Both the position numbers and the translations under genes were made by a program. Of a stretch of DNA of 64,000 bases, positions 1-64,000 are shown in pieces (the first letter of the stretch is position 1; each line of letters opens with the position of its first letter). The stretch lies in assembly GCA_902597545.1 (NCBI GenBank), contig CACJYD010000001.1:62001-126000 (forward strand), read 5' to 3'. Origin of the DNA: an uncultured Bacteroidota bacterium (GTDB lineage Bacteria > Bacteroidota > Bacteroidia > Flavobacteriales > Flavobacteriaceae). The notes beneath the pieces were generated by a model. It had not been told where the DNA came from. It searched no databases and saw only the letters and a list, made by a program, of their open reading frames with translations.

Positions 1-1
1 T

Positions 2-2194
2 TATTCAAAGGGTTTGTGTCACATTTATGCTAAAGAAAACATTGATATTTTTTCAAACGCTAACAAGGACTTTTCTTTTTTATTCCTAGGTCTAAATTCA
101 CTATCAAACAATGAACAATTTATTATTAATTATTTATTAGAAAACAATAAAGCTCAAATATACTGGGATTGTGATGAATCTTTTATAAAAAATCCAGAGC
201 ATGAGGCAGGATATTTTTTCAGAAAATATATGTATGAGTGGGATTATTACAAGACAAATAAATTTAATTGGGAGCAAAACTTATTTTCAAGTTCTAAAAA
301 TATTTCTGTTTATGAAACAACTAAGCAGATAGCTCAAGTTAAAACTGTAGCGAATATTATTAATAAAATATCATTAGATAATCACGATAAAAAAACAGCA
401 ATTGTTCTTCCAAATCAAGAGCTTCTAAAACCCCTTTTAAACTCCATCCCTGCATCAATTGAAAACTTAAGTTTATCTATTTCGAATCCATTGATAAACA
501 TGGAGCTGTCTAAATTTTCTATCAATTTTTTTGAAATGTATGCTAGAGCAAAGAGTAAAAGCTTTTATTACAAAGATATTTTAGTCCTTTTATCAAATAG
601 CTTTTTAAGAACAGCAAATGAAAAGGAATTAAAAATATTTGAAACAATTAGACAGGATATTGTTGATAAAAACATGGTTTATGTTAGTTCAAGCTATATT
701 TTAAGTAAGCTGAAAAACAAAGAAACTAAAAAGTTATTCAATTGCTCAGAAGATAATATAATTAATGTTTTAAATGAGTGTATTGAAATTTTTGAATTGA
801 AAATAAAGGAAAACAGCTTCTTAGAACAGTCATCTAAAATTAAATCTATACTTCAAATAATAAAAAACTTCAATGCAAAGTATAGTTTTAAAATTAGTTT
901 TGATTCACTAAAAGATTTTTTCTTTGACATAATTAAAAATCAAAGCATTAGCTACCATGGAGATCCTAGTCACAATTTTCATATTTTAGGATTGTTAGAG
1001 TCACGAGGGATGGATTTTGAAAATGTGATTATTTGCTCAGCAAATGAGGGAATTTTACCATCAAATAATTTTCATAATTCATTAATTCCATTTGATTTAA
1101 GAAAGAAGTATAATCTAACAACTATCATAGACGATGATGCAAGAGTAAGTTATGATTTTTACCACCTCCTTTTAAGAGCATCCAATATCCATTTAATTTA
1201 TAATTCTGTTTCTGAAGGTGTTGATACTGGTGAAAAAAGTAGATATATACAACAATTAGAATTATTGAATTGTAAAAATCACAATATAAAACAAATTATT
1301 TCACAGTATCCTTTTAATTCAAATAAAACTAACCCTGAGGTTTTTGAAAAAACGGATTCTCTATTATCAAAATTAAAAGAGTTGGCTGATTCTGGCTTTT
1401 CACCATCTTCATTAAATAGATATATAGATAATCCAATCAATTTTTTTGATGAATACGTATTAGGTGTAAAGTCTAATGATGAGGTTAACGAATTTCCAGA
1501 ATCTAGAGGAATTGGAATTATCTTTCATAACACTATGGAAGAAATTTATAAGCCGTTTATTGGAAAGTTATTAGATGCTAAAAAATTAAAAATTACTTTA
1601 AATAAAATAGACCAACTCTTAGATAAACAGTTTATAGAAGAATATGGTAAAAATTATGATAGAGGCAAAAACATGATTATTTATCAAGTATTAAGTAATA
1701 CAATCGGTAAGTTAGTTCAAGCCGATATTAATAAAATCAAAAAGGGCTATAAACTCAAAATAATAGATATAGAATCCAAATTGGAAATAGCCTTGGTTAC
1801 AGAAAAATCAAAAATAAAATATAAACTTAGGGGAACTGTTGATAGAATACAGAGCGAAAATGGAGATGTAAAAATTATTGATTATAAGACAGGTGCATTT
1901 GAACCATATAAATTATCATTTAATAGTTACCAAGATTTAGTTGATAAGAAAAAGAAAGAAGCCCTTCAATTATTATGTTATTGTTTGATGTATTCTAATA
2001 CTTTAAAAAAAGCGAAAAATTTGAATGCTGGGATAATTTCTTTTAAAAATCTAAGTTTGGGTTTAATAAGTTTAAAAAAGTCAAAAACAGAATCTTATAA
2101 TCTCGAAGAACTAAATGATTTTAAAAAAGTGTTAGACAATATAATTGAAGAAATTTTTGATCAATCCATCAGTTTTTCAGAAAATCAACCTTAA
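2..2194 (+). CDS. PD-(D/E)XK nuclease family protein, AddB-like C-terminal part (5' truncated by window)
   Basis: The reading frame is open from base 2, so the gene starts outside the window. The first start-like codon inside (TTG at 14) is probably not the true start. The middle (about residues 300-400 of the visible part) has helicase-like features of AddB or RecB-type repair proteins, such as LLESRGMDFENVIICSANEG. The C-terminus is a PD-(D/E)XK nuclease domain: an SPSSLNRYIDNP segment, then GTVDRI (about residue 607), DYKTG (about 624) and QLLCYCLMY (about 652), which match the D, D-x-K and Q/Y nuclease motifs. By family it would act in double-strand break end processing with an AddA partner, presumably upstream. 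It is followed by a tRNA on the same strand. Family confidence is good; the exact AddB assignment is inference. Confidence 0.85.
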   Translation, partial: YSKGLCHIYAKENIDIFSNANKDFSFLFLGLNSLSNNEQFIINYLLENNKAQIYWDCDESFIKNPEHEAGYFFRKYMYEWDYYKTNKFNWEQNLFSSSKNISVYETTKQIAQVKTVANIINKISLDNHDKKTAIVLPNQELLKPLLNSIPASIENLSLSISNPLINMELSKFSINFFEMYARAKSKSFYYKDILVLLSNSFLRTANEKELKIFETIRQDIVDKNMVYVSSSYILSKLKNKETKKLFNCSEDNIINVLNECIEIFELKIKENSFLEQSSKIKSILQIIKNFNAKYSFKISFDSLKDFFFDIIKNQSISYHGDPSHNFHILGLLESRGMDFENVIICSANEGILPSNNFHNSLIPFDLRKKYNLTTIIDDDARVSYDFYHLLLRASNIHLIYNSVSEGVDTGEKSRYIQQLELLNCKNHNIKQIISQYPFNSNKTNPEVFEKTDSLLSKLKELADSGFSPSSLNRYIDNPINFFDEYVLGVKSNDEVNEFPESRGIGIIFHNTMEEIYKPFIGKLLDAKKLKITLNKIDQLLDKQFIEEYGKNYDRGKNMIIYQVLSNTIGKLVQADINKIKKGYKLKIIDIESKLEIALVTEKSKIKYKLRGTVDRIQSENGDVKIIDYKTGAFEPYKLSFNSYQDLVDKKKKEALQLLCYCLMYSNTLKKAKNLNAGIISFKNLSLGLISLKKSKTESYNLEELNDFKKVLDNIIEEIFDQSISFSENQP

Positions 2195-2228
2195 CCATTA
2201 AATTCCTTTTTAATTTCTTTAATAATGT

Positions 2229-2236
2229 TAAATTTG
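2229..2236 (+). promoter_or_regulatory. Putative -7 box of the tRNA-Met promoter
   Basis: TAAATTTG matches the Bacteroidota -7 consensus TANNTTTG exactly and lies 24 bp before the mature tRNA 5' end. No clear -33 TTG-type element was found at the usual distance, so the call rests on the -7 match and position. Confidence 0.45.
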
Positions 2237-2260
2237 CGATGATTTCTTATAAAGAATCAC

Positions 2261-2334
2261 GGTCCTATAGCTCAGTTGGTTAGAGTAGATGACTCATAAT
2301 CATTTGGTCCCTGGTTCGAGCCCAGGTGGGACCA
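2261..2334 (+). tRNA. tRNA-Met (anticodon CAT)
   Basis: A complete cloverleaf can be folded. The 7-bp acceptor stem pairs GGTCCTA with TGGGACC, with discriminator A at 2334. The D-arm is GCTC/GAGT, the anticodon stem GATGA/TCATT encloses loop CTCATAA with anticodon CAT, and the T-arm CCTGG/CCAGG encloses TTCGAGC. The G1-C72 pair and the anticodon stem argue against initiator tRNA. Elongator Met is likeliest, but a CAT-anticodon tRNA-Ile2 (lysidine-modified) cannot be excluded without comparison. The terminal CCA is not fully encoded. Its 3' half is the apparent integration target of the neighbouring islets. Confidence 0.93.
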
Positions 2335-2370
2335 CCCTTAAAACCCCTCTTCTTGAGGGGTTTTTTGTTT
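2323..2370 (+). repeat. Direct repeat copy 1: tRNA 3' end plus terminator (attL-like)
   Basis: These 48 bp run from the T-stem through the tRNA 3' end and its terminator. They are identical to 7366-7413, and the first 20 bp are identical to 6713-6732. A duplicated tRNA 3' end on both sides of foreign-looking genes is the classic footprint of tyrosine-recombinase integration (established knowledge); assigning it here is inference because no recombinase is present. Confidence 0.85.
2341..2367 (+). terminator. Rho-independent terminator after tRNA-Met
   Basis: A 6-bp G+C-rich stem CCCCTC/GAGGGG with loop TTCTT is followed by TTTTTT. It starts 7 bp after the tRNA discriminator base. The same terminator is copied at 7384-7410. 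Confidence 0.88.
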
Positions 2371-2385
2371 TTTAGAACCAAAAAC

Positions 2386-2416
2386 ACCCTTTGGGTAATA
2401 AATAGGGTAATAAATT
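2386..2416. repeat. Left-arm repeats of islet I (GGGTAATAAAT, 12-bp period)
   Basis: GGGTAATAAAT occurs at 2393-2403 and 2405-2415, a period of 12 bp. An inverted ACCC at 2386-2389 mirrors the first copy around TTT. The core GGTAA returns in inverted order at the right end of the islet (6616-6660). The layout resembles integrase arm or excisionase binding sites; function is inferred. Confidence 0.6.
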
Positions 2417-2430
2417 AATGAATTTAGTTT

Positions 2431-2459
2431 GAGAAAGTGTAAAAGCAGTTACACTTTCT
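2431..2459. repeat. Hairpin repeat, inverted copy (copy C)
   Basis: A 9-bp inverted repeat AGAAAGTGT/ACACTTTCT encloses a loop containing AAAAGCAG. It is the reverse complement, with a few changes, of the hairpins at 3019-3046 and 6589-6616. All three copies lie in intergenic parts of islet I. Confidence 0.7.
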
Positions 2460-2481
2460 AATTAAACCAAAAAACTTAAGT

Positions 2482-2625
2482 CTACTCATTTTCATCATGT
2501 GATTTATACCTGTCAGCCATCATTTCACGAAATAATGAGAGCGAGTCATGATCAATTGAATTGAAAAGACTCTTTATTTTACTTTCATTTTTAAACATTT
2601 TAATTTGAACTTTTTTATTCTTCAT
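2482..2625 (-). CDS. Small hypothetical protein (47 aa) of the R-M islet
   Basis: An ATG-started frame of 47 codons begins inside the last codons of the gene at 2615-2830 (11-bp overlap), which suggests translational coupling. The product is charged, Lys-rich at the N-terminus (MKNKKVQIKMFKNESK), and ends in MADRYKSHDENE. It has no signal peptide or membrane segment. No family is recognised. Its place in the islet next to restriction genes would allow a regulatory or accessory role, but nothing in the sequence shows one. Confidence 0.45.
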   Translation of the reverse strand: MKNKKVQIKMFKNESKIKSLFNSIDHDSLSLFREMMADRYKSHDENE

Positions 2626-2830
2626 CTTTATATATTTTTTTACTAATTAATTCTATTTTGAATCTAGGATCTTTTTTGTATTTCTTATCAACTCTAGACC
2701 AAGGACATCTTATGCCAATTTCGGTTGCACAGTGGTGATAAATAATTGCATTGGTCATTCCAAATCCAACAGGAACACCTAATTTTTTAAATGAAACTTT
2801 GAATGTTAATTCTCCTTTAAATTTTGCCAT
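2615..2830 (-). CDS. Hypothetical protein (71 aa) of the R-M islet
   Basis: The frame reads MAKFKGELTFKVSFKKLG, then NAIIYHHCATEIGIRC and a Lys-rich tail ending KKIYKDEE. I chose the ATG at 2830. A longer version starting at GTG 2905 would add a Cys-rich stretch (SCCNCLIKNC), but that start is weak. The product is basic, with one HHC and one further Cys, and has no signal peptide. It overlaps the next small gene by 11 bp. No family is recognised. Confidence 0.55.
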   Translation of the reverse strand: MAKFKGELTFKVSFKKLGVPVGFGMTNAIIYHHCATEIGIRCPWSRVDKKYKKDPRFKIELISKKIYKDEE

Positions 2831-2974
2831 AGTGTTACAATTTTTAATTAAACAATTGCAACAAGATTGAATCAGATTACTCGTTTGTTTGGTAGAGTTA
2901 CCCACATTCTAAACCACCGTGCTACGAGTGAGTCGGTTGGTACGCTTATGCGTTCTTGATGCTTTCTTAAATAT

Positions 2975-3047
2975 ACGATAATTATAGTAAAACCCGGATT
3001 ATTACCTGGCGAAGAATGAGAAAGTGTATCTGCTTTTACACGTTCTT
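2975..3047. repeat. Direct repeat copy A flanking the R-M genes (3' side)
   Basis: This stretch of about 73 bp matches 6543-6618 along most of its length. It comprises an ataattata segment, a CCGGA core, then a 24-bp perfect match (3018-3041 against 6588-6611) that forms most of a hairpin. The two copies lie immediately outside the endonuclease stop and the methyltransferase start, so the R-M pair sits between direct repeats like a cassette. Confidence 0.75.
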
Positions 3048-3049
3048 GG

Positions 3050-4315
3050 TTAAGGTTTGAAAGTCAAGTACTTATCGATCTCTTCCCAATTAAATGTGTA
3101 TTGATTGTTTTTATAAGATGATCTCTCCATTATATTAAGTTTTCGGTATAATTGGAATTCTGCTTGAAAAATTTTTGTTCTTCCACTTACGACTGCTCTG
3201 TTTACATTTCTTTTATATAATCCCTTTTGTTCCATATAATACTGAGAATGTATTCTAGCTTCAGTTGATGATTCAAATGTTTTGTTTTTTATAGACTCTT
3301 CCAAATCTAATATTAAATCAAAATGATTTCCTGTTTCCAAAACTAATTTTCCAAAATAAAGCTTTAATTCTTTCGATTCAATTCCAAATTTTTCCGCTAT
3401 TTCAATGTATTTTTCCCCATCATTGGTTAAGAAATAATTTGGATCCCAAAGGTTTAAATGGTCAACAAATTTTAAATAGTTTTTAGACTGAGATTTATAA
3501 AGATTATCATTTTGGCTACTATTGGTGAGGGTCGGCCTTCCGTCTTTTTTACAGTGTTCATTTATCTCATTAATTGCTTGTTCAGTGGTAATTTCGCCAG
3601 AAAGAACCTTTCTTTTAAGTTTTTCTTTCCTGCCTTTAAACGGTTCCATCTTTTTTATACCCCAATGATCTATTATGCTTTCAAATGGTTCAAGATTTCT
3701 ATTTTCATGTGGAAAATAATAATTGTCAAAAAACTCTTTCCATACTTGATCTTTTCTGTTGTCAATTAAACTAACTTTTTCGGCAGTTTTTAGCAATAAA
3801 TAAACTAAATGGGGGTTGGTATCTATAAATTTAGCCCAATACCTCGACTCTCTATTGCTAATAAATTCTTTTAGAGTAAAGTTTTCATCTATATCACAGA
3901 GCATTTCAATTTGAATTTCTCCGTTCGAATCAGTGCTGTGCTCAATTAGTCCAACGGGCGATTTTCCTTTTATAGAGTTTTCAAAAACTCCTTTCATATA
4001 ATTTGATATTTTAAAATCCTCAACTTCTTTTGGACAAATCAAATACGAGGCAGAAAACTTTTCTAAATATGTAAAACATTGACCAAGCCCTGTTTGAATA
4101 CCTCTTTTGGTTTCAATATCAGGTTTAAACTCTAAGGCTATACTTACTTTTTTAGATGTATCATAAATGTTCCCATCTTCACTAGGCCAACTTTTGTTAG
4201 TGTTTTTTAACAATAAATCTTTTGAAAAAACAGTATTAGACCATATTCCAGAAATAAAGTTATTTAAAAATATTCTTTGACACTGGCGAGATCTTATATC
4301 ATGATTTGTTGCCAT
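3050..4315 (-). CDS. Putative type II restriction endonuclease
   Basis: This 421-residue soluble protein has its ATG immediately after the TAA stop of the double cytosine methyltransferase (zero-base spacing). The N-terminal third looks like a PD-(D/E)XK core: acidic residues near 47-52, then IALEFKP (E62, K64), and Q79 in GLGQCFTYL. The arrangement D...E-x-K...Q is typical of restriction and repair nucleases. No family could be named from sequence alone. Position, size and an E-x-K motif support the cognate endonuclease of the adjacent methyltransferase. It would cut unmethylated foreign DNA in the cytoplasm. The motif reading and cognate role are inference. Confidence 0.7.
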   Translation of the reverse strand: MATNHDIRSRQCQRIFLNNFISGIWSNTVFSKDLLLKNTNKSWPSEDGNIYDTSKKVSIALEFKPDIETKRGIQTGLGQCFTYLEKFSASYLICPKEVEDFKISNYMKGVFENSIKGKSPVGLIEHSTDSNGEIQIEMLCDIDENFTLKEFISNRESRYWAKFIDTNPHLVYLLLKTAEKVSLIDNRKDQVWKEFFDNYYFPHENRNLEPFESIIDHWGIKKMEPFKGRKEKLKRKVLSGEITTEQAINEINEHCKKDGRPTLTNSSQNDNLYKSQSKNYLKFVDHLNLWDPNYFLTNDGEKYIEIAEKFGIESKELKLYFGKLVLETGNHFDLILDLEESIKNKTFESSTEARIHSQYYMEQKGLYKRNVNRAVVSGRTKIFQAEFQLYRKLNIMERSSYKNNQYTFNWEEIDKYLTFKP

Positions 4316-6481
4316 TTATCTAACTAATGAATATTTAGCGTGTTTAGAAATTGTTGATTCTGTCCAATTGTTTTTTGTAGCCTTGTAAATAATATTAGCA
4401 AAAGACTCAGCAGCTTTTACTGGAAAGGCATTTCCAACTTGTTTATTTTGACTTTCTTTTGTCCCAAAAAACTCATATGTATCTGGAAATGTTTGGAGTC
4501 TTGCGGCCTCTCTTGTTGTAATCTGCCTATTTAACCAAGGGTGAATAGGGAAAGCACTATGTCCAGGGACAAGAGTTGGAGAGGGGAGTTTACGATTTAA
4601 CCTAAAAAACACCTTACTAAAACTTTTAATTAGCTTTCCTGATCTACTATATTTTAGATGGTCAGGGAGATCATTTGGATCAATTTTTTTTCCTTCTTTT
4701 ATGAAACTAAATCTTTCAGAAACTGTTTCATTGTGGTTCATTGGCTCGTGATTATGGAAAGATTTTTCTTTGTTATCAAGATCAAAAATTGATTCACCAA
4801 CTGAACGATATTTTTTTTGCCATGATTTTGGTTCTTTATGAAACTTTGCTTTTGGCCATGGAATTTTCACCCCAATTTTATTTGCTAATAATATAAATCG
4901 TTTTCTTTCTTGAGGAACCCCATAATCTGCAGTATTAATAACTCTATAATCAATATTATCGTATCCTAAGTTTTTCAAGTCTGACATTATTGTCTTAAGA
5001 AACCAACCATCATTTAAACTAACTAAACCAGCAACATTTTCCATCATCACCCAATTGGGCTCAAGTAATTCAACATATTCAATAAAAGTAAAAACAAGAT
5101 TGTTTCTCATGTCAGATTTAGGATTAAAACTCTTAGTATTGATAAATCGTCTTTTTCCAAACATTGAAAACCCTTGACATGGAGGCCCTCCAACCAGTAC
5201 ATCAACATGAGTGTTTTTATATTTAGTTTTTATTGAATCATAAACTTTATTATTACTTAAGTCACCATATACAAATGGAGTTTTAGGGTTGTTTTTACTA
5301 AAAGTTTGTTGAACATTTTTATCAAAATCAGAAGAAAATAAATGATTGTATCCAGCATTTTCAAAACCAATTCCTATACCGCCAGCTCCTGAAAACAAAT
5401 CAATAAAATTCAAACCGTTGGAGTTGTCAATCTCTTTTAGGGTTGAATTATACTTTGGGAAGTAATTTTCTTTATTATTATTTTTTGTTTTATTATTGAG
5501 ATGGTCTTTTATTGATGAGGCTATATTTGCTGCTAACAATGGAGGAACTGCATTCCCAACTAATATACACTGTTCTCTTCTGTTGCCCTTAAAAATGAAT
5601 TCGTCAGGAAATGATTGTATTCTAGCAGCTTCCCTTGGAGTGAGACTTCTGTCTAGATATGGATGTACAGGAAAAGCATTATTTCCAGGAACCATGGTCG
5701 GAGCAAATTTATCTCTATGAAGTCTCACATAGGTATTCCCAAAGTTTTTTCTTCTTATTTTTTTTGGTAGTTCGTTTGGAGGAGGAAGTTTTCCGCCCTC
5801 AGGAATTAGCTTATACCTTTCAATAACAATCTCTCCGTGATTTAAAATCAAATGATTTTCTAATTGTGTTCCGTTACTTAAATCTCCAATTGCCTCATTG
5901 ACATTTTTGTACGATTTTATCTTAGAAATATTTTTATTTGATTTCTTCGGAAAAGAAAAAGGATTGTCCAATTTAGTACCAACTAGAATTACACGTTCTC
6001 TTTTTTGTGGAACACCGTAATCAGATGAATCAAACACTTTAAAATGTAAATTATAACCAAGAGATGTTATTTGATTTATTAATTTATTTAAAAACCTTCC
6101 TTTAAACATTGTTTTTAGACCTTTAACATTTTCAAAAACAAAACACTTAGGGTTAAGGTCAGAAATTAGCCTTAAATATTCTTCATATAATTCATTTCTA
6201 GGATCACCCGTGTTTTTGTCTCCCATAACAGAAAACCCTTGACACGGCGGACCACCAATAATTACATCTGGAACCTCGCCTTTAGTTAGAGACAAAACGG
6301 TTTTTTTAGAAATCAGTCTGATATCTGATTTTAGAAAAGGAATTTTAGGATAATTGTAACTATATGTTTCTTGAGCTTTGTCCCATATATCACTAGCTAA
6401 AATTATTTTGAAACCTTTAGCTTTGAAGCCAATATCAAATCCACCAGCACCAGTAAACAGGGATAATACTTTTATACTCAC
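4316..6481 (-). CDS. Fused double DNA (cytosine-5-)-methyltransferase
   Basis: Two complete C5 methyltransferase domains lie in one 721-residue chain. Domain 1 (about 4-325) has LSLFTGAGGFDIGF (motif I), GGPPCQGFS with catalytic C80, ENVKG (VI), QKRERV (VIII), REAARIQSFPD (IX) and GNAVPP (X). Domain 2 (about 358-700) has FIDLFSGAGGIGIGF, GGPPCQGFS with C435, ENVAG, QERKRF, REAARLQTFPD and GNAFP. Translation starts at GTG 6481. Both domains look intact. Fusion of two C5 enzymes is known in systems with asymmetric sites, where each strand needs its own specificity (established), so a type IIS-like site is inferred. It is the first gene of the pair with the endonuclease. Confidence 0.93.
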   Translation of the reverse strand: MSIKVLSLFTGAGGFDIGFKAKGFKIILASDIWDKAQETYSYNYPKIPFLKSDIRLISKKTVLSLTKGEVPDVIIGGPPCQGFSVMGDKNTGDPRNELYEEYLRLISDLNPKCFVFENVKGLKTMFKGRFLNKLINQITSLGYNLHFKVFDSSDYGVPQKRERVILVGTKLDNPFSFPKKSNKNISKIKSYKNVNEAIGDLSNGTQLENHLILNHGEIVIERYKLIPEGGKLPPPNELPKKIRRKNFGNTYVRLHRDKFAPTMVPGNNAFPVHPYLDRSLTPREAARIQSFPDEFIFKGNRREQCILVGNAVPPLLAANIASSIKDHLNNKTKNNNKENYFPKYNSTLKEIDNSNGLNFIDLFSGAGGIGIGFENAGYNHLFSSDFDKNVQQTFSKNNPKTPFVYGDLSNNKVYDSIKTKYKNTHVDVLVGGPPCQGFSMFGKRRFINTKSFNPKSDMRNNLVFTFIEYVELLEPNWVMMENVAGLVSLNDGWFLKTIMSDLKNLGYDNIDYRVINTADYGVPQERKRFILLANKIGVKIPWPKAKFHKEPKSWQKKYRSVGESIFDLDNKEKSFHNHEPMNHNETVSERFSFIKEGKKIDPNDLPDHLKYSRSGKLIKSFSKVFFRLNRKLPSPTLVPGHSAFPIHPWLNRQITTREAARLQTFPDTYEFFGTKESQNKQVGNAFPVKAAESFANIIYKATKNNWTESTISKHAKYSLVR

Positions 6482-6542
6482 GACCTAAAAATAACAAAGA
6501 ACTTTATCAAAAAAAACCAAAATGTAGTATAAGTTTTTAACT

Positions 6543-6618
6543 ACAATAATTATATAGTCTAAACCGGACTATAACCAGGTGATGGGCGAGAAAGTGTATC
6601 TGCTTTTACACTTTCTTA
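6543..6618. repeat. Direct repeat copy B flanking the R-M genes (5' side), with hairpin
   Basis: This is the partner of 2975-3047. It includes a perfect 9-bp stem AGAAAGTGT (6589-6597) with ACACTTTCT (6608-6616) around a 10-nt loop. It lies upstream of the methyltransferase start. Confidence 0.75.
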
Positions 6619-6660
6619 TTTTACCCAAAAGGTAACATTTTTATTACCTTGAGGGTAAAA
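6616..6660. repeat. Right-arm repeats of islet I (alternating GGTAA motifs)
   Basis: Four copies of the GGTAA core alternate in orientation at roughly 10-12 bp steps: TTACCC near 6621, AGGTAAC at 6630, TTATTACCT at 6641 and GGGTAAAA at 6653. They repeat the motif of the left end (2393-2415). Confidence 0.6.
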
Positions 6661-6702
6661 CACATATTTGTAACTAATTGATATAGAGATATTTAAGGGG
6701 TT

Positions 6703-6732
6703 GGTTTGAGTACAGGTGGGACCACCCTTAAA
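6703..6732 (+). repeat. Direct repeat copy 2: diverged tRNA-Met 3' remnant
   Basis: The T-arm half is degenerate (GGTTTGAGTA against GGTTCGAGCC in the tRNA), but 6713-6732 is identical to 2323-2342. The upstream tRNA parts are absent, so this is a remnant and not a functional tRNA. It marks the junction between islets I and II. Confidence 0.75.
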
Positions 6733-6770
6733 CCCTCTAAGTCCTTGACTATGAGGGTTTTTGTTTTTTT
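6730..6770 (+). terminator. Terminator-like hairpin in the middle att copy
   Basis: AAACCCTC pairs with GAGGGTTT. Inside, AGTC pairs with GACT around CTT, with two mismatched positions between the stems, and a T-rich tail follows. It differs in sequence from the terminators at 2341 and 7384 but holds the same position after the tRNA 3' remnant. Confidence 0.6.
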
Positions 6771-6781
6771 GATTTTTTTGT

Positions 6782-6812
6782 CCGAACCTTTTTCCGAACC
6801 TAAATCCAAACC
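6782..6812. repeat. Left-arm repeats of islet II (CCGAACCT, 12-bp period)
   Basis: CCGAACCT occurs at 6782-6789 and 6794-6801, and a degenerate CCAAACC at 6806-6812, giving a strict 12-bp period. The motif differs from that of islet I, but the period and position are the same. Confidence 0.65.
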
Positions 6813-6835
6813 AAATTAATTATTTTTGAAAGTTG

Positions 6836-7234
6836 ATGAACAGAAAATATTTTTATTATATAGTTTTTGGAGTTACATTTTTAACATTCGGATTGGTTCA
6901 AGATTACATCAGACCAAATTATGAAGGAGGAAATGACCTTATAATTTATTTTCTTGGAGTAATTCCCAACTTCCTTCCAGGTATTGGTCTTCCAAGTATG
7001 TTTTATGTAACCATTCCAGAGATTTTTAAACCTAATACATCTATTTACAGAAATAGATTAAAGTGGTCAATAATCATTTCTATGATTGGTCTAATTGGAA
7101 ATGAATTCATAACAATTTATACTCCGGGAAGAGGAGTTTTTGATTGGAATGATATTGTATGGACAATTATTGGGGGAATAGTTTTTTATTCTCTACATAT
7201 AACAATTCAAAACAATGGTTCTAAAAGAACCTGA
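6836..7234 (+). CDS. Small integral membrane protein, sole gene of islet II
   Basis: The 132-residue product has about four hydrophobic segments (roughly residues 5-22, 34-50, 72-90 and 105-122), with a conserved-looking NFLPGIGLP stretch in the middle. I take the ATG at 6836; a TTG lies one codon upstream. No enzymatic motif or known family is recognised. It is the only gene between the diverged tRNA remnant and the right repeat, so it would be the cargo of the second islet. Its last codons run into the repeat motif GGTTC/GAACC of the right end. A superinfection or phage-defence role would be only a guess. Confidence 0.6.
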   Translation: MNRKYFYYIVFGVTFLTFGLVQDYIRPNYEGGNDLIIYFLGVIPNFLPGIGLPSMFYVTIPEIFKPNTSIYRNRLKWSIIISMIGLIGNEFITIYTPGRGVFDWNDIVWTIIGGIVFYSLHITIQNNGSKRT

Positions 7235-7311
7235 ACCGGGGTTGTAGTCAAAACATCTTGATTTTTGAGAAGGTTCGTAATACGAACCTAAAAGGTTCGG
7301 ACTCCGAACCT
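7217..7311. repeat. Right-arm repeats of islet II (alternating AGGTTCG motifs)
   Basis: Four copies of AGGTTCGG or its complement alternate at about 10-11 bp steps: 7271-7277 (forward), 7283-7289 (reverse), 7293-7300 (forward) and 7304-7311 (reverse). An extra GGTTC/GAACC pair overlaps the stop of the membrane-protein gene (7217-7237). The same motif is found directly repeated at the left end (6782-6812). Confidence 0.65.
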
Positions 7312-7365
7312 CTTAAATCTAAAAAAGTAAGTATTTACGAAGTAAGAGTAACCTTCCTGTGAGGA

Positions 7366-7413
7366 CAGGTGGGACCACCCTTAAAACCCCTCTTCTTGAG
7401 GGGTTTTTTGTTT
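7366..7413 (+). repeat. Direct repeat copy 3: tRNA 3' end plus terminator (attR-like)
   Basis: All 48 bp are identical to 2323-2370. The copy ends within the stop codon of the DUF5723 gene, so the chromosome resumes here. Confidence 0.85.
7384..7410. terminator. Terminator in the right att copy
   Basis: The same CCCCTC/GAGGGG stem with TTCTT loop and T-tract as at 2341-2367. In the opposite direction it could also end the converging DUF5723 gene, whose stop codon abuts it. Confidence 0.75.
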
Positions 7414-8788
7414 AGCAATCACAATTAGATGTCTTTTTGTAAAAAGGATATATTTTAAATCCTAGCATAAACTCGATATGATTGAGTTTATCTTTTTTAA
7501 ACAGCATATTGGAAATATTATCAATGGAAAAATATAGAGGCCCAACTCTAGAAGATACTCCAAGCATGAGTTTTTTATATTCGTATAAGGTTGAGTTTAA
7601 AATCAGAGAATATTGCTTTTTTTCTACTCTCAGGCTGGAGCTCAATAAATTTGGTCTAATTAGAGAGTTATCTGCAATATTTAGCCTATTAATTAAAGTT
7701 GTATTAAAATAAAATGAACCCCAAAAGTTATAATCAAATTGAATGCTTAAAGCTAATGGCGTGTATAGCATGAAGGAATTTTTTTTAAAAGATTTGTTTC
7801 TGTCCCCATAAACTCTTTCAGACATGTCCTTATAATTTTTAACGTTACCAATATCTAGCTCTCTAGGACCTATTATATCGTAAACATGCACTTCACTTAA
7901 TTTGTTAAAACTTAAAAAACCTAAGTCTAAAAGAGAAACACCTAGCTTATAAAAGTAAGAATGATTGTCTTTAACATCGCTTTTTTTCTTATAAATACTA
8001 TAGCCCAAATCTAATCCAAATCCAATTCCTCTTTTTTGAAAAAGATTGTCGGCATTACCAACGAAATACTTAGATTCTGATCTAAAGTCATTGAAAAACA
8101 ACAGAGTTTCCACATCCCTATAAATCATTTTTGTCGGACTCTCTTGTTTAAAGTGAGTAGAATTATATGAAATATTAGTTTTTAAATTTAACCCGAACGA
8201 TTCTTTGAAAGAGCTGCTATTTTCTGTTGTAAAAGAATAATTTAATTTGATTTCAGTCCAATTTGCTGCATTAAGTTTTGAATTAGTTTGATCAAATAAA
8301 ATTTCATTTCCAAAATTCTCTTCTCTAAAATTATCGTAATTATATCCAGAATTAAGTGCTAAACTAGAAATATGTAATCTTTGGCTAACACCCAGTCCAT
8401 ATGTAAATACTTTTGAGGGTTTATAAACTTTAAAAATATATGATGGACCATTAAATTGAATTGAGGATAAAATTGAATATGGCTTATTGCTTTTATTTAG
8501 ATTTATTGTTAAATCATCCACAGATTCATCTTTAAATGGGTTAGTAACTTTTATATTTGAAAAAACATCCCCCAAGTCTAAATAAGATGAATTTTTTATA
8601 AAACCATAGTCAGTTTCGAATTGAAGGTCTATACCAAAAAGATTTATTTCTTGATCAATAGGGGAATTTAAAAAAGAAGTTGGGTTAATACTTATACCAT
8701 TAAACCCTGAATATCTTTCAGTCAAAATTCCAATATGCGACTGAGAATAACATGAAAAGGCAATAAAAAGTATTAAAATTCTCAGCAT
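7412..8788 (-). CDS. DUF5723-like outer-membrane protein
   Basis: The 458 residues begin with a signal peptide (MLRILILFIAFSCYSQS). Next comes a segment typical of this Bacteroidota family, ERYSGFNGISINPTSF, followed by DINLFG-like text (EINLFGIDLQFETDYG). The rest alternates short aromatic strands (for example FTYGLGVSQRLHISSLALN), as expected of a beta-barrel. The protein is therefore probably in the outer membrane; its function is unknown. The gene is divergent from dcp (59 bp apart), and its stop touches the right end of the tRNA islets. Family assignment is from memory of the N-terminal pattern. Confidence 0.7.
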   Translation of the reverse strand: MLRILILFIAFSCYSQSHIGILTERYSGFNGISINPTSFLNSPIDQEINLFGIDLQFETDYGFIKNSSYLDLGDVFSNIKVTNPFKDESVDDLTINLNKSNKPYSILSSIQFNGPSYIFKVYKPSKVFTYGLGVSQRLHISSLALNSGYNYDNFREENFGNEILFDQTNSKLNAANWTEIKLNYSFTTENSSSFKESFGLNLKTNISYNSTHFKQESPTKMIYRDVETLLFFNDFRSESKYFVGNADNLFQKRGIGFGLDLGYSIYKKKSDVKDNHSYFYKLGVSLLDLGFLSFNKLSEVHVYDIIGPRELDIGNVKNYKDMSERVYGDRNKSFKKNSFMLYTPLALSIQFDYNFWGSFYFNTTLINRLNIADNSLIRPNLLSSSLRVEKKQYSLILNSTLYEYKKLMLGVSSRVGPLYFSIDNISNMLFKKDKLNHIEFMLGFKIYPFYKKTSNCDC

Positions 8789-8847
8789 GTATTAATTTAA
8801 AATATTATTCAATAAATTATAACTTTACGTAAATAAAGGAATAAACT

Positions 8848-10998
8848 ATGAAAAAACTTATATTAATTTCAGGATTAATTTTAATGGTTTCTTGTCAAGA
8901 AAAATCCAAACTAGACCCTAATATCAATCCTTTTTTCCAGGATTGGACTACGCCATATGAGGTTCCCCCTTTTATGGATATCAAGAACGAGGATTATATG
9001 CCTGCTTTTAAAAAGGGAATGGAAGAAAATCTTGCAGAGATAGAAACTATTATTAAAAACACTGATGACCCAACCTTTGCTAATACAATTGAAGAGCTTG
9101 AAAGAACTGGTAAATTATTGAGCAAGGTTCAACGTGTATTTTCAAATTTAGCTAGCTCTAATACTAATCCAAAATTACAAGAACTACAAAGGGAATTAAG
9201 CCCAATGCTTTCTGCTCATTATGATAAAATCGTACTTAACGAGGACTTATTTAATAGAGTTGAAGAAATATGGAATAATAGAGAAAGTGCTAATTTAAGT
9301 AAAGAGCAACAAAAACTTTTAAAAGATACTAGAAAGCAATTTGTTAGAAGTGGAGCTTTATTAAATGATTCACAGAAAAAGCAAATTACAGAGATAAATT
9401 CAAAGATTTCTGAGTTATCAACTGAGTTTGGACAGAACCTACTTGCTGAAACTAACGGATTTGAATTAATTTTAAACAAATCAGATTTAGACGGTTTATC
9501 AGACGCTGTAATTTCTGCAGCATCAGAAGCAGCATCACAAAAAATGGATCAAGCTGAATCTGAAGATGAAAAAGAAAAATACAAAGACAAATATGTATTC
9601 ACTCCTCATCGTACAAGCATGTATCCTTTTTTGACAGAGTCAACAAGAAGAGATTTAAGAGAGAAACTGTACAACTCTTATGTAATGAGAGGTGATAATG
9701 CCAATGAAACTGATAACAATGATATTGCTGCTCAAATGGCTAAACTAAGAGCTGAAAGAGCAAATATCATGGGTTATAAAACTCATGCAGACTTTATCTT
9801 GGAAGAGAATATGCTCAAGACCCCAGATGAAGTTTACGATTTATTAATTCAACTTTGGAAACCTGCTTTAAAAAGAGCTAAAGCTGAGGTGGCAGATATG
9901 CAGGCGGTTGCTGATTCTGAGGGTAAGGATTTTAAAATAGCTGCTTGGGATTGGTGGCATTATTCTGAAAAAGTTAGAAAGGATAAGTATGATTTAGATG
10001 AAGCAGCTATAAGACCATATTTGTCATTAGACAATGTAATTCAAGGAGTTTTTAACACAACCAATAAGCTATGGGGTTTAAACTTTAAAGAGATTTTTGA
10101 TATTGATTCTTATCATCCCGATGCTCGCATTTGGGAAGTGACTGATAAAGATGGAAGTCACTTAGCTATATTCATTGGAGATTACTTTACTCGATCTAAC
10201 AAAAGAGGCGGAGCATGGATGAGTAGCTTTAAAGGTCAATCAAATTTAGATGGAAGAGAACGACCAATAGTTGTAAACGTATGTAACTTCCCAGCACCTG
10301 TTGGAGATAACCCTTCACTATTAAGTTTTGAAAATGCTGTTACTTTATTCCACGAATTTGGTCATGCCATGCATGGTATTCTAACAGATGTTACTTATGG
10401 AAGTATGGCAGGCACATCAGGACCTAGAGACTTTATTGAGCTACCATCACAATTGTTAGAGCATTGGGTAAGTGAACCCGAAGTTTTAAAATCATTTGCT
10501 ACACATTATGAAACAGGAGAAACAATTCCTGACGAATTAATTGAGAAGCTACTAAAAGCTGGAAAATTTAATCAAGGATTTATTAATACAGAATACCTTG
10601 CGGCCTCTCTACTAGATATGGATTGGCATACTTTATCTTTACAAGATGCTAAAAACATCTCTAATAATTTTGAAAATAATTCCATGAACAAAATAGGTTT
10701 AATTGATGAAATAGCTCCTAGATATAGAAGTACATATTTTGCTCATATTTTTTCAGGCGGATATTCATCAGGGTACTACAGTTATGTTCATGCAGCTGTT
10801 CTTGATTCGGATGCTTTCGAGGCCTTCAAAGAAGCGGGTGATGTTTTTGATCCTGAGCTTTCTGCTAGTCTTAGAAAAAATATTTACGAAAAAGGATCTA
10901 CCGAAGAAGCTATGGATTTATATGTAAACTTTAGAGGTCGTAAACCAATCATTGAGCCTTTATTAAAAGTTAGAGGTTTGGACGGGTCATCAGATTAG
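8848..10998 (+). CDS. dcp: M3 family peptidyl-dipeptidase (Dcp), lipoprotein
   Basis: This 716-residue zinc peptidase has the M3 signature HEFGHAMHG (H502, E503, H506) and the third ligand E531 in FIELPSQ. The C-terminal GGYSSGYYSYVHA and YEKGSTEEAMDLY segments are also typical. The N-terminus MKKLILISGLILMVSCQ is a lipoprotein signal with Cys17, so the enzyme is exported to the cell envelope. M3 Dcp enzymes release C-terminal dipeptides from peptides (family knowledge). Length fits the family. A 21-bp gap separates it from the HupE-like gene, so the two are probably cotranscribed. Confidence 0.93.
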   Translation: MKKLILISGLILMVSCQEKSKLDPNINPFFQDWTTPYEVPPFMDIKNEDYMPAFKKGMEENLAEIETIIKNTDDPTFANTIEELERTGKLLSKVQRVFSNLASSNTNPKLQELQRELSPMLSAHYDKIVLNEDLFNRVEEIWNNRESANLSKEQQKLLKDTRKQFVRSGALLNDSQKKQITEINSKISELSTEFGQNLLAETNGFELILNKSDLDGLSDAVISAASEAASQKMDQAESEDEKEKYKDKYVFTPHRTSMYPFLTESTRRDLREKLYNSYVMRGDNANETDNNDIAAQMAKLRAERANIMGYKTHADFILEENMLKTPDEVYDLLIQLWKPALKRAKAEVADMQAVADSEGKDFKIAAWDWWHYSEKVRKDKYDLDEAAIRPYLSLDNVIQGVFNTTNKLWGLNFKEIFDIDSYHPDARIWEVTDKDGSHLAIFIGDYFTRSNKRGGAWMSSFKGQSNLDGRERPIVVNVCNFPAPVGDNPSLLSFENAVTLFHEFGHAMHGILTDVTYGSMAGTSGPRDFIELPSQLLEHWVSEPEVLKSFATHYETGETIPDELIEKLLKAGKFNQGFINTEYLAASLLDMDWHTLSLQDAKNISNNFENNSMNKIGLIDEIAPRYRSTYFAHIFSGGYSSGYYSYVHAAVLDSDAFEAFKEAGDVFDPELSASLRKNIYEKGSTEEAMDLYVNFRGRKPIIEPLLKVRGLDGSSD

Positions 10999-11019
10999 TA
11001 ACATCTATCTATTAGTATA

Positions 11020-11757
11020 TTGAAGCAAATACTCTTTTTAGGATTATTTTTTATAAGTTTTACTGCAAACTCTCATAACCCTGAAAAACTTGTTATTTCT
11101 GAGATAGAGCGTGGACAGCTGAATTTTGAAAATGAGACGATAGCCGCTGAATATTCAGCAGCACTTAAAAGGCAAAGAATTAGAAGACTCTCAGCTATGT
11201 CTTGGTCTAAGAAGATTTACATATTTATAAAAGCAGGTTTCGAGCATATCATTCCCCAAGGGCTAGATCATATACTTTTTGTACTTGGATTGTTTTTTTC
11301 TACTTTAAAATTACGGTCTCTAATATTACAAGTAACTGCATTTACTTTTGCACATAGCATAACACTAGCTCTTGCTGCACTTGGTTTTGTTAAGCTTCAA
11401 TTATCAGTAGTTGAACCACTAATCTTTTTATCAATAGTTTGGGTAGCTTTTGAAAATACTTTTTTTAAAAAGACAACAAAATGGCGCCCATTAGTTGTTT
11501 TTACTTTTGGACTATTACATGGTCTTGGATTTGCAACCTTACTAACTCAGTATGGATTACCCAAAGACAATTTTATTTCTTTGCTTTTAGCATTTAATGT
11601 TGGAGTTGAATTTGGTCAATTTGCAGTTTTGTTAGTAGCATTTATATTAATTCGATTAATTTATCTAAAAACTGAATATAAAAACCAACTTAAAATTCCC
11701 GCATCAATTTTAATAGGCTGTACAGGCCTTTTTTGGTTTATTGAAAGTCTGATTTAG
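11020..11757 (+). CDS. HupE/UreJ family membrane protein
   Basis: The 245 residues begin with a signal peptide and a short extracytoplasmic segment, followed by about six membrane helices. Characteristic motifs are GLDHILFVLGL, FTFAHSITL, FGLLHGLGFA and FNVGVEFGQ; the His and Glu residues in them are candidate metal ligands. HupE/UreJ relatives are nickel or cobalt permease-like proteins (family knowledge). No hydrogenase or urease gene lies nearby, so the substrate is unclear. I take TTG at 11020 as start because MKQILF follows and no ATG fits. The gene converges on the next one with a 4-bp overlap. Confidence 0.85.
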   Translation: MKQILFLGLFFISFTANSHNPEKLVISEIERGQLNFENETIAAEYSAALKRQRIRRLSAMSWSKKIYIFIKAGFEHIIPQGLDHILFVLGLFFSTLKLRSLILQVTAFTFAHSITLALAALGFVKLQLSVVEPLIFLSIVWVAFENTFFKKTTKWRPLVVFTFGLLHGLGFATLLTQYGLPKDNFISLLLAFNVGVEFGQFAVLLVAFILIRLIYLKTEYKNQLKIPASILIGCTGLFWFIESLI

Positions 11758-12158
11758 ACTTCTCCATTTTTCCAAGCATAACCAAGAGCTAAAATTGGAA
11801 TAGCACTTAACGCCATAATGAATATTGGAGGATGTGCATTACCAGAAACAAAATTCAAAATGTCTGGTAATATCCAACCAATATGAATAATAAATAAAAT
11901 TAATGCGGCTGTTTGCGCTGATTCTTTTATTTTAATTTTCATTGCAACAGCTATAGCAATAATCATTGAAATGATTATACATGCAAAAACGATGTGAATT
12001 AAATAAAGAGCATCCTTACCAGCCTGATTAATTCCTTCAAATTGACTGTATACTGCCTCTTCCATCATTTCAGGGTTAAATAGAAATAAAACTAATGTAA
12101 TTGCAGTAAGAAGATCAATTAACAAGGTAACTAAAAAGATATTTTTAAATTTTTTCAT
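11754..12158 (-). CDS. Four-helix membrane protein, unknown function
   Basis: The 134 residues hold four hydrophobic segments (about 8-27, 50-72, 82-100 and 108-127). Between the first two is an acidic loop (NPEMMEEAVYSQFEG). A His in the second helix (YLIHIVFAC) and another in IIHIGWILPDI are notable. No family is recognised with confidence. It lies 21 bp downstream of the SMP-30 lipoprotein gene on the same strand. Confidence 0.7.
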   Translation of the reverse strand: MKKFKNIFLVTLLIDLLTAITLVLFLFNPEMMEEAVYSQFEGINQAGKDALYLIHIVFACIIISMIIAIAVAMKIKIKESAQTAALILFIIHIGWILPDILNFVSGNAHPPIFIMALSAIPILALGYAWKNGEV

Positions 12159-12179
12159 ACATAGCTAATGTATAAAAAT

Positions 12180-13178
12180 TTATTTGAGTTTTATTCTGGA
12201 AATATCGTCAAAACCAGTTACATATAAGTATTCTTCATTTGTATCAAAATTGCAATTTGTAATTGGTTTTCCATAGTTTATTGTAGCAATAAGTACTCCT
12301 TTTGGGGATATAATTAAAATTCCGTTAGGACCTGTAGTGAAGATGTTTCCAGAGCTGTGTACTTTTAATCCATCAAAACATCCTTTGTATTTTTTGCTTA
12401 ATTCTTTTCCATCAAAAAAAAGTTTTCCAACAAAAGTTGAAGTATTAAATTTCATAATTTTTGGATCTTCGGTTCCACAGTTATTTACATAAACAAATTT
12501 CTCATCGTTAGATAATGCAATGCCATTAGGTAAAGACATTTCTTTTGTTATTAAATGCAATGATCCATCTTTTGATTGTTTAAAAACACCATTAAAATCT
12601 AACTCTCTAAATTTATCATCAAATGTTTTTTGGTTATAATAAAAACCATAGGGGGGGTCTGTGAAATATATGTCACCTTTAGAGCTTATTGACAGATCAT
12701 TTGGGCTATTAAATCTTTTACCATTGTAGTTGTCTACGATTGTTTTGAAATCTGGATTTACTGTTGCAGATTTTGAAATACTGGCAACTCGTCTATCTCC
12801 ATGTTGACATAAAATTATATCACCATTTTTGTCGAATGCTAATCCATTAGAACCTATACCCCCCATTTTAAATGATGGAGCATATCCAGTAGATCCACTT
12901 GGAATTATGTATTCATTGATTCCGTTCAATTCAGACCATGTAAAAATTTTATTTTGTCTAACATCACTAAATATCAATTGATTATTCTCAGAATCCCACA
13001 AAGGACCTTCACTTACTTTAAATGAACCCCCTAAGACTTCAATTTTTGAATTTTTGTCGATTAATTCTAGTGCAGAATTCTTAATGATAGTTATATCATT
13101 ATTAATCTGTGCAGAACAACTTAAAATGAGAGAAAATAATAAGAAAGCTATAAATCTTAATAATAATGAGTTAGGCAT
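12180..13178 (-). CDS. SMP-30/gluconolactonase-like lipoprotein
   Basis: A 332-residue six-bladed propeller. The N-terminus carries a lipobox (LILSCSAQ), so it is exported. Family motifs include FKVSEGPLWD (metal-binding Glu), GGIGSNGLAFD, FNSPNDLSISSKGDIYFTDPPYGF (in two parts) and SLPNGIALS. SMP-30/LRE-fold enzymes hydrolyse sugar lactones or related esters in a Ca or Zn site; the substrate here is unknown. A nearby repeated DxxGxI pattern gives the blades. The next gene starts 21 bp downstream. Confidence 0.88.
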   Translation of the reverse strand: MPNSLLLRFIAFLLFSLILSCSAQINNDITIIKNSALELIDKNSKIEVLGGSFKVSEGPLWDSENNQLIFSDVRQNKIFTWSELNGINEYIIPSGSTGYAPSFKMGGIGSNGLAFDKNGDIILCQHGDRRVASISKSATVNPDFKTIVDNYNGKRFNSPNDLSISSKGDIYFTDPPYGFYYNQKTFDDKFRELDFNGVFKQSKDGSLHLITKEMSLPNGIALSNDEKFVYVNNCGTEDPKIMKFNTSTFVGKLFFDGKELSKKYKGCFDGLKVHSSGNIFTTGPNGILIISPKGVLIATINYGKPITNCNFDTNEEYLYVTGFDDISRIKLK

Positions 13179-13350
13179 ATATTTAGAAAGTAAGGTTTTT
13201 ATAATTGATGAAAAATATAAAAAATCATTAGGTTTTTTGTATTAATTATACTTTAATTTTATCAAATTCTTAAACAGAAACATTTATTCATAATTCATAA
13301 AAAAATAAAAATGTTATTAATTATCTTGATAATTATAAATTAAAATTATT

Positions 13351-14130
13351 ATGAAAAATATATTTTACGTTTTTCTTTTGATGCCGCTTTTTTATTTGGG
13401 GGCTCAAGATGAAGGACCTTATTTAATAAGACTTCATGTAGTTGAAGTTGAAGGTAATATTGGTGCTTTTATACAAGCAAACAGAGAATATTATAAACCT
13501 TTAGCTGCAAAAGCAGTTGAGGATGGCAAATGGGCAGGCTGGTCAATGAGCAGGTCTGTTACATATCCAAGCAGATTTATTTTTTTCCATCATTTTTCAA
13601 GTCCAGAGCAGTATGCTAAACCCAAAAGTATATGGGGAGCTAATGAAGCAAAAGAATTGGGGTTAGAACAACCTGATGGAAGCAAATGGGAAATGACAAC
13701 CTTAAGAGACTTAGATCTATGGCAAGTTAATGCAGCTGTTTTTGATAATGAACCATCTAAATATTTCGTTATGAATAAATTTAAATTCTCATACACTGAT
13801 AGAAAAAAGTTTATTGATAATAATAGGGCTTGGGGAGAATATGTAGTAAAGCCCCAGCTTGATAGTGTAGAAGGTTACAACTGGGTTTGTGCAACTTTGG
13901 TTACAGCAGGAAATTTCGTTGATCAAGAATCACAAATTGTAAATGGCATTTCTTTTGATGGATTTGCTTCAATTGAAGATATTTTACATAGAAGATCATA
14001 TAAAGAAACTAATGATCCTAATCCTCATTTTCAAAAATTTCAAAAATATGTTTCTGAAAATGATTTGACAGACTTTTCCTCATCTGTATCAAGTTCAATT
14101 TATCAAGACTTAGCATCAACATTTAATTAA
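13351..14130 (+). CDS. Secreted protein with putative ABM-like domains
   Basis: The 259 residues start with a signal peptide (MKNIFYVFLLMPLFYLGAQ). Two similar halves follow, each with a strand such as YLIRLHVVEVEG or YFVMNKFKFSYTDRKKF and helix-forming text. This is reminiscent of the dimeric alpha/beta-barrel (ABM/Dabb) fold, an inference from pattern. It is Trp-rich around KWAGWSMSR and LWQVNAA. The next gene, 13 bp downstream, looks like a paralogue, and 47679-48371 is a third. No catalytic function can be assigned. Confidence 0.75.
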   Translation: MKNIFYVFLLMPLFYLGAQDEGPYLIRLHVVEVEGNIGAFIQANREYYKPLAAKAVEDGKWAGWSMSRSVTYPSRFIFFHHFSSPEQYAKPKSIWGANEAKELGLEQPDGSKWEMTTLRDLDLWQVNAAVFDNEPSKYFVMNKFKFSYTDRKKFIDNNRAWGEYVVKPQLDSVEGYNWVCATLVTAGNFVDQESQIVNGISFDGFASIEDILHRRSYKETNDPNPHFQKFQKYVSENDLTDFSSSVSSSIYQDLASTFN

Positions 14131-14143
14131 AAAAATAAAAATT

Positions 14144-14839
14144 ATGAAACAATATTTAACATTACTCATATGCTTATTAAGCATTAACATATACTCCCAA
14201 CAAATGGGATTTAATGTAGTTTACGTGGAAGCAGAGCCAAACTCTGAAGATAATATTATTGAAGCTTTAGATAGTTATTTTGGAGCTAAAAAGTTTAAAC
14301 CTGGAGGTGCTGTAGCTTTGGAAAGACTATGGATAGGCGGTCCACAAGATATGTCACACAGATTAGTTTTTTTGTGGGAAATTGGAAATCAAGGTTTTGA
14401 AGAAGGTGAATTTAATCCAATTGAAAACCAAGCCTTTTGGTCTAATATTATAAATAGAGTTGAATCTTGGGGAGAGGGCCATGCTGGGAGATTTATCAAT
14501 TTTGTTGAAGGTGATGTAGAAAAGTATCCCTATGCACAAATTTGGGATATAATTCCTCAAGACCCTGCTGCTTTTGCAAAAGCTCAGTCAGAGTTTGTCG
14601 AATCTTTACCTGAATTATTTAAAGATAGATTTGTAGGCTTTGGAACCTATGATATAAATCGTCCAAATGGAGCTACTCATTGGGCATTACTCTCAGGAGC
14701 TAATCTTGATGATCATTTAAACTTTGCGAATGAGGTTCAAACCACCTATTCTAAAAAGTTTAAAAAATACCTTGAAGACAGGGGAGAAGTTGAGTTAATT
14801 CACAACTTTACTTTTGAAAACAAAAGCTTTATAAAATAA
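14144..14839 (+). CDS. Secreted protein, paralogue of the upstream gene
   Basis: The 231 residues start with a signal peptide (MKQYLTLLICLLSINIYSQ). The mature part begins GFNVVYVEAEPNSEDNIIEALD and repeats a similar strand-helix unit after YAQIWDIIPQDPAAFAKAQ. The pattern agrees with two ABM/Dabb-like domains, which is weak evidence. It is followed by a strong bidirectional terminator. Function is unknown. Confidence 0.75.
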   Translation: MKQYLTLLICLLSINIYSQQMGFNVVYVEAEPNSEDNIIEALDSYFGAKKFKPGGAVALERLWIGGPQDMSHRLVFLWEIGNQGFEEGEFNPIENQAFWSNIINRVESWGEGHAGRFINFVEGDVEKYPYAQIWDIIPQDPAAFAKAQSEFVESLPELFKDRFVGFGTYDINRPNGATHWALLSGANLDDHLNFANEVQTTYSKKFKKYLEDRGEVELIHNFTFENKSFIK

Positions 14840-14861
14840 AAACTATTTAAAACAGTTTTTT

Positions 14862-14890
14862 AAAAGCCCTTTTAATTAAGGGCTTTTTAT
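14862..14890. terminator. Bidirectional terminator
   Basis: An 8-10 bp stem AAAAGCCCTT/AAGGGCTTTT with a short AT loop lies between two converging genes and has T-tracts on both strands. Confidence 0.85.
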
Positions 14891-15375
14891 TTTATATAGA
14901 GTAAATTGTGAGAAATAGAGTTGTTGCAGATTTTTACTATGTATAAGTTTGAATTATTTCTATCGTCTATTTGATCGTAAAGCTTCTTTTTTATTAGCCC
15001 ATTAACAAAGCCTGGAATCGTATTACTGTGGCCAACAACTAAAACTTTATTATTATTGTTATCCAAAAGAAATTTGTCATAGTTAATTTTTGAAGGGCTG
15101 TAGATTAATATTTCCTTTTTAATTTTTTTTGATATTGGCATAACAGTTTCTAAAGTCCTGTAATAGTTTGTTGAATATATTTTATCAAATTCGAGATTTT
15201 TAAATACTTCAACCCACTTTAATGCCCTTAGCTTGCCTTTTTCGTTAAGATTTGGGTTTTTATTGTTTGGATCTGTTCTGTCTTTTTCAGCATGTCGAAT
15301 TAAAAAAAATTCTGAACATTCCTGTGATGATAGCTCAAGAGTAAAAAATAGAAAAAGGATAAACAATTTTTTCAT
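14887..15375 (-). CDS. Secreted histidine phosphatase (SixA/PGAM-like)
   Basis: The 162 residues start with a signal peptide. They carry the histidine phosphatase motifs: FFLIRHAEK (catalytic His in RHA), the second Arg in YSTNYYRTLET, and VLVVGHSNT (second His). The branch-1 layout fits a small phosphatase of unknown substrate acting outside the cytoplasm. Its start overlaps the stop of the acid phosphatase gene by 4 bp (ATGA), so the two are translationally coupled; both being phosphatases suggests a joint phosphate-scavenging role (inference). Confidence 0.88.
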   Translation of the reverse strand: MKKLFILFLFFTLELSSQECSEFFLIRHAEKDRTDPNNKNPNLNEKGKLRALKWVEVFKNLEFDKIYSTNYYRTLETVMPISKKIKKEILIYSPSKINYDKFLLDNNNNKVLVVGHSNTIPGFVNGLIKKKLYDQIDDRNNSNLYIVKICNNSISHNLLYIK

Positions 15376-16067
15376 TCAAATCCTATTTCCCAATCACCAT
15401 ATATTAAATTTGGAAGCAGTATAAACTTTTCACCAAAACGGTCTTTTAAAGAAACCGAAACCTCCCATCTTTCTTTATTAGTTTTGCCAAAAAAAGCAGA
15501 ATCAAAATCACCCAAGTTATCTCCAATTAACATGATAACTTCATAATCCTTAATTGAAGATCTTCTTTTTAATTTATCTCTTGTTTCATCACGTAATAAC
15601 ATTATAGTAGACTCATCAAATGGGAAACCTAACTTAACTAGATTTGACTTTGTAGCTTCATAGTTTTCAACCCTTCTATTTGAAAGATAGATAATTTCAA
15701 TCCCTACTGATTTAGCATAATTAAAAAAGTCTAATGATCCAGGCACCGGAGTTGCTATTTCTTTATTAACCCAGTCTGACCAGTTTTCTTGATTGTAGGA
15801 TTTATTTTCTTTAATTAACATTTCATTGTAAGGGGTATTATCAAAAATCGTTTCATCAAGATCTGCAATTATAGCAAGTGGTTTTTCATATTCCTTAGAT
15901 AATTCCAGCTCTAATTTTTTTCTAGCAATATTATAAGCTTGTAAGCAAAGAGCTTTATATTCTGCAGAGTTTTTATGCCAATACATGGAGTGATCTTTCA
16001 CCGATCTTTCATTGTTAAATGAACATCCAATAAAAAGAATTAAAACAAGAAATAGTAAAAATCTCAT
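15372..16067 (-). CDS. Lipoprotein e(P4) family acid phosphatase / 5'-nucleotidase
   Basis: The 231 residues start with a lipobox (LILFIGCSF). The HAD-type catalytic motif is IADLDETIFDN, with a further acidic motif GDNLGDF. SMYWHKNSAEYKALC is typical of the class C acid phosphatase e(P4) family, which dephosphorylates nucleotides at the outer membrane to allow nucleoside uptake (family knowledge). It is the first gene of a two-gene operon with the histidine phosphatase. Confidence 0.9.
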   Translation of the reverse strand: MRFLLFLVLILFIGCSFNNERSVKDHSMYWHKNSAEYKALCLQAYNIARKKLELELSKEYEKPLAIIADLDETIFDNTPYNEMLIKENKSYNQENWSDWVNKEIATPVPGSLDFFNYAKSVGIEIIYLSNRRVENYEATKSNLVKLGFPFDESTIMLLRDETRDKLKRRSSIKDYEVIMLIGDNLGDFDSAFFGKTNKERWEVSVSLKDRFGEKFILLPNLIYGDWEIGFE

Positions 16068-16134
16068 TCTTATAAAGTAATGAAATTAATATTGAAGAAA
16101 AAAACTATTATTCTGATTTAACTATATTTAATAA

Positions 16135-16296
16135 TTGAAAAAAATAATCATAAATAACTCTTTTGTATTTGGCCTTATTTCTCTAGTTGTAGGCTTGTTA
16201 GTGTACCAGGAATTTAAGTCCTTTATATTTGGTTTATTGTTCCTTATAATTGCATTAATCCTTTTTGTGGTTTCATTTTTGTATGATAATAAATAA
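16135..16296 (+). CDS. Small membrane protein (53 aa)
   Basis: A TTG start followed by AAA AAA gives MKKIIINNSFVFGLISLVVG, then a second hydrophobic stretch (SFIFGLLFLIIALILFVVSF) and DNK. Two membrane helices are predicted by eye. The stop lies 5 bp before the SOUL gene, so it is probably the first gene of the five-gene operon 16135-18930. It is not homologous to anything I recognise. Confidence 0.6.
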   Translation: MKKIIINNSFVFGLISLVVGLLVYQEFKSFIFGLLFLIIALILFVVSFLYDNK

Positions 16297-16301
16297 AAAA
16301 C

Positions 16302-16871
16302 ATGGAATCAATTTTAAAATTAATATCTATTACGTTTTTAACGTTTTTTATTTTTACAACATATATGCTTTCTCAGAGCTATGAAACCCATAAATATGAA
16401 ACTCTATTTTCTGATGATGAATTTGAGATAAGGCTGTATGAACCAGTTTTAAAGGCAAAAACCTATTCAACAAAAGGTTCAAATAATAATTTTGGAAAAT
16501 TATTTAGATATATATCTGGTTACAATGAGAAAAACGAAAAGATTTCAATGACAACACCAGTATACATGAAAAATGAAGATAAAGGTTCAATGATGGAGTT
16601 TGTTTTACCTTCTAAATATGATATGAAAAATGTTTCTATGCCTCTATCAAACAATGTCGAAATATATTTAGATGAAGGGGGTCATTATGCATCAATTCAG
16701 TATGGCGGCTACTCAAACAATAATAAAAGAGAAAAGTATACTAATGCATTAATAAAAAAACTTCAGGAGCATAATGTTGAAGCAGCCGGTGAAATGCTAT
16801 ATCTTTCTTATGACAGTCCATATAAATTCTATGGAAGAAGAAATGAGGTCATTATAGCAGTTAAATATTAG
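16302..16871 (+). CDS. SOUL family haem-binding protein
   Basis: The 189 residues start with a signal peptide or anchor (to about residue 25). The SOUL domain then shows YETLFSDDEFEIRLYEPVLKAKT, the GSNNNFGKLFRYISGYN segment (each quoted in part), KISMTTPVYM and the C-terminal YDSPYKFYGRRNEV. SOUL/HBP proteins bind tetrapyrroles (family knowledge). It is followed 4 bp later by a hydrolase gene and sits in an operon with b561-like and YceI genes. Confidence 0.9.
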   Translation: MESILKLISITFLTFFIFTTYMLSQSYETHKYETLFSDDEFEIRLYEPVLKAKTYSTKGSNNNFGKLFRYISGYNEKNEKISMTTPVYMKNEDKGSMMEFVLPSKYDMKNVSMPLSNNVEIYLDEGGHYASIQYGGYSNNNKREKYTNALIKKLQEHNVEAAGEMLYLSYDSPYKFYGRRNEVIIAVKY

Positions 16872-16875
16872 CTTA

Positions 16876-17799
16876 ATGATTAGATTATTTTCAACACTTC
16901 TTTTAACACTTTTTTTTTCTTGTAATGATACCTTCAATAAATATGAGTACATAATTAAGGATAAAGTTTTTGTTAATGAATTTAATCATACAGAAAATTC
17001 CAATATAGTTCAACTATCAAAAGGATTTACTTATTATAAATCTGTAAATAAAAAAATTAATACTGTTCCTGTTGTATTGGTTCATGGATTTTCTGTTCCA
17101 TCTTATATTTGGGATCCAACGTTTGAATATCTCTCAAAAAAGGGATACTATGTAATCTCTTTAGATCTATATGGTCGTGGATTCTCAGAAAATGTAAGTG
17201 AAAGCTATACAGATGAGTTATTTGCCAATCAAGTTATTCAATTGCTTGAAAAATTAAATATAGATTCAGCCAAGTTTCTTGGACTTTCAAATGGTGGAAG
17301 AGTAATTTCTAAAATAGCTGATATTAATCCATCAATTGTTAAAAAGTTAGTTTATGTAGCTTCATCTGGGTTCAAATATATTGGTGAATTAAAGGATAAA
17401 TCTGTTTCTGAAATCGAAGTTTCTAATTTTATTAAAAAAAATTATCCAACAATTTCGAAGGGTCAACTATTAGACTTTAAATATCCTGAAAAACATTCTG
17501 GATGGGATATTAAATATGAAGAACTACTTAAATACAAAGGATTTGCAAAGGCTTTAATATCAACAAGAAAAAATCATTACACTATGGACAAGATCCATAT
17601 TAAAATTCAAAACAGTGATATCCCTGTTTTTACAATTTGGGGTGATAGCGATCAAGTAGTTGTATATAAAGATTTTGAAAAAAGAATCGATTCAATATTA
17701 CCAAAAAGAAAAGAGTTTTTTATTTTAGATTCAGGACATCTTCCTCACATGGAGAATCCAAAGGAGTTTAATAAAGTATTATTATCTATTTTAAATTAA
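16876..17799 (+). CDS. Alpha/beta hydrolase, lipoprotein
   Basis: The 307 residues start with a lipobox (LTLFFSCN, Cys16). The alpha/beta hydrolase core has the oxyanion HGFSVPS (about 70), nucleophile elbow GLSNGG with S138, acid D259 in GDSDQVV and H288 in DSGHLPHMENP. It is exported and of unknown substrate, likely an ester or lactone. It lies in the SOUL/b561/YceI operon with 4-bp gaps on both sides. Confidence 0.9.
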   Translation: MIRLFSTLLLTLFFSCNDTFNKYEYIIKDKVFVNEFNHTENSNIVQLSKGFTYYKSVNKKINTVPVVLVHGFSVPSYIWDPTFEYLSKKGYYVISLDLYGRGFSENVSESYTDELFANQVIQLLEKLNIDSAKFLGLSNGGRVISKIADINPSIVKKLVYVASSGFKYIGELKDKSVSEIEVSNFIKKNYPTISKGQLLDFKYPEKHSGWDIKYEELLKYKGFAKALISTRKNHYTMDKIHIKIQNSDIPVFTIWGDSDQVVVYKDFEKRIDSILPKRKEFFILDSGHLPHMENPKEFNKVLLSILN

Positions 17800-17803
17800 T
17801 AGC

Positions 17804-18406
17804 TTGAAGAAAATAATTATAATTTTTTTAATTGCCTTATTTCCAATATTTAATTTTTCTCAGGAAAAAGAGCTTTTTGATTTAATTATTGCTGATGAAA
17901 ATGCTACACCGGAATTACTGCCTGAAAGAATGATATTCACTCAAAGAATTTTTTGGGGTGAAAAAGGAATTTTAAGAAAAACAGGAATTGCACCACTTAA
18001 TTTAAAGAACAGAGAAAAAGAATTAAAATTGAGAAGATCTTTTTTAAAGACTCATCAAATTCTCGGATATGCAACGTTGGGTACAATGGTTGCACAAGGA
18101 ATTATTGGAGGTAAATTATATAATGGTGATTACAGCCTATATAATACACACAAAACAATGGGAAAAATTGTTAATGCTGGATATTTTACTGGGGCCGCAT
18201 TATCTCTTTTCTCACCACCGCCATTAACAAATAAAAAGACAAAAGGATTCAGCTCAATTAAGGCTCACAAGTTTCTAGCAAATATTCATTTTACAGCTAT
18301 GGTTCTGACAAATGTTGTGGCTGACGACAATAAAAAAGCTCATAGAGCTGCAGCATATACTGCATTTGCAAGTTATGCAACTGCCGTGATTGTATTTAAG
18401 TTTTAA
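17804..18406 (+). CDS. Cytochrome b561-like membrane protein
   Basis: The 200 residues start at TTG (MKKIIIIFLIALFPIFNFS). After a signal-like helix come four membrane segments with His residues at helix ends: KTHQILGYATLG, YNTHKTMGKIV, KAHKFLANIHF and AHRAAAYTAF. Paired His in four helices is the b561 haem pattern, although the assignment is structural inference. It lies 2 bp before the YceI gene. In enterobacteria yceI is paired with a b561 gene (yceJ), which supports the reading. Confidence 0.6.
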   Translation: MKKIIIIFLIALFPIFNFSQEKELFDLIIADENATPELLPERMIFTQRIFWGEKGILRKTGIAPLNLKNREKELKLRRSFLKTHQILGYATLGTMVAQGIIGGKLYNGDYSLYNTHKTMGKIVNAGYFTGAALSLFSPPPLTNKKTKGFSSIKAHKFLANIHFTAMVLTNVVADDNKKAHRAAAYTAFASYATAVIVFKF

Positions 18407-18408
18407 TT

Positions 18409-18930
18409 ATGAAAAGATATTTTATTTTATTATTTGTTTTCAATTTTTCTTTTTCACAAACAACATTGATGATTAATAATGAAAACTCAACAATTAATTA
18501 TGAAGCTAAGCATGTACTTCACGCTTGGGAGGGGATAAACGATAATGTTAGCGGCGTTATTATTTATGACAATGAGATTTCAAAAATTGCAATTGCAGCA
18601 AAAGTTGTTGATTTTGATAGCGGAAATTCAGGCAGAGATTCACACTCTTTAGAAGTCTTAGAAGCTTTAAAATTTCCTAATATTAAATTCTATTCAGATG
18701 ACATTGAGACTGAGGGAAATGCCATAACTTTTAATGGAGATATTGAGTTTCACGGACAAAAAAAATCCATAAAGGTTTTAGGGACTGTTGATGACAATGA
18801 GAACTTAATAAATGTTACTGGAAAATTTCAAATTATACCAACTGAATTTTCCATCAAATTGCCTTCATTTATGTTGATAGAAATCGAAGACTATATAAAT
18901 ATTTCTTTTGATATTCAGTTTGATAAATAG
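18409..18930 (+). CDS. YceI family protein
   Basis: The 173 residues start with a signal peptide (MKRYFILLFVFNFSFSQ). The YceI lipocalin-like pattern is visible: STINYEAKHVLHAWEG, DFDSGNSGRDSHSLEVLEAL (typical R-D motif), FPNIKFYSD and FHGQKKSIKVLGTV. YceI proteins are periplasmic and bind isoprenoids or amphiphiles (family knowledge). It is the last gene of the operon and converges with the next gene by 16 bp. Confidence 0.88.
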   Translation: MKRYFILLFVFNFSFSQTTLMINNENSTINYEAKHVLHAWEGINDNVSGVIIYDNEISKIAIAAKVVDFDSGNSGRDSHSLEVLEALKFPNIKFYSDDIETEGNAITFNGDIEFHGQKKSIKVLGTVDDNENLINVTGKFQIIPTEFSIKLPSFMLIEIEDYINISFDIQFDK

Positions 18931-19421
18931 TCAGATATTTCCTCAGACTGAAAATACTTAATCTTTAGCTCATCATCATCTAAAACTAAGTATGCGCTTT
19001 CTAGCCATATTGGATTTGTAGTTATTTCCTCACCATTTATTGATGTCACAAAAGTTCCATCATTTTTATAACTGACATGTGCTGATTCATCATCTATTGA
19101 TATTGTCCAGTTGGAAAGATCCCAATTTCTTGAAACGGGGATATTATCACCTTGAGAGGCTTCAATTAGAGACCAAAACTCATCCAATGTATAAGGCCCA
19201 CCAAGCTCAACTAGTTGGAAATCCTCTGTTATATAATCATAGGTGTCTAATTCACTACCAATTTCAATTGATGAGAAAAAATTACTTATAGTTTCTTTTA
19301 CTTGAGCTTTAGTAATTTCATCGTCATCATAATCTTCTTCAATAGAATCAATAACAAAAACTCCAATGAGAATTATGATTAATAAATAAAACCCGAATTT
19401 ATAATTTAAGATATTTTTCAT
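18915..19421 (-). CDS. Membrane-anchored NTF2/SnoaL-like protein
   Basis: The 168 residues start with one membrane helix (about 8-25), an acidic linker (EEDYDDDE) and a domain with VKETISNFFSSIE, DTYDYITEDFQLVELGG and WTISIDDESAHVSYK. This is the helix-then-strand pattern of NTF2/DUF4440-like domains (inference). The start overlaps the aquaporin stop by 4 bp, so it is coupled to it. Function is unknown. Confidence 0.7.
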   Translation of the reverse strand: MKNILNYKFGFYLLIIILIGVFVIDSIEEDYDDDEITKAQVKETISNFFSSIEIGSELDTYDYITEDFQLVELGGPYTLDEFWSLIEASQGDNIPVSRNWDLSNWTISIDDESAHVSYKNDGTFVTSINGEEITTNPIWLESAYLVLDDDELKIKYFQSEEISDYLSN

Positions 19422-20032
19422 TTTTTAAGTATAAAGTTAAAATGTACTACAGCAATCAAAGAACCAATAATTGGAGCAACTATATAATACCAAGTAAAAT
19501 ATTGAGAAACACCAGTTCCAGATATAAAATCTACTATTGATGGACCAATTGATACAGCTGGATTAAATACACCTCCTGAAAGATCCCCAACTGAATAAGC
19601 TCCTGCCATCACAGTTAATCCGATTGCCAGCCCATAAAAGGAATTATCTTTTAGGTTAGGATGACAAGCCACATTTAAAATAACTAGAACTAAAAGGTAT
19701 GTAAACAACACCTCAGCTAGTAAAATTTGATAAACAGACTCATCCAAATTTGGTTGGATTGTCATATTTGATGAAAGCGTAAAGACTAAATATGCAGCAA
19801 GGGCAGCTCCTAATATTTGAGCAATTAAGTATTTAATAAAATCAATTCCTCCAATTTCTTTTCTAATAAACATAGCTAGTGATACAACTGGGTTATAATG
19901 AGCTCCAGAGATATGAGCACCCATATAAACTAGAATTGTAAGACCAAAACCAATTGCCAAAGGGTTTTGTGTCAAACCTATTATTAGAACAAGAAATAAT
20001 GTTCCAACAAATTCTGTTAAGTATTTTTTCAT
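19418..20032 (-). CDS. MIP family channel (aquaporin)
   Basis: The 204 residues contain six membrane helices and both pore loops: NPVVS (first, with V in place of A) after SGAHY, and NPAVS (second) after SGGVF. These define the aquaporin/glycerol facilitator family; the SGAHYNP motif suggests a water channel. It lies 14 bp after the DUF6029 gene and 4 bp into the next gene, so it is probably part of the tlpA-DUF6029 operon. Confidence 0.93.
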   Translation of the reverse strand: MKKYLTEFVGTLFLVLIIGLTQNPLAIGFGLTILVYMGAHISGAHYNPVVSLAMFIRKEIGGIDFIKYLIAQILGAALAAYLVFTLSSNMTIQPNLDESVYQILLAEVLFTYLLVLVILNVACHPNLKDNSFYGLAIGLTVMAGAYSVGDLSGGVFNPAVSIGPSIVDFISGTGVSQYFTWYYIVAPIIGSLIAVVHFNFILKK

Positions 20033-20046
20033 TTAACTTAAAGTTA

Positions 20047-21684
20047 TTAAAAAGAAGTATTTATTGAAAAAGAAAGCCCCTTAAATTCTGGAATATATCG
20101 ACAAATTCCCCCATAACAAAGCAAGCCTCCTCTTTGTTTTCCATATGAAACAGAAAATCTAGAAGCGTTTTTATTATATGATGCACCTAATGAATAATAA
20201 TTTGGCTTATTATCTTCTAAGTTTTCATAATTTACTATTGTATTATAATATGCTGAAAAATTATAGTTAAAATTATATTCAAGTCCATATCCATACCAAT
20301 TCTTTTTATCATCTTTTGTACTTAGATGTTGAATTTCTAGTCTAATCGATTTTTTATTATTTAGTTTTAGCGTATTGTCAATCACAAGAATTTGAGAGTT
20401 AATTTCTCCACTTTTTTCTTCAACAAATCTCCTGTTGTAGTATTTGTTTATAAAGAGAAAAATATTGTCAAATTTATTTGACCATTTTTTTCTAATTTCT
20501 ATACTTTGTTCAGAAAAATATTTTTCACCAAAACCAAGAAAATCTGTATCATAATCAGAGGGATAGTAAGTATACTGACCCTTTAAATTATACCACGAGC
20601 TAATATTTAGAGATAGCTTAGATCCATATTGTCCACCCAATGATGATCCTTCTTTTAAATCATAATACAAATCGAATTGATAACCGATTTCACCTGATTT
20701 CATTAGTTCTGGGTCTGGAAATGAAACATTAGGTTGTGACTCATAAACATTGATATTAGCCAATTGATAGTCGTGTTGTTTTGTAAGAGCTGGCAAATAG
20801 TTAACATTTGATTCATTGTAAATTTCTCCTTGTTCAAATCTATCACTGAAAAGAGGCATATTTTCTAACCTCCTAAATGTCATATCTAAACCAAATCCTG
20901 GCTTTGTAACTCCAAGATTAAGAGAGTGAGCACTTCCTTTTTTAACAAATTCATTTGAAATTGATCCAAATTGAGTAATACCATCTTTCGATTTAATTAC
21001 TTGCTCATATTCAAAATAAAAATCGTCAGAAAAATAATCTAGTCTAGTAGAAAAAAGATTAGTTAAATCATTAAAGTCATATGAGATATAGTGTGGCATC
21101 TCAAACCTTCCAACATAACTAAGTCCAAGAATTAAATTTTGATACTTAGTGTCACTATTGATTAATGTAATGCTACTGTCAAACCCTGCAATTTTTCCAC
21201 TACTTATCCCAATACCCTTTTTCTGCCAACCCCCTAACAGCTTTAGGCTAACATTATCAGTATCAAACGATGTTCTAAATCCCCAAATGGAATTATTGAT
21301 TCCTAGCTGTCTATCCTCCCAAGTTCTTAAAACCAGACCACTTCCAAATTGATCATAAATAGATCCTACACTCAATTTAAAATTCTTTTTAGAATAATTA
21401 ATACTTAATGTAGATAAATGTGTATCCTCAAAACTATCAGAATAACTTTGCAATCGTCTTGGTAAATATGATTCAACTTGGATTTCAACATTCCAATTTG
21501 AATTAAAAAGATACTTTATATTTAAATAATTATTTGATCCAAGTTTGTTTTCGTAATCTTCTTCTTCATTTTCTTGATAATAAACAGCATTAGATTCAAA
21601 TGAACCGTAAATTCGATTTGATTGAGAATAGCTCAAGCTTAAAAAAAACAAAGCAGTTAAGGTTATCGTTACTGATTTAAGCAT
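20047..21684 (-). CDS. DUF6029-like outer-membrane protein
   Basis: The 545 residues start with a signal peptide (MLKSVTITLTALFFLSLSYSQ) and read as a beta-barrel: many alternating strands with aromatic ends, such as LSVGSIYDQFGSGLVLRTWE and the final FKGLSFSINTSF. Its start codon shares the last base of the TlpA stop (TAATG). Pairing with TlpA and a divergent Omp28 protein is seen in other Bacteroidota (from memory), where the protein is named DUF6029. Four Cys near the C-terminus (GGLLCYGGICRYIP has two) may be substrates of the neighbouring thiol proteins (inference). Confidence 0.75.
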   Translation of the reverse strand: MLKSVTITLTALFFLSLSYSQSNRIYGSFESNAVYYQENEEEDYENKLGSNNYLNIKYLFNSNWNVEIQVESYLPRRLQSYSDSFEDTHLSTLSINYSKKNFKLSVGSIYDQFGSGLVLRTWEDRQLGINNSIWGFRTSFDTDNVSLKLLGGWQKKGIGISSGKIAGFDSSITLINSDTKYQNLILGLSYVGRFEMPHYISYDFNDLTNLFSTRLDYFSDDFYFEYEQVIKSKDGITQFGSISNEFVKKGSAHSLNLGVTKPGFGLDMTFRRLENMPLFSDRFEQGEIYNESNVNYLPALTKQHDYQLANINVYESQPNVSFPDPELMKSGEIGYQFDLYYDLKEGSSLGGQYGSKLSLNISSWYNLKGQYTYYPSDYDTDFLGFGEKYFSEQSIEIRKKWSNKFDNIFLFINKYYNRRFVEEKSGEINSQILVIDNTLKLNNKKSIRLEIQHLSTKDDKKNWYGYGLEYNFNYNFSAYYNTIVNYENLEDNKPNYYSLGASYNKNASRFSVSYGKQRGGLLCYGGICRYIPEFKGLSFSINTSF

Positions 21685-22172
21685 TATTTTTTATAATTAG
21701 AAATAACTTCAAATAAATCCTCTTCCTCTCCAGGTGTATACCCAATCCTTCTGTGAATTATTTCAGACTTATAAGTAACAACTGTATGCGGAATTCCTAC
21801 CACACCCATTGCCCTTTTAAATTCCTGATTTGTATCTGATAATACATCAAAAATCCAGTTTTTACCATTTACTAGCGGTCTAACTCTTTTTTTACTTCTG
21901 GAATCATCTGTGGAAACAGCTAAAACTTTAATGTTTTCTTTTTCATTCCATGATGAGATAACTTCGTTGATAGCATCTAATTCATTTATGCAAGGAATAC
22001 ACCAGGTAGCCCAAAATGACACTATAGTAAATCCATCTTTATTAACAGCTTCATCAGCACTGATTGTCTGACCATTTATGGTCTTTAAGTTTATATTAGG
22101 AATAATATCTTGACCATGAGTATTGTATGTAAAAAAACACACTAAAAAGCAAAAAATGATTTTTTTTAACAT
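21684..22172 (-). CDS. TlpA-like thiol-disulfide reductase
   Basis: The 162 residues start with a signal peptide. The thioredoxin fold has active site WATWCIPC (C58, C61) and the cis-Pro motif GVVGIPHTVV. TlpA/ResA-type enzymes reduce or isomerise thiols in the periplasm. It is divergent from the Omp28 gene (43 bp apart), which also has a CxxC thioredoxin motif, and is coupled to the barrel gene downstream. Confidence 0.92.
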   Translation of the reverse strand: MLKKIIFCFLVCFFTYNTHGQDIIPNINLKTINGQTISADEAVNKDGFTIVSFWATWCIPCINELDAINEVISSWNEKENIKVLAVSTDDSRSKKRVRPLVNGKNWIFDVLSDTNQEFKRAMGVVGIPHTVVTYKSEIIHRRIGYTPGEEEDLFEVISNYKK

Positions 22173-22215
22173 TTGGACTACAAATTTAATAGCAATTTAT
22201 TAATTTCGAAGGTCC

Positions 22216-23247
22216 ATGAAGAGTTTATTTGGTAAAATATTTATAATTTTTCTTCTCCTAGGATGTAGCGGAAGTGAAGATGATCAATCAACAGATCAAA
22301 ATAACACTCCAAGTGTTAATTCATTGGAAATGTATGTTTCTTCAGATGAAATTATTGTTGGTCAATCTATTTTATTTAGTGTTTTTGATAATAATGGAAA
22401 AAATAGAACTACTGAAGCAAAATTTTATGTTAACGAAAGTGAAATAGACGGAAGTTCACATACATTCAATGACATAGGTACATTTGATATATATGCCAAA
22501 TTTCAGAATATTAAGAGTAATACAGAACAGGTAGTTGTAAATCAAGTCCCCATCGAATATAAACAATATGTTCTTGTGGAGGATTATACTGGCACATGGT
22601 GTGGATATTGCACGAGAGTTTCTTATGCGATCGAACAATTAAAAAAACAAACTAATGATGCTATTGTAATTGCCATTCACCAAGGTGACCCTATGCAATT
22701 TGGACAAGAATCAACATTAAGAAGTCATTTTGGTGTTACAGGATTTCCAACAGCTTTTATAGATAGAAAAGCAAGATGGACCCCCCCTGAACCTGCAAAT
22801 CTCTCAGAAGTAATTGGAAAACTTTCAAATAAATCATATGCTGCATTAGCTATGGATTCATCTTTGGATGGTGATATGCTAACTATTAAGGTTAAACTCA
22901 AGATGGGTTATAATTATAAGGCTTTAAAATTAGGTTTATACATAGTTGAAGATAAATTAATTTATGATCAAAGGAACTGGACTTCTTACTATCAAGGTGA
23001 TCCAATAAAAAATTATGAGCACAATGATGTTTTAAGAAAGTCAATAACTGGACTTCTTGGAGACCAAATACCATCTGATCAGCTTGGCCATGATAAGGAA
23101 TTTGAAAAAGAATTTCAATATGTTATACCCAGTGAGTTCAATAAAGATAACATTAGGATGATTGCCTTTGTAACAGAAGCAAGCAAGAAAGAAACGATCA
23201 ATGTTAGATCCTCTAAAATTGGTGAAAGCCAGTCTTTCGAAAAATAA
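22216..23247 (+). CDS. Omp28-related lipoprotein with thioredoxin-like motif
   Basis: The 343 residues start with a lipobox (FLLLGCSGSED, Cys17), then an Ig-like segment (about 33-110) and the Omp28 domain with EDYTGTWCGYCTRV (C129, C132) and the cis-Pro-like GFPTAFIDR. Omp28 is a Bacteroidota outer-membrane lipoprotein family. The CxxC suggests a redox or chaperone role with the divergent TlpA (inference). It is followed 4 bp later by the Smr gene. Confidence 0.9.
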   Translation: MKSLFGKIFIIFLLLGCSGSEDDQSTDQNNTPSVNSLEMYVSSDEIIVGQSILFSVFDNNGKNRTTEAKFYVNESEIDGSSHTFNDIGTFDIYAKFQNIKSNTEQVVVNQVPIEYKQYVLVEDYTGTWCGYCTRVSYAIEQLKKQTNDAIVIAIHQGDPMQFGQESTLRSHFGVTGFPTAFIDRKARWTPPEPANLSEVIGKLSNKSYAALAMDSSLDGDMLTIKVKLKMGYNYKALKLGLYIVEDKLIYDQRNWTSYYQGDPIKNYEHNDVLRKSITGLLGDQIPSDQLGHDKEFEKEFQYVIPSEFNKDNIRMIAFVTEASKKETINVRSSKIGESQSFEK

Positions 23248-23251
23248 TTAA

Positions 23252-23488
23252 ATGAAAAAAATCATTGACTTACATGGACTTAGCCATGAAGAGTCGCTAA
23301 TTAAAGTTGAAGAATATCTTCTCTTAAATTCATTTGATAATGACCTCGATTTAGAATTAATTACAGGACAATCTCCTAAATTGCAAGAAAAAATTATAAA
23401 TCAAATTTTAAATAAACATAACTTTAATTATTATATTCCAAAATATAACACTGGTGTAATGTTTATAACGGACTCCAGAATAAATTAA
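23252..23488 (+). CDS. Small stand-alone Smr domain protein
   Basis: The 78 residues match the Smr domain: DLHGLSHEESLIKVEEYL (DLHG and the E following) and a TGQSPKLQEKI segment in place of the usual TGxG. Smr domains bind or nick nucleic acids; stand-alone copies are known. Gaps of 4 and 10 bp place it in the Omp28-M28 operon, although no functional link is obvious. Confidence 0.88.
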   Translation: MKKIIDLHGLSHEESLIKVEEYLLLNSFDNDLDLELITGQSPKLQEKIINQILNKHNFNYYIPKYNTGVMFITDSRIN

Positions 23489-23498
23489 AATACTAATT

Positions 23499-25064
23499 AT
23501 GAAAAAATTTATCTCTCTCTTTTTTTTGTTAATAATCTCTTTTTTAAATGCTCAAAATTCTGACAGTGTAATTAAAAATATTATCGATGAGGTTAAGAAT
23601 AATTCTCATGTGGAAAAGTTATCACATGAATTATTTGATATAGTGGGGCCTAGATTAGTAGGAACTCCACAAATGAAAAATGCTCATGACTGGGCAGTAG
23701 AAAAATATAAAAGTTGGGGAATAAACTCATACTTACACCAATGGGGAATTTGGAGAGGATGGGAGAGAGGAATCACTCATATTGATATGTTAAAACCAAG
23801 AGTAAGAACGCTAAATGGTCGACAATTAGCATGGAGCCCTTCTACATCCAAAAGAGGCGTAACAGCTGAGGTAACTAAAGTTCCTGAAATCGATAATAAA
23901 GAAGATTTTGATAGTTGGTTAAAAACAGTCAAAGGTAAATTTATCTTAGTTAGTCAAAACCAAATAACAGGTAGGCCAGATTCACAATGGGAGGAATATG
24001 CTACACCTGAATCTTTTGAAAAAATGAAAGAACAAAGGGATAAGATTAGTGAGAATTGGTATTCAAATATTAGAAAAACTGGATATGGTTACAGAGATAT
24101 AAGTAAAGCATTTGAAGATGCAGGTGCAGTAGGATTAATCTCAAGTTATTGGTCCAGAGCTTTTGGTGCAAATAAAGTTTTTAGTGCAAGAACTGATAAG
24201 ATACCTAATGTTGATGTAAATTTAGAAGACTATACCATGTTATATAGGATGGTAGAAAATGGAACTACTCCTACTGTTAAAATTATTTCAACATCAAAAG
24301 AATTAGGGGATGTACCAACATTTAATACACTTGCAGAAATTAAAGGTGTTGAAAAGCCAAATGAGTATGTAATTTTATCTGCTCATTTTGACTCTTGGGA
24401 TGGATCACAAGGTACAACAGACAATGGGACAGGTACAATTGTTATGATGGAAGCGATGAGAATATTAAAGAAATTTTACCCAAACCCTAAGAGAACTATA
24501 ATGGTTGGTCATTGGGGAAGTGAAGAACAAGGCTTAAATGGCTCAAGAGCTTTTGTTGAAGATTATCCAAATATTGTTGAAAATATTCAAGCAGTATTTA
24601 ATCAAGATAATGGAACAGGTAGGGTTGTGAGTATAAGTGGACAAGGATTTCTTAACTCATACGATTATCTTTCCGATTGGTTATCATCCGTCCCTCAAGA
24701 TGTAACTAAACATATTGAAACCGATTTCCCAGGAATGCCTGGTTCTGGTGGAACTGATCATGCTAGTTTTGTTGCTGCAGGTGTTCCCGCTTTTAACTTA
24801 AGTGCTTTAGATTGGGAATACTGGAATTATACATGGCATACTAATCTTGATAGTTACGATAAAATAGTTTTCGATGATTTAAAAAATAATGTTATTCTGA
24901 CAGCAATTCTTGCTTATAAGGCAAGTGAAGATCAAGATCAGGCTTCAAGAGAAAAAAGAGTTTTACCTGAAAGTAGTGTAAATCCAAGGACAGGTAGAAT
25001 GATGAGGGCTAGGGGATGGCCGTCTGTAAGAAAGCCTAACAGAGATGGGACATCATCTAAATAA
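23499..25064 (+). CDS. Secreted M28 family metallopeptidase
   Basis: The 521 residues start with a signal peptide (ends near residue 19). An inserted PA-like domain lies about 130-255. Zn ligands by family pattern are H296 (SAHFDSWDG), D308 (TTDNGTG), E343 next to the catalytic E342 (HWGSEEQG), D370 (NQDNGTG) and H421 (GGTDHASF). This fits the carboxypeptidase Q-like aminopeptidase branch, which degrades peptides outside the cell. Length is normal for PA-containing M28 proteins. Confidence 0.92.
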   Translation: MKKFISLFFLLIISFLNAQNSDSVIKNIIDEVKNNSHVEKLSHELFDIVGPRLVGTPQMKNAHDWAVEKYKSWGINSYLHQWGIWRGWERGITHIDMLKPRVRTLNGRQLAWSPSTSKRGVTAEVTKVPEIDNKEDFDSWLKTVKGKFILVSQNQITGRPDSQWEEYATPESFEKMKEQRDKISENWYSNIRKTGYGYRDISKAFEDAGAVGLISSYWSRAFGANKVFSARTDKIPNVDVNLEDYTMLYRMVENGTTPTVKIISTSKELGDVPTFNTLAEIKGVEKPNEYVILSAHFDSWDGSQGTTDNGTGTIVMMEAMRILKKFYPNPKRTIMVGHWGSEEQGLNGSRAFVEDYPNIVENIQAVFNQDNGTGRVVSISGQGFLNSYDYLSDWLSSVPQDVTKHIETDFPGMPGSGGTDHASFVAAGVPAFNLSALDWEYWNYTWHTNLDSYDKIVFDDLKNNVILTAILAYKASEDQDQASREKRVLPESSVNPRTGRMMRARGWPSVRKPNRDGTSSK

Positions 25065-25066
25065 GT

Positions 25067-25159
25067 TTAGAGTATAGCAAGAAGTCTTAAAAGGAGGTAA
25101 CCACCAACAACAGACCAGAGTATCCATCTGTTTTTTACGTACCAATCTTCCCAATTCAT
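25067..25159 (-). CDS. 30-residue membrane peptide coupled to the DinB gene
   Basis: An ATG overlaps the TGA stop of the DinB gene (ATGA) and opens 30 codons: MNWEDWYVKNRWILWSVVGG, then YLLLRLLAIL. The Trp-rich head and single hydrophobic helix, together with the ATGA overlap also used by the preceding pair, support a real gene. No function is known. Its stop lies 3 bp past the converging M28 stop. Confidence 0.55.
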   Translation of the reverse strand: MNWEDWYVKNRWILWSVVGGYLLLRLLAIL

Positions 25160-25680
25160 AGATTAATTTTTTTCTCTAATTTATGAATAATCTTCTTATG
25201 ATGTATAAAATGAGATAGCAGAAAGTTTAAAGTCATATTCATGTCAATTCTTCCGGCCAATGGATGCCTTAAAATACCTTTTTTAAGAATTTCTTCATCC
25301 AAATTATTAATTAGTATTTCAAATGAATCCCTTGATTTTAACCATTTATTTTTAAGCTCCTGTAGATCAACATTCTCAGGAATTGGATCAACAACTATTT
25401 TCGGTGCTTTAAATTTTAACCCAATAAAAAAAATAAGTTTTAATAATTTCAACCTAAGCTTTGCAATCTTATTAACATTTACAAGAGTATCAGGATAAGA
25501 GGTTTTTTTTCTAATATATTTTTCTGTGGTAATTTCTGTGAGCCATAAGTGATACATATTTTCACCTATAGACCATTTTTTTGAATTTGGCTTAAAATTA
25601 ATTTCTTGGTTTGAGTACTTACTTAGTCTTTTAAAAGTTAAGCTTAATTCTTTATTTAAATTTTCAATTTTTTCAGTCAT
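25156..25680 (-). CDS. DinB family protein
   Basis: The 174 residues form a four-helix DinB-like domain. Candidate metal ligands are the His in GENMYHLWLTE and two His in LLSHFIHHKKIIH. A hydrophobic stretch LLKLIFFIGLKF lies between. DinB_2 proteins are metal-dependent, often thiol-transferase-like. The start overlaps the stop of the upstream hydrolase (ATGA), and its own stop overlaps the 30-residue ORF. Confidence 0.8.
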   Translation of the reverse strand: MTEKIENLNKELSLTFKRLSKYSNQEINFKPNSKKWSIGENMYHLWLTEITTEKYIRKKTSYPDTLVNVNKIAKLRLKLLKLIFFIGLKFKAPKIVVDPIPENVDLQELKNKWLKSRDSFEILINNLDEEILKKGILRHPLAGRIDMNMTLNFLLSHFIHHKKIIHKLEKKINL

Positions 25681-26324
25681 AAGCTATTAGCAATCTTTTT
25701 AAGTTCTTCTTCAATAATTTTATGACTTCCTTCATATTCAATCAAATCATATTTTAGCCCATATGATTTAACAACTCCAACAAATTCTTGTTTTTTTTCT
25801 TCATTAATGTATTCATCGTTTTTTCCAATAACAATCTTAAGATTCATAGAATTCCACCTAGATTTATTCTCAATTACTAATGAGTCTTTTGGAATATCAG
25901 AGCCCCATAAAATCAAGGAATTAGTATTTAATTTATTAGACATTAGCCATCTAACAAGTGTAGGCCCTCCTTGAGAAAAACCTAATGTATTTAATTTAAA
26001 GTTATTGTGCCCAATTTCTTTTTTTATAATTGAAAAAAGTTTATCTAAAAATAAAATGTTATCACTAATCTCTTGTTCTCTATCTAACTTTGTCATCCAG
26101 CTAGCACCAACTCGTTTATAATTATTTGCTAAGTAAAACCTGTTAGTTGCTTCAGGTGCAATTACTAAAGTTGTTTCATCTATAATGCATTCAAATTTCT
26201 TTACAAAATATTCACTTAGCATTCCATATCCGTGTAAAACAATCCATACATTATTAATTTTTTTAGAGCTTTTTCCAATTTGTGAATATTTTCCGGTTTT
26301 TGAAATAGAAATTTGTTTTTTCAT
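25677..26324 (-). CDS. Phospholipase/carboxylesterase-like hydrolase
   Basis: The 215 residues have no signal peptide. The alpha/beta hydrolase pattern is WIVLHGYGML, nucleophile elbow GFSQGG, acid GKNDEYI and a C-terminal GSHKI His. This matches the short phospholipase/carboxylesterase (esterase YpfH-like) family. It is divergent from the NTF2-like gene (39 bp) and the first gene of a three-gene ATGA-coupled operon. Confidence 0.85.
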   Translation of the reverse strand: MKKQISISKTGKYSQIGKSSKKINNVWIVLHGYGMLSEYFVKKFECIIDETTLVIAPEATNRFYLANNYKRVGASWMTKLDREQEISDNILFLDKLFSIIKKEIGHNNFKLNTLGFSQGGPTLVRWLMSNKLNTNSLILWGSDIPKDSLVIENKSRWNSMNLKIVIGKNDEYINEEKKQEFVGVVKSYGLKYDLIEYEGSHKIIEEELKKIANSL

Positions 26325-26345
26325 ATGAAAGCATAAAATTATAAT

Positions 26346-26353
26346 TAATTTTG
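26346..26353 (+). promoter_or_regulatory. Putative -7 box before the NTF2-like/T9SS/adhesin operon
   Basis: TAATTTTG matches TANNTTTG exactly and ends 10 bp before the ATG at 26364. The implied leader is very short. No convincing -33 element was seen. Confidence 0.35.
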
Positions 26354-26363
26354 TCTAAGCATT

Positions 26364-26822
26364 ATGAAAATTCAAGAAATCGAAAAGGCCCAAGAAAAAT
26401 GGGGAAAAGGAATTGTTAAAATAGGAGAACTAAAAGGCTCTTTAAAAGAGTGTAGAATGTTTACTATTGATTTCATTAACAAAATGTATGATTATGAAAA
26501 TGGCATAGTTCAGTTTAAGCCAACTAAAGCATCGGATTCTCAGTTTAGAGGAGATATTAAAGCAGCCCTATCTTATTTTATAGGCTCTGATTCTGATTTC
26601 AGTGAGGATAAAGGATTTGCTCTAAACCCATGGGTAAAAGTAGATTTTGAAAACAACTCTATCAATATTATCAATGACATAGCAATTGCAATGGGCAATT
26701 ATTTTTTTACAGACAATGATGGTGGAAAAACAAAAGTTGAGTATAGTTTTGTGTACAAGAGAAATAATAATGGGGATTTAAAAATTATCTTGCACCATTC
26801 TTCTTTTCCTTATGTAAAATGA
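26364..26822 (+). CDS. NTF2-like (SnoaL-type) conserved protein
   Basis: The 152 residues have no signal peptide. The pattern IEKAQEKWGKGIVKIGELK, INKMYDYENGIVQFKPTKAS, ALSYFIGSD, GFALNPW, AIAMGNYFFTD and the terminal LHHSSFPY matches a widespread algal/bacterial NTF2-like family that databases sometimes misname phosphoribosyl-AMP cyclohydrolase (from memory). The biochemical role is unknown. The next gene starts within its stop (ATGA). Confidence 0.75.
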   Translation: MKIQEIEKAQEKWGKGIVKIGELKGSLKECRMFTIDFINKMYDYENGIVQFKPTKASDSQFRGDIKAALSYFIGSDSDFSEDKGFALNPWVKVDFENNSINIINDIAIAMGNYFFTDNDGGKTKVEYSFVYKRNNNGDLKIILHHSSFPYVK

Positions 26823-27301
26823 GATTAAAATTAATAGCTACATTTTTTTTCCTAGGATCTTATTTATCAGCACAGCAAACCGTAACAACTAGTGGAGGTG
26901 AAATAAAATCTAATCAGTTTTCTTTAAGTTATACAATAGGTCAGATTAAAGTAAATACAATTGAAAAAGTTGATTCATCAATACTTGAATTAGATTTTAT
27001 CCAAGGCGTACAGTATGCTTATATTATAGATGTATTCGACTGCAGAGATTACAATAGTATAAAAATATCTGTTTTTCCAAATCCTACATCTTCAATTGTA
27101 AACATTTCTATGGAAAAACTTTCAGATGAATTAAGAGTAGTAGTTTTTGATACGGCAGGAAGAGAAATTTATGATCACTCATTCAATGAAAACCAATTTT
27201 CTCTGGATTTTAGTTCTTATTCTGAAGGTATTTATATTTTGGGGTTTTATAATTTTTGTGGATTATTCCGTAGTTTTAAAGTAGCCGTAAACAAGCAATG
27301 A
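26819..27301 (+). CDS. Short secreted protein with type IX secretion (Por) C-terminal domain
   Basis: The 160 residues start with a signal peptide (MRLKLIATFFFLGSYLSAQ). A short region like TVTTSGGEIKSNQFSLSYTI follows, then a C-terminal sorting domain: ISVFPNPTSSIVNI, VVVFDTAGREIY and LDFSSYSEGIYIL. This is the type A T9SS domain, so the protein should cross the outer membrane by T9SS. It overlaps both neighbours by ATGA and is thus coupled to the repeat surface protein downstream. Confidence 0.9.
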   Translation: MRLKLIATFFFLGSYLSAQQTVTTSGGEIKSNQFSLSYTIGQIKVNTIEKVDSSILELDFIQGVQYAYIIDVFDCRDYNSIKISVFPNPTSSIVNISMEKLSDELRVVVFDTAGREIYDHSFNENQFSLDFSSYSEGIYILGFYNFCGLFRSFKVAVNKQ

Positions 27302-28185
27302 AAAAACTAATAATTTGTCTCTTTTTAGCTTTATTTATTAATGATATCTATTCGCAATCACCTAATAATTTTACATATCAATCGGTCGTAAGAGATGCGT
27401 CAGGAAATTTAATGTCTAATGAAGAAATCAGCTTTAGAATTTCAATACTAAGAAGTTCTCAAAACGGATCTAGCGTATATTCAGAGGAGCATACCGTGAC
27501 TACAAATACTAATGGATTAGCTACAATGATTATTGGAAAGGGGCTTTCAGCAGATGAAATGGAGTCAATAGATTGGTCAGATGGGCCATATTATTTAAAA
27601 GTTGAAGTTGACCCTGAAGGGGGGTTTAATTATATCGCTGAAGATACCACTCAGTTGTTGAGTGTGCCATATGCTTTATATTCCAATTCATCCGGCTCTG
27701 CTCTAACAATAACCGGTCAGGATTATCTCACAATTAGTAATAATGAAATTACAGTAAATAAAGTTGATTTAACTGATGATGTTGTAGGGATCTTGCCAAT
27801 TGGGAATGGAGGAACTGGTTCATCAACTGCACCTATGGTGGGTGTTATCACAGCAGCAGATGCAGCTTCAGCAAGAAATGTTTTAGGGCTATCAACTGTT
27901 GCAAGTTCAGGATCATATAATGATTTAAGTGACAAACTTACAGCAGGCACTAACATTGATATCACCAATGGTGTGATATCCTCGACTGATACTAAAACAG
28001 AATATACTGCAGGCACTGGAATTGCGATTGACGGCAACAACGCTATATCCTCAACCATTACTCAGTATACAGATGCTGATGCTCAGGCAGCGTTGACTGC
28101 GGGAACTAACATTGACATTACAAATGGAGTGATATCCTCCACAGAAACTAATACCTTATACTGCAGGTACGGGAATTGCGATTGA
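27298..28185 (+). CDS. Repeat surface protein, 5' fragment (frameshifted)
   Basis: The signal peptide (MKKLIICLFLALFINDIYSQ) is followed by the Bacteroidota surface-protein N-terminus (NFTYQSVVRDASGNLMS, then FRISIL and LSVPYALYSNS). Near residue 214 the first 156-bp repeat begins. In repeat 2 a 2-bp deletion near 28155 (CTTATAC where other copies read CGGAATATAC or CTGAATATAC) shifts the frame and gives a stop at 28183. The open frame resumes at once in the other phase and continues to 31018. The gene is therefore either broken, phase-variable, or affected by a sequencing or assembly error. Confidence 0.85.
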   Translation: MKKLIICLFLALFINDIYSQSPNNFTYQSVVRDASGNLMSNEEISFRISILRSSQNGSSVYSEEHTVTTNTNGLATMIIGKGLSADEMESIDWSDGPYYLKVEVDPEGGFNYIAEDTTQLLSVPYALYSNSSGSALTITGQDYLTISNNEITVNKVDLTDDVVGILPIGNGGTGSSTAPMVGVITAADAASARNVLGLSTVASSGSYNDLSDKLTAGTNIDITNGVISSTDTKTEYTAGTGIAIDGNNAISSTITQYTDADAQAALTAGTNIDITNGVISSTETNTLYCRYGNCD

Positions 28186-28740
28186 CGGCAACAACGCTAT
28201 ATCCTCAACCATTACTCAGTATACAGATGCTGATGCTCAGGCAGCGTTGACTGCGGGAACTAACATTGATATTACAAATGGTGTGATATCATCAACTGAT
28301 ACAAAGACTGAATATACTGCAGGAACTGGAATTGCGATTGACGGCAACAACGCTATATCCTCAACCATTACTCAGTATACAGATGCTGATGCTCAGGCAG
28401 CGTTGACTGCGGGAACTAACATTGATATTACAAATGGTGTGATATCTTCTACGGATACTAACACGGAATATACTGCAGGCACTGGAATATCGATTGACGG
28501 AAATAATGCTATATCATCAACTGTTACACAATACACAGATGCAAATGCACAAGCAGCATTTACAGCTGGGACAAATATTGACATTACAAATGGTGTAATA
28601 TCTTCTACGGATACTAACACGGAATATACTGCAGGCACTAACATTGATATCACAAATGGTGTGATATCTTCAACGGATACAAATACGGAATATACTGCAG
28701 GTACTGGGATATCGATAGATGGAAACAATTCTATATCAAC
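27937..28740 (+). repeat. Tandem 156-bp (52-codon) repeats in the surface-protein gene
   Basis: Unit starts are 27937, 28093, 28247, 28403 and 28559, giving lengths 156, 154, 156 and 156 bp, followed by a partial and a rearranged unit. Unit 2 is 2 bp short. Each unit codes for TAGTNIDITNGVISSTDTNT, then EYTAGTGISIDGNNAISS, then TVTQYTDADAQAAL. Units 1-3 are close to identical in places. Confidence 0.9.
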
Positions 28741-31018
28741 TACAGTAACAGATACGGATACTGTACGATCGGTAACAGCTGGTGGTAATACTTTAGCAGA
28801 TGGTGAGACACTTGCTTTTACAGCAGGATCGAATGTTACAATAACAGAAAATGCTGGAGCAGTAACAATATCTTCCACTGATACTAATACAACTTACAGT
28901 GTAGGAGATGGCGGATTAACCCAAAACAATTTTACTAATGCTTTGAAGTCCAAGCTTGATGGCTTAAATACCCCTGCCATTTATGATAATTCAGGTTCTC
29001 CAGCTTTAGAAACCGGAATAACTGCTGCAGAAATTAGATCATTAATAGGTGTTGATGCGTCAGGTAGCGATAATTCAACCAATGTGACTTTAGCAGGATC
29101 TTATGATTATTTAACATTAAGTGGTCAGGCAATTACATTGGGTCAAATTACAAACGATGATTTAGCAGGCTCAATAGCTGATTCGAAATTAAATCAAATC
29201 TCCACAGCAGGAAAGGTTGCATTATCGTCATTAGAAATTGATGGAGCAACAGATATTGGTGCCGCAATAACGGATTCAGATTTAATTATAATTGATGATG
29301 GAGGAGGAGGAACAAATAGAAAAGCAGCGGTTAGTAGATTAAAAACATATATTGAATCATCAACATCAACATCTATTGATGACTTATCTGATGGAAAAAG
29401 TCGTGGCACTAATTTTGACTATTCTATGATCCTTGGTCATGAAACAACAGGAACATTAAATATTGCAACAGCAAATACAGCAGTTGGGATTAATGCTATG
29501 AAAGCAATAACTGAGGGAGACATGAATACAGCAGTGGGATACGACGTTTTTTTGCAGCTCACTACAGGTCAATATAACACAGCAATTGGAGCGCGCGCAA
29601 TGCACGAAATTATATCAGGAACTTATAATACCGCTATTGGAACCTTTGCTTTAGGTGAAAATAAAACAGGAAATTATAACACAGCAATTGGTTATAAAGC
29701 TCTAACGAACACCACTGCAGGATATAACACCGCAATTGGTTATCAAGCTGGTGATGTAATCACTACAGGTTTTAGAAACACTTTGATTGGTATGAGCACA
29801 GATCCTAGTGCTAATAATGGATCAGACCAAATCGTTATTGGATATGGGGCTACTGGACAGGGAGATGATACGGCAGTTATAGGAAATGCAGATGTAACTG
29901 CTGTTTATATGGCTCAGGATGCTGGAGCAACTGTTTACGCTGAAGGACTAAATCTTAGTGGAACGGCAGTTAGCTCTACTGCTGCAGAATTAAACCTGTT
30001 AGACGGAGGAACATCGGTTGGAAGTTCAATCACAGTAGCCAATTCTGATGGAATTATTATGAATGATGGTGGTGAAATGAAGACAATACCAGCATCAGAT
30101 TTAAAAACTTATGTACAATCAGCAACATCTTTGGATGATTTATCTGACGCAAAAAGTGGTGGTACTAATTTTTCAGATTCCATGATCCTTGGCCATACAA
30201 CAACCGGAACATTAACTAATGCAGCGCAGAACACAGCAGTTGGGATTGATGCTATGAAGTCAATTACTGGAGGAGATGATAATACGGCAGTTGGTTTCGA
30301 AGCCCTACAGAACAACACTACAACATCTCGTACCACCGCCGTTGGTTCAAAAGCCCTGTGGAATAGCAGCGGTAACGATAACACAGCAGTTGGATATCAA
30401 GCTTCGTACGCTAATTCGTCAGGACAATTCAATGTTGCAATTGGTTCAGAAGCCTTGTATTCAAACCTTACCTCAAGTCAGAATTTAGCTATTGGAACAC
30501 GTGCACTTTATTCTATGACTAGTAGTGGAGAATATAATACGGCTATTGGATATTATGCTGGCTCGAACGGAAATAGTAATACCGCTATTACAGGCGGGGA
30601 TAACAATGTATTAATTGGACATCAATCAGGTGTGGATAATGCTAATGCAGAAAACAGAATCGTAATTGGACAAGGGGCAAGAGGGCTAGCAGATGATTCA
30701 GTGGTCTTGGGTAATACAGATGTAACTGCTGTTTATATGGCACAGGATTCTGGTGCTACAGTTTATGCTGGGGGATTAAACCTTTCGGGTGGAACTACAG
30801 TTTCAGGAATTTTATCTGGAACAGTTACAATGAGTACTAATGCCTCACAAGCATTTACTGTTTCAGGAGTTACTTCCAGCTCAATTGTTACAGCTTCATT
30901 TAAAAGTGGGGATAATGGAAGGTATATAAAAACAGTAGTTCCATCTACCGATACCATTACTATTACTTTAGATAATCCAGCCGACGGAGGTGTGATAATG
31001 TATATAGTTATAAATTAA
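28247..31018 (+). CDS. Repeat surface protein, 3' part with YadA-like head repeats
   Basis: This is the continuation of the gene at 27298 after the frameshift; the frame is actually open from about 28157, so TTG 28247 is not a real start. After the remaining 52-residue repeats come two long related modules (29374-29962 and 30131-30789). Each starts LDDLSD.KS.GTNF..SMILGH and carries 14-16-residue motifs like NTAVGINAM, NTAIGARAM, NTAIGYKAL. These are the SVAIG-type head repeats of trimeric adhesins (YadA). Each module ends in TAVYMAQD.GATVYA. The C-terminus (DNPADGGVIMYIVIN) has neither a YadA anchor nor a clear T9SS domain, so attachment is unclear. Probable role: extracellular adhesin or fibre. 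Confidence 0.85.
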   Translation: MTAGTNIDITNGVISSTDTKTEYTAGTGIAIDGNNAISSTITQYTDADAQAALTAGTNIDITNGVISSTDTNTEYTAGTGISIDGNNAISSTVTQYTDANAQAAFTAGTNIDITNGVISSTDTNTEYTAGTNIDITNGVISSTDTNTEYTAGTGISIDGNNSISTTVTDTDTVRSVTAGGNTLADGETLAFTAGSNVTITENAGAVTISSTDTNTTYSVGDGGLTQNNFTNALKSKLDGLNTPAIYDNSGSPALETGITAAEIRSLIGVDASGSDNSTNVTLAGSYDYLTLSGQAITLGQITNDDLAGSIADSKLNQISTAGKVALSSLEIDGATDIGAAITDSDLIIIDDGGGGTNRKAAVSRLKTYIESSTSTSIDDLSDGKSRGTNFDYSMILGHETTGTLNIATANTAVGINAMKAITEGDMNTAVGYDVFLQLTTGQYNTAIGARAMHEIISGTYNTAIGTFALGENKTGNYNTAIGYKALTNTTAGYNTAIGYQAGDVITTGFRNTLIGMSTDPSANNGSDQIVIGYGATGQGDDTAVIGNADVTAVYMAQDAGATVYAEGLNLSGTAVSSTAAELNLLDGGTSVGSSITVANSDGIIMNDGGEMKTIPASDLKTYVQSATSLDDLSDAKSGGTNFSDSMILGHTTTGTLTNAAQNTAVGIDAMKSITGGDDNTAVGFEALQNNTTTSRTTAVGSKALWNSSGNDNTAVGYQASYANSSGQFNVAIGSEALYSNLTSSQNLAIGTRALYSMTSSGEYNTAIGYYAGSNGNSNTAITGGDNNVLIGHQSGVDNANAENRIVIGQGARGLADDSVVLGNTDVTAVYMAQDSGATVYAGGLNLSGGTTVSGILSGTVTMSTNASQAFTVSGVTSSSIVTASFKSGDNGRYIKTVVPSTDTITITLDNPADGGVIMYIVIN

Positions 31019-31022
31019 AAAA

Positions 31023-31682
31023 TTACCATTTAAATAGAGAATTAGGATCAGGAAAATATTCTCCAACTTTTGGGAGAAGTTTCTTTGAAATATACCCCCA
31101 CTCTGAATATCCTTCATTCATGGCTTTTTGGGTTATTAACTGTAAATGCAAATGACAAAACCATCCACCACTATCGCTTTCTTTCCCAATTTTACCTAGC
31201 TCTTGTCCTGCTACTAATTCTTGTCCTAATTGTACTTTATGGGGTGTTTTAAGATGCCCATATAATGAATAAAATGTTTGGTCCTTAATTTCATGTTTTA
31301 TAACTAAATAACCACCATAATTACCTTTTTGAGTTTCCTTACCAAGCTTGTAAATGGTACCATCTATAGGGCAAAATACTACAGAACTGTAAGGAACTAT
31401 AATATCTAATCCAAGATGATAAATTCTTTTTTCATTAATTATGTTAATGGATCCTCTTAAGATATTTCTTCTTTCTTCCAAGTATTTTCCAATCCCCCAA
31501 CTCATACCTGAATTTTTTAATTCATTGAAAATATCATCATTAAATTCCTTAAAATCATTTAAATTGTATTCAAGAGTTTTGGGATTTTTTGATGAAAAAT
31601 CAAAAACATATGGCTCACCCTTTAATAAGTCGCCAAAAAGAGGATAAATATCAATGTTTTCATTTTTATAATTGAAATTCAT
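31023..31682 (-). CDS. M23 family metallopeptidase (LytM-like)
   Basis: The 219 residues carry the M23 pattern: HLGLD (first His and Asp), SLYGHL and CHLHLQL (HxH). Family members are endopeptidases that cut peptidoglycan crosslinks. No signal peptide or membrane segment is visible at the N-terminus, which is odd for an envelope enzyme. A different export route or a cytoplasmic role is possible. It converges with the adhesin gene (4 bp apart). Confidence 0.88.
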   Translation of the reverse strand: MNFNYKNENIDIYPLFGDLLKGEPYVFDFSSKNPKTLEYNLNDFKEFNDDIFNELKNSGMSWGIGKYLEERRNILRGSINIINEKRIYHLGLDIIVPYSSVVFCPIDGTIYKLGKETQKGNYGGYLVIKHEIKDQTFYSLYGHLKTPHKVQLGQELVAGQELGKIGKESDSGGWFCHLHLQLITQKAMNEGYSEWGYISKKLLPKVGEYFPDPNSLFKW

Positions 31683-31710
31683 AATTAGAATTTTTAAAAA
31701 ATTTCAAAAT

Positions 31711-31740
31711 AAAAAAGCCCATATTTACATGAGCTTTTTT
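31711..31740. terminator. Weak A+T-rich terminator
   Basis: AAAAAAGC-CAT pairs with ATG-GCTTTTTT around a 6-nt loop, with one mismatch. It follows the lipoprotein gene at 31763 on the minus strand. Confidence 0.5.
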
Positions 31741-31762
31741 AAAATTAAATTTTGAGCTTATA

Positions 31763-32278
31763 CTATTCTGTGTATAGTCCTCTTTTAGCAGATCCCCACC
31801 AGGAAAGTTTGCCATCTATAATATAGTACCACTCTTCATAAATCTCATCAGACGCTGTTGTAAAACGAGCACTAACCCATTCACCATCATCATTAAATTC
31901 TTCAGGATCGTCAGACTCAGAAACTTTTACAGCAAATGCAAAGTTCATAACCCAATCCCACTCTTTTCCTTCAGCGACCATTTCAGTATAATCGCTTTCA
32001 ATTGCTGCAACAAACTCATCACCACCAGTAGAGACTCTACCGTCATCGTGATATAGTTTAGCATCGTCAGCAACTAATGATTTTAAAGTTTCATAGTCTC
32101 TGCTTTTCCAAGCATTATCGATTTGTTTAACAACATCTACTGAAGCATCACTTCCTAGCATTATGGTCTGTCCGCTTCTTTCAACAAAGCCATTGCTTTT
32201 TTCCTCACATTCACAAGGCGTCGTTTCACACCCTACAAGGATAATTAAACCAAAAAGTAAATAAATATAATTTTTCAT
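31763..32278 (-). CDS. NTF2-like lipoprotein, tandem paralogue 1
   Basis: The 171 residues start with a lipobox (IILVGCETT) and a short Cys-rich head (CETTPCECEEK). The domain begins SVDVVKQIDNAWKSRDYETL, then ADDAKLYHDDGRVSTGGDEF, and ends in YEEWYYIIDGKLSWW. This is the SnoaL/DUF4440 pattern. It lies 2 bp downstream of a clear paralogue (32281-32796). Substrate is unknown. Confidence 0.8.
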   Translation of the reverse strand: MKNYIYLLFGLIILVGCETTPCECEEKSNGFVERSGQTIMLGSDASVDVVKQIDNAWKSRDYETLKSLVADDAKLYHDDGRVSTGGDEFVAAIESDYTEMVAEGKEWDWVMNFAFAVKVSESDDPEEFNDDGEWVSARFTTASDEIYEEWYYIIDGKLSWWGSAKRGLYTE

Positions 32279-32280
32279 AA

Positions 32281-32796
32281 TTATTCTTTAATAGATTCAC
32301 CTTTAGTTTGTGACCAGCTTATTAATTGGTCTCCATCTATTTGATACCATTCAACAATAACTGATCCATCAGCTCCAGTAAATGAAGCGTTGACCCATTG
32401 ACCTTTTTCATTCCATGTGTCATTTCCAGTTTCAGATGGATAAACTGCAAATGCATAATCTGTTGTCCATTCCCAAGCAACACCATTTGCTAGGTCAGTT
32501 TGATAAGATTCTTCAACTTTAGCAACAAAGTCTTCTCCATTTGTAACAACAGTACCATCATAAAACCTATAATTACCATCATCTGCAATGTGCGCTTTCA
32601 TTGTTTCGTAATCTCTAGCAGCCCATGCAGCATCAATTTTTTTAAACACATCAACTGTTGATTCAGAACCAATATTAATAGATTGTTCTGTACCTTCAAT
32701 AAATCCGTTTGAACCATTTTCACATTCACACGGAGCAGTTGTTTCGCATGATGTAAACAGGAATAATCCCATTAGTATATAAATAAAATTTTTCAT
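32281..32796 (-). CDS. NTF2-like lipoprotein, tandem paralogue 2
   Basis: The 171 residues have the same layout as the downstream gene: lipobox (LFLFTSCETT), Cys-rich head (APCECENGSNGF), then STVDVFKKIDAAWAARDYET, GTVVTNGEDFVAKVEESYQ and VEWYQIDGDQLISW. Similarity along the whole length shows a tandem duplication. It lies 38 bp after the acyltransferase gene and may be transcribed with it or separately. Confidence 0.8.
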   Translation of the reverse strand: MKNFIYILMGLFLFTSCETTAPCECENGSNGFIEGTEQSINIGSESTVDVFKKIDAAWAARDYETMKAHIADDGNYRFYDGTVVTNGEDFVAKVEESYQTDLANGVAWEWTTDYAFAVYPSETGNDTWNEKGQWVNASFTGADGSVIVEWYQIDGDQLISWSQTKGESIKE

Positions 32797-32834
32797 AATA
32801 ATTTCTTTAATTAGACCGCTAAATGTAATGATAA

Positions 32835-33914
32835 TTAAATTTTGATGAAAATTTTTCTCTTATATAATTGATAAACTAACATATAAATAATAAGAGTGTA
32901 AAATATAGCCCAATCAAGTGATACAAATTTTGGAGATAAGCCTAGTCCAATACCAGTGTCCATCCAAAATTTCTGAAAACCAACACCACCAATTATTGGG
33001 AATTGAAAGAGCCTCCAAACAATACCATGTAAGACATAAGCCACAATTGCATTTGATCCAAAAACTAATCCAAATTTAATATTTGAAGTATAGTTTCTTT
33101 CATCAATAATCCACATAGATGCAGCTAGAATAATCATTGCCAAACCTGATGAGTATAACACATATGAGCTTGTCCATATATGCTTATTAATTGGAAATGT
33201 ATAATCCCAAAAATGAGATACAATTAGTATTATTGTTCCCCAAAAAAATAGTTTAATAATCTTTTCGGATGTTTTAATTAATTCAGTTATTAATTTTCCG
33301 CAGAGCATTCCAGAAATCCCTGTAGCAATTGCGGGTATAGTGCTAAATAATCCTTCAGGATCCCAAGTTTCCTGATACATTCTTCCAGGAACAATGAAAC
33401 TATCAATCCATGCAGCAAAATTTTCACCTGGCTCTAGCGTACCAGCAGGATTGCCATTAAAAGGAATAAACATCATAAAAACCCAGTATAAAATAAGTAG
33501 ACCAATCCCAATATAAAGTTGAGATTTGAAATTGGAGTTCAGAAATAATAAGGAACATGCTAAATAAACAAGCGCTATTCTCTGTAATACACCCGCGACT
33601 CTTAGGTTTTCAAAGTCAAAATTTGGAAATAAGGAAAGAAAGATGCCTAAGCCAAAAATAATGAGAGTTCTCCTTAAAATTTTGATATAAATTGAAGATG
33701 TTGGATTTGATTTAAGTTTACTTAGCGACAATGTTATGGAAACACCAACTATAAAAAGAAAGAAAGGGAAAACTAAATCAGTTGGCGTTGCCCCATGCCA
33801 TTCAGCATGCAGTAAAGGAGCATATACATGTGACCAACTTCCAGGGTCATTAACTATAATCATACCTGCAATTGTAATTCCTCTAAAAAAATCTAATGAG
33901 ATTAATCTTTTCAT
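32835..33914 (-). CDS. HGSNAT/DUF5009-like membrane acyltransferase
   Basis: The 359 residues form about ten membrane helices. The N-terminal signature SLDFFRGITIAGMIIVNDPG and HAEWHGATPTDLVFPFFLFI are characteristic of the heparan-alpha-glucosaminide N-acetyltransferase-like family; the His in HAEWHG is the candidate active residue. It would acetylate an envelope sugar using cytoplasmic acetyl-CoA (family inference). It lies 3 bp after the PBP1A gene, which suggests peptidoglycan or another envelope glycan as target. Confidence 0.88.
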   Translation of the reverse strand: MKRLISLDFFRGITIAGMIIVNDPGSWSHVYAPLLHAEWHGATPTDLVFPFFLFIVGVSITLSLSKLKSNPTSSIYIKILRRTLIIFGLGIFLSLFPNFDFENLRVAGVLQRIALVYLACSLLFLNSNFKSQLYIGIGLLILYWVFMMFIPFNGNPAGTLEPGENFAAWIDSFIVPGRMYQETWDPEGLFSTIPAIATGISGMLCGKLITELIKTSEKIIKLFFWGTIILIVSHFWDYTFPINKHIWTSSYVLYSSGLAMIILAASMWIIDERNYTSNIKFGLVFGSNAIVAYVLHGIVWRLFQFPIIGGVGFQKFWMDTGIGLGLSPKFVSLDWAIFYTLIIYMLVYQLYKRKIFIKI

Positions 33915-33917
33915 TTA

Positions 33918-36212
33918 CTAATTACCAATACCTAATAAATCATTAATATCCTCGCTTTCATCTTCAATTTCAATTGGTTTTATTTTTGAACAGTCTATGA
34001 TTATATCAAGTTCTTCAGGCTCTTCAAAATCTTCTTTTGATACATTTAGTGTCTCACTTTCATAACATTTTTTCATGAACAATCCCCAAATTGGTAGGGA
34101 CATAGTAGCTCCTTGTCCAAACGCAATTTCTTCAAAATGAATCGAACGATCTTCACCGCCAACCCACACTCCAGTAACTAAATTTGGCACCATACCAATG
34201 AACCAACCGTCGCTCTGATTTTGTGTAGTGCCTGTTTTTCCAGCTATAGCATTACTGAATTCATATGGATATCCTGTAACAACATTTTTGTACACATAGT
34301 TTCTTTCTTCTTCTGGAATATTATGTCTTAATCTAGCTCCTGACCCAAATTTTGTAACACCTTCTAATAATTTTAAAGTAACATATGACGACTCTTCGCT
34401 CAATACATCTTTGGTCTCTGGCTTATATTGATATATCAACGTACCGTTTTTGTCTTCTATTCTAGTCACCATTACTGGCTTAACATATATCCCCTTGTTT
34501 GCAAAAGCCCCATACGCTCCAACCATTTCATACACACTCAAATCCGGTGTTCCAAGTGCTATTGCTGGTACATTTGGAACATTTGAAGAAACACCTAAAT
34601 TTCTTGCCAGGTCTGCTACTGGCTTTGGGCCTACTTTATCAATTAGTTGAGCACTTATAGTATTTTTAGAATTAGCTAATGCGTTGCTTAATGTTCTAAC
34701 ACCACCATATTTGTCGCTAGAGTTTGTTGGGCACCATGGTTCTGGATTTCCGTATTTATATGGTTCTATACAATGAATCATATCTGGAAATGCATCACAT
34801 GGTGATAATTTCAGTTGATCTATTGCAGTTGCATATAAAAATGGTTTAAATGTCGAGCCTATCTGCCTTTTACTTTGCATCACATGATCATACTGGAAGT
34901 TTCTGTAATTGATACCTCCAACCCAAGCCATAACATGTCCGTTTTTCGGATTCATTGACATCATACCAGCTTGAAGAAAATGTTTATAGTATCTAATTGA
35001 ATCGATTGGTTTCATTATTGTGTCAATATCACCTTCCCAAGAAAAAATAGTCATGTTAGTTGGTATTTCAAACGATGCCTCAATTTCTTCATTTGACTTC
35101 CCTGCCAGTCTCATTTTTCTCCATCTTTCAGACCTTTTCATAGTACGATTCATAATTGCTTCTTCATCTTCTTCCTCTAAATCTCTAAAGGGTGCTGTCG
35201 AAAGGGTATCATTTTGTATAAAAAATTCTTTTTGCAAATTCTTCATGTGTTCACCTACAGCCTCTTCAGCGTACTGTTGCATTTCTGCATTAACAGTTGT
35301 ATAAATTTTTAGTCCGTCAACATAAAGATTATATTTAGTGCCATCTTTCTTCAGATTTTCATCTGTCCATTTTTTCATAAATCCTCTTAAGTATGATCGA
35401 AAGTAGGTTGCTAAACCTCTCCTATGAGATTGAGGATTAAAATTTAATTCTAATGGAAGACCTTTTAGTGAATCTTTTTCTTTGGCAGATATATACCCAT
35501 TTTTCTCCATCTGATTAAAAACTAGGTTTCTTCTTTTAGTAGTAATTTCAGGTCTTCTAATTGGATCATATAAAGATGAATTTTGAAGCATTCCAACTAG
35601 CATAGCAGATTCTTCAATTTTTAGTTCATTGGGTTCTTTAGAAAAATATATGTTAGAAGCGGATTTAATGCCATCTCCATAGTATCCAAAATCATAAATA
35701 TTTAAGTACATGGTAATAATTTCTTCTTTTGTGTACTGTTTTTCTAATTCAACTGCAATAACCCACTCTTTGATTTTTTGAACAATTGCTTGAAAAATAT
35801 TTCTAGATCTAACACCAACAAATAACTGCCTTGCTAATTGTTGGGAAATTGTACTTGCACCTCCTCTAGTATTTAAAAAAACAATTGCTCTTATTGTAGC
35901 TTTTAAATCAATACCTGGATGACTGTAAAATCTTTCATCTTCAATTGCAATCAGCGCCTCAATTGTTTGTGGGTTAAGTTCATCATAATCAATAGGTGTT
36001 CTATTATCATTAAAATAATATTTTCCTAAAACTTTATTGTCTGACGAGATTATTTCGGATGCAAAATTTGTCTTTGGATTTTCAAGCTGTCTAAAATCAG
36101 GCATTTCACCTAGTTTCCCACTTGATGCTAAGAAAAAAACACCATAAAGACAGGTAACAAAAAAAGAGAACATAAGCCAAAAAATAATGACTTGAAATCT
36201 ATATTTTTTCAT
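33918..36212 (-). CDS. Class A penicillin-binding protein (PBP1A-like)
   Basis: The 764 residues start with one membrane helix (7-30). The GT51 glycosyltransferase domain has IAIEDERFYSHPGID (E91), GGASTISQQLARQL and EKQYTKEEIITMYLN. The transpeptidase domain has GSTFKPF (S453, K456), SKNTIS and AGKTGTTQ (K659). It polymerises and crosslinks peptidoglycan. It overlaps the gldH gene by 14 bp and is followed 3 bp later by a membrane acyltransferase. Confidence 0.95.
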   Translation of the reverse strand: MKKYRFQVIIFWLMFSFFVTCLYGVFFLASSGKLGEMPDFRQLENPKTNFASEIISSDNKVLGKYYFNDNRTPIDYDELNPQTIEALIAIEDERFYSHPGIDLKATIRAIVFLNTRGGASTISQQLARQLFVGVRSRNIFQAIVQKIKEWVIAVELEKQYTKEEIITMYLNIYDFGYYGDGIKSASNIYFSKEPNELKIEESAMLVGMLQNSSLYDPIRRPEITTKRRNLVFNQMEKNGYISAKEKDSLKGLPLELNFNPQSHRRGLATYFRSYLRGFMKKWTDENLKKDGTKYNLYVDGLKIYTTVNAEMQQYAEEAVGEHMKNLQKEFFIQNDTLSTAPFRDLEEEDEEAIMNRTMKRSERWRKMRLAGKSNEEIEASFEIPTNMTIFSWEGDIDTIMKPIDSIRYYKHFLQAGMMSMNPKNGHVMAWVGGINYRNFQYDHVMQSKRQIGSTFKPFLYATAIDQLKLSPCDAFPDMIHCIEPYKYGNPEPWCPTNSSDKYGGVRTLSNALANSKNTISAQLIDKVGPKPVADLARNLGVSSNVPNVPAIALGTPDLSVYEMVGAYGAFANKGIYVKPVMVTRIEDKNGTLIYQYKPETKDVLSEESSYVTLKLLEGVTKFGSGARLRHNIPEEERNYVYKNVVTGYPYEFSNAIAGKTGTTQNQSDGWFIGMVPNLVTGVWVGGEDRSIHFEEIAFGQGATMSLPIWGLFMKKCYESETLNVSKEDFEEPEELDIIIDCSKIKPIEIEDESEDINDLLGIGN

Positions 36213-36693
36213 CTAAAAATGATTTTTCAACTATTAATCCAACATCTAAGATACCATCTAATTTTGTTAGTGGGGCAATACTGTCTAAATATCGAATAGA
36301 ATGTTTAAGCTTTACAGTTACATCACCCTCATCTATTTTTAAATCTTTTTTGAGTAATATCTTATTGTTTTTTATGCCAGATGGTTTAACCTCATACCAT
36401 TTGATCTCATTATTTTCAAAAGAATATTCTAAAGTGTCAGAAATTACATAATTATTATTTTTTATTGTAGATACTATGAAAATATTAGAAAAGGGATATG
36501 TAGAATCAGTTCTTAATGCAAGACTAAAATCTAAAATTGAATTATCTGACGACTCAAATGAGAAATTTAATTCATTACTTCTCATCCAGCTACCATTTAA
36601 ATCTTCAAAATCTATGAATACCAAATTTTCATTTCTGCATGATATTGCTGATAATAAAATTATGATGATATAAGTCGTTTTTTTAAAATTCAA
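36199..36693 (-). CDS. gldH: Gliding motility lipoprotein GldH
   Basis: The 164 residues start with a lipobox (LLSAISCRN). GldH-like features are FSLALRTDSTYPFSNIFIVS, ISDTLEYSF and a C-terminal LDGILDVGLIVEK. GldH is needed for gliding in Flavobacterium (family knowledge), and the gene is commonly next to PBP1A in this group (from memory). It overlaps the PBP1A start by 14 bp and follows trhO by 1 bp. GldH presence fits T9SS/gliding, although motility of this strain is not shown. Confidence 0.82.
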   Translation of the reverse strand: MNFKKTTYIIIILLSAISCRNENLVFIDFEDLNGSWMRSNELNFSFESSDNSILDFSLALRTDSTYPFSNIFIVSTIKNNNYVISDTLEYSFENNEIKWYEVKPSGIKNNKILLKKDLKIDEGDVTVKLKHSIRYLDSIAPLTKLDGILDVGLIVEKSFLDEKI

Positions 36694-36694
36694 A

Positions 36695-37720
36695 TTAAAA
36701 TACTTTTTGATTAAACCGCCCTTTTTTAAAAATCTTATTACTATTCTTTTTCCCTTTTCTTAATTTTTTTTGATCATCAATTGGTAGAGAGTAAATTTCT
36801 TTACAATGTGAACTGCAACAACCATCAAATTTAATTTTACACTTCTCACATTGTAAAAAAAGTAAGTGACAAGCATCGTTATTACAATTTACATGTTGAT
36901 CACATGCAGAGCCACATTGATGACAAGATGATATTATTTTATCAGAAATCTTTTCAGATAGTCTATTGTCAAATACAAAATTTCTTCCTTTGAATTTATT
37001 TTCAATTTTTTGACTTTTAACTTGACGTACATATTCTATTATTCCACCTTCTAATTGAAAAACATTTTTGTATCCATTTTTAATCATATAAGCACTTGCT
37101 TTTTCACATCTTATACCACCCGTACAATACATTAATATATTTTTTGTTTTTTTAAATTTTTTATATCTATCGTTAATAATTGGAAGAGATTCTCGAAAAG
37201 AATCAACGTCTGGTAAATTGGCTCCATCAAAGTGGCCAATTTCACTTTCATAATGATTTCTCATATCAATAGCAATCGTATTTTGATTTACTAACAACTC
37301 ATTAAATTCTTTTGCATTTACATGAACACCATTTTTATTAATATCATAATCTTTATTTTTCAATCCATCAGCAACAATTTTTTTTCGAATCTTAATTTTA
37401 AGTTTTAGAAAAGAATGATCATCATGTTCTATAGCAATGTTGAGTCTAATTTTTTTTAGAAAGGGAATTTGATCAATGGTTTTTTTTAATCGCTCTATAT
37501 TTTTTGATGGTAATGATAGTTGAGCATTAATGCCTTCTTTTGCAATATAAATTCGACCTAAAACATCTAATTTGTTAAGTTCAACATATAAAAAATTTCT
37601 AAAGATTTTGGTATTTTTTATTTGATAGTATTTGTAAAAAGATAATGTAAACCTTTTTTCTCCAGCCTTTTCAATTAGTTGAATTCTTTCTTTTTTACTC
37701 AGCTTATTATAAAGTTCCAT
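36695..37720 (-). CDS. trhO: tRNA uridine(34) hydroxylase TrhO (YceA-like rhodanese)
   Basis: The 341 residues have an N-terminal acylphosphatase-like domain (VLGRIYIAKEGINAQLSLP), a rhodanese domain with MYCTGGIRCEKASAYM (catalytic C199) and a C-terminal Cys-rich segment (CHQCGSACDQHVNCNNDACH). This is the TrhO family, which hydroxylates wobble uridine of tRNAs. Length is as expected. It is the first gene of the gldH-PBP1A operon and divergent from recA. Confidence 0.92.
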   Translation of the reverse strand: MELYNKLSKKERIQLIEKAGEKRFTLSFYKYYQIKNTKIFRNFLYVELNKLDVLGRIYIAKEGINAQLSLPSKNIERLKKTIDQIPFLKKIRLNIAIEHDDHSFLKLKIKIRKKIVADGLKNKDYDINKNGVHVNAKEFNELLVNQNTIAIDMRNHYESEIGHFDGANLPDVDSFRESLPIINDRYKKFKKTKNILMYCTGGIRCEKASAYMIKNGYKNVFQLEGGIIEYVRQVKSQKIENKFKGRNFVFDNRLSEKISDKIISSCHQCGSACDQHVNCNNDACHLLFLQCEKCKIKFDGCCSSHCKEIYSLPIDDQKKLRKGKKNSNKIFKKGRFNQKVF

Positions 37721-37826
37721 AAGTTATAAATATCAGATAAAAAATCTTTACAAATGTAGCTTTTTTAAATTATGATTTTAACTAAATAAAATGTACTTTT
37801 AGATGTTTAAATTTAAATTTCCATTA

Positions 37827-38831
37827 ATGGCTTCTGAAAAAGATTCAAAACTTAAAGCGCTTCAACTAACATTAGATAGACTGGATAAAACTTATGGTAA
37901 AGGTACTGTCATGAAAATGGGAGATTCCGTTCATGAAGTTGTTGAATCTATCTCAACAGGCTCTATTGGATTAGATTTTGCGTTAGGTGTTGGTGGTTAC
38001 CCAAGAGGAAGAGTTGTTGAAATTTATGGTCCAGAATCTTCAGGTAAAACAACCTTGACTTTGCATGCTATTGCCGAATGTCAAAAATCTGGAGGAATAG
38101 CTGCTTTTATTGATGCTGAGCATGCATTTGATAGATTTTACGCACAAAATTTAGGAGTCAATATTGACGATTTAATAATATCACAGCCTGATCATGGTGA
38201 ACAAGCACTAGAAATTGCAGATAATTTAATTCGATCTGGAGCAATTGATATTATTGTTATCGACTCGGTTGCAGCTCTAACACCAAAAAGTGAAATTGAG
38301 GGCGAAATGGGAGACTCTAAAATGGGACTTCATGCTAGATTAATGTCACAGGCTTTAAGAAAACTAACCTCTACAATAAGTAAGACGAATTGTACGGTAT
38401 TTTTCATTAACCAATTAAGAGAAAAAATTGGAGTTATGTTTGGAAATCCTGAGACTACAACTGGGGGTAATGCTCTTAAATTTTATGCTTCCGTACGACT
38501 TGATATCAGAAGGTCAACACAATTAAAGGATTCGTCAGGAAATGCTTTAGGAAATAAAACCAGAGTTAAAGTTGTGAAAAATAAAGTTGCCCCACCATTT
38601 AGAGTTTGTGAATTTGATATAATGTATGGAGAAGGAATCTCAAAGCTAGGCGAGATAATTGATATTGGAACTGAAGCTGGAATTATAGACAAAAGTGGAT
38701 CATGGTTTAGCTATGGAGAAACCAAACTAGGACAAGGTCGAGATTCCGTAAAAAAATTATTAAAGGATAATCCTGAGCTTTGCGATGAGCTTGAAAAGAA
38801 AATATCTGAACTTCTCAATTCTGAGAAGTAA
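37827..38831 (+). CDS. recA: Recombinase RecA
   Basis: The frame is open from ATG 37803, but the family N-terminus ([20 protein letters not shown]) starts at ATG 37827, which I choose (334 residues). Walker A GPESSGKT is at 68-75 and Walker [11 protein letters not shown] follows. The L1/L2 regions ([19 protein letters not shown] in part, [19 protein letters not shown]) are intact. RecA drives homologous recombination and the SOS response. The last 17 bp overlap the converging plsC-like gene. Confidence 0.97.
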
Positions 38832-39576
38832 CTTTTTCTAAATCATTTTTCATTAGTTTAAAAACTTTTTCTTTTAGAGAAGGTTTGTCATCTTGTGTCA
38901 TCCCTTTGGTTTCAATGAAATCATGTACTTGAGCTCTTAATCTTCCTGGACTCCCAACAAAATAATTATATGCAAAAAAGTAGGGAAACTTATCCTCACA
39001 ATCATAAAAACTCATTGGAACTATTGGTATTTGAAATTGAATAGCAAGACTAAAGGCTCCATCTTTAAAATCTTGTAAAATTATTCCAGGTTCTGGAATT
39101 CCACCTTCAGGAAAAATACAAATTGAAAGCCCTTTGCTTAGTCTTTTAGCAGATTTTGCATAAACATCTTTTCTGCTTTGAGCACTATCTCTGTCAACTA
39201 AAATACAGACTTTACTGTAGAAATATCCAAAAATGGGAATTTTATCAAGCTCTTTTTTTCCAACAAAAACTACGGGGTGATCACAAGCAGAAAGCATTAA
39301 CATTATATCAATCATGCTTTTGTGATTTGATACTAGCATATAGCTTTTGCCTTTTTCAAATCTTTCTTTCCATTTTATTGACGGATAAAAGCCCATTCCG
39401 TACATTACGGTATTTGACCAAATATTTTTTGCAACCCAGAAGAATTGTGGATACCAACTTTCTTTTAATGAAAAGAGTATTAAGAAAGGGAATGAAATAA
39501 CTATTCCAATAAAGCAAAGAACGTAAAACCAAACATTCCATATCCCTAGCAAACATATTTTTATAATCTTAAACAC
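38815..39576 (-). CDS. 1-acyl-sn-glycerol-3-phosphate acyltransferase (PlsC family)
   Basis: The 253 residues start with two membrane segments. The acyltransferase motifs are [11 protein letters not shown] (HxxxxD in the form NHKSMID), [14 protein letters not shown], and [11 protein letters not shown] (third motif). It would acylate lysophosphatidic acid in phospholipid synthesis at the inner membrane. It converges with recA and is divergent from trpS. Confidence 0.9.
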
Positions 39577-39632
39577 AGATCAAAAGTAGTTAATTGTTAT
39601 AAATGTCTTTAAAACCATTACTTTTGTTGAGT

Positions 39633-40598
39633 ATGTCAAGAATATTAACCGGTATACAAAGCACAGGAACACCTCATTTGGGAAATATCTTAGGAGCAAT
39701 AATCCCTGCTATTGAGGAATCAAAAAAAAATACTGAATCATTTTTATTTATAGCTGATTTACATTCTCTAACTCAAATAAAAAATCCTGATGAGCTAAGT
39801 GAAAACACTTATTCTACAGCAGCTGCATGGTTAGCATTTGGGTTAGACACATCAAAAACAGTTTTTTATAAGCAATCAGATGTTCCTTTGACTACTGAGC
39901 TTTCATGGATACTTTCAACAATATTTCCTTATCAGAGGTTGACTTTAGCACACTCATTTAAAGATAAATCTAATCAACTTAAAGATGTTAATGTTGGCTT
40001 ATTTACATACCCAATGTTAATGGCCGCTGATATATTATTGTATGATGCTAATGTTGTGCCAGTTGGAAAAGACCAGTTACAGCATTTGGAAATTACAAGA
40101 GATGTAGCAATAAAGTTTAATAATCAATATGGTGAAACATTGATTGTGCCTGAAGCATTAGTGAATGAGCAAACTAAATATATTACTGGAACAAATGGTG
40201 AAAAAATGAGTAAGTCAAAAAATAATATTATCAATATTTTTTTAGATGACAAACTTTTAAGAAAACAAATAATGTCAATAGAGACGGATAGCACACCCCT
40301 AGAACTGCCAAAAAACGCCGATAATTGTAATGTTTTTAAACTTTTTAGCTTGCTTGGATCTAATGATCAAATAAGAGAATTAAGAATGAATTATGAAAAA
40401 GGCGGTTTTGGATATGGGCATGCAAAACAAGAATTGTTAAACCTTATTTTGACAAAGTTTAGTGATCAAAGAAAAAAATATAATTATTTGATGTCAAACA
40501 AAAGTGATATTGATAAAATTTTAAAACAAGGCGCAGTGAAAGCTGCAAAAACTGCTGATCAAGTTTTATCAAGAGTTCGAGCAAAACTTGGTTATTAA
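39633..40598 (+). CDS. trpS: Tryptophan--tRNA ligase
   Basis: An ATG at 39603 opens the frame, but homologous text (MSRILTGIQSTGTPHLGNIL) begins at ATG 39633, giving 321 residues. The HIGH-type motif is TGTPHLGN and the KMSKS motif is EKMSKSKNN. GKDQLQHLEITRD is also typical of class I TrpRS. It charges tRNA-Trp in the cytoplasm. The next gene follows 38 bp later. Confidence 0.95.
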   Translation: MSRILTGIQSTGTPHLGNILGAIIPAIEESKKNTESFLFIADLHSLTQIKNPDELSENTYSTAAAWLAFGLDTSKTVFYKQSDVPLTTELSWILSTIFPYQRLTLAHSFKDKSNQLKDVNVGLFTYPMLMAADILLYDANVVPVGKDQLQHLEITRDVAIKFNNQYGETLIVPEALVNEQTKYITGTNGEKMSKSKNNIINIFLDDKLLRKQIMSIETDSTPLELPKNADNCNVFKLFSLLGSNDQIRELRMNYEKGGFGYGHAKQELLNLILTKFSDQRKKYNYLMSNKSDIDKILKQGAVKAAKTADQVLSRVRAKLGY

Positions 40599-40636
40599 TT
40601 CTTCCTTTTTAAAGAAAAATAGTTTAAATTTATTTT

Positions 40637-41560
40637 ATGCAATTAAGCAAAGCTATCAACTCTCTTCTTTACACTAATGACTGTGTTACAGTTCCTGGAT
40701 TTGGTAGTTTTATTGTGAATAAGTTTTCATCAGTTTATGATGAAAAAAACGGAAAGTTTTATCCACCATCAAGGAGAGTTTCATTCAACTCAAAAATTAA
40801 AAATAATGACGGGTTATTAGCCAATTTTATTTCCAATGAAGACGGTATTGATTTCAGTGTTGCTGTTAAAAATATTCATAATGAAGTAATAAATTGGAGG
40901 AAAAAATTAAATAAGGAGCCATTAGTATTAAATAATATTGGTGAGCTTAGCTACAACTCGGATGAAAATATTGTTTTTTCACCTGACTTGGATTCAAATC
41001 ATTTCCTAGGCTCGTTTGGATTACCATCTATATATTACAAAAAACAGCCTGACCTAGTTTCAACATATAATGAATCAACACTAAAAAAATATAATGATCT
41101 TAAAGTTAATTCATCAAACTCCAGAGTTCCTGATTTTGTTAAGTATGCTGCTGCATTAGTTATAATTATTTCAACCACATTTTTTTTAAGTAAAGAGTAT
41201 GAAGAGTATAATATTCAGAATCAATTAATTCTAGAGCAAGAAAATAGACAAAAAACTATCCAACGTGTCGAAAGTGCAGTTTTTGACTTTGGATCAATAC
41301 CAGCAATTGAATTAGAAATCAAACTTCAGCCTAATAAATTTCATATTATTGCAGGTGCATTTGGCTTTAAGTCTAATGCTGACAAATTATATAATAATTT
41401 GCTGTCAAAGGGTTATAACCCAACAAAACTTCCATTAAATGATAAAGGATTGATACCTATTTCCTTTGATAATTTTTCAAATAGAAAAGAAGCTGTAATT
41501 GCTTTGAGACAACTTCAAATGTCTGAAAATAAAGATGCTTGGATTTTTGTTTTAGAATAA
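40637..41560 (+). CDS. HU-domain membrane protein with C-terminal SPOR domain
   Basis: The 307 residues are built of a cytoplasmic HU/CCDC81-like domain (VPGFGSFIVNKFSSVYDE at 19-36 and SFNSKIKNNDGLLANFI), a second such domain (NKEPLVLNNIGELSY), one membrane helix (about 172-190) and a C-terminal SPOR domain (FHIIAGAFGFKSNADKLYNN). SPOR domains bind denuded peptidoglycan at division sites. The architecture is known in Bacteroidota and may link nucleoid-type domains to the septal wall. It lies 9 bp before the thioesterase. Confidence 0.85.
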   Translation: MQLSKAINSLLYTNDCVTVPGFGSFIVNKFSSVYDEKNGKFYPPSRRVSFNSKIKNNDGLLANFISNEDGIDFSVAVKNIHNEVINWRKKLNKEPLVLNNIGELSYNSDENIVFSPDLDSNHFLGSFGLPSIYYKKQPDLVSTYNESTLKKYNDLKVNSSNSRVPDFVKYAAALVIIISTTFFLSKEYEEYNIQNQLILEQENRQKTIQRVESAVFDFGSIPAIELEIKLQPNKFHIIAGAFGFKSNADKLYNNLLSKGYNPTKLPLNDKGLIPISFDNFSNRKEAVIALRQLQMSENKDAWIFVLE

Positions 41561-41569
41561 TATTCTATT

Positions 41570-42079
41570 ATGGACTCAAAATTTCCTGAACAATCAAAAA
41601 CAATTCAAACTGATTTTGTTCTACCTGCTGATACTAATAGTTTAAATAACTTATTTGGAGGAGAATTGTTAGCAAGAATGGATAAAGTTGCGAGCATAGC
41701 AGCTATCAAACATTCAGAGCAAATTGTTGTTACTGCATCAATAAATAATGTTGCTTTTGGAGAACCAGTTCCAAACGGAAGTATTTTAACGATTGAAGCA
41801 AAAGTTTCACGAGCCTTTAACTCATCAATGGAGGTTTTTATTGATGTTTGGAAACAAAACAAAACAGATAAAAAGAAAGTAAAAGTTAATGAAGCTATTT
41901 ACACATTTGTAGCAGTCAACCAAAAAGGGAAACCTGTAAAAGTACCCTTAATTACACCCCAAACTGATTTAGAAAAAACTCGTTATGATGCTGCTCTTAG
42001 AAGAAGGCAGTTAAGTTTGGTACTTGCAGGCAAGATGAGTCCTAGCGAAGCAACAGAACTAAAGGCAATTTTTGATTGA
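41570..42079 (+). CDS. Acyl-CoA thioesterase, hotdog fold
   Basis: The 169 residues show the hotdog thioesterase pattern: DTNSLNNLFGGELLARMDKV (N and D of the family), ASIAAIKHSEQIVVTASI and VKVNEAIYTFVAVNQKGKP. This matches the YciA/BACH family that hydrolyses acyl-CoAs. It is cytoplasmic. It ends within the first codons of the TTG-started MBL gene. Confidence 0.88.
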   Translation: MDSKFPEQSKTIQTDFVLPADTNSLNNLFGGELLARMDKVASIAAIKHSEQIVVTASINNVAFGEPVPNGSILTIEAKVSRAFNSSMEVFIDVWKQNKTDKKKVKVNEAIYTFVAVNQKGKPVKVPLITPQTDLEKTRYDAALRRRQLSLVLAGKMSPSEATELKAIFD

Positions 42080-42992
42080 TTTGAATTATAGATTTTTTTC
42101 AATATTACTTATTTTTTTAATTCCATTTTTTGCATTTAATCAGATTAAATCAAATTATACTCTAAAAATATTGGGAGTTGTTCAAGATGGGGGTATACCA
42201 CATTTAGGAAATAATAAAACATGTTGTGAAAATATTAAGCAAGATAAATATGTAACATCCTTAATGTTAATGAATAATGAAAACAATGAATCATTTCTAT
42301 TTGATGCATCACCTGACATTAATAAACAGCTCAATTTCATGGGTGATAGAATTAAGAAAGATTTAAAAGGTATTTTTTTGACACATGCTCATATTGGTCA
42401 TTATACTGGCTTAATGTATTTTGGCAGAGAAGCTCTCAATTCCAAATTAGTCAATGTTTATGCAATGCCAAGAATGAAAAAATTTCTTGAAGAAAATGGA
42501 CCTTGGAGCCAATTAGTTTCTTTACAAAATATTTCAATTATAGAATTAAGTAATGAATCTAAAATCTCAATTGACTCAAACGTAATTGTTCAGCCTGTTG
42601 AAGTTCCTCACAGAGCTGAATTTTCTGAAACTGTTGGGTATAAAATTTATGGACCTAATAAAACAGCTCTATTCATTCCAGATATTGATAAATGGTACTT
42701 GTGGGAAAAATCTATTGTTGATGAGATTAAACAAGTTGACTATGCAATAATTGATGCTACTTTTTACGATTCTAAAGAGGTAAACTACAGAGATATTTCA
42801 GAAATTCCACATCCTTTTGTTACTGAAAGTATGGACCTTTTTGATTCAATAGATATTAAAGAAAAAAATAAAATATATTTTATACATCTAAATCATACAA
42901 ATCCTTTAATTAATAAAGATAGTGATCAATATAAATTAGTCACAAGCAAAGGATATAATGTAGCTGAAGAGGGTATGAAATTAAATCTCTAA
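42072..42992 (+). CDS. PqqB-like MBL-fold hydrolase, exported
   Basis: The 306 residues start at TTG 42072 or TTG 42081; both give a hydrophobic signal (SILLIFLIPFFAF). The MBL motif is LTHAHIGHYTGL; the preceding LGVVQDGGIPHLG and the later EVPHRAEFSETVGY and IDATFYD resemble PqqB proteins. Other pqq genes are absent, so a PQQ role is unsupported. Two Cys (KTCCENI) near the start may bind metal. It converges with the OsmC gene (4-bp overlap). Confidence 0.82.
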   Translation: MIDLNYRFFSILLIFLIPFFAFNQIKSNYTLKILGVVQDGGIPHLGNNKTCCENIKQDKYVTSLMLMNNENNESFLFDASPDINKQLNFMGDRIKKDLKGIFLTHAHIGHYTGLMYFGREALNSKLVNVYAMPRMKKFLEENGPWSQLVSLQNISIIELSNESKISIDSNVIVQPVEVPHRAEFSETVGYKIYGPNKTALFIPDIDKWYLWEKSIVDEIKQVDYAIIDATFYDSKEVNYRDISEIPHPFVTESMDLFDSIDIKEKNKIYFIHLNHTNPLINKDSDQYKLVTSKGYNVAEEGMKLNL

Positions 42993-43408
42993 ATTAGAGA
43001 TCCTGTTATATTTATCTCACAATTTAAAGCTCCTGATATTGGACAATTTTCCTTTGCATCCTCTGCTAATTCATCAAATTTTTCTTTATCTAGCCCTGGT
43101 ACTTTTGCTTTTAAATCTAAGTCAATTGAAATTATTTTCCCATCAACAAAAGTTAATATTGCATCTGTATTAAGTTCGTCTGGAACATAATCTGATTCAT
43201 TCAAAACAAAACTTAATTTCATATTGAAACACCCTGCAAGCGCTGCAGCAATAAGTTCTTCAGGATTTGTTCCTAATTTACCATTATCATTTTCAAATCT
43301 TGTTTTAAAAGAGTATGGCATATTATTAAATGCACCACTTTGTGCGGTCAAAACACCTGTACCTGTTGGACCATCACCTTTCCATATTGCAGTTATTTTT
43401 CTTTTCAT
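42989..43408 (-). CDS. OsmC family peroxiredoxin
   Basis: The 139 residues have the OsmC pattern with two reactive Cys: AALAGCFNM and ENCPISGAL. The N-terminus KITAIWKGDGPTGTGVLTAQ and GTNPEELIAA are also typical. OsmC enzymes reduce organic hydroperoxides in the cytoplasm. It is transcribed away from the DUF6150 gene. Confidence 0.93.
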   Translation of the reverse strand: MKRKITAIWKGDGPTGTGVLTAQSGAFNNMPYSFKTRFENDNGKLGTNPEELIAAALAGCFNMKLSFVLNESDYVPDELNTDAILTFVDGKIISIDLDLKAKVPGLDKEKFDELAEDAKENCPISGALNCEINITGSLI

Positions 43409-43458
43409 ATTCTTGAATTTTAATTAATCTATTCTAATTTAATTAATTATCCTGGCAT

Positions 43459-43466
43459 TAAGTTTG
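43459..43466 (+). promoter_or_regulatory. Putative -7 box of the DUF6150 gene
   Basis: TAAGTTTG matches TANNTTTG exactly, 17 bp before the ATG at 43484. No clear -33 motif was found. Confidence 0.4.
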
Positions 43467-43483
43467 AAATTTTTAATAATAAT

Positions 43484-43816
43484 ATGAAGAAATTAACTTT
43501 ATTTTTTTTAGTGATATTTTTTAATAATTCCTATTCCCAAAAGGTGTTTTCAACTGATTATGCTTCACAATCAGATATAAAAGTTTTTGTTGTAGATTAT
43601 GAATCTCAGGCAGATTTAAAGGTCTTCAAAGTTGATTATCAGTCTCAAGCAAAAGGCAATGAAGGGTTGTGGTATTTTGTGGATTATTCATCACAATCCG
43701 ATAAAAAAATCTACTTTGTTGATTACAGTAGTCAAGGTGATTTAAAAATATATTTTGTAAAATATAAGTCACAAGCTGGGTGGAAAAATAAAAGTAAAAA
43801 GTTTCTATTGTATTAA
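43484..43816 (+). CDS. DUF6150 family secreted repeat protein
   Basis: The 110 residues are a signal peptide (MKKLTLFFLVIFFNNSYSQ) followed by six repeats of about 13 residues, of type KVFVVDYESQADL, one interrupted by KGNEGLWYF. The consensus VxYxSQxDxK(V/I) is characteristic of DUF6150. Alternating aromatic and hydrophobic positions suggest a small beta-sheet. It is exported. Function is unknown. Confidence 0.85.
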   Translation: MKKLTLFFLVIFFNNSYSQKVFSTDYASQSDIKVFVVDYESQADLKVFKVDYQSQAKGNEGLWYFVDYSSQSDKKIYFVDYSSQGDLKIYFVKYKSQAGWKNKSKKFLLY

Positions 43817-44473
43817 TTAGAATCTTTTTCCTATCGAAAAACCTCCTCTAAGTAGAAAATCAGGCCTTAAGTAATCAACTTCTCTTCCAAGTTCTTGATC
43901 GTTGTCATCTTTGTTTAGTAAAAACCTGCCTACTCCGCCACTAATTTCGAATGTCCATCCTTTTTTATTAACCCATTTTTGACCTATTGCAGCTCCAGGT
44001 GCAATATCAAAAAAGTTCTCTTCAATTGTTTCCCAATAACTTATACCAGGGCTATTCGGATCGGGATTAAAGTTATAATATTCTACATCATGTTTGCCAG
44101 ATGAAAATTTGGTGAATACCTCAGCAAAAAATCCAGCACCACCATAATCTCTTTTATTAAAAAAATAAAAACGGTAGAAGGGTGTCAACGAGAATTTATC
44201 AGTCCAATTTCTAGAAGCTGAATCGTTATCACCTACATTTAAAAAAAGGCTTACCCCAAAAGAGGAATAAGGATCTTTAATTCTTTCATAGGTTATATCA
44301 AAAGCTGGTAAACTTAGAATATCAATTAAATCTAATTTTATTTCATTTTGACCTAATTCTTCAAATAAATCTGAGATTTGATTGTCATTTTTTACAACTT
44401 CTACTTGTTGTACTTTTTGTGAATTGACAGAAACGCTAAAAAGTAAAATTAAAAGGATGATATTTTTCATCAT
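43817..44473 (-). CDS. DUF3575-like outer-membrane protein
   Basis: The 218 residues start with a signal peptide. A DUF3575-like barrel pattern follows: EIKLDLIDILSLPAFDITYE, LTPFYRFYFF, GAGFFAEVFTKFSSG and GWTFEISGGVGRFLL, ending in GGFSIGKRF with a C-terminal aromatic. It would be a small outer-membrane barrel. The upstream lipoprotein gene ends 3 bp before its start. Confidence 0.78.
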   Translation of the reverse strand: MMKNIILLILLFSVSVNSQKVQQVEVVKNDNQISDLFEELGQNEIKLDLIDILSLPAFDITYERIKDPYSSFGVSLFLNVGDNDSASRNWTDKFSLTPFYRFYFFNKRDYGGAGFFAEVFTKFSSGKHDVEYYNFNPDPNSPGISYWETIEENFFDIAPGAAIGQKWVNKKGWTFEISGGVGRFLLNKDDNDQELGREVDYLRPDFLLRGGFSIGKRF

Positions 44474-44476
44474 TTA

Positions 44477-44701
44477 TCATTCATTACAATACTCTTCGCC
44501 AATTATAAAAGAATTATATGTATCTCTTGTTACTTCTACTTGACCACCCCCTCCAGGATTCTCAGCATTTTGACTGCCCCCAGTTGAAGTTAACGTAAAA
44601 AAATATGTTCCATTCATTTCATATTTATCAACTATAGTCCCGCAATTATAGGTACTGCATGAAGCGATAGTAAATAAAAGAATTATAAAGATTTTTTTCA
44701 A
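44477..44701 (-). CDS. Small hypothetical lipoprotein (74 aa)
   Basis: The lipobox is FTIASCSTY. The mature part is short and polar: NCGTIVDKYEMNGTYFFTLT, a Gly-rich stretch (NPGGGGQVEV) and a C-terminal EEYCNE. Two further Cys could form a disulfide. No family is recognised. It is probably cotranscribed with the DUF3575 gene 3 bp downstream. Confidence 0.7.
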   Translation of the reverse strand: MKKIFIILLFTIASCSTYNCGTIVDKYEMNGTYFFTLTSTGGSQNAENPGGGGQVEVTRDTYNSFIIGEEYCNE

Positions 44702-44769
44702 ATTTAAGAGGTTATAATAATGTAAATTTAGCTATATTTTGGCACATTAATACTTAAAAATTTACTAAT

Positions 44770-45543
44770 CTGAAGATTAATTTACATCCAAATGACAATA
44801 GAATAACTTTTAATTCTAATGAACATTATTACACTGTTGATGGAATAAGAGTTAAATATTCTGTAACCCAGATTATAGATAACTTTTTCCCAAAATTTGA
44901 CTCTGAGTATTGGTCAAGAATTAAGGCAAAAGAAAAGTTAGAGTTTCTCGGTAAAAAAATTAATAAGGATAATCTTGATAATTTCCAAAAAACAATCTTA
45001 AATGAATGGGAATTAAAAAAAGTGGATTCTGCAAAGAAAGGCACTTTTTTACATGAATCAATCGAGAATTATTATAATCAAAAAAATCAGGACGAATTTC
45101 CGCCTGAGTTTAATTTTTTTAAAGAATTTATAAATAAATATCCAACAATTGAGCCTTATAAAACAGAATGGAAAGTTTTTGACTCAAAATCTTCCGTTGC
45201 AGGTACAATTGATATGGTTTACAAAAAGTCAAATGGTGAGCTATTTATATTTGATTGGAAAAGAACTACTAAGCTAGTCAATGATATTGGCACAATAATA
45301 AAAAGTGATTTTGAATACGGATATGATGAACTAGAAAACTTGTCTAATAATAGTTATAATAAATATTGCTTGCAGCAAAACCTATATAAATATATTTTAG
45401 AAGACAACTATGGAGAAAAGGTTAGTTCAATGAACATATTGGTTTTACACCCTAGATATCACACATACTTTCATCTACAAGTACCTAATTTAATTAAGGA
45501 AACAGAATTTTTAATTAGAAAGGCTAGAGAAAAATCTATTTAA
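44770..45543 (+). CDS. PD-(D/E)XK nuclease family protein with apparent CTG start
   Basis: The standard start GTG 45022 would cut the domain. The frame is open from 44758, and the stretch 44770-45021 codes plausibly: MKINLHPNDNRITFNSNEHY, TVDGIRVKYSVTQIIDNFFP, KFDSEYWSRIKAKEKLE. No ATG, GTG or TTG occurs in frame there, so CTG 44770 is the best start (257 residues). The nuclease part has GTFLHESIENYY, VAGTIDMVYK (D) and FIFDWKRT (D-x-K) and YCLQQNLYKYIL (Q), the RecB-like pattern. It is likely a DNA repair or recombination nuclease. Confidence 0.72.
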   Translation: MKINLHPNDNRITFNSNEHYYTVDGIRVKYSVTQIIDNFFPKFDSEYWSRIKAKEKLEFLGKKINKDNLDNFQKTILNEWELKKVDSAKKGTFLHESIENYYNQKNQDEFPPEFNFFKEFINKYPTIEPYKTEWKVFDSKSSVAGTIDMVYKKSNGELFIFDWKRTTKLVNDIGTIIKSDFEYGYDELENLSNNSYNKYCLQQNLYKYILEDNYGEKVSSMNILVLHPRYHTYFHLQVPNLIKETEFLIRKAREKSI

Positions 45544-45712
45544 AAAAATACATTAAAATCCTAGATAAAATTCCAATTACAAAAACTATAAAAATGAATG
45601 TAATTGCAATTTCAAAAATAAGAAACAATAAAACCAGTAGGCAAATTAACCTAACAATGTCCTTTGTTTTTTTTGGCAGATAACCGAAAAAATATTTATC
45701 AAAAAAACTCAT
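45536..45712 (-). CDS. Small membrane protein (58 aa)
   Basis: An ATG-started frame codes for MSFFDKYFFGYLPKKTKDIV, then RLICLLVLLFLIFEIAITFI and FIVFVIGILSRILMYFFK. A charged head is followed by one long or two short hydrophobic helices. The ORF fills the gap between the nuclease and methyltransferase genes and overlaps the nuclease stop by 8 bp. No function is known. Confidence 0.5.
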   Translation of the reverse strand: MSFFDKYFFGYLPKKTKDIVRLICLLVLLFLIFEIAITFIFIVFVIGILSRILMYFFK

Positions 45713-45741
45713 GAGTTTTAATTAAATTACACTACTAAATT

Positions 45742-46365
45742 ATGAACAATAATTTAAAGAATCATTGGGAAAATATATATCAGAATAAAAATGAAGATGA
45801 GGTTAGTTGGTTTCAAAAAACCCCTGATACATCAATTGAAATTATTAATAGCATTAAAATAAAAAAACAATCAAAAATCATAGACGTTGGGAGCGGAAGA
45901 AGTAGACTTTTTAAGAACTTGATTGAGCAAGGATATAATAATTTGACATATCTAGACATCTCTGAATCAGCTGCAAAAAAATCAAAAATTTTTTTGGGTC
46001 AAGAATCAAAAAATATAGAATGGATTGTTGAAGATGTTTTAAACTTTGAGCCAAAACAAAATTTTGATGTGTGGCATGATAGAGCTGTATTTCATTTTTT
46101 AACTGAACAAAATCAAATTAAAAAATATGTTGATTTAGTTTCAAGAAATATTTCAAATAATGGATATTTAATAATAGGAACATTTTCTGAACAAGGACCT
46201 TTAAAGTGTAGTGGTTTAAAGGTCTCTCGCTATTCAGAATCCTTAATTAAAACAACTTTCATTGAGAGCTTTACTCTGTTAAATTCATTTAAAATAGATC
46301 ATTCAACTCCTTTTAATACAACCCAAAATTTCCTTTTTTCAGTTCTTAAAAAAATCAATGTATGA
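45742..46365 (+). CDS. Class I SAM-dependent methyltransferase
   Basis: The 207 residues have motif I IIDVGSGRSRLFKNL, motif II LTYLDIS, and VWHDRAVFHFLT. The N-terminal HWENIYQNKNEDEVSWFQKT is typical of a group related to tellurite or thiopurine methyltransferases. The substrate is unknown. The next gene (ubiE/menG) starts in its stop (ATGA). Confidence 0.85.
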   Translation: MNNNLKNHWENIYQNKNEDEVSWFQKTPDTSIEIINSIKIKKQSKIIDVGSGRSRLFKNLIEQGYNNLTYLDISESAAKKSKIFLGQESKNIEWIVEDVLNFEPKQNFDVWHDRAVFHFLTEQNQIKKYVDLVSRNISNNGYLIIGTFSEQGPLKCSGLKVSRYSESLIKTTFIESFTLLNSFKIDHSTPFNTTQNFLFSVLKKINV

Positions 46366-47063
46366 GTTTGAATAGATCTAAAAATGAAACAAAGGAAATG
46401 TTTGATTCAATTTCAGGTCAATATGATTTGATCAATAATCTTTTAACATTTGGCTTACATAATAAATGGAAGAGTGAAATAGTAGAAATTGCTAAGAAAA
46501 AGAATCCTAGAAAAATACTAGATATTGCAACTGGAACTGCTGATATTGCAATAATGCTATCTCACATAAAAAGCTGTGAGATTATTGGATTAGATATCTC
46601 TTCAAAAATGATAGAAATAGGTAAAACAAAGATTAATAGACTAAACTTATATAAAAGAATTAGTTTGGATATTGGTGATGCAGAAAATATAAAATATGCA
46701 GATAACAGCTTTGATATAGTTACAGTTGGGTATGGTGTGAGAAATTTTGAAAATCTTAATAAAGGATTAAACGAAATTTATAGAGTATTAAAAAAAAATG
46801 GAACACTAATTATTTTAGAAACTTCACTTCCAAAAAATATATTTATCAATTTTATATACAGCATTTATGTTATAATTTATGTACAACTTATTGGTAAATT
46901 ATTTTCAAAAAACTTCAGGGCTTATTCTTATTTAAAAAGCTCAGCCAAAACATTTCCGTTCGGTGAAAAGTTTAAAAAAATACTTTTGAATTCAAATTTT
47001 GTTGATGTTCAATTTAAAGAAAAGTTCTTTGGAGCTTCAACAATATATATTGCTCAGAAATAA
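46362..47063 (+). CDS. menG: Demethylmenaquinone methyltransferase UbiE/MenG
   Basis: The 233 residues match UbiE/MenG: EMFDSISGQYDLINNLLTFG (start), ILDIATGTADIAI (motif I), ISSKMIEIGKTK, NSFDIVTVGYGVRNF and AYSYLKSSAKTFPFGEKF. It methylates demethylmenaquinone in the last step of menaquinone synthesis. Coupled to the upstream methyltransferase by an ATGA overlap. Confidence 0.94.
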   Translation: MSLNRSKNETKEMFDSISGQYDLINNLLTFGLHNKWKSEIVEIAKKKNPRKILDIATGTADIAIMLSHIKSCEIIGLDISSKMIEIGKTKINRLNLYKRISLDIGDAENIKYADNSFDIVTVGYGVRNFENLNKGLNEIYRVLKKNGTLIILETSLPKNIFINFIYSIYVIIYVQLIGKLFSKNFRAYSYLKSSAKTFPFGEKFKKILLNSNFVDVQFKEKFFGASTIYIAQK

Positions 47064-47137
47064 TTATTGTTATTATTAACATTTAATTAATTTTTACAAT
47101 TTATTTTATTTATACTTGTTACTTAAAATTATATATA

Positions 47138-47635
47138 ATGAAAAATTTTATTTTACTATTAAGTTTATTATTTGCATTTCAACTAAATGCGAATACTGAT
47201 CCAAATGATTTCGAGTCATTAAAACAGCTTGAGGGAAAATGGATTGGTACATTGGAAAGAACCGATGATACCACAGATAGTTTTATTTTAGAATTTAGTA
47301 TTTCATCAAATGGTAGTGCTATTTTAGAGGAAAGTAACACTGGAGGAATTGAAATGCTAACAATATTCAACTATCAAAATGATGAATTACTTCTAACTCA
47401 CTATTGTGGCTTAATGAACAAGCCAGTATCAAAACTTACATCAAATAAAAATGGAAAGTTCATTTTTAAAACAGATGATAATATGAGTGGATTAAGTTTG
47501 AAAAAAGACACTTATGTTACATCATGGGAAATTGATTTATTACCTGACGAGGAAAATAAAATCCTATATAAATATACAGTTAGTGGTCCTGATGGTGTTT
47601 CATTTGTTGCATCAGCAGAAATGACTAAGATTTAG
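47138..47635 (+). CDS. Secreted DUF1579-like protein
   Basis: The 165 residues start with a signal peptide (MKNFILLLSLLFAFQLNA). The mature protein begins with LKQLEGKWIGTLER, then MLTIFNYQNDELLLTHYCGL and a final FVASAEMTKI. The GxW head and the strand-rich body suggest a lipocalin/calycin-like barrel of the DUF1579 type. It is followed by a strong terminator. Confidence 0.7.
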   Translation: MKNFILLLSLLFAFQLNANTDPNDFESLKQLEGKWIGTLERTDDTTDSFILEFSISSNGSAILEESNTGGIEMLTIFNYQNDELLLTHYCGLMNKPVSKLTSNKNGKFIFKTDDNMSGLSLKKDTYVTSWEIDLLPDEENKILYKYTVSGPDGVSFVASAEMTKI

Positions 47636-47643
47636 TTTAAATA

Positions 47644-47676
47644 AAAAAAGAGCCCTGTAAATTGGGCTCTTTTTTA
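47644..47676. terminator. Bidirectional terminator
   Basis: A 12-bp stem AAAAAAGAGCCC/GGGCTCTTTTTT with an 8-nt loop and T-tracts on both strands lies between converging genes. Confidence 0.9.
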
Positions 47677-47678
47677 TT

Positions 47679-48371
47679 TTAATTGTACTCTTTAATTAAA
47701 ACTCTAGTGAATGATTGGCTAAACTCAGCAAAATCAGCTGTTGCTTCAAAAAAGCTTGCAAAGGCTTTTGCTTCTACATCATTTTTAGGACCAAATGTAA
47801 ATGCAGAATTTAAGTCATCGTAGGTTGCGTATATAAAATGACTTTCTCCATTACTGACTCCATGAGTTATTTGACCTGTTCCAGAAAATCCTGCAAAATC
47901 AAAAACCTCCATTACTTTAGTATATTCTTCATAAAAAGCAGGAGCATCTTTACTTTTCACTTTAAATAGCCATGCTTGACCAATTGGATCAACATCCTCC
48001 TGATTATAAGCTTTAGTGACTATGCCAGCTGATCTTCTTACACTATCAACGTAAGGCCTTACCTTTTCAACATAGTTTTCCCATTTTGATCCACTTAGTG
48101 TAGATAAAAAATTAGCTAATGATTCAGACGAAGGGCTTAAAAAACTTAAAATATGAGTTTCTTCAAAGCCTTGTCCTTTAATTTGGATTCTAGAAAATGA
48201 AAGAGTTACATCATCAGGGAAATCCAATGATGAATAAAATCCATCCACTGTTTTTTCAAATTCATTAGTATCTTCACCTTCAACTTCTAGCAATACGTCA
48301 TACCAGAATCCATCCTGAGCAGATAATGAAAATGAAAATAAAATTGTTAAAATGTATATATATTTTTTCAT
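47679..48371 (-). CDS. Secreted protein of the ABM-like paralogue set
   Basis: The 230 residues start with a signal peptide (MKKYIYILTILFSFSLSAQ). The body has two similar units starting GFWYDVLLEVEGEDTNEFEK and AWLFKVKSKDAPAFYEEYTK. The layout, length and residues resemble 13351-14130 and 14144-14839. An ABM/Dabb-like fold is inferred; no activity can be named. It ends at the bidirectional terminator. Confidence 0.72.
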   Translation of the reverse strand: MKKYIYILTILFSFSLSAQDGFWYDVLLEVEGEDTNEFEKTVDGFYSSLDFPDDVTLSFSRIQIKGQGFEETHILSFLSPSSESLANFLSTLSGSKWENYVEKVRPYVDSVRRSAGIVTKAYNQEDVDPIGQAWLFKVKSKDAPAFYEEYTKVMEVFDFAGFSGTGQITHGVSNGESHFIYATYDDLNSAFTFGPKNDVEAKAFASFFEATADFAEFSQSFTRVLIKEYN

Positions 48372-48446
48372 AATAAATTATTTAGAAAAACAATATTAAT
48401 TGTTTTTTATAACATTTAAGGAACAAAAAATATAAACTCAAAAATT

Positions 48447-49097
48447 TTAATTCAAATTTAATATTTGATCATAATGAAAAATCTTAAATCCAGAACTATA
48501 TTTTTTAGACTCAATAACCATAGCTTTTGCAACTTTTATGGCTTCAATCGGCTTATAGTTTGAAGGCATCAAAAAAGAAATAAGTGGAATTATAAATTGA
48601 GCTAATTGTTCACCATAACGACTCTCCTTCCTTTTACCTAGCAATAGTGATGGTCTGTAAACTGAGGATGAATTTAATTTGTAAGATTTAACCTCCTGTT
48701 CGATTTGACCTTTAAGTTTGAGATAAAAGCTTTTGTTTTTTATGTCAGCTCCAGCTGAGGAAACAAATGAGAAATGCTTAACTTTTTTTTCTTTGCAAGC
48801 TTTTGCAATTTTTGAAACAATACCAAGGTCAATATCTACATACTTTTTTTTATTAAAATTAACCTTTGATTGAGTAGTGCCAATGGCAGCTAAAACAATA
48901 TCACTATTCTCAATTACCGACAAGTAATCATCATAATTTGAAAAGTCAATTAATTTTAGTTTAGATTTTTTTGATTTTAATTTAATCTCTCGTCTTGATA
49001 TTACATTAATATTTTTAAAATAATCATCCTTTTCAAGTAATTTCAAAATTTCATTTCCAATAAGTCCAGTTGAACCAAATAAAGTTATTGATGCCAT
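48447..49097 (-). CDS. NAD(P)-binding Rossmann protein (TIP30/HTATIP2-like)
   Basis: The 216 residues start with the dinucleotide motif ITLFGSTGLIGNEIL. Further features are DIVLAAIGTTQSKV, HFSFVSSAGADIKNKSFYL (with the Ser and Tyr/Lys region YLKLKGQIEQEV) and SSVYRPSLLLGKR. This fits the atypical SDR family of TIP30-like oxidoreductases. Cytoplasmic; substrate unknown. Confidence 0.85.
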   Translation of the reverse strand: MASITLFGSTGLIGNEILKLLEKDDYFKNINVISRREIKLKSKKSKLKLIDFSNYDDYLSVIENSDIVLAAIGTTQSKVNFNKKKYVDIDLGIVSKIAKACKEKKVKHFSFVSSAGADIKNKSFYLKLKGQIEQEVKSYKLNSSSVYRPSLLLGKRKESRYGEQLAQFIIPLISFLMPSNYKPIEAIKVAKAMVIESKKYSSGFKIFHYDQILNLN

Positions 49098-49132
49098 TTA
49101 ATATATTTGAATACAAATTTAAATAAGAGTTA

Positions 49133-49330
49133 ATGAATAATACAAAAATCAAAACCTACACTTTTGCTCTTGTCGGATTAATACTTTTCTCAAGCGGACT
49201 GTGTTTATTTGGTGAGTCAATAATTTTTAAATATGAAAGTAAAGAATGGTTTTTCTCTGGAACAGTATCATTAATATTAATCAATTTAGGACTTGGATTA
49301 ATGATAAAAAATAGGTGGGGGTCATTCTAA
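49133..49330 (+). CDS. Small two-helix membrane protein
   Basis: The 65 residues have two hydrophobic helices (about 10-28 and 40-57) and a basic C-terminus (IKNRWGSF). No family is recognised. It is divergent from the Rossmann protein gene (35 bp) and precedes an ABM-like lipoprotein by 38 bp. Confidence 0.65.
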   Translation: MNNTKIKTYTFALVGLILFSSGLCLFGESIIFKYESKEWFFSGTVSLILINLGLGLMIKNRWGSF

Positions 49331-49368
49331 ATTATTCTTTATATATTTATTTCAAATCTTAAAAAATT

Positions 49369-49833
49369 ATGAAAAAACTAATTTATCTTCTGGTTCCACT
49401 TTTTCTATTTTCATGCGTCAAGGTAGATGATAAAAAAGATACTTCTTCCCTTATTAAAAACTCAGAATCTGATGATATAACGTTTATTATTGATTTAAAA
49501 ATAAATCAAAATACAAATGAGGATTTAAATGTATTTGTCGAAGAAATTACTCAGAATGTTATCGATAAAGAAGATTTTTGTCTAGAATATGCTTATTATC
49601 TTTCTGATGATGGAGTTTCAGTAACATTATATGAAAAATATATAAATAGTGATGCTGCTATAAAACATGGGCAAAACTTTATGTCAGGACCATTTTTTGA
49701 TAGATTTTTTAACTTATTTACTTTAGAAAAATTTATTGTAACAGGCCCAGCTTCTGAAGAATTTAAAAGTTTTACAAAGGAAAATGGTTTTGTAATTGAG
49801 TACAGAAATTCAATTGATGGATTTTTGAGATAA
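49369..49833 (+). CDS. ABM-like lipoprotein
   Basis: The 154 residues start with a lipobox (LFLFSCVKV). The body has DITFIIDLKINQNTNEDLNV, LEYAYYLSDDGVSVTLYEKY and NSDAAIKHGQNFMSGPFFDR, the strand-helix-strand pattern of antibiotic-biosynthesis-monooxygenase-like (ABM) domains. Activity is unknown. It converges with the DUF5074-like gene. Confidence 0.68.
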   Translation: MKKLIYLLVPLFLFSCVKVDDKKDTSSLIKNSESDDITFIIDLKINQNTNEDLNVFVEEITQNVIDKEDFCLEYAYYLSDDGVSVTLYEKYINSDAAIKHGQNFMSGPFFDRFFNLFTLEKFIVTGPASEEFKSFTKENGFVIEYRNSIDGFLR

Positions 49834-49848
49834 AACCAAAAAAATTAT

Positions 49849-50871
49849 CTATTCACTTTTCCAAAATGCAAAATCCCCAGGGATTATTCCAACATTATAG
49901 GAATTTAATTCATTATTTTCCTTGTCATAAACTTTAACAATGTTAACGTCTGTAAAATTTGTTAATCCAAAATAAATTTTTCCATCATTTATTTCTGTAG
50001 AGTATAGTTGAGCAGGAGGAAAATCTCCAATTTTTGTTTCTTCAATTATTTCAAGCTCTTCATTTAGTTTAGCTATTCCACCAGAAAATGATCTATAAAT
50101 TTCATTATTTAAGGTTAAAACATCTCCTCCGCAAACAATACCCGGACCATAATTATTTATTGAAATTTGATCATTACTATAATTAAGTTCAGTTGATCCA
50201 TAATAAGCATTATAGCTAGAATCATAATAAGTATTTGCAACATAAATCGATTCTCCATTTATTTCAATGTCAGTTGGACCATATCCAATTTCATAAGTTT
50301 GGTTAATAGTTTTACTAATTGGATCAATTTTATGTAACTTATTTGAATCTGAATAGTCATCATTTAATTGAATTCCAACCCATAAACTTTCATCTCCATA
50401 TACAATTGATTCTGGATATCCAGATAACTGAATACTATCTTCAATGATATAATTTATCATATCAAAAATTTTTACATCTGAAGAATTCCAATTTGTAAAG
50501 TATAGCTTGTCATCAACAACTACCATTTCTCTTGGGCTTGAGCCCTGCGTGTCAACCTCTATTCCAGGAAGCCTTAGGCCATCTTCATAAATTTCATATA
50601 TCAAAATTTTATGACTATTATTAACTAAAACAATTAACTTATTTTTGTAAATAGCCAAAGAATTGACTACATCCCCAATATCATTTAATTCTTTAATATC
50701 GCCTTTCCCATTAATCATTGTTATTGATCCATTACTTGATCCATAATTACCCTCACAAGCAATAAATGTCCACTCAAAAGCAGGTACGTTATTAATTAAA
50801 TCGTCATCATCAACATTACATGCAATAATTAAAGTAAAAAAAGTCAAAAGAAAGATTTTTTTAACACTCAT
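49849..50871 (-). CDS. DUF5074-like beta-propeller lipoprotein
   Basis: The 340 residues start with a lipobox (FFTLIIACNVDDDD). EGNYGSSNGSITMINGKGD is the typical start of the DUF5074/YncE-like seven-bladed propellers of Bacteroidota. Blade repeats follow (LVNNSHKILIYEI, LYFTNWNSSDVKIFD, ESIYVANTYYDSS). Such proteins are often near TonB receptors for cobalamin or metal uptake, but none is present here. Confidence 0.78.
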   Translation of the reverse strand: MSVKKIFLLTFFTLIIACNVDDDDLINNVPAFEWTFIACEGNYGSSNGSITMINGKGDIKELNDIGDVVNSLAIYKNKLIVLVNNSHKILIYEIYEDGLRLPGIEVDTQGSSPREMVVVDDKLYFTNWNSSDVKIFDMINYIIEDSIQLSGYPESIVYGDESLWVGIQLNDDYSDSNKLHKIDPISKTINQTYEIGYGPTDIEINGESIYVANTYYDSSYNAYYGSTELNYSNDQISINNYGPGIVCGGDVLTLNNEIYRSFSGGIAKLNEELEIIEETKIGDFPPAQLYSTEINDGKIYFGLTNFTDVNIVKVYDKENNELNSYNVGIIPGDFAFWKSE

Positions 50872-50928
50872 ATAAATAATTTTAAAAGTTTACTATCAAT
50901 AAGTGTGCAAAAATAAACTAAGTGTATA

Positions 50929-51075
50929 TTATTTCCTGTCTTTATTTTTATCAGCTTGTTTGAGTATCGCTAAATAATCATTATAAGAATATCTTTTACC
51001 TCTAAAATAAACAGAATGAATTGCTGCAGGAATACTTATTTTTGTTAGCGCTATGTCTCTTTTTGTTAGTCGCAT
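50929..51075 (-). CDS. Small basic protein (48 aa)
   Basis: An ATG-started frame codes for MRLTKRDIALTKISIPAAIH, SVYFRGKRYSYNDYLAILKQ and ADKNKDRK. It is very basic and soluble. The coding appearance is good (few rare combinations), but there is no overlap or homology to support it. It fills the gap between the propeller gene and 51153. Confidence 0.4.
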   Translation of the reverse strand: MRLTKRDIALTKISIPAAIHSVYFRGKRYSYNDYLAILKQADKNKDRK

Positions 51076-51152
51076 AATTTTTTGGGAAATTTCAAGATAC
51101 AATTTTTTTATATATATTTAGTATTAATCAATAAATAAAACAACTTAACCAG

Positions 51153-51365
51153 TTGAAAATTAGAATTTTACTTTTTGCATTGTCCTCAGCAATATTAGTG
51201 TCTTTATATGCCAATAGCACCAGTGAAGTACCATTTGATTGGATTTACAATGAAGGGGAGAGAATAGTTGCGTTAATATATTTTGTTCAAATATTTTTTT
51301 ATCAACATGTTCTTTATTATTTAGGAAAATTTATTGTTGTTGCTCTCAAAAATTATTTTAAATAA
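51153..51365 (+). CDS. Small membrane protein (70 aa)
   Basis: TTG start followed by MKIRILLFALSSAILVSLYA. A short polar segment (STSEVPFDWIYNEGER) and a second hydrophobic helix (VALIYFVQIFFYQHVLYYLG) follow. No family is recognised. It ends at a strong terminator shared with the converging lipoprotein gene. Confidence 0.6.
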   Translation: MKIRILLFALSSAILVSLYANSTSEVPFDWIYNEGERIVALIYFVQIFFYQHVLYYLGKFIVVALKNYFK

Positions 51366-51390
51366 AAAAAGCCTCATTTTGAGGCTTTTT
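51366..51390. terminator. Bidirectional terminator
   Basis: A 10-bp stem AAAAAGCCTC/GAGGCTTTTT with a 5-nt loop lies between converging genes. Confidence 0.88.
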
Positions 51391-51414
51391 AAATATTAAA
51401 TAAATAGTCAAGTT

Positions 51415-51912
51415 TTATTCTTCAGCAGGAGCTAGTGACGCTAGAAAACCTCCAGCATCAAAATAGTCGCCTCCATAGACAATTTGACCATCTTTAAAAT
51501 CCCACGTATGATAAGAGCTTAATTCCCAGCTTTTACCAGTTTCTGTGTGAACGCCTGTCCATGTACCATAAGATCTTACACTTCCGTCTAAAATTCCAGT
51601 TTCAGCATTAACACCAGGAAGATAATTAGTTGCAGTATATACAACATCTTCCATGGCATCTTGCCAGCCAATTAAATATTCTCCAAATTCAGCTTTACCA
51701 ATCAATCCAGTGCCATAAAATGCAGGCTGCCATTCAAGGTCTTCGTGAATCATATCTAATTGTGCTTGAGGATCAGCTTCTGAACCTTGAAGTTCAAGAA
51801 AAGCTTTGACCTTTTCCACATTACCTTCAAAATCAGGGTGATTACCTCCAGTTGAACAAGAACTTAAAACAAACATAAAAATTACAGTAGTTATTGTAGT
51901 TAAGTATTTCAT
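51415..51912 (-). CDS. NTF2/SnoaL-like lipoprotein
   Basis: The start MKYLTTITTVIFMFVLSSCS (ATG 51912) gives a proper lipoprotein signal; a start 21 bp upstream would put extra residues before it. The domain has NVEKVKAFLELQGSEADPQA, MIHEDLEWQPAFYGTG and SSYHTWDFKDGQIVYGGDYF, a SnoaL/NTF2-like pattern. Similar exported domains recur in this window. Function is unknown. Confidence 0.8.
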   Translation of the reverse strand: MKYLTTITTVIFMFVLSSCSTGGNHPDFEGNVEKVKAFLELQGSEADPQAQLDMIHEDLEWQPAFYGTGLIGKAEFGEYLIGWQDAMEDVVYTATNYLPGVNAETGILDGSVRSYGTWTGVHTETGKSWELSSYHTWDFKDGQIVYGGDYFDAGGFLASLAPAEE

Positions 51913-51961
51913 AATTATATAATTAGCTCCCAAATATATACAATTATTGATTCAAGCAATA

Positions 51962-52420
51962 TTATTCTTTAATTAAAACTCCATCAGCAAGAAATGAAAT
52001 TGTAATTTCAGGTTCAGTTATTAAATCAATTTCCTCTTTAGATTTTCCAGCATCTTCGGCATAATGTTGAAGTTGGGCAACACTTAAAGTGTCAACTGAA
52101 ATATTGCCGTTTATGATTGTTCTTTTTCCTTCTATCCCATTTTTTGGCACAAAAAAACCGTAATCTTTAAATCTTACAAGCACAGTATCATTTTCGACAG
52201 AAATTTTCATCCAACAACCCTTCATAGGGCATGATGATAATATTTCTCCTTCTATTTTTAATTTAGAAGAACTATTTAAAAAATTATCTTTTTCTAAATT
52301 GTAATTTATAGTTTCAGAGCTTTCAAATAATTCACCATAGGATTTATAATTATTATCTGATTGTGAGTATGATAAGATTGAAAAATATAGTATTGAAAAG
52401 GATTTTATAAATAATTTCAT
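51962..52420 (-). CDS. DUF4920 family secreted protein
   Basis: The 152 residues start with a signal peptide. The family motif is ILSSCPMKGCWMKISVEND; other features are RFKDYGFFVPKNGIEGKRTI and LQHYAEDAGKS. CPMKGCW has two Cys suited to metal (copper-like) binding. The family is uncharacterised but common in Bacteroidota (from memory). Confidence 0.85.
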   Translation of the reverse strand: MKLFIKSFSILYFSILSYSQSDNNYKSYGELFESSETINYNLEKDNFLNSSSKLKIEGEILSSCPMKGCWMKISVENDTVLVRFKDYGFFVPKNGIEGKRTIINGNISVDTLSVAQLQHYAEDAGKSKEEIDLITEPEITISFLADGVLIKE

Positions 52421-52493
52421 ATTAAATTATGTAGGATTATATTAAATTTATGTTTAACAATAACATCTAGCAATCAAATTTAGTGCTAAATAA

Positions 52494-52877
52494 ATGAAAG
52501 TTTTTTTAAAAATATTAATTCTAATTGTTTCAATAACAGTATTAAGTGCATGGACTTTTAGGTTGGAGATGGATACAATATACAGAGGAGCAGACGCCTC
52601 AAATATGATAGAGGAGTTTCAAGCTTATGGGCTAAGTAAAACAACAATGATTGTTGTTGGAATTTTTAAAGTATTGTGTGCTATTTTACTTCTCTTGGGA
52701 ATCAAATACGAAAAACTTATAACTCCTGCAGCTTTTGTAATGGCTACATTCATGCTTGCCGCAATTTATTTTCATGTTAGTATAAGCGATCCGTTTATAC
52801 CTACATTACCATCCTCTCTAATGCTGCTATCTTGTATTGCAATAATATTTTTAGACAAAAAAGTTAATACCGCTTAA
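52494..52877 (+). CDS. DoxX-like membrane protein
   Basis: The 127 residues have four membrane helices with DoxX-like features: FRLEMDTIYRGAD (polar loop), MIVVGIFKVLCAILLLLGIK and LAAIYFHVSISDP. DoxX proteins are small quinone-associated or unknown membrane proteins. It precedes the ADP-ribosylglycohydrolase by 33 bp. Confidence 0.8.
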   Translation: MKVFLKILILIVSITVLSAWTFRLEMDTIYRGADASNMIEEFQAYGLSKTTMIVVGIFKVLCAILLLLGIKYEKLITPAAFVMATFMLAAIYFHVSISDPFIPTLPSSLMLLSCIAIIFLDKKVNTA

Positions 52878-52910
52878 TGCTCTATTATTTACTCATGTAA
52901 ATTTTAAAAG

Positions 52911-54254
52911 ATGAGATTTATTTTTTTGATTTTCTTAATCCTTAACTCATGTACAAATGAGAAGGATTATTTTGTCATAAGTAAAAAGGATTACAAGGAC
53001 AAGCTTGAGGGGTTTTGGCTTGGACAATCCATAGGAAACTGGACTGGTATCATTACAGAAATGGATAAAGTTGGGATTCCTGTAAATGGTAAAGGGGGTG
53101 GCTTTTACGTTTACGATGATTGGGGGAAAAAAGATGAACCTAATATTTGGTCAACTAGCTCTAACTTCAAAACAATCGATTTTAATTTAGCAAAAGCTGA
53201 TAGTATTTGGGGTTCAGATGACGATACGGATATTGAATATATGTATCAAGAACTGTTATTAGAAAATAATAATTTAAATCTCAGACCTGATAAAATTAAA
53301 GATGGCTGGTTAAAACATATTAAAAATGATGAAGAAAACTATTTATGGGTATCGAATCAAAGAGCTTTTGACCTGATGAAAGAGGGGGTTTTACCGCCTG
53401 ATACAAGCTCCCCGAATAATAATGAGTTTTATGAAATGATAGACGCTCAGTTAACAACAGAAATTTTTGGATTATACTCACCTAATTATCCTGATATAGC
53501 TTTGAGAATGGCTTATATGCCGATCAGAACAGTAGCTAGGGAAAATGCTGCTTGGATTTCGGAGTTTTATATTATTATGCACTCTTTAGCATCTCTTGAA
53601 ACTGATCATGAAACTGTAAAAGATAAACTTTTTTGGATGTCTGAAAAAGCTAGATATGTTTTACCTAATTCTTCATATTCAGCTAAAATGTATGATTATG
53701 TCAAATCCAATTATGAATCCGGCATAGAATGGGAAATAACTAGAGATAGTCTAAATTATAAATATCAAATAAATAATGAAGATGGTTATAATTGGTCAAA
53801 ATTAGAAACAAAATGTAATGGCTGTTTTGCTGCTGGTATTAATTTTGGAGCAAGTATTATAAGTTTATTTTATGGTGAAGGAGATTTTAAAGAAACAATC
53901 AAAATTGCATCTTTGTGTGGATGGGATTCTGACAATCCAGCATCTACTTGGGCAGGGTTGCTTGGATTTATTTATGGTAAAAAAGAAATTGTAAAAATGT
54001 TTGATGAAGAATTATCAACCAGTTACAATATTGGAAGAACTAGAATTGGTTTTGAAAATGAAATAGATAATTTTGAATCAATGGCAGAAAAAGGATTAAA
54101 AATTATTGATATGGTAGTTACTCGGAAGCATTATGGAGAAGTAAAAAATGATAAATGGATTTTTAAAAAATTTCCAACGAGATATACTAATGAATATGTA
54201 GATGAGCCGCCCGAAGTTGGACCACCCGAAATTGATTTACCTGAAGCAAATTAA
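52911..54254 (+). CDS. ADP-ribosylglycohydrolase family lipoprotein
   Basis: The 447 residues start with a lipobox (FLILNSCTN, Cys14). The ADP-ribosylglycohydrolase fold is shown by DKLEGFWLGQSIGNWTG, the metal site SDDDTDIEYM (D103-D107), NFGASIISLFYGEGDF and the second metal motif GWDSDNPASTWAGLLG. Such enzymes hydrolyse ADP-ribosyl or related N-glycosyl bonds. Export of the enzyme argues for an extracellular nucleoside or glycoside substrate (inference). The tail is Pro/Glu-rich. Confidence 0.9.
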   Translation: MRFIFLIFLILNSCTNEKDYFVISKKDYKDKLEGFWLGQSIGNWTGIITEMDKVGIPVNGKGGGFYVYDDWGKKDEPNIWSTSSNFKTIDFNLAKADSIWGSDDDTDIEYMYQELLLENNNLNLRPDKIKDGWLKHIKNDEENYLWVSNQRAFDLMKEGVLPPDTSSPNNNEFYEMIDAQLTTEIFGLYSPNYPDIALRMAYMPIRTVARENAAWISEFYIIMHSLASLETDHETVKDKLFWMSEKARYVLPNSSYSAKMYDYVKSNYESGIEWEITRDSLNYKYQINNEDGYNWSKLETKCNGCFAAGINFGASIISLFYGEGDFKETIKIASLCGWDSDNPASTWAGLLGFIYGKKEIVKMFDEELSTSYNIGRTRIGFENEIDNFESMAEKGLKIIDMVVTRKHYGEVKNDKWIFKKFPTRYTNEYVDEPPEVGPPEIDLPEAN

Positions 54255-54692
54255 AGACGTACTTTTTCTTAAATAGAGAGGGTGCTTCGGAGTTCCATTT
54301 TTATTAAAACCAAAACACATGGGTTTGTCTACAATTTTATCAATCCAATTTGGAGGTTTGTCAATAGTTTTGCCCCAAGCATAAACAACACTTTCACTTT
54401 TATTAATCATTGAGCTAACATGTTTTCTATTTTTCTTTTCATCATGTGAAACATCCAAATATAGGTCATTGACTTTTGTATTTATATTAGGAAAAATATT
54501 ACCAACGTAAAAACCTCCATACCCAAATTTTTTTGTAAAAAATATCAATCTTTTTATTGTTTTATCATCATAAGTTTCATTACCTACAGAGGGATTTAAC
54601 ATGATAAATGTTATTTTTGGTGATTCAGACCAAACCCTGGAAAGTTCGTATCTATATTTCTTATTCTTTGAAATTATTGCAGAACGATTCAA
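54237..54692 (-). CDS. DUF1643 family protein
   Basis: The 151 residues match DUF1643: RYELSRVWSESPKITFIMLN, PSVGNETYDDKTIKRLIFFT, GFYVGNIFP and AWGKTIDKP, ending with HPLYLRKSTSLICF. The family is cytoplasmic and uncharacterised; it often occurs beside mobile or phage-related genes, but nothing here indicates that. It converges with the ADP-ribosylglycohydrolase gene by 18 bp. Confidence 0.88.
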   Translation of the reverse strand: MNRSAIISKNKKYRYELSRVWSESPKITFIMLNPSVGNETYDDKTIKRLIFFTKKFGYGGFYVGNIFPNINTKVNDLYLDVSHDEKKNRKHVSSMINKSESVVYAWGKTIDKPPNWIDKIVDKPMCFGFNKNGTPKHPLYLRKSTSLICFR

Positions 54693-54706
54693 TTTGAAAG
54701 CGTATT

Positions 54707-55819
54707 CTATTTATTTTGATTTTCTAAATAAACTGAAGTTGTTGGAAATGCAAAATCACTTCCATGTTTGTTTACAATTTCAATAATTTTAAAATTGATT
54801 TCTTGCTGAGTGTCAACTAATACATCCCAATCAGGACTGTTGACATAATAGAGAACCATAACATCGAGAGAGCTAGCACCAAAGTTTAAAAATCTAACTT
54901 TTCCATCTTGATTTGTTTGTTCATGATCATCAATAAGTTTTTGAATATCATCAACAATTTCTTTGATTTGATTTACAGTTGTGGAATATGTAAGTCCAAT
55001 ATTTATTTTAACTCTTCTAACAGGTCTTACTCCTAAGTTATCTAATTCAGCAATAACTAAATTTTTATTTGGGACAGTAACAACACTTTTATCAAATGTT
55101 CTGACTCTTGTACTGCGAAAACCAACTTTTTCCACCTTTCCTGTGATATTCCCAATTGTAATAATATCACCAACTTGAAAAGGTTTATCTAAAAAAATAG
55201 TAAATGATCCTAGAAGATTTTCTAAACTTTCTTTGGATGCTAACGCAACTGCAACACCACCAACTCCAAGACCAGCAGCTAAAGCCGTAACATTTTGATC
55301 AAATACATTTGCAAGAATGACTACAATAGCAAAAATTACAACTAAGACTTTTCCAATTTCAATTGCAAATGGGATTAACTGATCATCAACTTTACTTTCT
55401 GTTTGCTCAGCCCTAAATTGTAACCTCAGACCCAAATATTCAACTGACTGTAATATTGTCCAGAAAATTGTTACTATAAGTAGAAAAGAAAATGACTTTG
55501 AAAGAATCATTTTTAAACCCAACTCTGAAGAGTCTACTAGCCCCCATGAGACTGGAAATGATAATGTATTAAATGCAAAATAGAATATTAATAATAGTAG
55601 AAAATAATATAAAGGCTTCTTTAATAAAGAATCAAATTCAGCTTTACCATTATTGTGATTCTTATTTCCTACTATTTTAAAAATAATTTTTCTTAAATAA
55701 GAGCTAATAGGAGATATTAATATGTAGCCAAATAAAAGAATTAATACAAAGATTAAGTAATCCTTAATTTCGTTCCCAAGAAAAATATTATTTAAAAATT
55801 CTAATTTATCCATAAGCAT
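54707..55819 (-). CDS. MscS family mechanosensitive channel
   Basis: The 370 residues have four to five membrane helices; the pore helix and beta domain are AAGLGVGGVAVALASKESLE and NLLGSFTIFLDKPFQVGDII, then ITGKVEKVGFRSTRVRTFDK. This is the MscS core. A start at ATG 55813 (MDKLEF) is equally possible. It would protect against osmotic downshock. It follows the GH18 gene by 26 bp. Confidence 0.93.
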   Translation of the reverse strand: MLMDKLEFLNNIFLGNEIKDYLIFVLILLFGYILISPISSYLRKIIFKIVGNKNHNNGKAEFDSLLKKPLYYFLLLLIFYFAFNTLSFPVSWGLVDSSELGLKMILSKSFSFLLIVTIFWTILQSVEYLGLRLQFRAEQTESKVDDQLIPFAIEIGKVLVVIFAIVVILANVFDQNVTALAAGLGVGGVAVALASKESLENLLGSFTIFLDKPFQVGDIITIGNITGKVEKVGFRSTRVRTFDKSVVTVPNKNLVIAELDNLGVRPVRRVKINIGLTYSTTVNQIKEIVDDIQKLIDDHEQTNQDGKVRFLNFGASSLDVMVLYYVNSPDWDVLVDTQQEINFKIIEIVNKHGSDFAFPTTSVYLENQNK

Positions 55820-55845
55820 ATCTTATGCAAAAATAGCTATTTCTA

Positions 55846-56892
55846 CTAATTACCACATAAGTTGGTGGTTTCAACTCCTAAATCTGTATATTTTTTATGA
55901 ATAGTCTCAAGAAGTGAGTATTCTGTGAAAGAATCCTGTCCTAATTCCCAAATCATTATTCCACTTAAGCTTTCAGCGGCTAATCTGACTTTAGTTTGAA
56001 TTGTAGGTCTTCCATTGTAGTATTTGTTTCCAACATTATCTCTGTCAGCATTTGAAATATCAGAAGCTACCATTGAGCCATAAGTAAATGATTTTACTGT
56101 TGTTGAATTTTGAAAGTCGTATCCGTAAAAAGGTACTCCAAGGGTTAGTTTTTCACCAGATACTCCAATGGTATTTTTCCAGTAATTAACACCTCTTCGA
56201 GCATGCTCAGCTGAGCTGTGCTGCCCGGGTGCTGATGGATTCCATGATCCTGTATAATCATAAGCCATAATATTGATAAAATCAAACGCATTTAATGCCT
56301 CAGTTGTAATTAGTGAGTATTTTGTTTCAGATGGAAAGGCAGCGGTCATTCCTAATGAATTTTCGGACAGTTTTTGTTTTAGCTCAAGAACAAAATCACT
56401 GTATCCAGCAGTAACATGGCTCCATTCAAGATCAACATCAACTCCATCAAGATTATTCTCTTTGGTGAATTGGACTATTTTGTCAATTAGTTTAGGCCTC
56501 TCCTGGGTATTGGCAAGGAAGTTTTTCCAAATATCTGCAGTGGTTGATGATAGTGCTCCTCCCGCTAATGATATATATATTTTAATATTACTGTTTTGTG
56601 ATCTAGCTCTATTTACTACGTCCGAAAGTGTAGTATTATCAGTAGATGGAAGTACAATTGTACCATCAGCAACAGGGTTAGCAAATGCAATATTCAAATG
56701 AGTTACTTTACAATATTCAATTTGATTGTTGAGTGAAAATCGATAGTATGGAAAATAGCCAACTACCCTAGCTTTATTACTAAATAGATTTATGTTGCTA
56801 TCATCTCTATCATCATTCCCATAATCATCGTCATCCGTGCTACAAGCAATCAGCAATGAAAAAAAGATTATTAGTAATAATTTATGCTTCAT
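55846..56892 (-). CDS. Glycoside hydrolase family 18 lipoprotein (chitinase-like)
   Basis: The 348 residues start with a lipobox (SLLIACSTDDDD, Cys17) and an acidic linker. The GH18 active-site motif is DGVDVDLEW with catalytic E156; MTAAFPSE, NIMAYDYTGSW and LGVPFYGYDF are further substrate-binding strands. It probably cleaves chitin or related GlcNAc polymers at the cell surface. It starts 1 bp after the amidohydrolase stop. Confidence 0.92.
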   Translation of the reverse strand: MKHKLLLIIFFSLLIACSTDDDDYGNDDRDDSNINLFSNKARVVGYFPYYRFSLNNQIEYCKVTHLNIAFANPVADGTIVLPSTDNTTLSDVVNRARSQNSNIKIYISLAGGALSSTTADIWKNFLANTQERPKLIDKIVQFTKENNLDGVDVDLEWSHVTAGYSDFVLELKQKLSENSLGMTAAFPSETKYSLITTEALNAFDFINIMAYDYTGSWNPSAPGQHSSAEHARRGVNYWKNTIGVSGEKLTLGVPFYGYDFQNSTTVKSFTYGSMVASDISNADRDNVGNKYYNGRPTIQTKVRLAAESLSGIMIWELGQDSFTEYSLLETIHKKYTDLGVETTNLCGN

Positions 56893-58431
56893 TTAATTTA
56901 TACCGGGTTGTTTAATTTTGTATCCTGCCTCTTTTTTTGCAATGTCAACCATTTCTTTAACTTCTTCAAGGAGTTTTTTTGAGTTATAAACAACTCCATC
57001 TTTGATAGTATATTTAACTCCGCCAACTCTTGTAACCTTATTATTTTCATCAAGTTTAATTGCTCCAGTTCCATACAATACTTTTAAGTTTTCTAGAGGG
57101 TTTTCATCAATTATAATTAAATCAGCATGTTTCCCAGGCTCAATAGATCCTGTCATATGATCAATTCCTAGAAGTTCAGCTCCATTTAAAGTAGCAGATT
57201 GAATAACTTCTAGGGGATGAAATCCAGCCTCTCTCAAAAGCTCTAATTCTCTAACATAGGCAAATCCATATAGCTGATATATAAATCCAGAGTCTGATCC
57301 AGTTGTAACTCTACCTCCTCTATTTTTAAATTCGTTTAAAAATGTCATCCAAATTTTGTAGTTCTCTTTCCATGCTATTTCTTGTTCTGTCCCCCAATAG
57401 TGCCAATAAGAGCCGTGTGAAATCCTGCTTGGTGCATAAAAAGCCCACAAACTTGGTAATGTATAATCATCATGCCATTCAACTCTTCGCGCTCTGTGTA
57501 AATCACGGCTAGCTTCATAAATATTTAAAGTTGGTGAAATGGTAAAATCGAGTGAAATCAATTCATCCATTACATTATTCCAATGTTCAGAGCGAGGTTT
57601 AGCTGCTTGTTTCCATAGTTTTCCTGCTTCCTCAAATCTGTTTTGTTCGTTTTGATAATTATAATCTGGGGGGTAATTCTGAATAACCCTATTGTTAAAC
57701 AACGCTTCAGGCAATCCATACCAGTGCTCCATTGAATTTAAACCAGCTCTAGCAGAATTTAACACATTCCATCTTACAACATTCAATTGAGCATGATGAG
57801 ATGTTGATCTTAAACCCAACTTTTTGTTTTCTTCAATAGCAGCTTGCATAATTTCAGGTGGTGCACCGAAAAATTTAATACCATCAGAACCTTTTTTTGC
57901 ATTTTCTCTAACCCATTCCCTTGCTTCATCAGGAGATTGAACTCTTGAGTTAAAAGTTGAGAAAGCAATAATTCTTGGTGCAACTATCGTATTTTTTTCA
58001 CTTTTATTTTTTAATTCTAATTTTAATTCATGACTTAAAGAGCCTCCTGGCTCTCTTATTGTTGTAATTCCGTGCGCCATCCATAGTTTAAAAACATAAT
58101 CAGGACTAGCCCCTTGTGATCTTCCTCCGATATGCCCATGAGTATCTATAAATCCGGGAAGTATATAGCTTCCTTCACAATTAATTTCAACTCCATTTTT
58201 AGACAATTTAGGCCTTCTATTTTCATTAATTGGAACACCAGGATAACCGACATTTTGAACCTTTGTGATAATATTTTTTTCAATTACAATATCAACCGGA
58301 CCTATCGGTGGAGCTCCTGTACTATTAATCAAAGTAGCACCTCTTAATATTAATTGATTATGTTGTTTCCCCTCAATTTGTGATTGAGATAAAAATGGAA
58401 TAAAAATCAACAAGATTATTAATCTTTTCAT
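56893..58431 (-). CDS. Secreted amidohydrolase family protein
   Basis: I start at ATG 58431 (MKRLIILLIFIPFLSQSQ, signal peptide); a longer reading from 58542 adds implausible sequence. The amidohydrolase metal motifs are GFIDTHGHIGG (HxH), the His in STSHHAQLNVV and the Asp in TTGSDSGFIYQ. The C-terminal domain has LGIDHMTGSIEPGKHADLII. It hydrolyses a C-N bond in an unknown peptide-like or cyclic amide substrate. Length 512. Confidence 0.9.
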   Translation of the reverse strand: MKRLIILLIFIPFLSQSQIEGKQHNQLILRGATLINSTGAPPIGPVDIVIEKNIITKVQNVGYPGVPINENRRPKLSKNGVEINCEGSYILPGFIDTHGHIGGRSQGASPDYVFKLWMAHGITTIREPGGSLSHELKLELKNKSEKNTIVAPRIIAFSTFNSRVQSPDEAREWVRENAKKGSDGIKFFGAPPEIMQAAIEENKKLGLRSTSHHAQLNVVRWNVLNSARAGLNSMEHWYGLPEALFNNRVIQNYPPDYNYQNEQNRFEEAGKLWKQAAKPRSEHWNNVMDELISLDFTISPTLNIYEASRDLHRARRVEWHDDYTLPSLWAFYAPSRISHGSYWHYWGTEQEIAWKENYKIWMTFLNEFKNRGGRVTTGSDSGFIYQLYGFAYVRELELLREAGFHPLEVIQSATLNGAELLGIDHMTGSIEPGKHADLIIIDENPLENLKVLYGTGAIKLDENNKVTRVGGVKYTIKDGVVYNSKKLLEEVKEMVDIAKKEAGYKIKQPGIN

Positions 58432-58432
58432 T

Positions 58433-58726
58433 TTAAAACTTTTTAAATTCGCTGTCCATAAAAAGTGATAGTTCAAAATCTTTATTTGTAATACCACCCA
58501 AGTCATGAGTATATAGCTCAATATCCAGTTTATTGTAAACATTAGTCCATTTAGGATGGTGATTTATTTCTTCACATTTTACAGCAACCACCTTCATAAA
58601 ATTAAAAGCTTGATCAAAATTTTTAAACTCATATGAACCTTTTAGAAATAGGCCATCAATGCTCCAGTTTTTAGAAAGCATATTTATTTTTTCATTGACT
58701 TCATTGTTAGAAAGAAGTTTAGACAT
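58433..58726 (-). CDS. 4a-hydroxytetrahydrobiopterin dehydratase
   Basis: The 97 residues match pterin-4a-carbinolamine dehydratase: AFNFMKVVAVKCEEINHHPK, the His-His-Pro active site, WTNVYNKLDIELYTHDLGG and ITNKDFELS. It recycles the pterin cofactor after aromatic hydroxylation; phenylalanine hydroxylase itself is not in this window. It lies 1 bp before the amidohydrolase gene. Confidence 0.93.
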   Translation of the reverse strand: MSKLLSNNEVNEKINMLSKNWSIDGLFLKGSYEFKNFDQAFNFMKVVAVKCEEINHHPKWTNVYNKLDIELYTHDLGGITNKDFELSLFMDSEFKKF

Positions 58727-58727
58727 A

Positions 58728-58880
58728 TCAATTTATTTTATTTAGCTTATATTTTAATTTTTCTAATTTCATTTTTCTCCACCAAACTTTATTGTCATCA
58801 TTTTGACTCTCTGCTCTGTGAATTTTTTTATTAAGCTTATTAATTTTTTTTGACAAATAGCTTTTAGATATTTCTTTCAT
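58728..58880 (-). CDS. Small Lys-rich coiled-coil protein (50 aa)
   Basis: ATG 58880 gives MKEISKSYLSKKINKLNKKI, then HRAESQNDDNKVWWRKMKLE and KLKYKLNKIN. A start at 58925 would add an implausible head. The heptad-like pattern suggests a helical hairpin, distantly like YdcH/DUF465 (weak). It lies 1 bp before the pterin dehydratase gene and after the cupin. Confidence 0.5.
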   Translation of the reverse strand: MKEISKSYLSKKINKLNKKIHRAESQNDDNKVWWRKMKLEKLKYKLNKIN

Positions 58881-58915
58881 ACAACAATAAATATAACATT
58901 TAAAAAGGATAAGTA

Positions 58916-59281
58916 TTAAATCCAATCATCATTAGGAGCAGTCAATTTATCCTTAATATCCCCAGTGTTAATTACACCCTTTGGTTCAATTATCATGATT
59001 TTAGCTTCTGAATCAGCATAAGGTTTATGTTTTATACCTTTAGGGACAACTATCATTTCACCCTCGTTAATCTCTTCTGTTTTCTGCTCAAATTCAATAA
59101 ATATTTTGCCTTCTAAAACAATAAATGCTTCATCTGTATTTTCATGATTATGCCAAATAAATTCACCTTTTATTTTGACTAATTTGAATTGATAATCATT
59201 CAGCTCGGCTATTACTTTGGGGGACCAATAATCTGAAAATTTTTGGAATTTTTCTTTAAAATTTATTAGACTATTTTTCAT
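58916..59281 (-). CDS. Cupin domain protein
   Basis: The 121 residues carry both cupin motifs: GEFIWHNHENTDEAFIVLEG (H, H, E) and a C-terminal half with VVPKGIKHKPYADSEAKIM (second His). They bind a metal in a small beta-barrel; substrate unknown. Cytoplasmic. It lies 11 bp after the TonB_C gene. Confidence 0.9.
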   Translation of the reverse strand: MKNSLINFKEKFQKFSDYWSPKVIAELNDYQFKLVKIKGEFIWHNHENTDEAFIVLEGKIFIEFEQKTEEINEGEMIVVPKGIKHKPYADSEAKIMIIEPKGVINTGDIKDKLTAPNDDWI

Positions 59282-59292
59282 TGAGATGATTT

Positions 59293-60090
59293 CTAATTAA
59301 GTCTAAATGAAATTGGTAGTCCGTAGACAACACTAACTTTCTTGCCTAGATACTCGCCTGGTTGCACTTGAGGAAGTCTTGACATAATTCTGTATGCTTC
59401 GTCCTCTAATATTTTGTTAGGTCCGATAGTTGAAAAATTTATAAAATAGCCTGATTTTGTTATCTCAAATTGAATAAAAACATCACCTTCAATATTATTT
59501 TTAGCAGCTCTTTTAGGATATCTAAAGTTTTTTTTAATATGATTTGTAATATAATTTTCAAAGCATTCTTTAGACTCATCAATTTTAACATCTTTGCATT
59601 CGGAAAAAGTTGGAGCTTTATCTATTTCATCATAATCTAATTGCTTTGGAATTCTGTATTCAACCGAAATTTGAAATGTTTTTCTAAAAGGTTGGCCATC
59701 TCTTGTTGCTGGGTTCATTTGAGGGAGTGATCGGATAATATTTGCAGCAGCCACTTCAAACATGCTTTCAGCTGCTTTTAATGCTTCTTTTTCAATAAAG
59801 CTAATCCCCACAACAGATGAATTGGCAACAATATTATCAACTTTTCCCTGCTCATCTATGTCAAACCTAATTCTTACCAATGATTCTAAATTAAGTTCCC
59901 AAGCAGTTTGAGGGTATTTAAAATTTTTCTCAACGTGTTCAAACATACTTTCATCAAAACACTGATTTTGTTTATCATTTGGTATTAGCTTGCAAATTGG
60001 AAAAATTGGATATACTTCTTCAGAAACTTTATCAATTTGGGCATGATTATTGAAACAAACTAGAACAAAGAATAAAAATATTCTATACAT
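59293..60090 (-). CDS. Exported protein with two TonB C-terminal domains
   Basis: The 265 residues start with a signal peptide and no N-terminal TonB membrane anchor or Pro-rich spacer. Two TonB_C domains follow: HVEKNFKYPQTAWELNLESL and ITNHIKKNFRYPKRAAKNNI, each ending in a YRIP or YGLP strand with SVEYRIP or PISFRL. TonB_C domains contact TonB-box receptors; a free periplasmic twin version could instead act in protein interactions. Four Cys occur (PICKL, QCFDE, SECKD, KECFEN). Confidence 0.83.
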   Translation of the reverse strand: MYRIFLFFVLVCFNNHAQIDKVSEEVYPIFPICKLIPNDKQNQCFDESMFEHVEKNFKYPQTAWELNLESLVRIRFDIDEQGKVDNIVANSSVVGISFIEKEALKAAESMFEVAAANIIRSLPQMNPATRDGQPFRKTFQISVEYRIPKQLDYDEIDKAPTFSECKDVKIDESKECFENYITNHIKKNFRYPKRAAKNNIEGDVFIQFEITKSGYFINFSTIGPNKILEDEAYRIMSRLPQVQPGEYLGKKVSVVYGLPISFRLN

Positions 60091-60120
60091 AAATTAAAGT
60101 TAAAACAAATTTAGATTAAA

Positions 60121-60882
60121 ATGGCAAGACATTTATCTTTCAGATCTGGAAATCCAGCATTAAATAAAAATACATTTAAGGGTATGACGGCTCAGCGATC
60201 TACTGGCCCCATCATAAGAGATGATTTTATGACAATTGAAGGTACAGTGAATAAAACCGCAATATCTTTATTTCTATTAATCGCTGCTGGTTATTATTCA
60301 TATACTTCAACACTAACATATTTGTGGATGGCAGGCGCAATTTTTGGGATAATTGCTTTTTTTGTAACAATCTTTAAGAAGGAACTTTCGCCAATCACAA
60401 CACCAATTTATGCTTTATGTCAAGGTTTATTTTTAGGTGGAATTTCTTTAATATATGCTCAGCAATTTGAGGGGATTGTCTTTAATGCTGTTTGTCTAAC
60501 CGCTTTTATACTGTTATCATTATTGTTTGCATACAAGTCTGGAATAATAAAGCCAAGTGATAACTTAAAGCTTGGAATTTTTGCTGCAACTGCCGGCATT
60601 GGAATTTTTTACTTAATATCAATTGTTGGGATGTTCTTTGGTTTTAGTTTCGAAATTTTAAATCCTTTAAATGGATCTATCACTAGCATATTAATATCAC
60701 TTTTCATTGTTGTTATTGCATCTTTAAATCTCGTTTTGGATTTTGATTTCATTGAGGAAGCATCTGAGAATGGTGCTCCAAAATATATGGAGTGGTATTC
60801 TGCATTTGGATTAATGGTAACTCTAGTTTGGCTATATCTTGAAATATTAAGGCTTTTAGCTAAAATTAATTCTAGAGATTAG
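60121..60882 (+). CDS. Bax inhibitor-1/YccA family membrane protein
   Basis: The 253 residues have seven membrane helices, an N-terminal FRSGNPALNKNTFKG typical of the YccA-like branch, and the final helix with a conserved LVLDFDFIEEASENGAPKYM (in part). The family includes ion-channel-like regulators of proteostasis. It is transcribed away from the TonB_C gene (30 bp). Confidence 0.92.
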   Translation: MARHLSFRSGNPALNKNTFKGMTAQRSTGPIIRDDFMTIEGTVNKTAISLFLLIAAGYYSYTSTLTYLWMAGAIFGIIAFFVTIFKKELSPITTPIYALCQGLFLGGISLIYAQQFEGIVFNAVCLTAFILLSLLFAYKSGIIKPSDNLKLGIFAATAGIGIFYLISIVGMFFGFSFEILNPLNGSITSILISLFIVVIASLNLVLDFDFIEEASENGAPKYMEWYSAFGLMVTLVWLYLEILRLLAKINSRD

Positions 60883-60884
60883 TC

Positions 60885-62087
60885 TTAAATTATCAAATCT
60901 ATAAGTTTTCTTCTTATATCCAAGTCATACAAGTTTTCATAAGACCTACTAGGATAAACCCTATTAGTGAGTAAAACAATTATAAAATCATTTGTAGGAT
61001 CTATCCAAAAAAATGTTCCAGTAAATCCTGTATGACCATAGCTATCTATGGAAAGTTTTTCACTTGGGTATAAAGTATCTTGAGAATTTAAACGAGGCTT
61101 ATCAAAGCCAAGACCCCTTGTTTCTCTTGCATTCTTATAATTTCCAGGATTTGTAAAATATTTTACAGTATTACTTGATAGAAACCTTTCATTATTATAA
61201 ACTCCATAGTTTAAGAACATCTCTGATATTTTTCCAATATCTTTAGCATTTCCAAATAAGCCTGCATTTCCTGAAATACCACCCATAATTGCCGCAGTTT
61301 CATCATGGACAAAGCCATGAATTAGTTGTTTTCTAAATACTGTATCTAATTCTGTTGGAACAATTTTTTCTTTAGAATTTCCATTTAAAGGATTAAACGA
61401 TAAGTTTAAATTAAGCTTTGAATAAAAGCTTTCATTAAGAAAAACCTCAAAAGATTTATTTGATATCATTTTTACTATTTTAGGAACTAAGCAAAAAAAT
61501 AATCCTGAATATTTATAATTTGCGTTGTTGTCAACTTTTGTTTTTTTAATTCTTTTTACAATAGTCTTGTAATAGTTTGATTTAATATATAAGTCATTTG
61601 CAATTTGTATACTATTATTTTTTTGAAAGTTGGATATAAGTCTTTTTTTTACTTCCCCATTTCTTTTAATTAAAAATTGTTGATGATTTATATAAGGTAT
61701 CCAACCTGATTGATGAATTAATAGCTCATGAAAATTTGTATTTTTTTTATTAGATCTTCGCAGTTTTTTCTCAAATGATGAAATTGTATTATCAAGCTTT
61801 AGCTTTTTTTCATCATAAAGCTTCATAATGGCTAATGTTGATGCAAGTGTTTTTGTTATTGATGCTAAATCAAATAAATGATCATCATCAACTTTTACAA
61901 TAGAATCATAAGTATGATAACCATATGATTTATAAAGTTTAAAATCACCCTTTTTAAAAAATAATTGCGCACCTGGATAAGCATTTAATTTAATTCCATT
62001 GTTTATAAGACTATCAATTTTATTTATGTCTTGCGAATGGTTTAACAAGCTTTTAAGAATAAAAAGTAAAACAATAAATATTCTCAT
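60885..62087 (-). CDS. Beta-lactamase-fold serine hydrolase
   Basis: The 400 residues start with a signal peptide. The catalytic motif SITK has S76 and K79; a YSG (SxN/YxN-equivalent) motif and HTGFTGTFFW complete the class C pattern. Such proteins include esterases, peptidases and domains fused to GH3 enzymes. The start overlaps the sulfatase stop by 4 bp, so the two are cotranscribed and may act together on the same envelope or algal substrate (inference). Confidence 0.9.
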   Translation of the reverse strand: MRIFIVLLFILKSLLNHSQDINKIDSLINNGIKLNAYPGAQLFFKKGDFKLYKSYGYHTYDSIVKVDDDHLFDLASITKTLASTLAIMKLYDEKKLKLDNTISSFEKKLRRSNKKNTNFHELLIHQSGWIPYINHQQFLIKRNGEVKKRLISNFQKNNSIQIANDLYIKSNYYKTIVKRIKKTKVDNNANYKYSGLFFCLVPKIVKMISNKSFEVFLNESFYSKLNLNLSFNPLNGNSKEKIVPTELDTVFRKQLIHGFVHDETAAIMGGISGNAGLFGNAKDIGKISEMFLNYGVYNNERFLSSNTVKYFTNPGNYKNARETRGLGFDKPRLNSQDTLYPSEKLSIDSYGHTGFTGTFFWIDPTNDFIIVLLTNRVYPSRSYENLYDLDIRRKLIDLII

Positions 62088-63586
62088 GAAATTTCTGGGA
62101 TTTCAAGCTCAAAATCTTTAGCTTTTCTTTTCTCAATTATCAACTGAGTGTGTAACAAATTAATTTTGTCTTTATAAATTGGATTATTAATGTTATTCTC
62201 ATTTTCGCCAGGATCAAGAATTAGGTCATAAAATTCCCAATTCGGAGAAGTTTTCGTTTGATTCGTTCCAGATTTTCCTAATCCTTCACCATAATTATAA
62301 ATCAATTTAAAATTTTTAGATCTTATGCCTAAGTGTGCAGGTCTTTTTATATCGTGTTGCCAGTATCTGTAATAAATATAATCTCTTGATTTTTTATCCT
62401 CATTCAATAAATTATTCTTGAAACTGTAACCTTGAAAACTATCAGGCTGAGAAATCCCAGCAAAATCTAACAAAAGTGAAGGGATATCAATATTTAATAT
62501 TAGGTCATCTATTCTCTTTTCTTTTGGTAATTCATTAGGATAAGAAATAACAAAGGGCATCCTTGCAGACTCTTCATAAAACCATCTTTTATCCATGTAA
62601 CCGTGCTCACCTAAAAAATATCCTTGGTCAGAAGTGTAAATTATAATTGTATTATCAATCATTTTCTCCTTTTCTAAGTAGTCTAATATTTTAACAATAT
62701 TATCATCAATTGCTGCACCGCTTTTTAGAAAATCTCCAATGAATTTTTGATAAGTTTTAGACCTAATTTCTTTTTTATTTAGACCATCAACAGAAAAAGG
62801 TAAACCAGGATATCGCCCAGTATTATTTTTGGTATCATTGACCCAACGTTCTGTTAAATTCTCAACAATCTGACCAATATGCTTTCTTCCAGATTGCAAT
62901 GGATCAAATTCATAGAGTGAGCTTGGTTCAGGGAATACCATATTTTTATTTAAATCTTTGTTTCGTTCTGGATAATCGAATGGTTCATGTGTTGCTTTAA
63001 AATGAGTCATTAAAAAAAATGGCCTTGTGTTATCTATTTTCTTTAACCATTCTATTGAACTATCGCCAATTATGTCTGCTGAAAATCCCTTTTCCTTTTT
63101 TCCTCCTCTGCTTCCATCTTCCCAATTTTCTTTTGTTTTAAAATATGGATCGTTATATAAACCTTGCCCAGGAAGAACTTTATAATAGTCAAAACCGCTG
63201 GGCTCTTTTTTTAAATGCCATTTACCTACAATGGATGTTTGATAACCATTATTTTTTAAAATCTTAGCTACATTTAATGAATCTGGATCAAGAGCGTCAG
63301 GCAAATTATAGACGCCGTTTACATGGCTATATTGTCCGGTTAAAATTGAAGCTCTACTAGGTACACAAATTGCATTTGTACAAAACATATTGTCCAAGAC
63401 AACTCCTGACTTTTCAAGTCTTTTTATACCATCATTTTTAACATAATCTTTTAGTATACCACCATATATTCCCCATGATTGAGAAGTGTGGTCATCTGAC
63501 ATTATAAACAATATATTAGGCTTATTAATTTCATCATTTTTGCAACTTACTATGATAAATGCTATTAGTAATAGTACTTTTTTCAT
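62084..63586 (-). CDS. Sulfatase (S1 family), lipoprotein
   Basis: The 500 residues start with a lipobox (AFIIVSCKNDE). Metal residues lie in LFIMSDDHTSQ, and CVPSRAS carries the Cys (C74) that is converted to formylglycine, followed by R78. SIVGKWHLK and YTSDQGYFLGEHG are also typical. It would remove sulfate from polysaccharides such as algal glycans at the cell surface. No anaerobic sulfatase-maturating enzyme is in this window. Confidence 0.92.
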   Translation of the reverse strand: MKKVLLLIAFIIVSCKNDEINKPNILFIMSDDHTSQSWGIYGGILKDYVKNDGIKRLEKSGVVLDNMFCTNAICVPSRASILTGQYSHVNGVYNLPDALDPDSLNVAKILKNNGYQTSIVGKWHLKKEPSGFDYYKVLPGQGLYNDPYFKTKENWEDGSRGGKKEKGFSADIIGDSSIEWLKKIDNTRPFFLMTHFKATHEPFDYPERNKDLNKNMVFPEPSSLYEFDPLQSGRKHIGQIVENLTERWVNDTKNNTGRYPGLPFSVDGLNKKEIRSKTYQKFIGDFLKSGAAIDDNIVKILDYLEKEKMIDNTIIIYTSDQGYFLGEHGYMDKRWFYEESARMPFVISYPNELPKEKRIDDLILNIDIPSLLLDFAGISQPDSFQGYSFKNNLLNEDKKSRDYIYYRYWQHDIKRPAHLGIRSKNFKLIYNYGEGLGKSGTNQTKTSPNWEFYDLILDPGENENNINNPIYKDKINLLHTQLIIEKRKAKDFELEIPEIS

Positions 63587-63661
63587 AATTTATTATAAGT
63601 GTTTATTTTAATAAATTAAAGAGTAAATTAGGAATTAATTTCCAAATCATTAATTTAATTG

Positions 63662-64000
63662 ATGAGAACAGAAAAAATATTTTTTTTAGTCATTGCTTTT
63701 TTCTTTTCACTAACTAGCTATGCTCAAAATAGGATGAATAAACTCAGTAATGAAAAAAGTTTATACTTGAAGCAGCACTCTACAAATCCAGTGGATTGGA
63801 TGCCTTGGAATCAGAGCGCCTTAAAACTTGCATCTAAGCAAAACAAGTTATTAATCATTAGTGTCGGATATTCATCGTGTCATTGGTGCCATGTGATGGA
63901 GGAAGAAACATTTAGTGATGAACAAGCTGCAGAAATTATGAACTCAAAATTTATAAATATCAAAGTTGACAGAGAAGAAAGACCTGATATTGATGAACTT
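63662..64000 (+). CDS. DUF255 thioredoxin-like protein, 5' end only
   Basis: The visible 113 residues start with a signal peptide (MRTEKIFFLVIAFFFSLTSY, AQ) and the DUF255 pattern: YLKQHSTNPVDWMPWNQSAL, SSCHWCHVMEEETF (CxxC) and KVDREERPDIDEL. The full family (YyaL/SSP411-like) has about 650 residues with a C-terminal glycoside-hydrolase-like fold. The gene runs off the right edge of the window. Confidence 0.85.
   Translation, partial: MRTEKIFFLVIAFFFSLTSYAQNRMNKLSNEKSLYLKQHSTNPVDWMPWNQSALKLASKQNKLLIISVGYSSCHWCHVMEEETFSDEQAAEIMNSKFINIKVDREERPDIDEL

Follow-up and report, generated by a model that had tools for sequence, protein, structure and literature searches.

Two recombinase-less units stacked behind a tRNA-Met gene in an uncultured flavobacterium: likely non-autonomous integrative cassettes with paired end repeats

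Introduction

How do two tandem units without a recombinase of their own come to lie behind a single tRNA gene, and what might move them? This question is raised by a locus in an uncultured Flavobacteriaceae bacterium (assembly GCA_902597545.1). The window, that is the whole stretch of DNA analysed here, comprises 64,000 nt (contig CACJYD010000001.1, positions 62,001-126,000 of the forward strand) and contains tRNA-Met (CAT) as its sole tRNA gene. An initial annotation of the sequence had proposed two non-autonomous islets sharing one attachment site and mobilised in trans, or alternatively one island extended by a second insertion.

Results

A segment of 14-20 bp from the 3' end of tRNA-Met recurs at 2323, 6713 and 7366 and bounds two units, A and B. 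The core copies and terminators are arranged as follows:

2261-2336, plus strand: tRNA-Met (CAT), the integration target (ARAGORN)
2323-2342, plus strand: att core copy 1, attL of unit A, tRNA 3' end; identical 20-mer also at 6713 and 7366
2340-2364, plus strand: terminator hairpin of unit A, in its left end; -15.2 kcal/mol, with a T run after it
6713-6732, plus strand: att core copy 2, A/B junction (repeat comparison)
6730-6760, plus strand: terminator hairpin of unit B, in its left end; -14.1 kcal/mol
7366-7413, plus strand: att core copy 3 (attR) and chromosomal terminator, as in the empty-site genome G020

These copies belong to a repeat family (D1) comprising 2318-2370, 6708-6760 (62% identity, ungapped over 53 nt) and 7361-7413 (96%). 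The exact 20-mer CAGGTGGGACCACCCTTAAA is common to all three cores and occurs three times in the host assembly, never outside this locus; a chance origin of the repeats was ruled out by this assembly-wide count and by shuffles of the left regions. Positions 2323-2370 and 7366-7413 are 100% identical over 48 bp, an identity made up of the core and a terminator of the same type. Of these two, the one adjoining the tRNA belongs to unit A as its left end, whereas 7366-7413 is native to the chromosome, given the 96.4% identity of the 500 bp starting there to the empty-site genome G020. Thus, the claim of the initial annotation that the tRNA 3' end plus terminator is present in three copies, two of them identical over 48 bp and the middle one diverged but equipped with its own terminator, held in all its parts. 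The flanking ORFs carry the provisional labels AddB, DUF5723, M3 peptidase and HupE; a 458-aa flanking ORF, the only one put through a family search, matched no Pfam family.

Unit A is a restriction-modification islet with three ORFs (96, 421 and 721 aa), all on the minus strand:

2343-6732, no strand: unit A, restriction-modification islet without recombinase; 4,390 bp core to core, crossover point inside the core unresolved
2393-2411, plus strand: left iterons of A, two copies of GGGTAAT (2393, 2405) with 12-bp spacing; putative arm sites of an integrase
2432-2459, no strand: palindromic hairpin in the left end of A, AGAAAGTGTA...TACACTTTCT; inverted partner at 6589-6616 (I2, 96%)
2615-2905, minus strand: 96-aa ORF, no family matched
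2964-3047, no strand: inner segment resembling a right end, in the middle of A; 75% copy of 6534-6617 (D2)
3050-4315, minus strand: 421-aa protein, likely a Type II restriction endonuclease; weak matches only
4316-6481, minus strand: 721-aa double C5-cytosine DNA methyltransferase; PF00145, E 5e-149, two stretches; also PADLOC
6621-6658, no strand: right iteron array of A, TTACCC at 6621, ATTACC at 6643 (read by eye), GGGTAA at 6653

The 421-aa protein gave weak matches in PADLOC (E 1e-5) and in a second search (E 0.002), one of them to the Type IIS enzyme PaqCI over 87 residues. The segment 2964-3047 raises the possibility that two older units fused to form unit A, an inference from the sequence alone. 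Among 269 family genomes searched, the restriction enzyme was found in one, namely the host itself, and 17 fetched loci provided no match. Because the enzyme was not found in the other searched genomes, support for the mobility of A itself comes from its anatomy and from the empty site.

Unit B is a one-gene islet:

6733-7385, no strand: unit B, 653 bp core to core; alone in G021, G442 and G445
6781-6800, plus strand: left iterons of B, two copies of TCCGAACC (6781, 6793) with 12-bp spacing; proposed arm sites
6833-7234, plus strand: orf133 cargo, 133 aa, small membrane-type protein; start TTG 6833 or ATG 6836
7272-7310, no strand: right iteron array of B, GGTTCG / CGAACC / GGTTCGGA / TCCGAACC; first two read by eye

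The product of orf133 matched VanZ only below the cut-off (PF04892, E 0.004). The orf133 sequences that looked admissible for structure prediction were near-identical to each other. Unit B occurs alone behind tRNA-Met in G021 (99.2% DNA identity), G442 (98.1%) and G445 (99.5%), and the surrounding DNA is dissimilar: the upstream ORF is 44% identical at the protein level between the window and G021, and the 300 bp upstream of the core are 56% identical at the DNA level between the window and G445 (flank likeness was measured for these two hosts, not for G442). Therefore, B is a separate element and not a fragment of one decayed island. From the near-identical copies of B in other genomes, A and B look like small mobile units that borrow the integrase of another element.

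Comparison with relatives revealed the empty tRNA site that the initial annotation had suggested looking for. In the sister genome G020, nothing lies between the flanks; their identity to the window is 96.8% in the 500 bp upstream of the core and 96.4% in the 500 bp downstream. A second pair consists of G445, with unit B only, and G319, which is empty; their flanks are 90.7% and 88.8% alike. Units are also reshuffled: G110 and G404 have two units in common (95.6% and 84.8% DNA identity) in swapped order, and their 200 bp upstream are 49% alike over 150 aligned columns. In G013, an integrase unit is stacked with an integrase-less unit, and the right ends of both are 86% identical. Cargo at the tRNA-Met site varies strongly among relatives, and since the tRNA 3'-end repeats recur there, the locus fits the criterion of an additive flexible genomic island. 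The two outcomes named beforehand as refuting, the same gene order everywhere without an empty site and unrelated tRNA fragments without variable cargo, were thus both not borne out. At several sites, including G014, G019 and G010, the left end is kept and the right core is missing, suggesting that many units may be fixed or decayed. Further copies of the tRNA 3' end were seen near tRNA-Met in G032, G035, G038 and G040, outside the unit set.

Altogether, 24 core-bounded units from 16 genomes, with sizes down to 0.63 kb, were compared; unit and site frequencies are biased because loci were chosen for carrying the core. Both window units contain, inward of the left core, a direct repeat whose two copies are spaced by 12 bp, as do integrase-bearing tRNA-Met elements. 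A short direct repeat at exactly this distance is present in 21 of the 24 units, with copies at the right end, and likewise in 6/7 further integrase-bearing elements and in 3/10 other sites, the latter including four empty or undetermined sites with none. Overall, a 6-mer recurring in direct orientation at a distance of exactly 12 bp was present in 30 of 41 left regions, as compared to a mean of 0.12 and a maximum of 1 upon shuffling (300 shuffles). Units G013u2, G442u1 and G440u2 failed the exact test, and G013u2 lacks the match between left and right ends as well.

The repeated word varies between units and agrees within a unit; A and B carry different words (GGGTAAT vs. TCCGAACC). In 15 units, left and right ends of the same unit shared 139 7-mers, as compared to a mean of 30 and a maximum of 91 when the pairing was permuted (0/20,000 permutations reached the observed value). 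The contrast is one of degree: 101 of the 210 mismatched end pairs still share at least one 7-mer, because the words are interrelated and some inner hairpins are common. In unit B of G017, the gene is 96.8% identical to that of the window, yet both ends carry another word; identity is 65.5% in the left arm, 59.3% in the right arm and 88.9% over the final 45 bp ahead of the core. This paired change of arms around a 97% identical gene suggests matched selection or pairwise replacement of the arms. It is likely that the end repeats are integrase arm sites, although this is inferred from sequence alone.

The claim that neither islet has a recombinase held in family and profile searches. No recombinase or transfer-gene family was detected among the four window ORFs (recombinases: Pfam for all four, PADLOC and NCBIfam for three each), two of which had no Pfam match at all, and a six-frame integrase-profile search of the window units found none. 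Likewise, 22 of the 24 units have no integrase detectable by profile. A hidden recombinase was rejected on the basis of an hmmsearch of 394 six-frame fragments from the 24 units plus an Xer-bearing control locus, which matched only G013u1, G344u1 and the Xer control. The profile was built from eight integrases, including those of G013u1 and G344u1, and covers tyrosine integrases only; the Pfam scan of small ORFs outside the window units is incomplete. In three units, blastp gave weak Xer matches to methyltransferase ORFs, which on inspection were taken as chance. The host assembly (85% complete) encodes one tyrosine recombinase, of Xer size.

At tRNA-Met of G013, G344 and G097, but not in the window, the first gene behind the tRNA encodes a 533-aa tyrosine integrase with Arm-DNA-bind_5 (PF17293, PF13102 and PF00589 in Pfam), the arm-binding function of this domain being predicted. 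The G344 and G097 loci hold copies of it at 97-98% identity, accompanied by the same word, GGGTACT. Homologues with 34-38% identity lie behind tRNA-Phe, Asp and Val, and elements with ~530-aa integrases directly behind tRNA-Met, Phe, Asp and Val show the 12-bp spacing as well. In three integrase-bearing elements, an extra repeat copy is found by eye just before the start codon. No integrase locus with the word of A or B was found, the only integrase observed at tRNA-Met having GGGTACT.

The word of B, searched as the pattern YCGAACCN{4,6}YCGAACC, matched in 65 of 397 family genomes. Among 30 matches fetched as loci (L094-L123), a tRNA or core was present in four (G000, G021, G140 and G126); both matches in G325 are already-known sites, and the pattern contigs of G342 (fetched) and G308 contain neither core nor tRNA. 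Matches beyond these were left uninspected. IMG/VR returned no match for the exact junction 21-mer or for the integrase and orf133 peptide patterns. The integrase was matched by nine plasmid records (22-31% identity) and 21 phage records, all below 60% (the ten listed at 24-28%). Viral carriage is unsupported, IMG/VR being blank and the phage matches distant.

Discussion

Our data make it likely that A and B are non-autonomous site-specific integrative cassettes moved in trans, with the reservation that trans action is inferred and movement was not observed. The idea of non-autonomous units at one shared site thus largely held, with mobilisation in trans remaining an inference. In this model, each unit would consist of a tRNA-Met 3'-end core, a replacement terminator, arm-type sites at both ends and cargo, i.e. 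restriction-modification in A and a small membrane protein in B. The helper would be an Arm-DNA-bind_5 tRNA-targeting tyrosine integrase from another element, such as those at tRNA-Met in G013, G344 and G097. It may bind the arm sites, whereupon the ends would be joined as a circle and inserted into the core of the tRNA. Since each incoming unit supplies a core and a terminator, it would restore the 3' end of the tRNA, so that tandem stacking becomes possible. As the word differs between units and agrees within a unit, we propose that it is an address choosing which integrase moves the unit. The anatomy, the empty site, the near-identical B amid dissimilar flanks, the reshuffling of units and a spacing like that of integrase elements are shown; the role of the repeats as arm sites, integrase action in trans and passage of DNA between cells are inferred.

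A bolder reading, which we regard as not quite as probable as its opposite, is that streamlined marine flavobacteria draw on a common stock of tRNA-Met cassettes that lack an integrase and bear a swappable address code. The address would consist of a fixed spacing and a variable 7-bp word, alike at both ends and exchanged pairwise, and a few rare one-word integrases might move many defence and metabolic cassettes, integron-like but tRNA-based.

Alternatively, homologous recombination between tRNA loci, following natural transformation or other uptake, could have spread the units, the end repeats being relics of an ancient integrase. Several sites with only one end, the failure to find a cognate integrase for A or B, and the 48 bp of core and terminator that unit A has in common with the chromosome speak for this scenario. 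However, unit B is 99% identical despite the dissimilar flanks in G021 and G445, and the arms in G017 changed as a pair around a nearly unchanged gene, which renders this explanation unlikely. A single old, decayed integrative island with internal tRNA fragments, instead of two insertions, would be in line with the remnant at 2964-3047, according to which unit fusions may occur, and with G325u2, which joins orf133 with a DUF1569 gene that alone forms a unit in G126. This candidate was rejected since B stands alone at tRNA-Met in three genomes; the different words of A and B and the swapped order in G110 and G404 also argue against it, leaving next to no room for it.

It is also conceivable that the end repeats serve a replication initiator, a packaging protein or a transcription factor, while XerC/D or an unrelated enzyme recombines the core. 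Iteron arrays are indeed found in replication origins, and the host has an Xer-sized tyrosine recombinase. Nonetheless, the 12-bp spacing also lies between tRNA and integrase gene in integrase-bearing elements, three of which have the further repeat before the start codon, and the integrase has a predicted arm-binding domain. We therefore consider a role of other proteins very unlikely.

Returning to the cassette model, small tRNA-targeted cargo units were already known, as the initial annotation had stated for a few marine lineages; cis-mobilizable elements and additive-island cassettes represent this kind. In Dehalococcoides, 15 ssrA islands without integration module were suggested to be possible cis-mobilizable elements moved by accretion (PMC3146451). 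Like the window units, these islands are in tandem and bounded by a 20-bp repeat of the 3' end of an RNA gene (PMC3146451), but they involve a serine recombinase and reductive dehalogenase cargo, whereas the integrase family here is of the tyrosine type, units can be as small as 0.63 kb, and their paired end repeats are specific to each unit. A and B meet the CIME criteria of flanking attachment sites and of lacking recombinase or transfer-gene matches; no autonomous neighbour lies beside them in the window. Additive islands of 330 bp to 42 kb with recurring tRNA-end repeats occur in Methylophilaceae (PMC10872708), and in Ca. Actinomarinales such cassettes pass between genera (PMC7771536). These flexible islands share with our locus the streamlined planktonic hosts and tRNA-end repeats (PMC10872708, PMC7771536), but the sections bearing on them describe no further end repeats, helper integrase or rule of unit mobilisation. 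Tycheposons of marine bacteria are tRNA-bounded, carry cargo and a tyrosine recombinase, and span 4-200 kb (as cited in PMC10872708 and PMC11389934); A and B do not meet this definition, lacking a recombinase, and B has only 653 bp. CALIN arrays and MITEs are recombinase-less 'hitchers' moved in trans via end sites (PMC11389934), but here the site is a tRNA end and the repeats are tRNA-derived. Elements of the CTnDOT/NBU type in Bacteroidota have core and arm sites served by an arm-binding integrase; the window units, in contrast, have neither integrase nor transfer genes. Thus, the kind of element is already known; what is new is the end word, paired and specific to each unit.

The sequence rule of 12-bp spacing plus unit-specific word allows cassettes and helpers to be found and matched, and what moves integrase-less islands becomes a testable question of word-integrase pairing. 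If true, the mechanism would help to explain how restriction systems and small metabolic genes are traded across genera in streamlined ocean bacteria that are poor in mobile elements.

The tRNA-Met locus and its two units

Two stacked cassettes without a recombinase gene, units A and B, lie behind the tRNA-Met gene of the window and are bounded by cores, i.e. pieces of the tRNA-Met 3' end. This 3' end is present as the exact 20-mer CAGGTGGGACCACCCTTAAA, whose only three matches in the whole host assembly are those listed here.

Features of the tRNA-Met locus
14-2194: ORF upstream of tRNA-Met
2261-2336: tRNA-Met(CAT), sole tRNA of the window
2323, 6713 and 7366: starts of the three 20-mer copies
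2343-6732: unit A, 4,390 bp, between core copies 1 and 2
6733-7385: unit B, 653 bp, between core copies 2 and 3
6833-7234, + strand: orf133, single gene of unit B, 133 aa; VanZ match below threshold only (E 0.004)
7412-8788: ORF downstream of the units
8848-10998: ORF downstream of the units

Relatives of the three flanking ORFs flank this tRNA on the corresponding sides in G020, a genome of the same genus, and the ORFs are taken as chromosomal. Unit A has three ORFs. One, of 96 aa, has no family assignment, and another codes for a 721-aa double C5-cytosine methyltransferase (PF00145). The third product, a 421-aa protein, is probably a restriction enzyme of Type II (match to PADLOC REase_II at E 1e-5 and to 87 residues of the Type IIS enzyme PaqCI at E 0.002) and is private to this host (1 of 269 genomes searched). 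Next to the 96-aa ORF lies a segment resembling an inner right end (2964-3047, compare 6534-6617), and unit A may thus have arisen from two older units that fused. Near-perfect palindromic hairpins (AGAAAGTGTA...) at 2432-2459 and 6589-6616 flank the unit A cargo just inside the word repeats described below, and comparable hairpins are seen by eye in several other units; possibly, they are two-way terminators insulating the cargo.

Empty sites and spread of unit B

In G020, tRNA-Met, core and terminator are followed immediately by the downstream ORF, without any unit. Against G020 the window is 96.8% identical across the 500 bp that precede the core and 96.4% identical across the 500 bp that start with the third core, as compared to a 46% match, i.e. 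noise, at the unit A position. A second pair is provided by G445, carrying unit B only, and the empty G319, whose flanks are 90.7% and 88.8% alike. Hence, the empty tRNA site that the initial annotation had proposed to look for exists. The 48-bp identity it had reported between 2323-2370 and 7366-7413 represents the core plus a terminator type common to unit A and the chromosome, and the core copy at 7366 is the chromosomal one, as revealed by G020.

Unit B also stands alone behind tRNA-Met in G021, G442 and G445 (99.2%, 98.1% and 99.5% DNA identity, respectively), takes the second position in a G017 stack (89% identical overall), borders a deletion in G231 and is truncated at a contig end in G440. 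Its protein is found in eight genomes including the host (sample: 397 family genomes), with identities of 92-98% in G021, G231 and G325, 57% in G229 and 26-41% in three distant relatives. Where measured, the hosts are far more divergent than unit B: the upstream ORF shares 44% protein identity with G021, and G445 matches the window at only 56% across the 300 bp that precede the core.

Two side observations concern orf133. In G231 (locus L042), a deletion has, by eye, fused the right core of unit B behind orf133 with a right array belonging to a unit of GGGTTCC type, which we read as the fossil of a lost neighbour. In G325 (L043), orf133 shares one unit with a DUF1569 cargo that forms its own unit in G126 (L124; 97% aa identity), a comparison we interpret as cassette fusion.

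A cassette family at tRNA-Met

We collected 24 units, each between two cores, from 16 genomes picked for carrying the core; the G126 unit was found later and is left out of these counts.

Cargo of the units (u, unit of a genome; winA, unit A)
winA, G017u1, G434u1, G110u3, G404u1: restriction-modification genes
G110u2: two C5 methyltransferases without recognised restriction enzyme
G013u1, G344u1: methyltransferase adjoining integrase
G110u1: PDC-S18, a candidate defence protein by PADLOC (G404u2 has a relative at 93% identity)
G013u2: TonB receptor
G325u1: GNAT
G325u2: DUF1569 + orf133
G182u1: short-chain dehydrogenase
G440u2: CobW
G443u1: YHYH protein
G026u1: DUF6804
Remaining units: no identity assigned

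G110 and G404, assigned to different genera by the genome-search tool, have two units in common (95.6% and 84.8% DNA identity) in swapped order. The exact junction 21-mer matched 13 stretches in a collection of 84,980 species, every one of which has Flavobacteriaceae, Bacteroidetes or Cryomorphaceae in its title; those from AG-numbered isolates appear to be single-cell genomes. Within the genus, the locus is visible in 14 of 23 genomes, two of which (G018, G012) have contigs stopping in or at the core. The other 12 comprise four loci with complete units (G000, G017, G021, G013), one empty (G020), two unclear (G002, G008) and five with a left end only (G014 and G019; G016, as judged by eye; G006 and G010, where the spacing is 11 bp).

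Paired words at the unit ends

In most units the left end carries a word of 6-8 bp in two direct copies exactly 12 bp apart, the first beginning 53-67 bp after the 14-bp core. At the right end the word recurs near the core, mostly as an inverted array at about -92, -82, -71 and -60. The words differ between units and include GGGTAAT (A), CCGAACC (B), GGGTATG (G017u1), GGGTACC (G026u1), GGGTTCC (G434u1), GAGTTCC (G110u1) and GTGTACC (G110u3). Requiring a 6-mer with at least three G/C repeated at exactly 12 bp, we scored 30 of 41 left regions as positive; dinucleotide shuffles (300 rounds) gave a mean of 0.12 and a maximum of 1. Positives were 21/24 units (misses: G013u2, G442u1, G440u2), 6/7 further integrase elements (in the seventh, L083, AAGAACA is seen by eye at 12-bp spacing but falls below the G/C limit) and 3/10 other sites, with 0/4 among empty or undetermined ones.

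The two ends of a unit agree with each other. This was scored on 15 units, nine near-copies or same-word units having been removed beforehand. Own pairs shared 139 7-mers, as compared to 30 on average and 91 at most after permutation (0 of 20,000 permutations). At least one 7-mer was shared by 14/15 own pairs, but also by 101/210 mismatched pairs, because different units have related words and inner hairpins in common. We regard unit B of G017 as the most telling evidence: its gene is 96.8% identical, yet both arms, i.e. the word-bearing regions, have switched together to a different word (identity 65.5% left, 59.3% right).

The T-arm of the tRNA recurs in inverted form (like GGACTATAACCAGGT) at 6566-6580 in unit A and at 7227-7241 in unit B, where it overlaps the orf133 end. 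With up to 4 mismatches in 15 allowed, 14/24 units have such a copy at a distance of 117-157 bp ahead of their right core, near-copies counted. By eye, the variant often agrees with the right-end half-site of its own unit.

A probable helper integrase

Phage_integrase matches are present in 23/23 genus genomes; with ORFs of 286-333 aa, almost all of them are presumably Xer. Two kinds stand apart: a 533-aa integrase with arm-binding, SAM-like and catalytic domains immediately behind tRNA-Met in G013, and different tyrosine recombinases of 346-350 aa near tRNA-Asn in G003 and G017 (L045, L046). At the latter loci a second copy of the tRNA-Asn 3' end lies at a distance of 8.7-9.9 kb, which we read as a second tRNA-targeted element type in the genus.

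Homologues of the G013 integrase occur in 7 of 397 family genomes at E 1e-20 (G013 lies outside the sample). Those of G344 and G097 are 97-98% identical, also lie behind tRNA-Met and have the identical GGGTACT word. Six more matches (34-38% identical) lie behind tRNA-Phe (four), Asp and Val and have open frames of 520-567 aa, one exception being truncated by a contig end. Wherever a right end was found (L078, L082, L084), integrase elements have inverted right arrays. In L082, L083 and L085 an extra word copy seen by eye just before the integrase start codon would be in line with self-regulation. In G013, an integrase unit and a unit without integrase are stacked and agree at 86% over their right 160 bp; the left end of the latter lacks the former's word. 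No integrase is present in 22/24 units, both window units included. The window units thus have the sites of integrase elements minus the enzyme.

Probable mobilisation in trans

This kind of element is already known: PMC3146451 describes tandem islands that lack an integrase at the end of an RNA gene, PMC10872708 and PMC7771536 describe cassette islands with tRNA-end repeats in planktonic bacteria that are streamlined, and PMC11389934 treats hitchers without a recombinase in general. Unit-specific paired arm words in such cassettes were not found in the titles and abstract openings of the open-access literature searched.

Against mobilisation in trans it can be held that the word of A or B appears in none of the integrase loci observed, that the unit A enzyme has no counterpart in the 269 genomes searched, that several relatives have a left end only and that the 12-bp spacing is not kept in three units; completeness of the host assembly, at 85%, is a further limit. 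Nevertheless, we consider it likely that the units are non-autonomous cassettes moved by the integrase of another element. The data show the structure of the units, the empty site and how unit B has spread; that the words function as arm sites, that the integrase acts in trans and how the units pass between cells is inferred. Such an integrase would excise a cassette and insert it at the tRNA-Met core, the word serving as its putative arm site. As 23/24 left ends bring a terminator hairpin immediately after the core, tRNA termination would be restored by the insertion.
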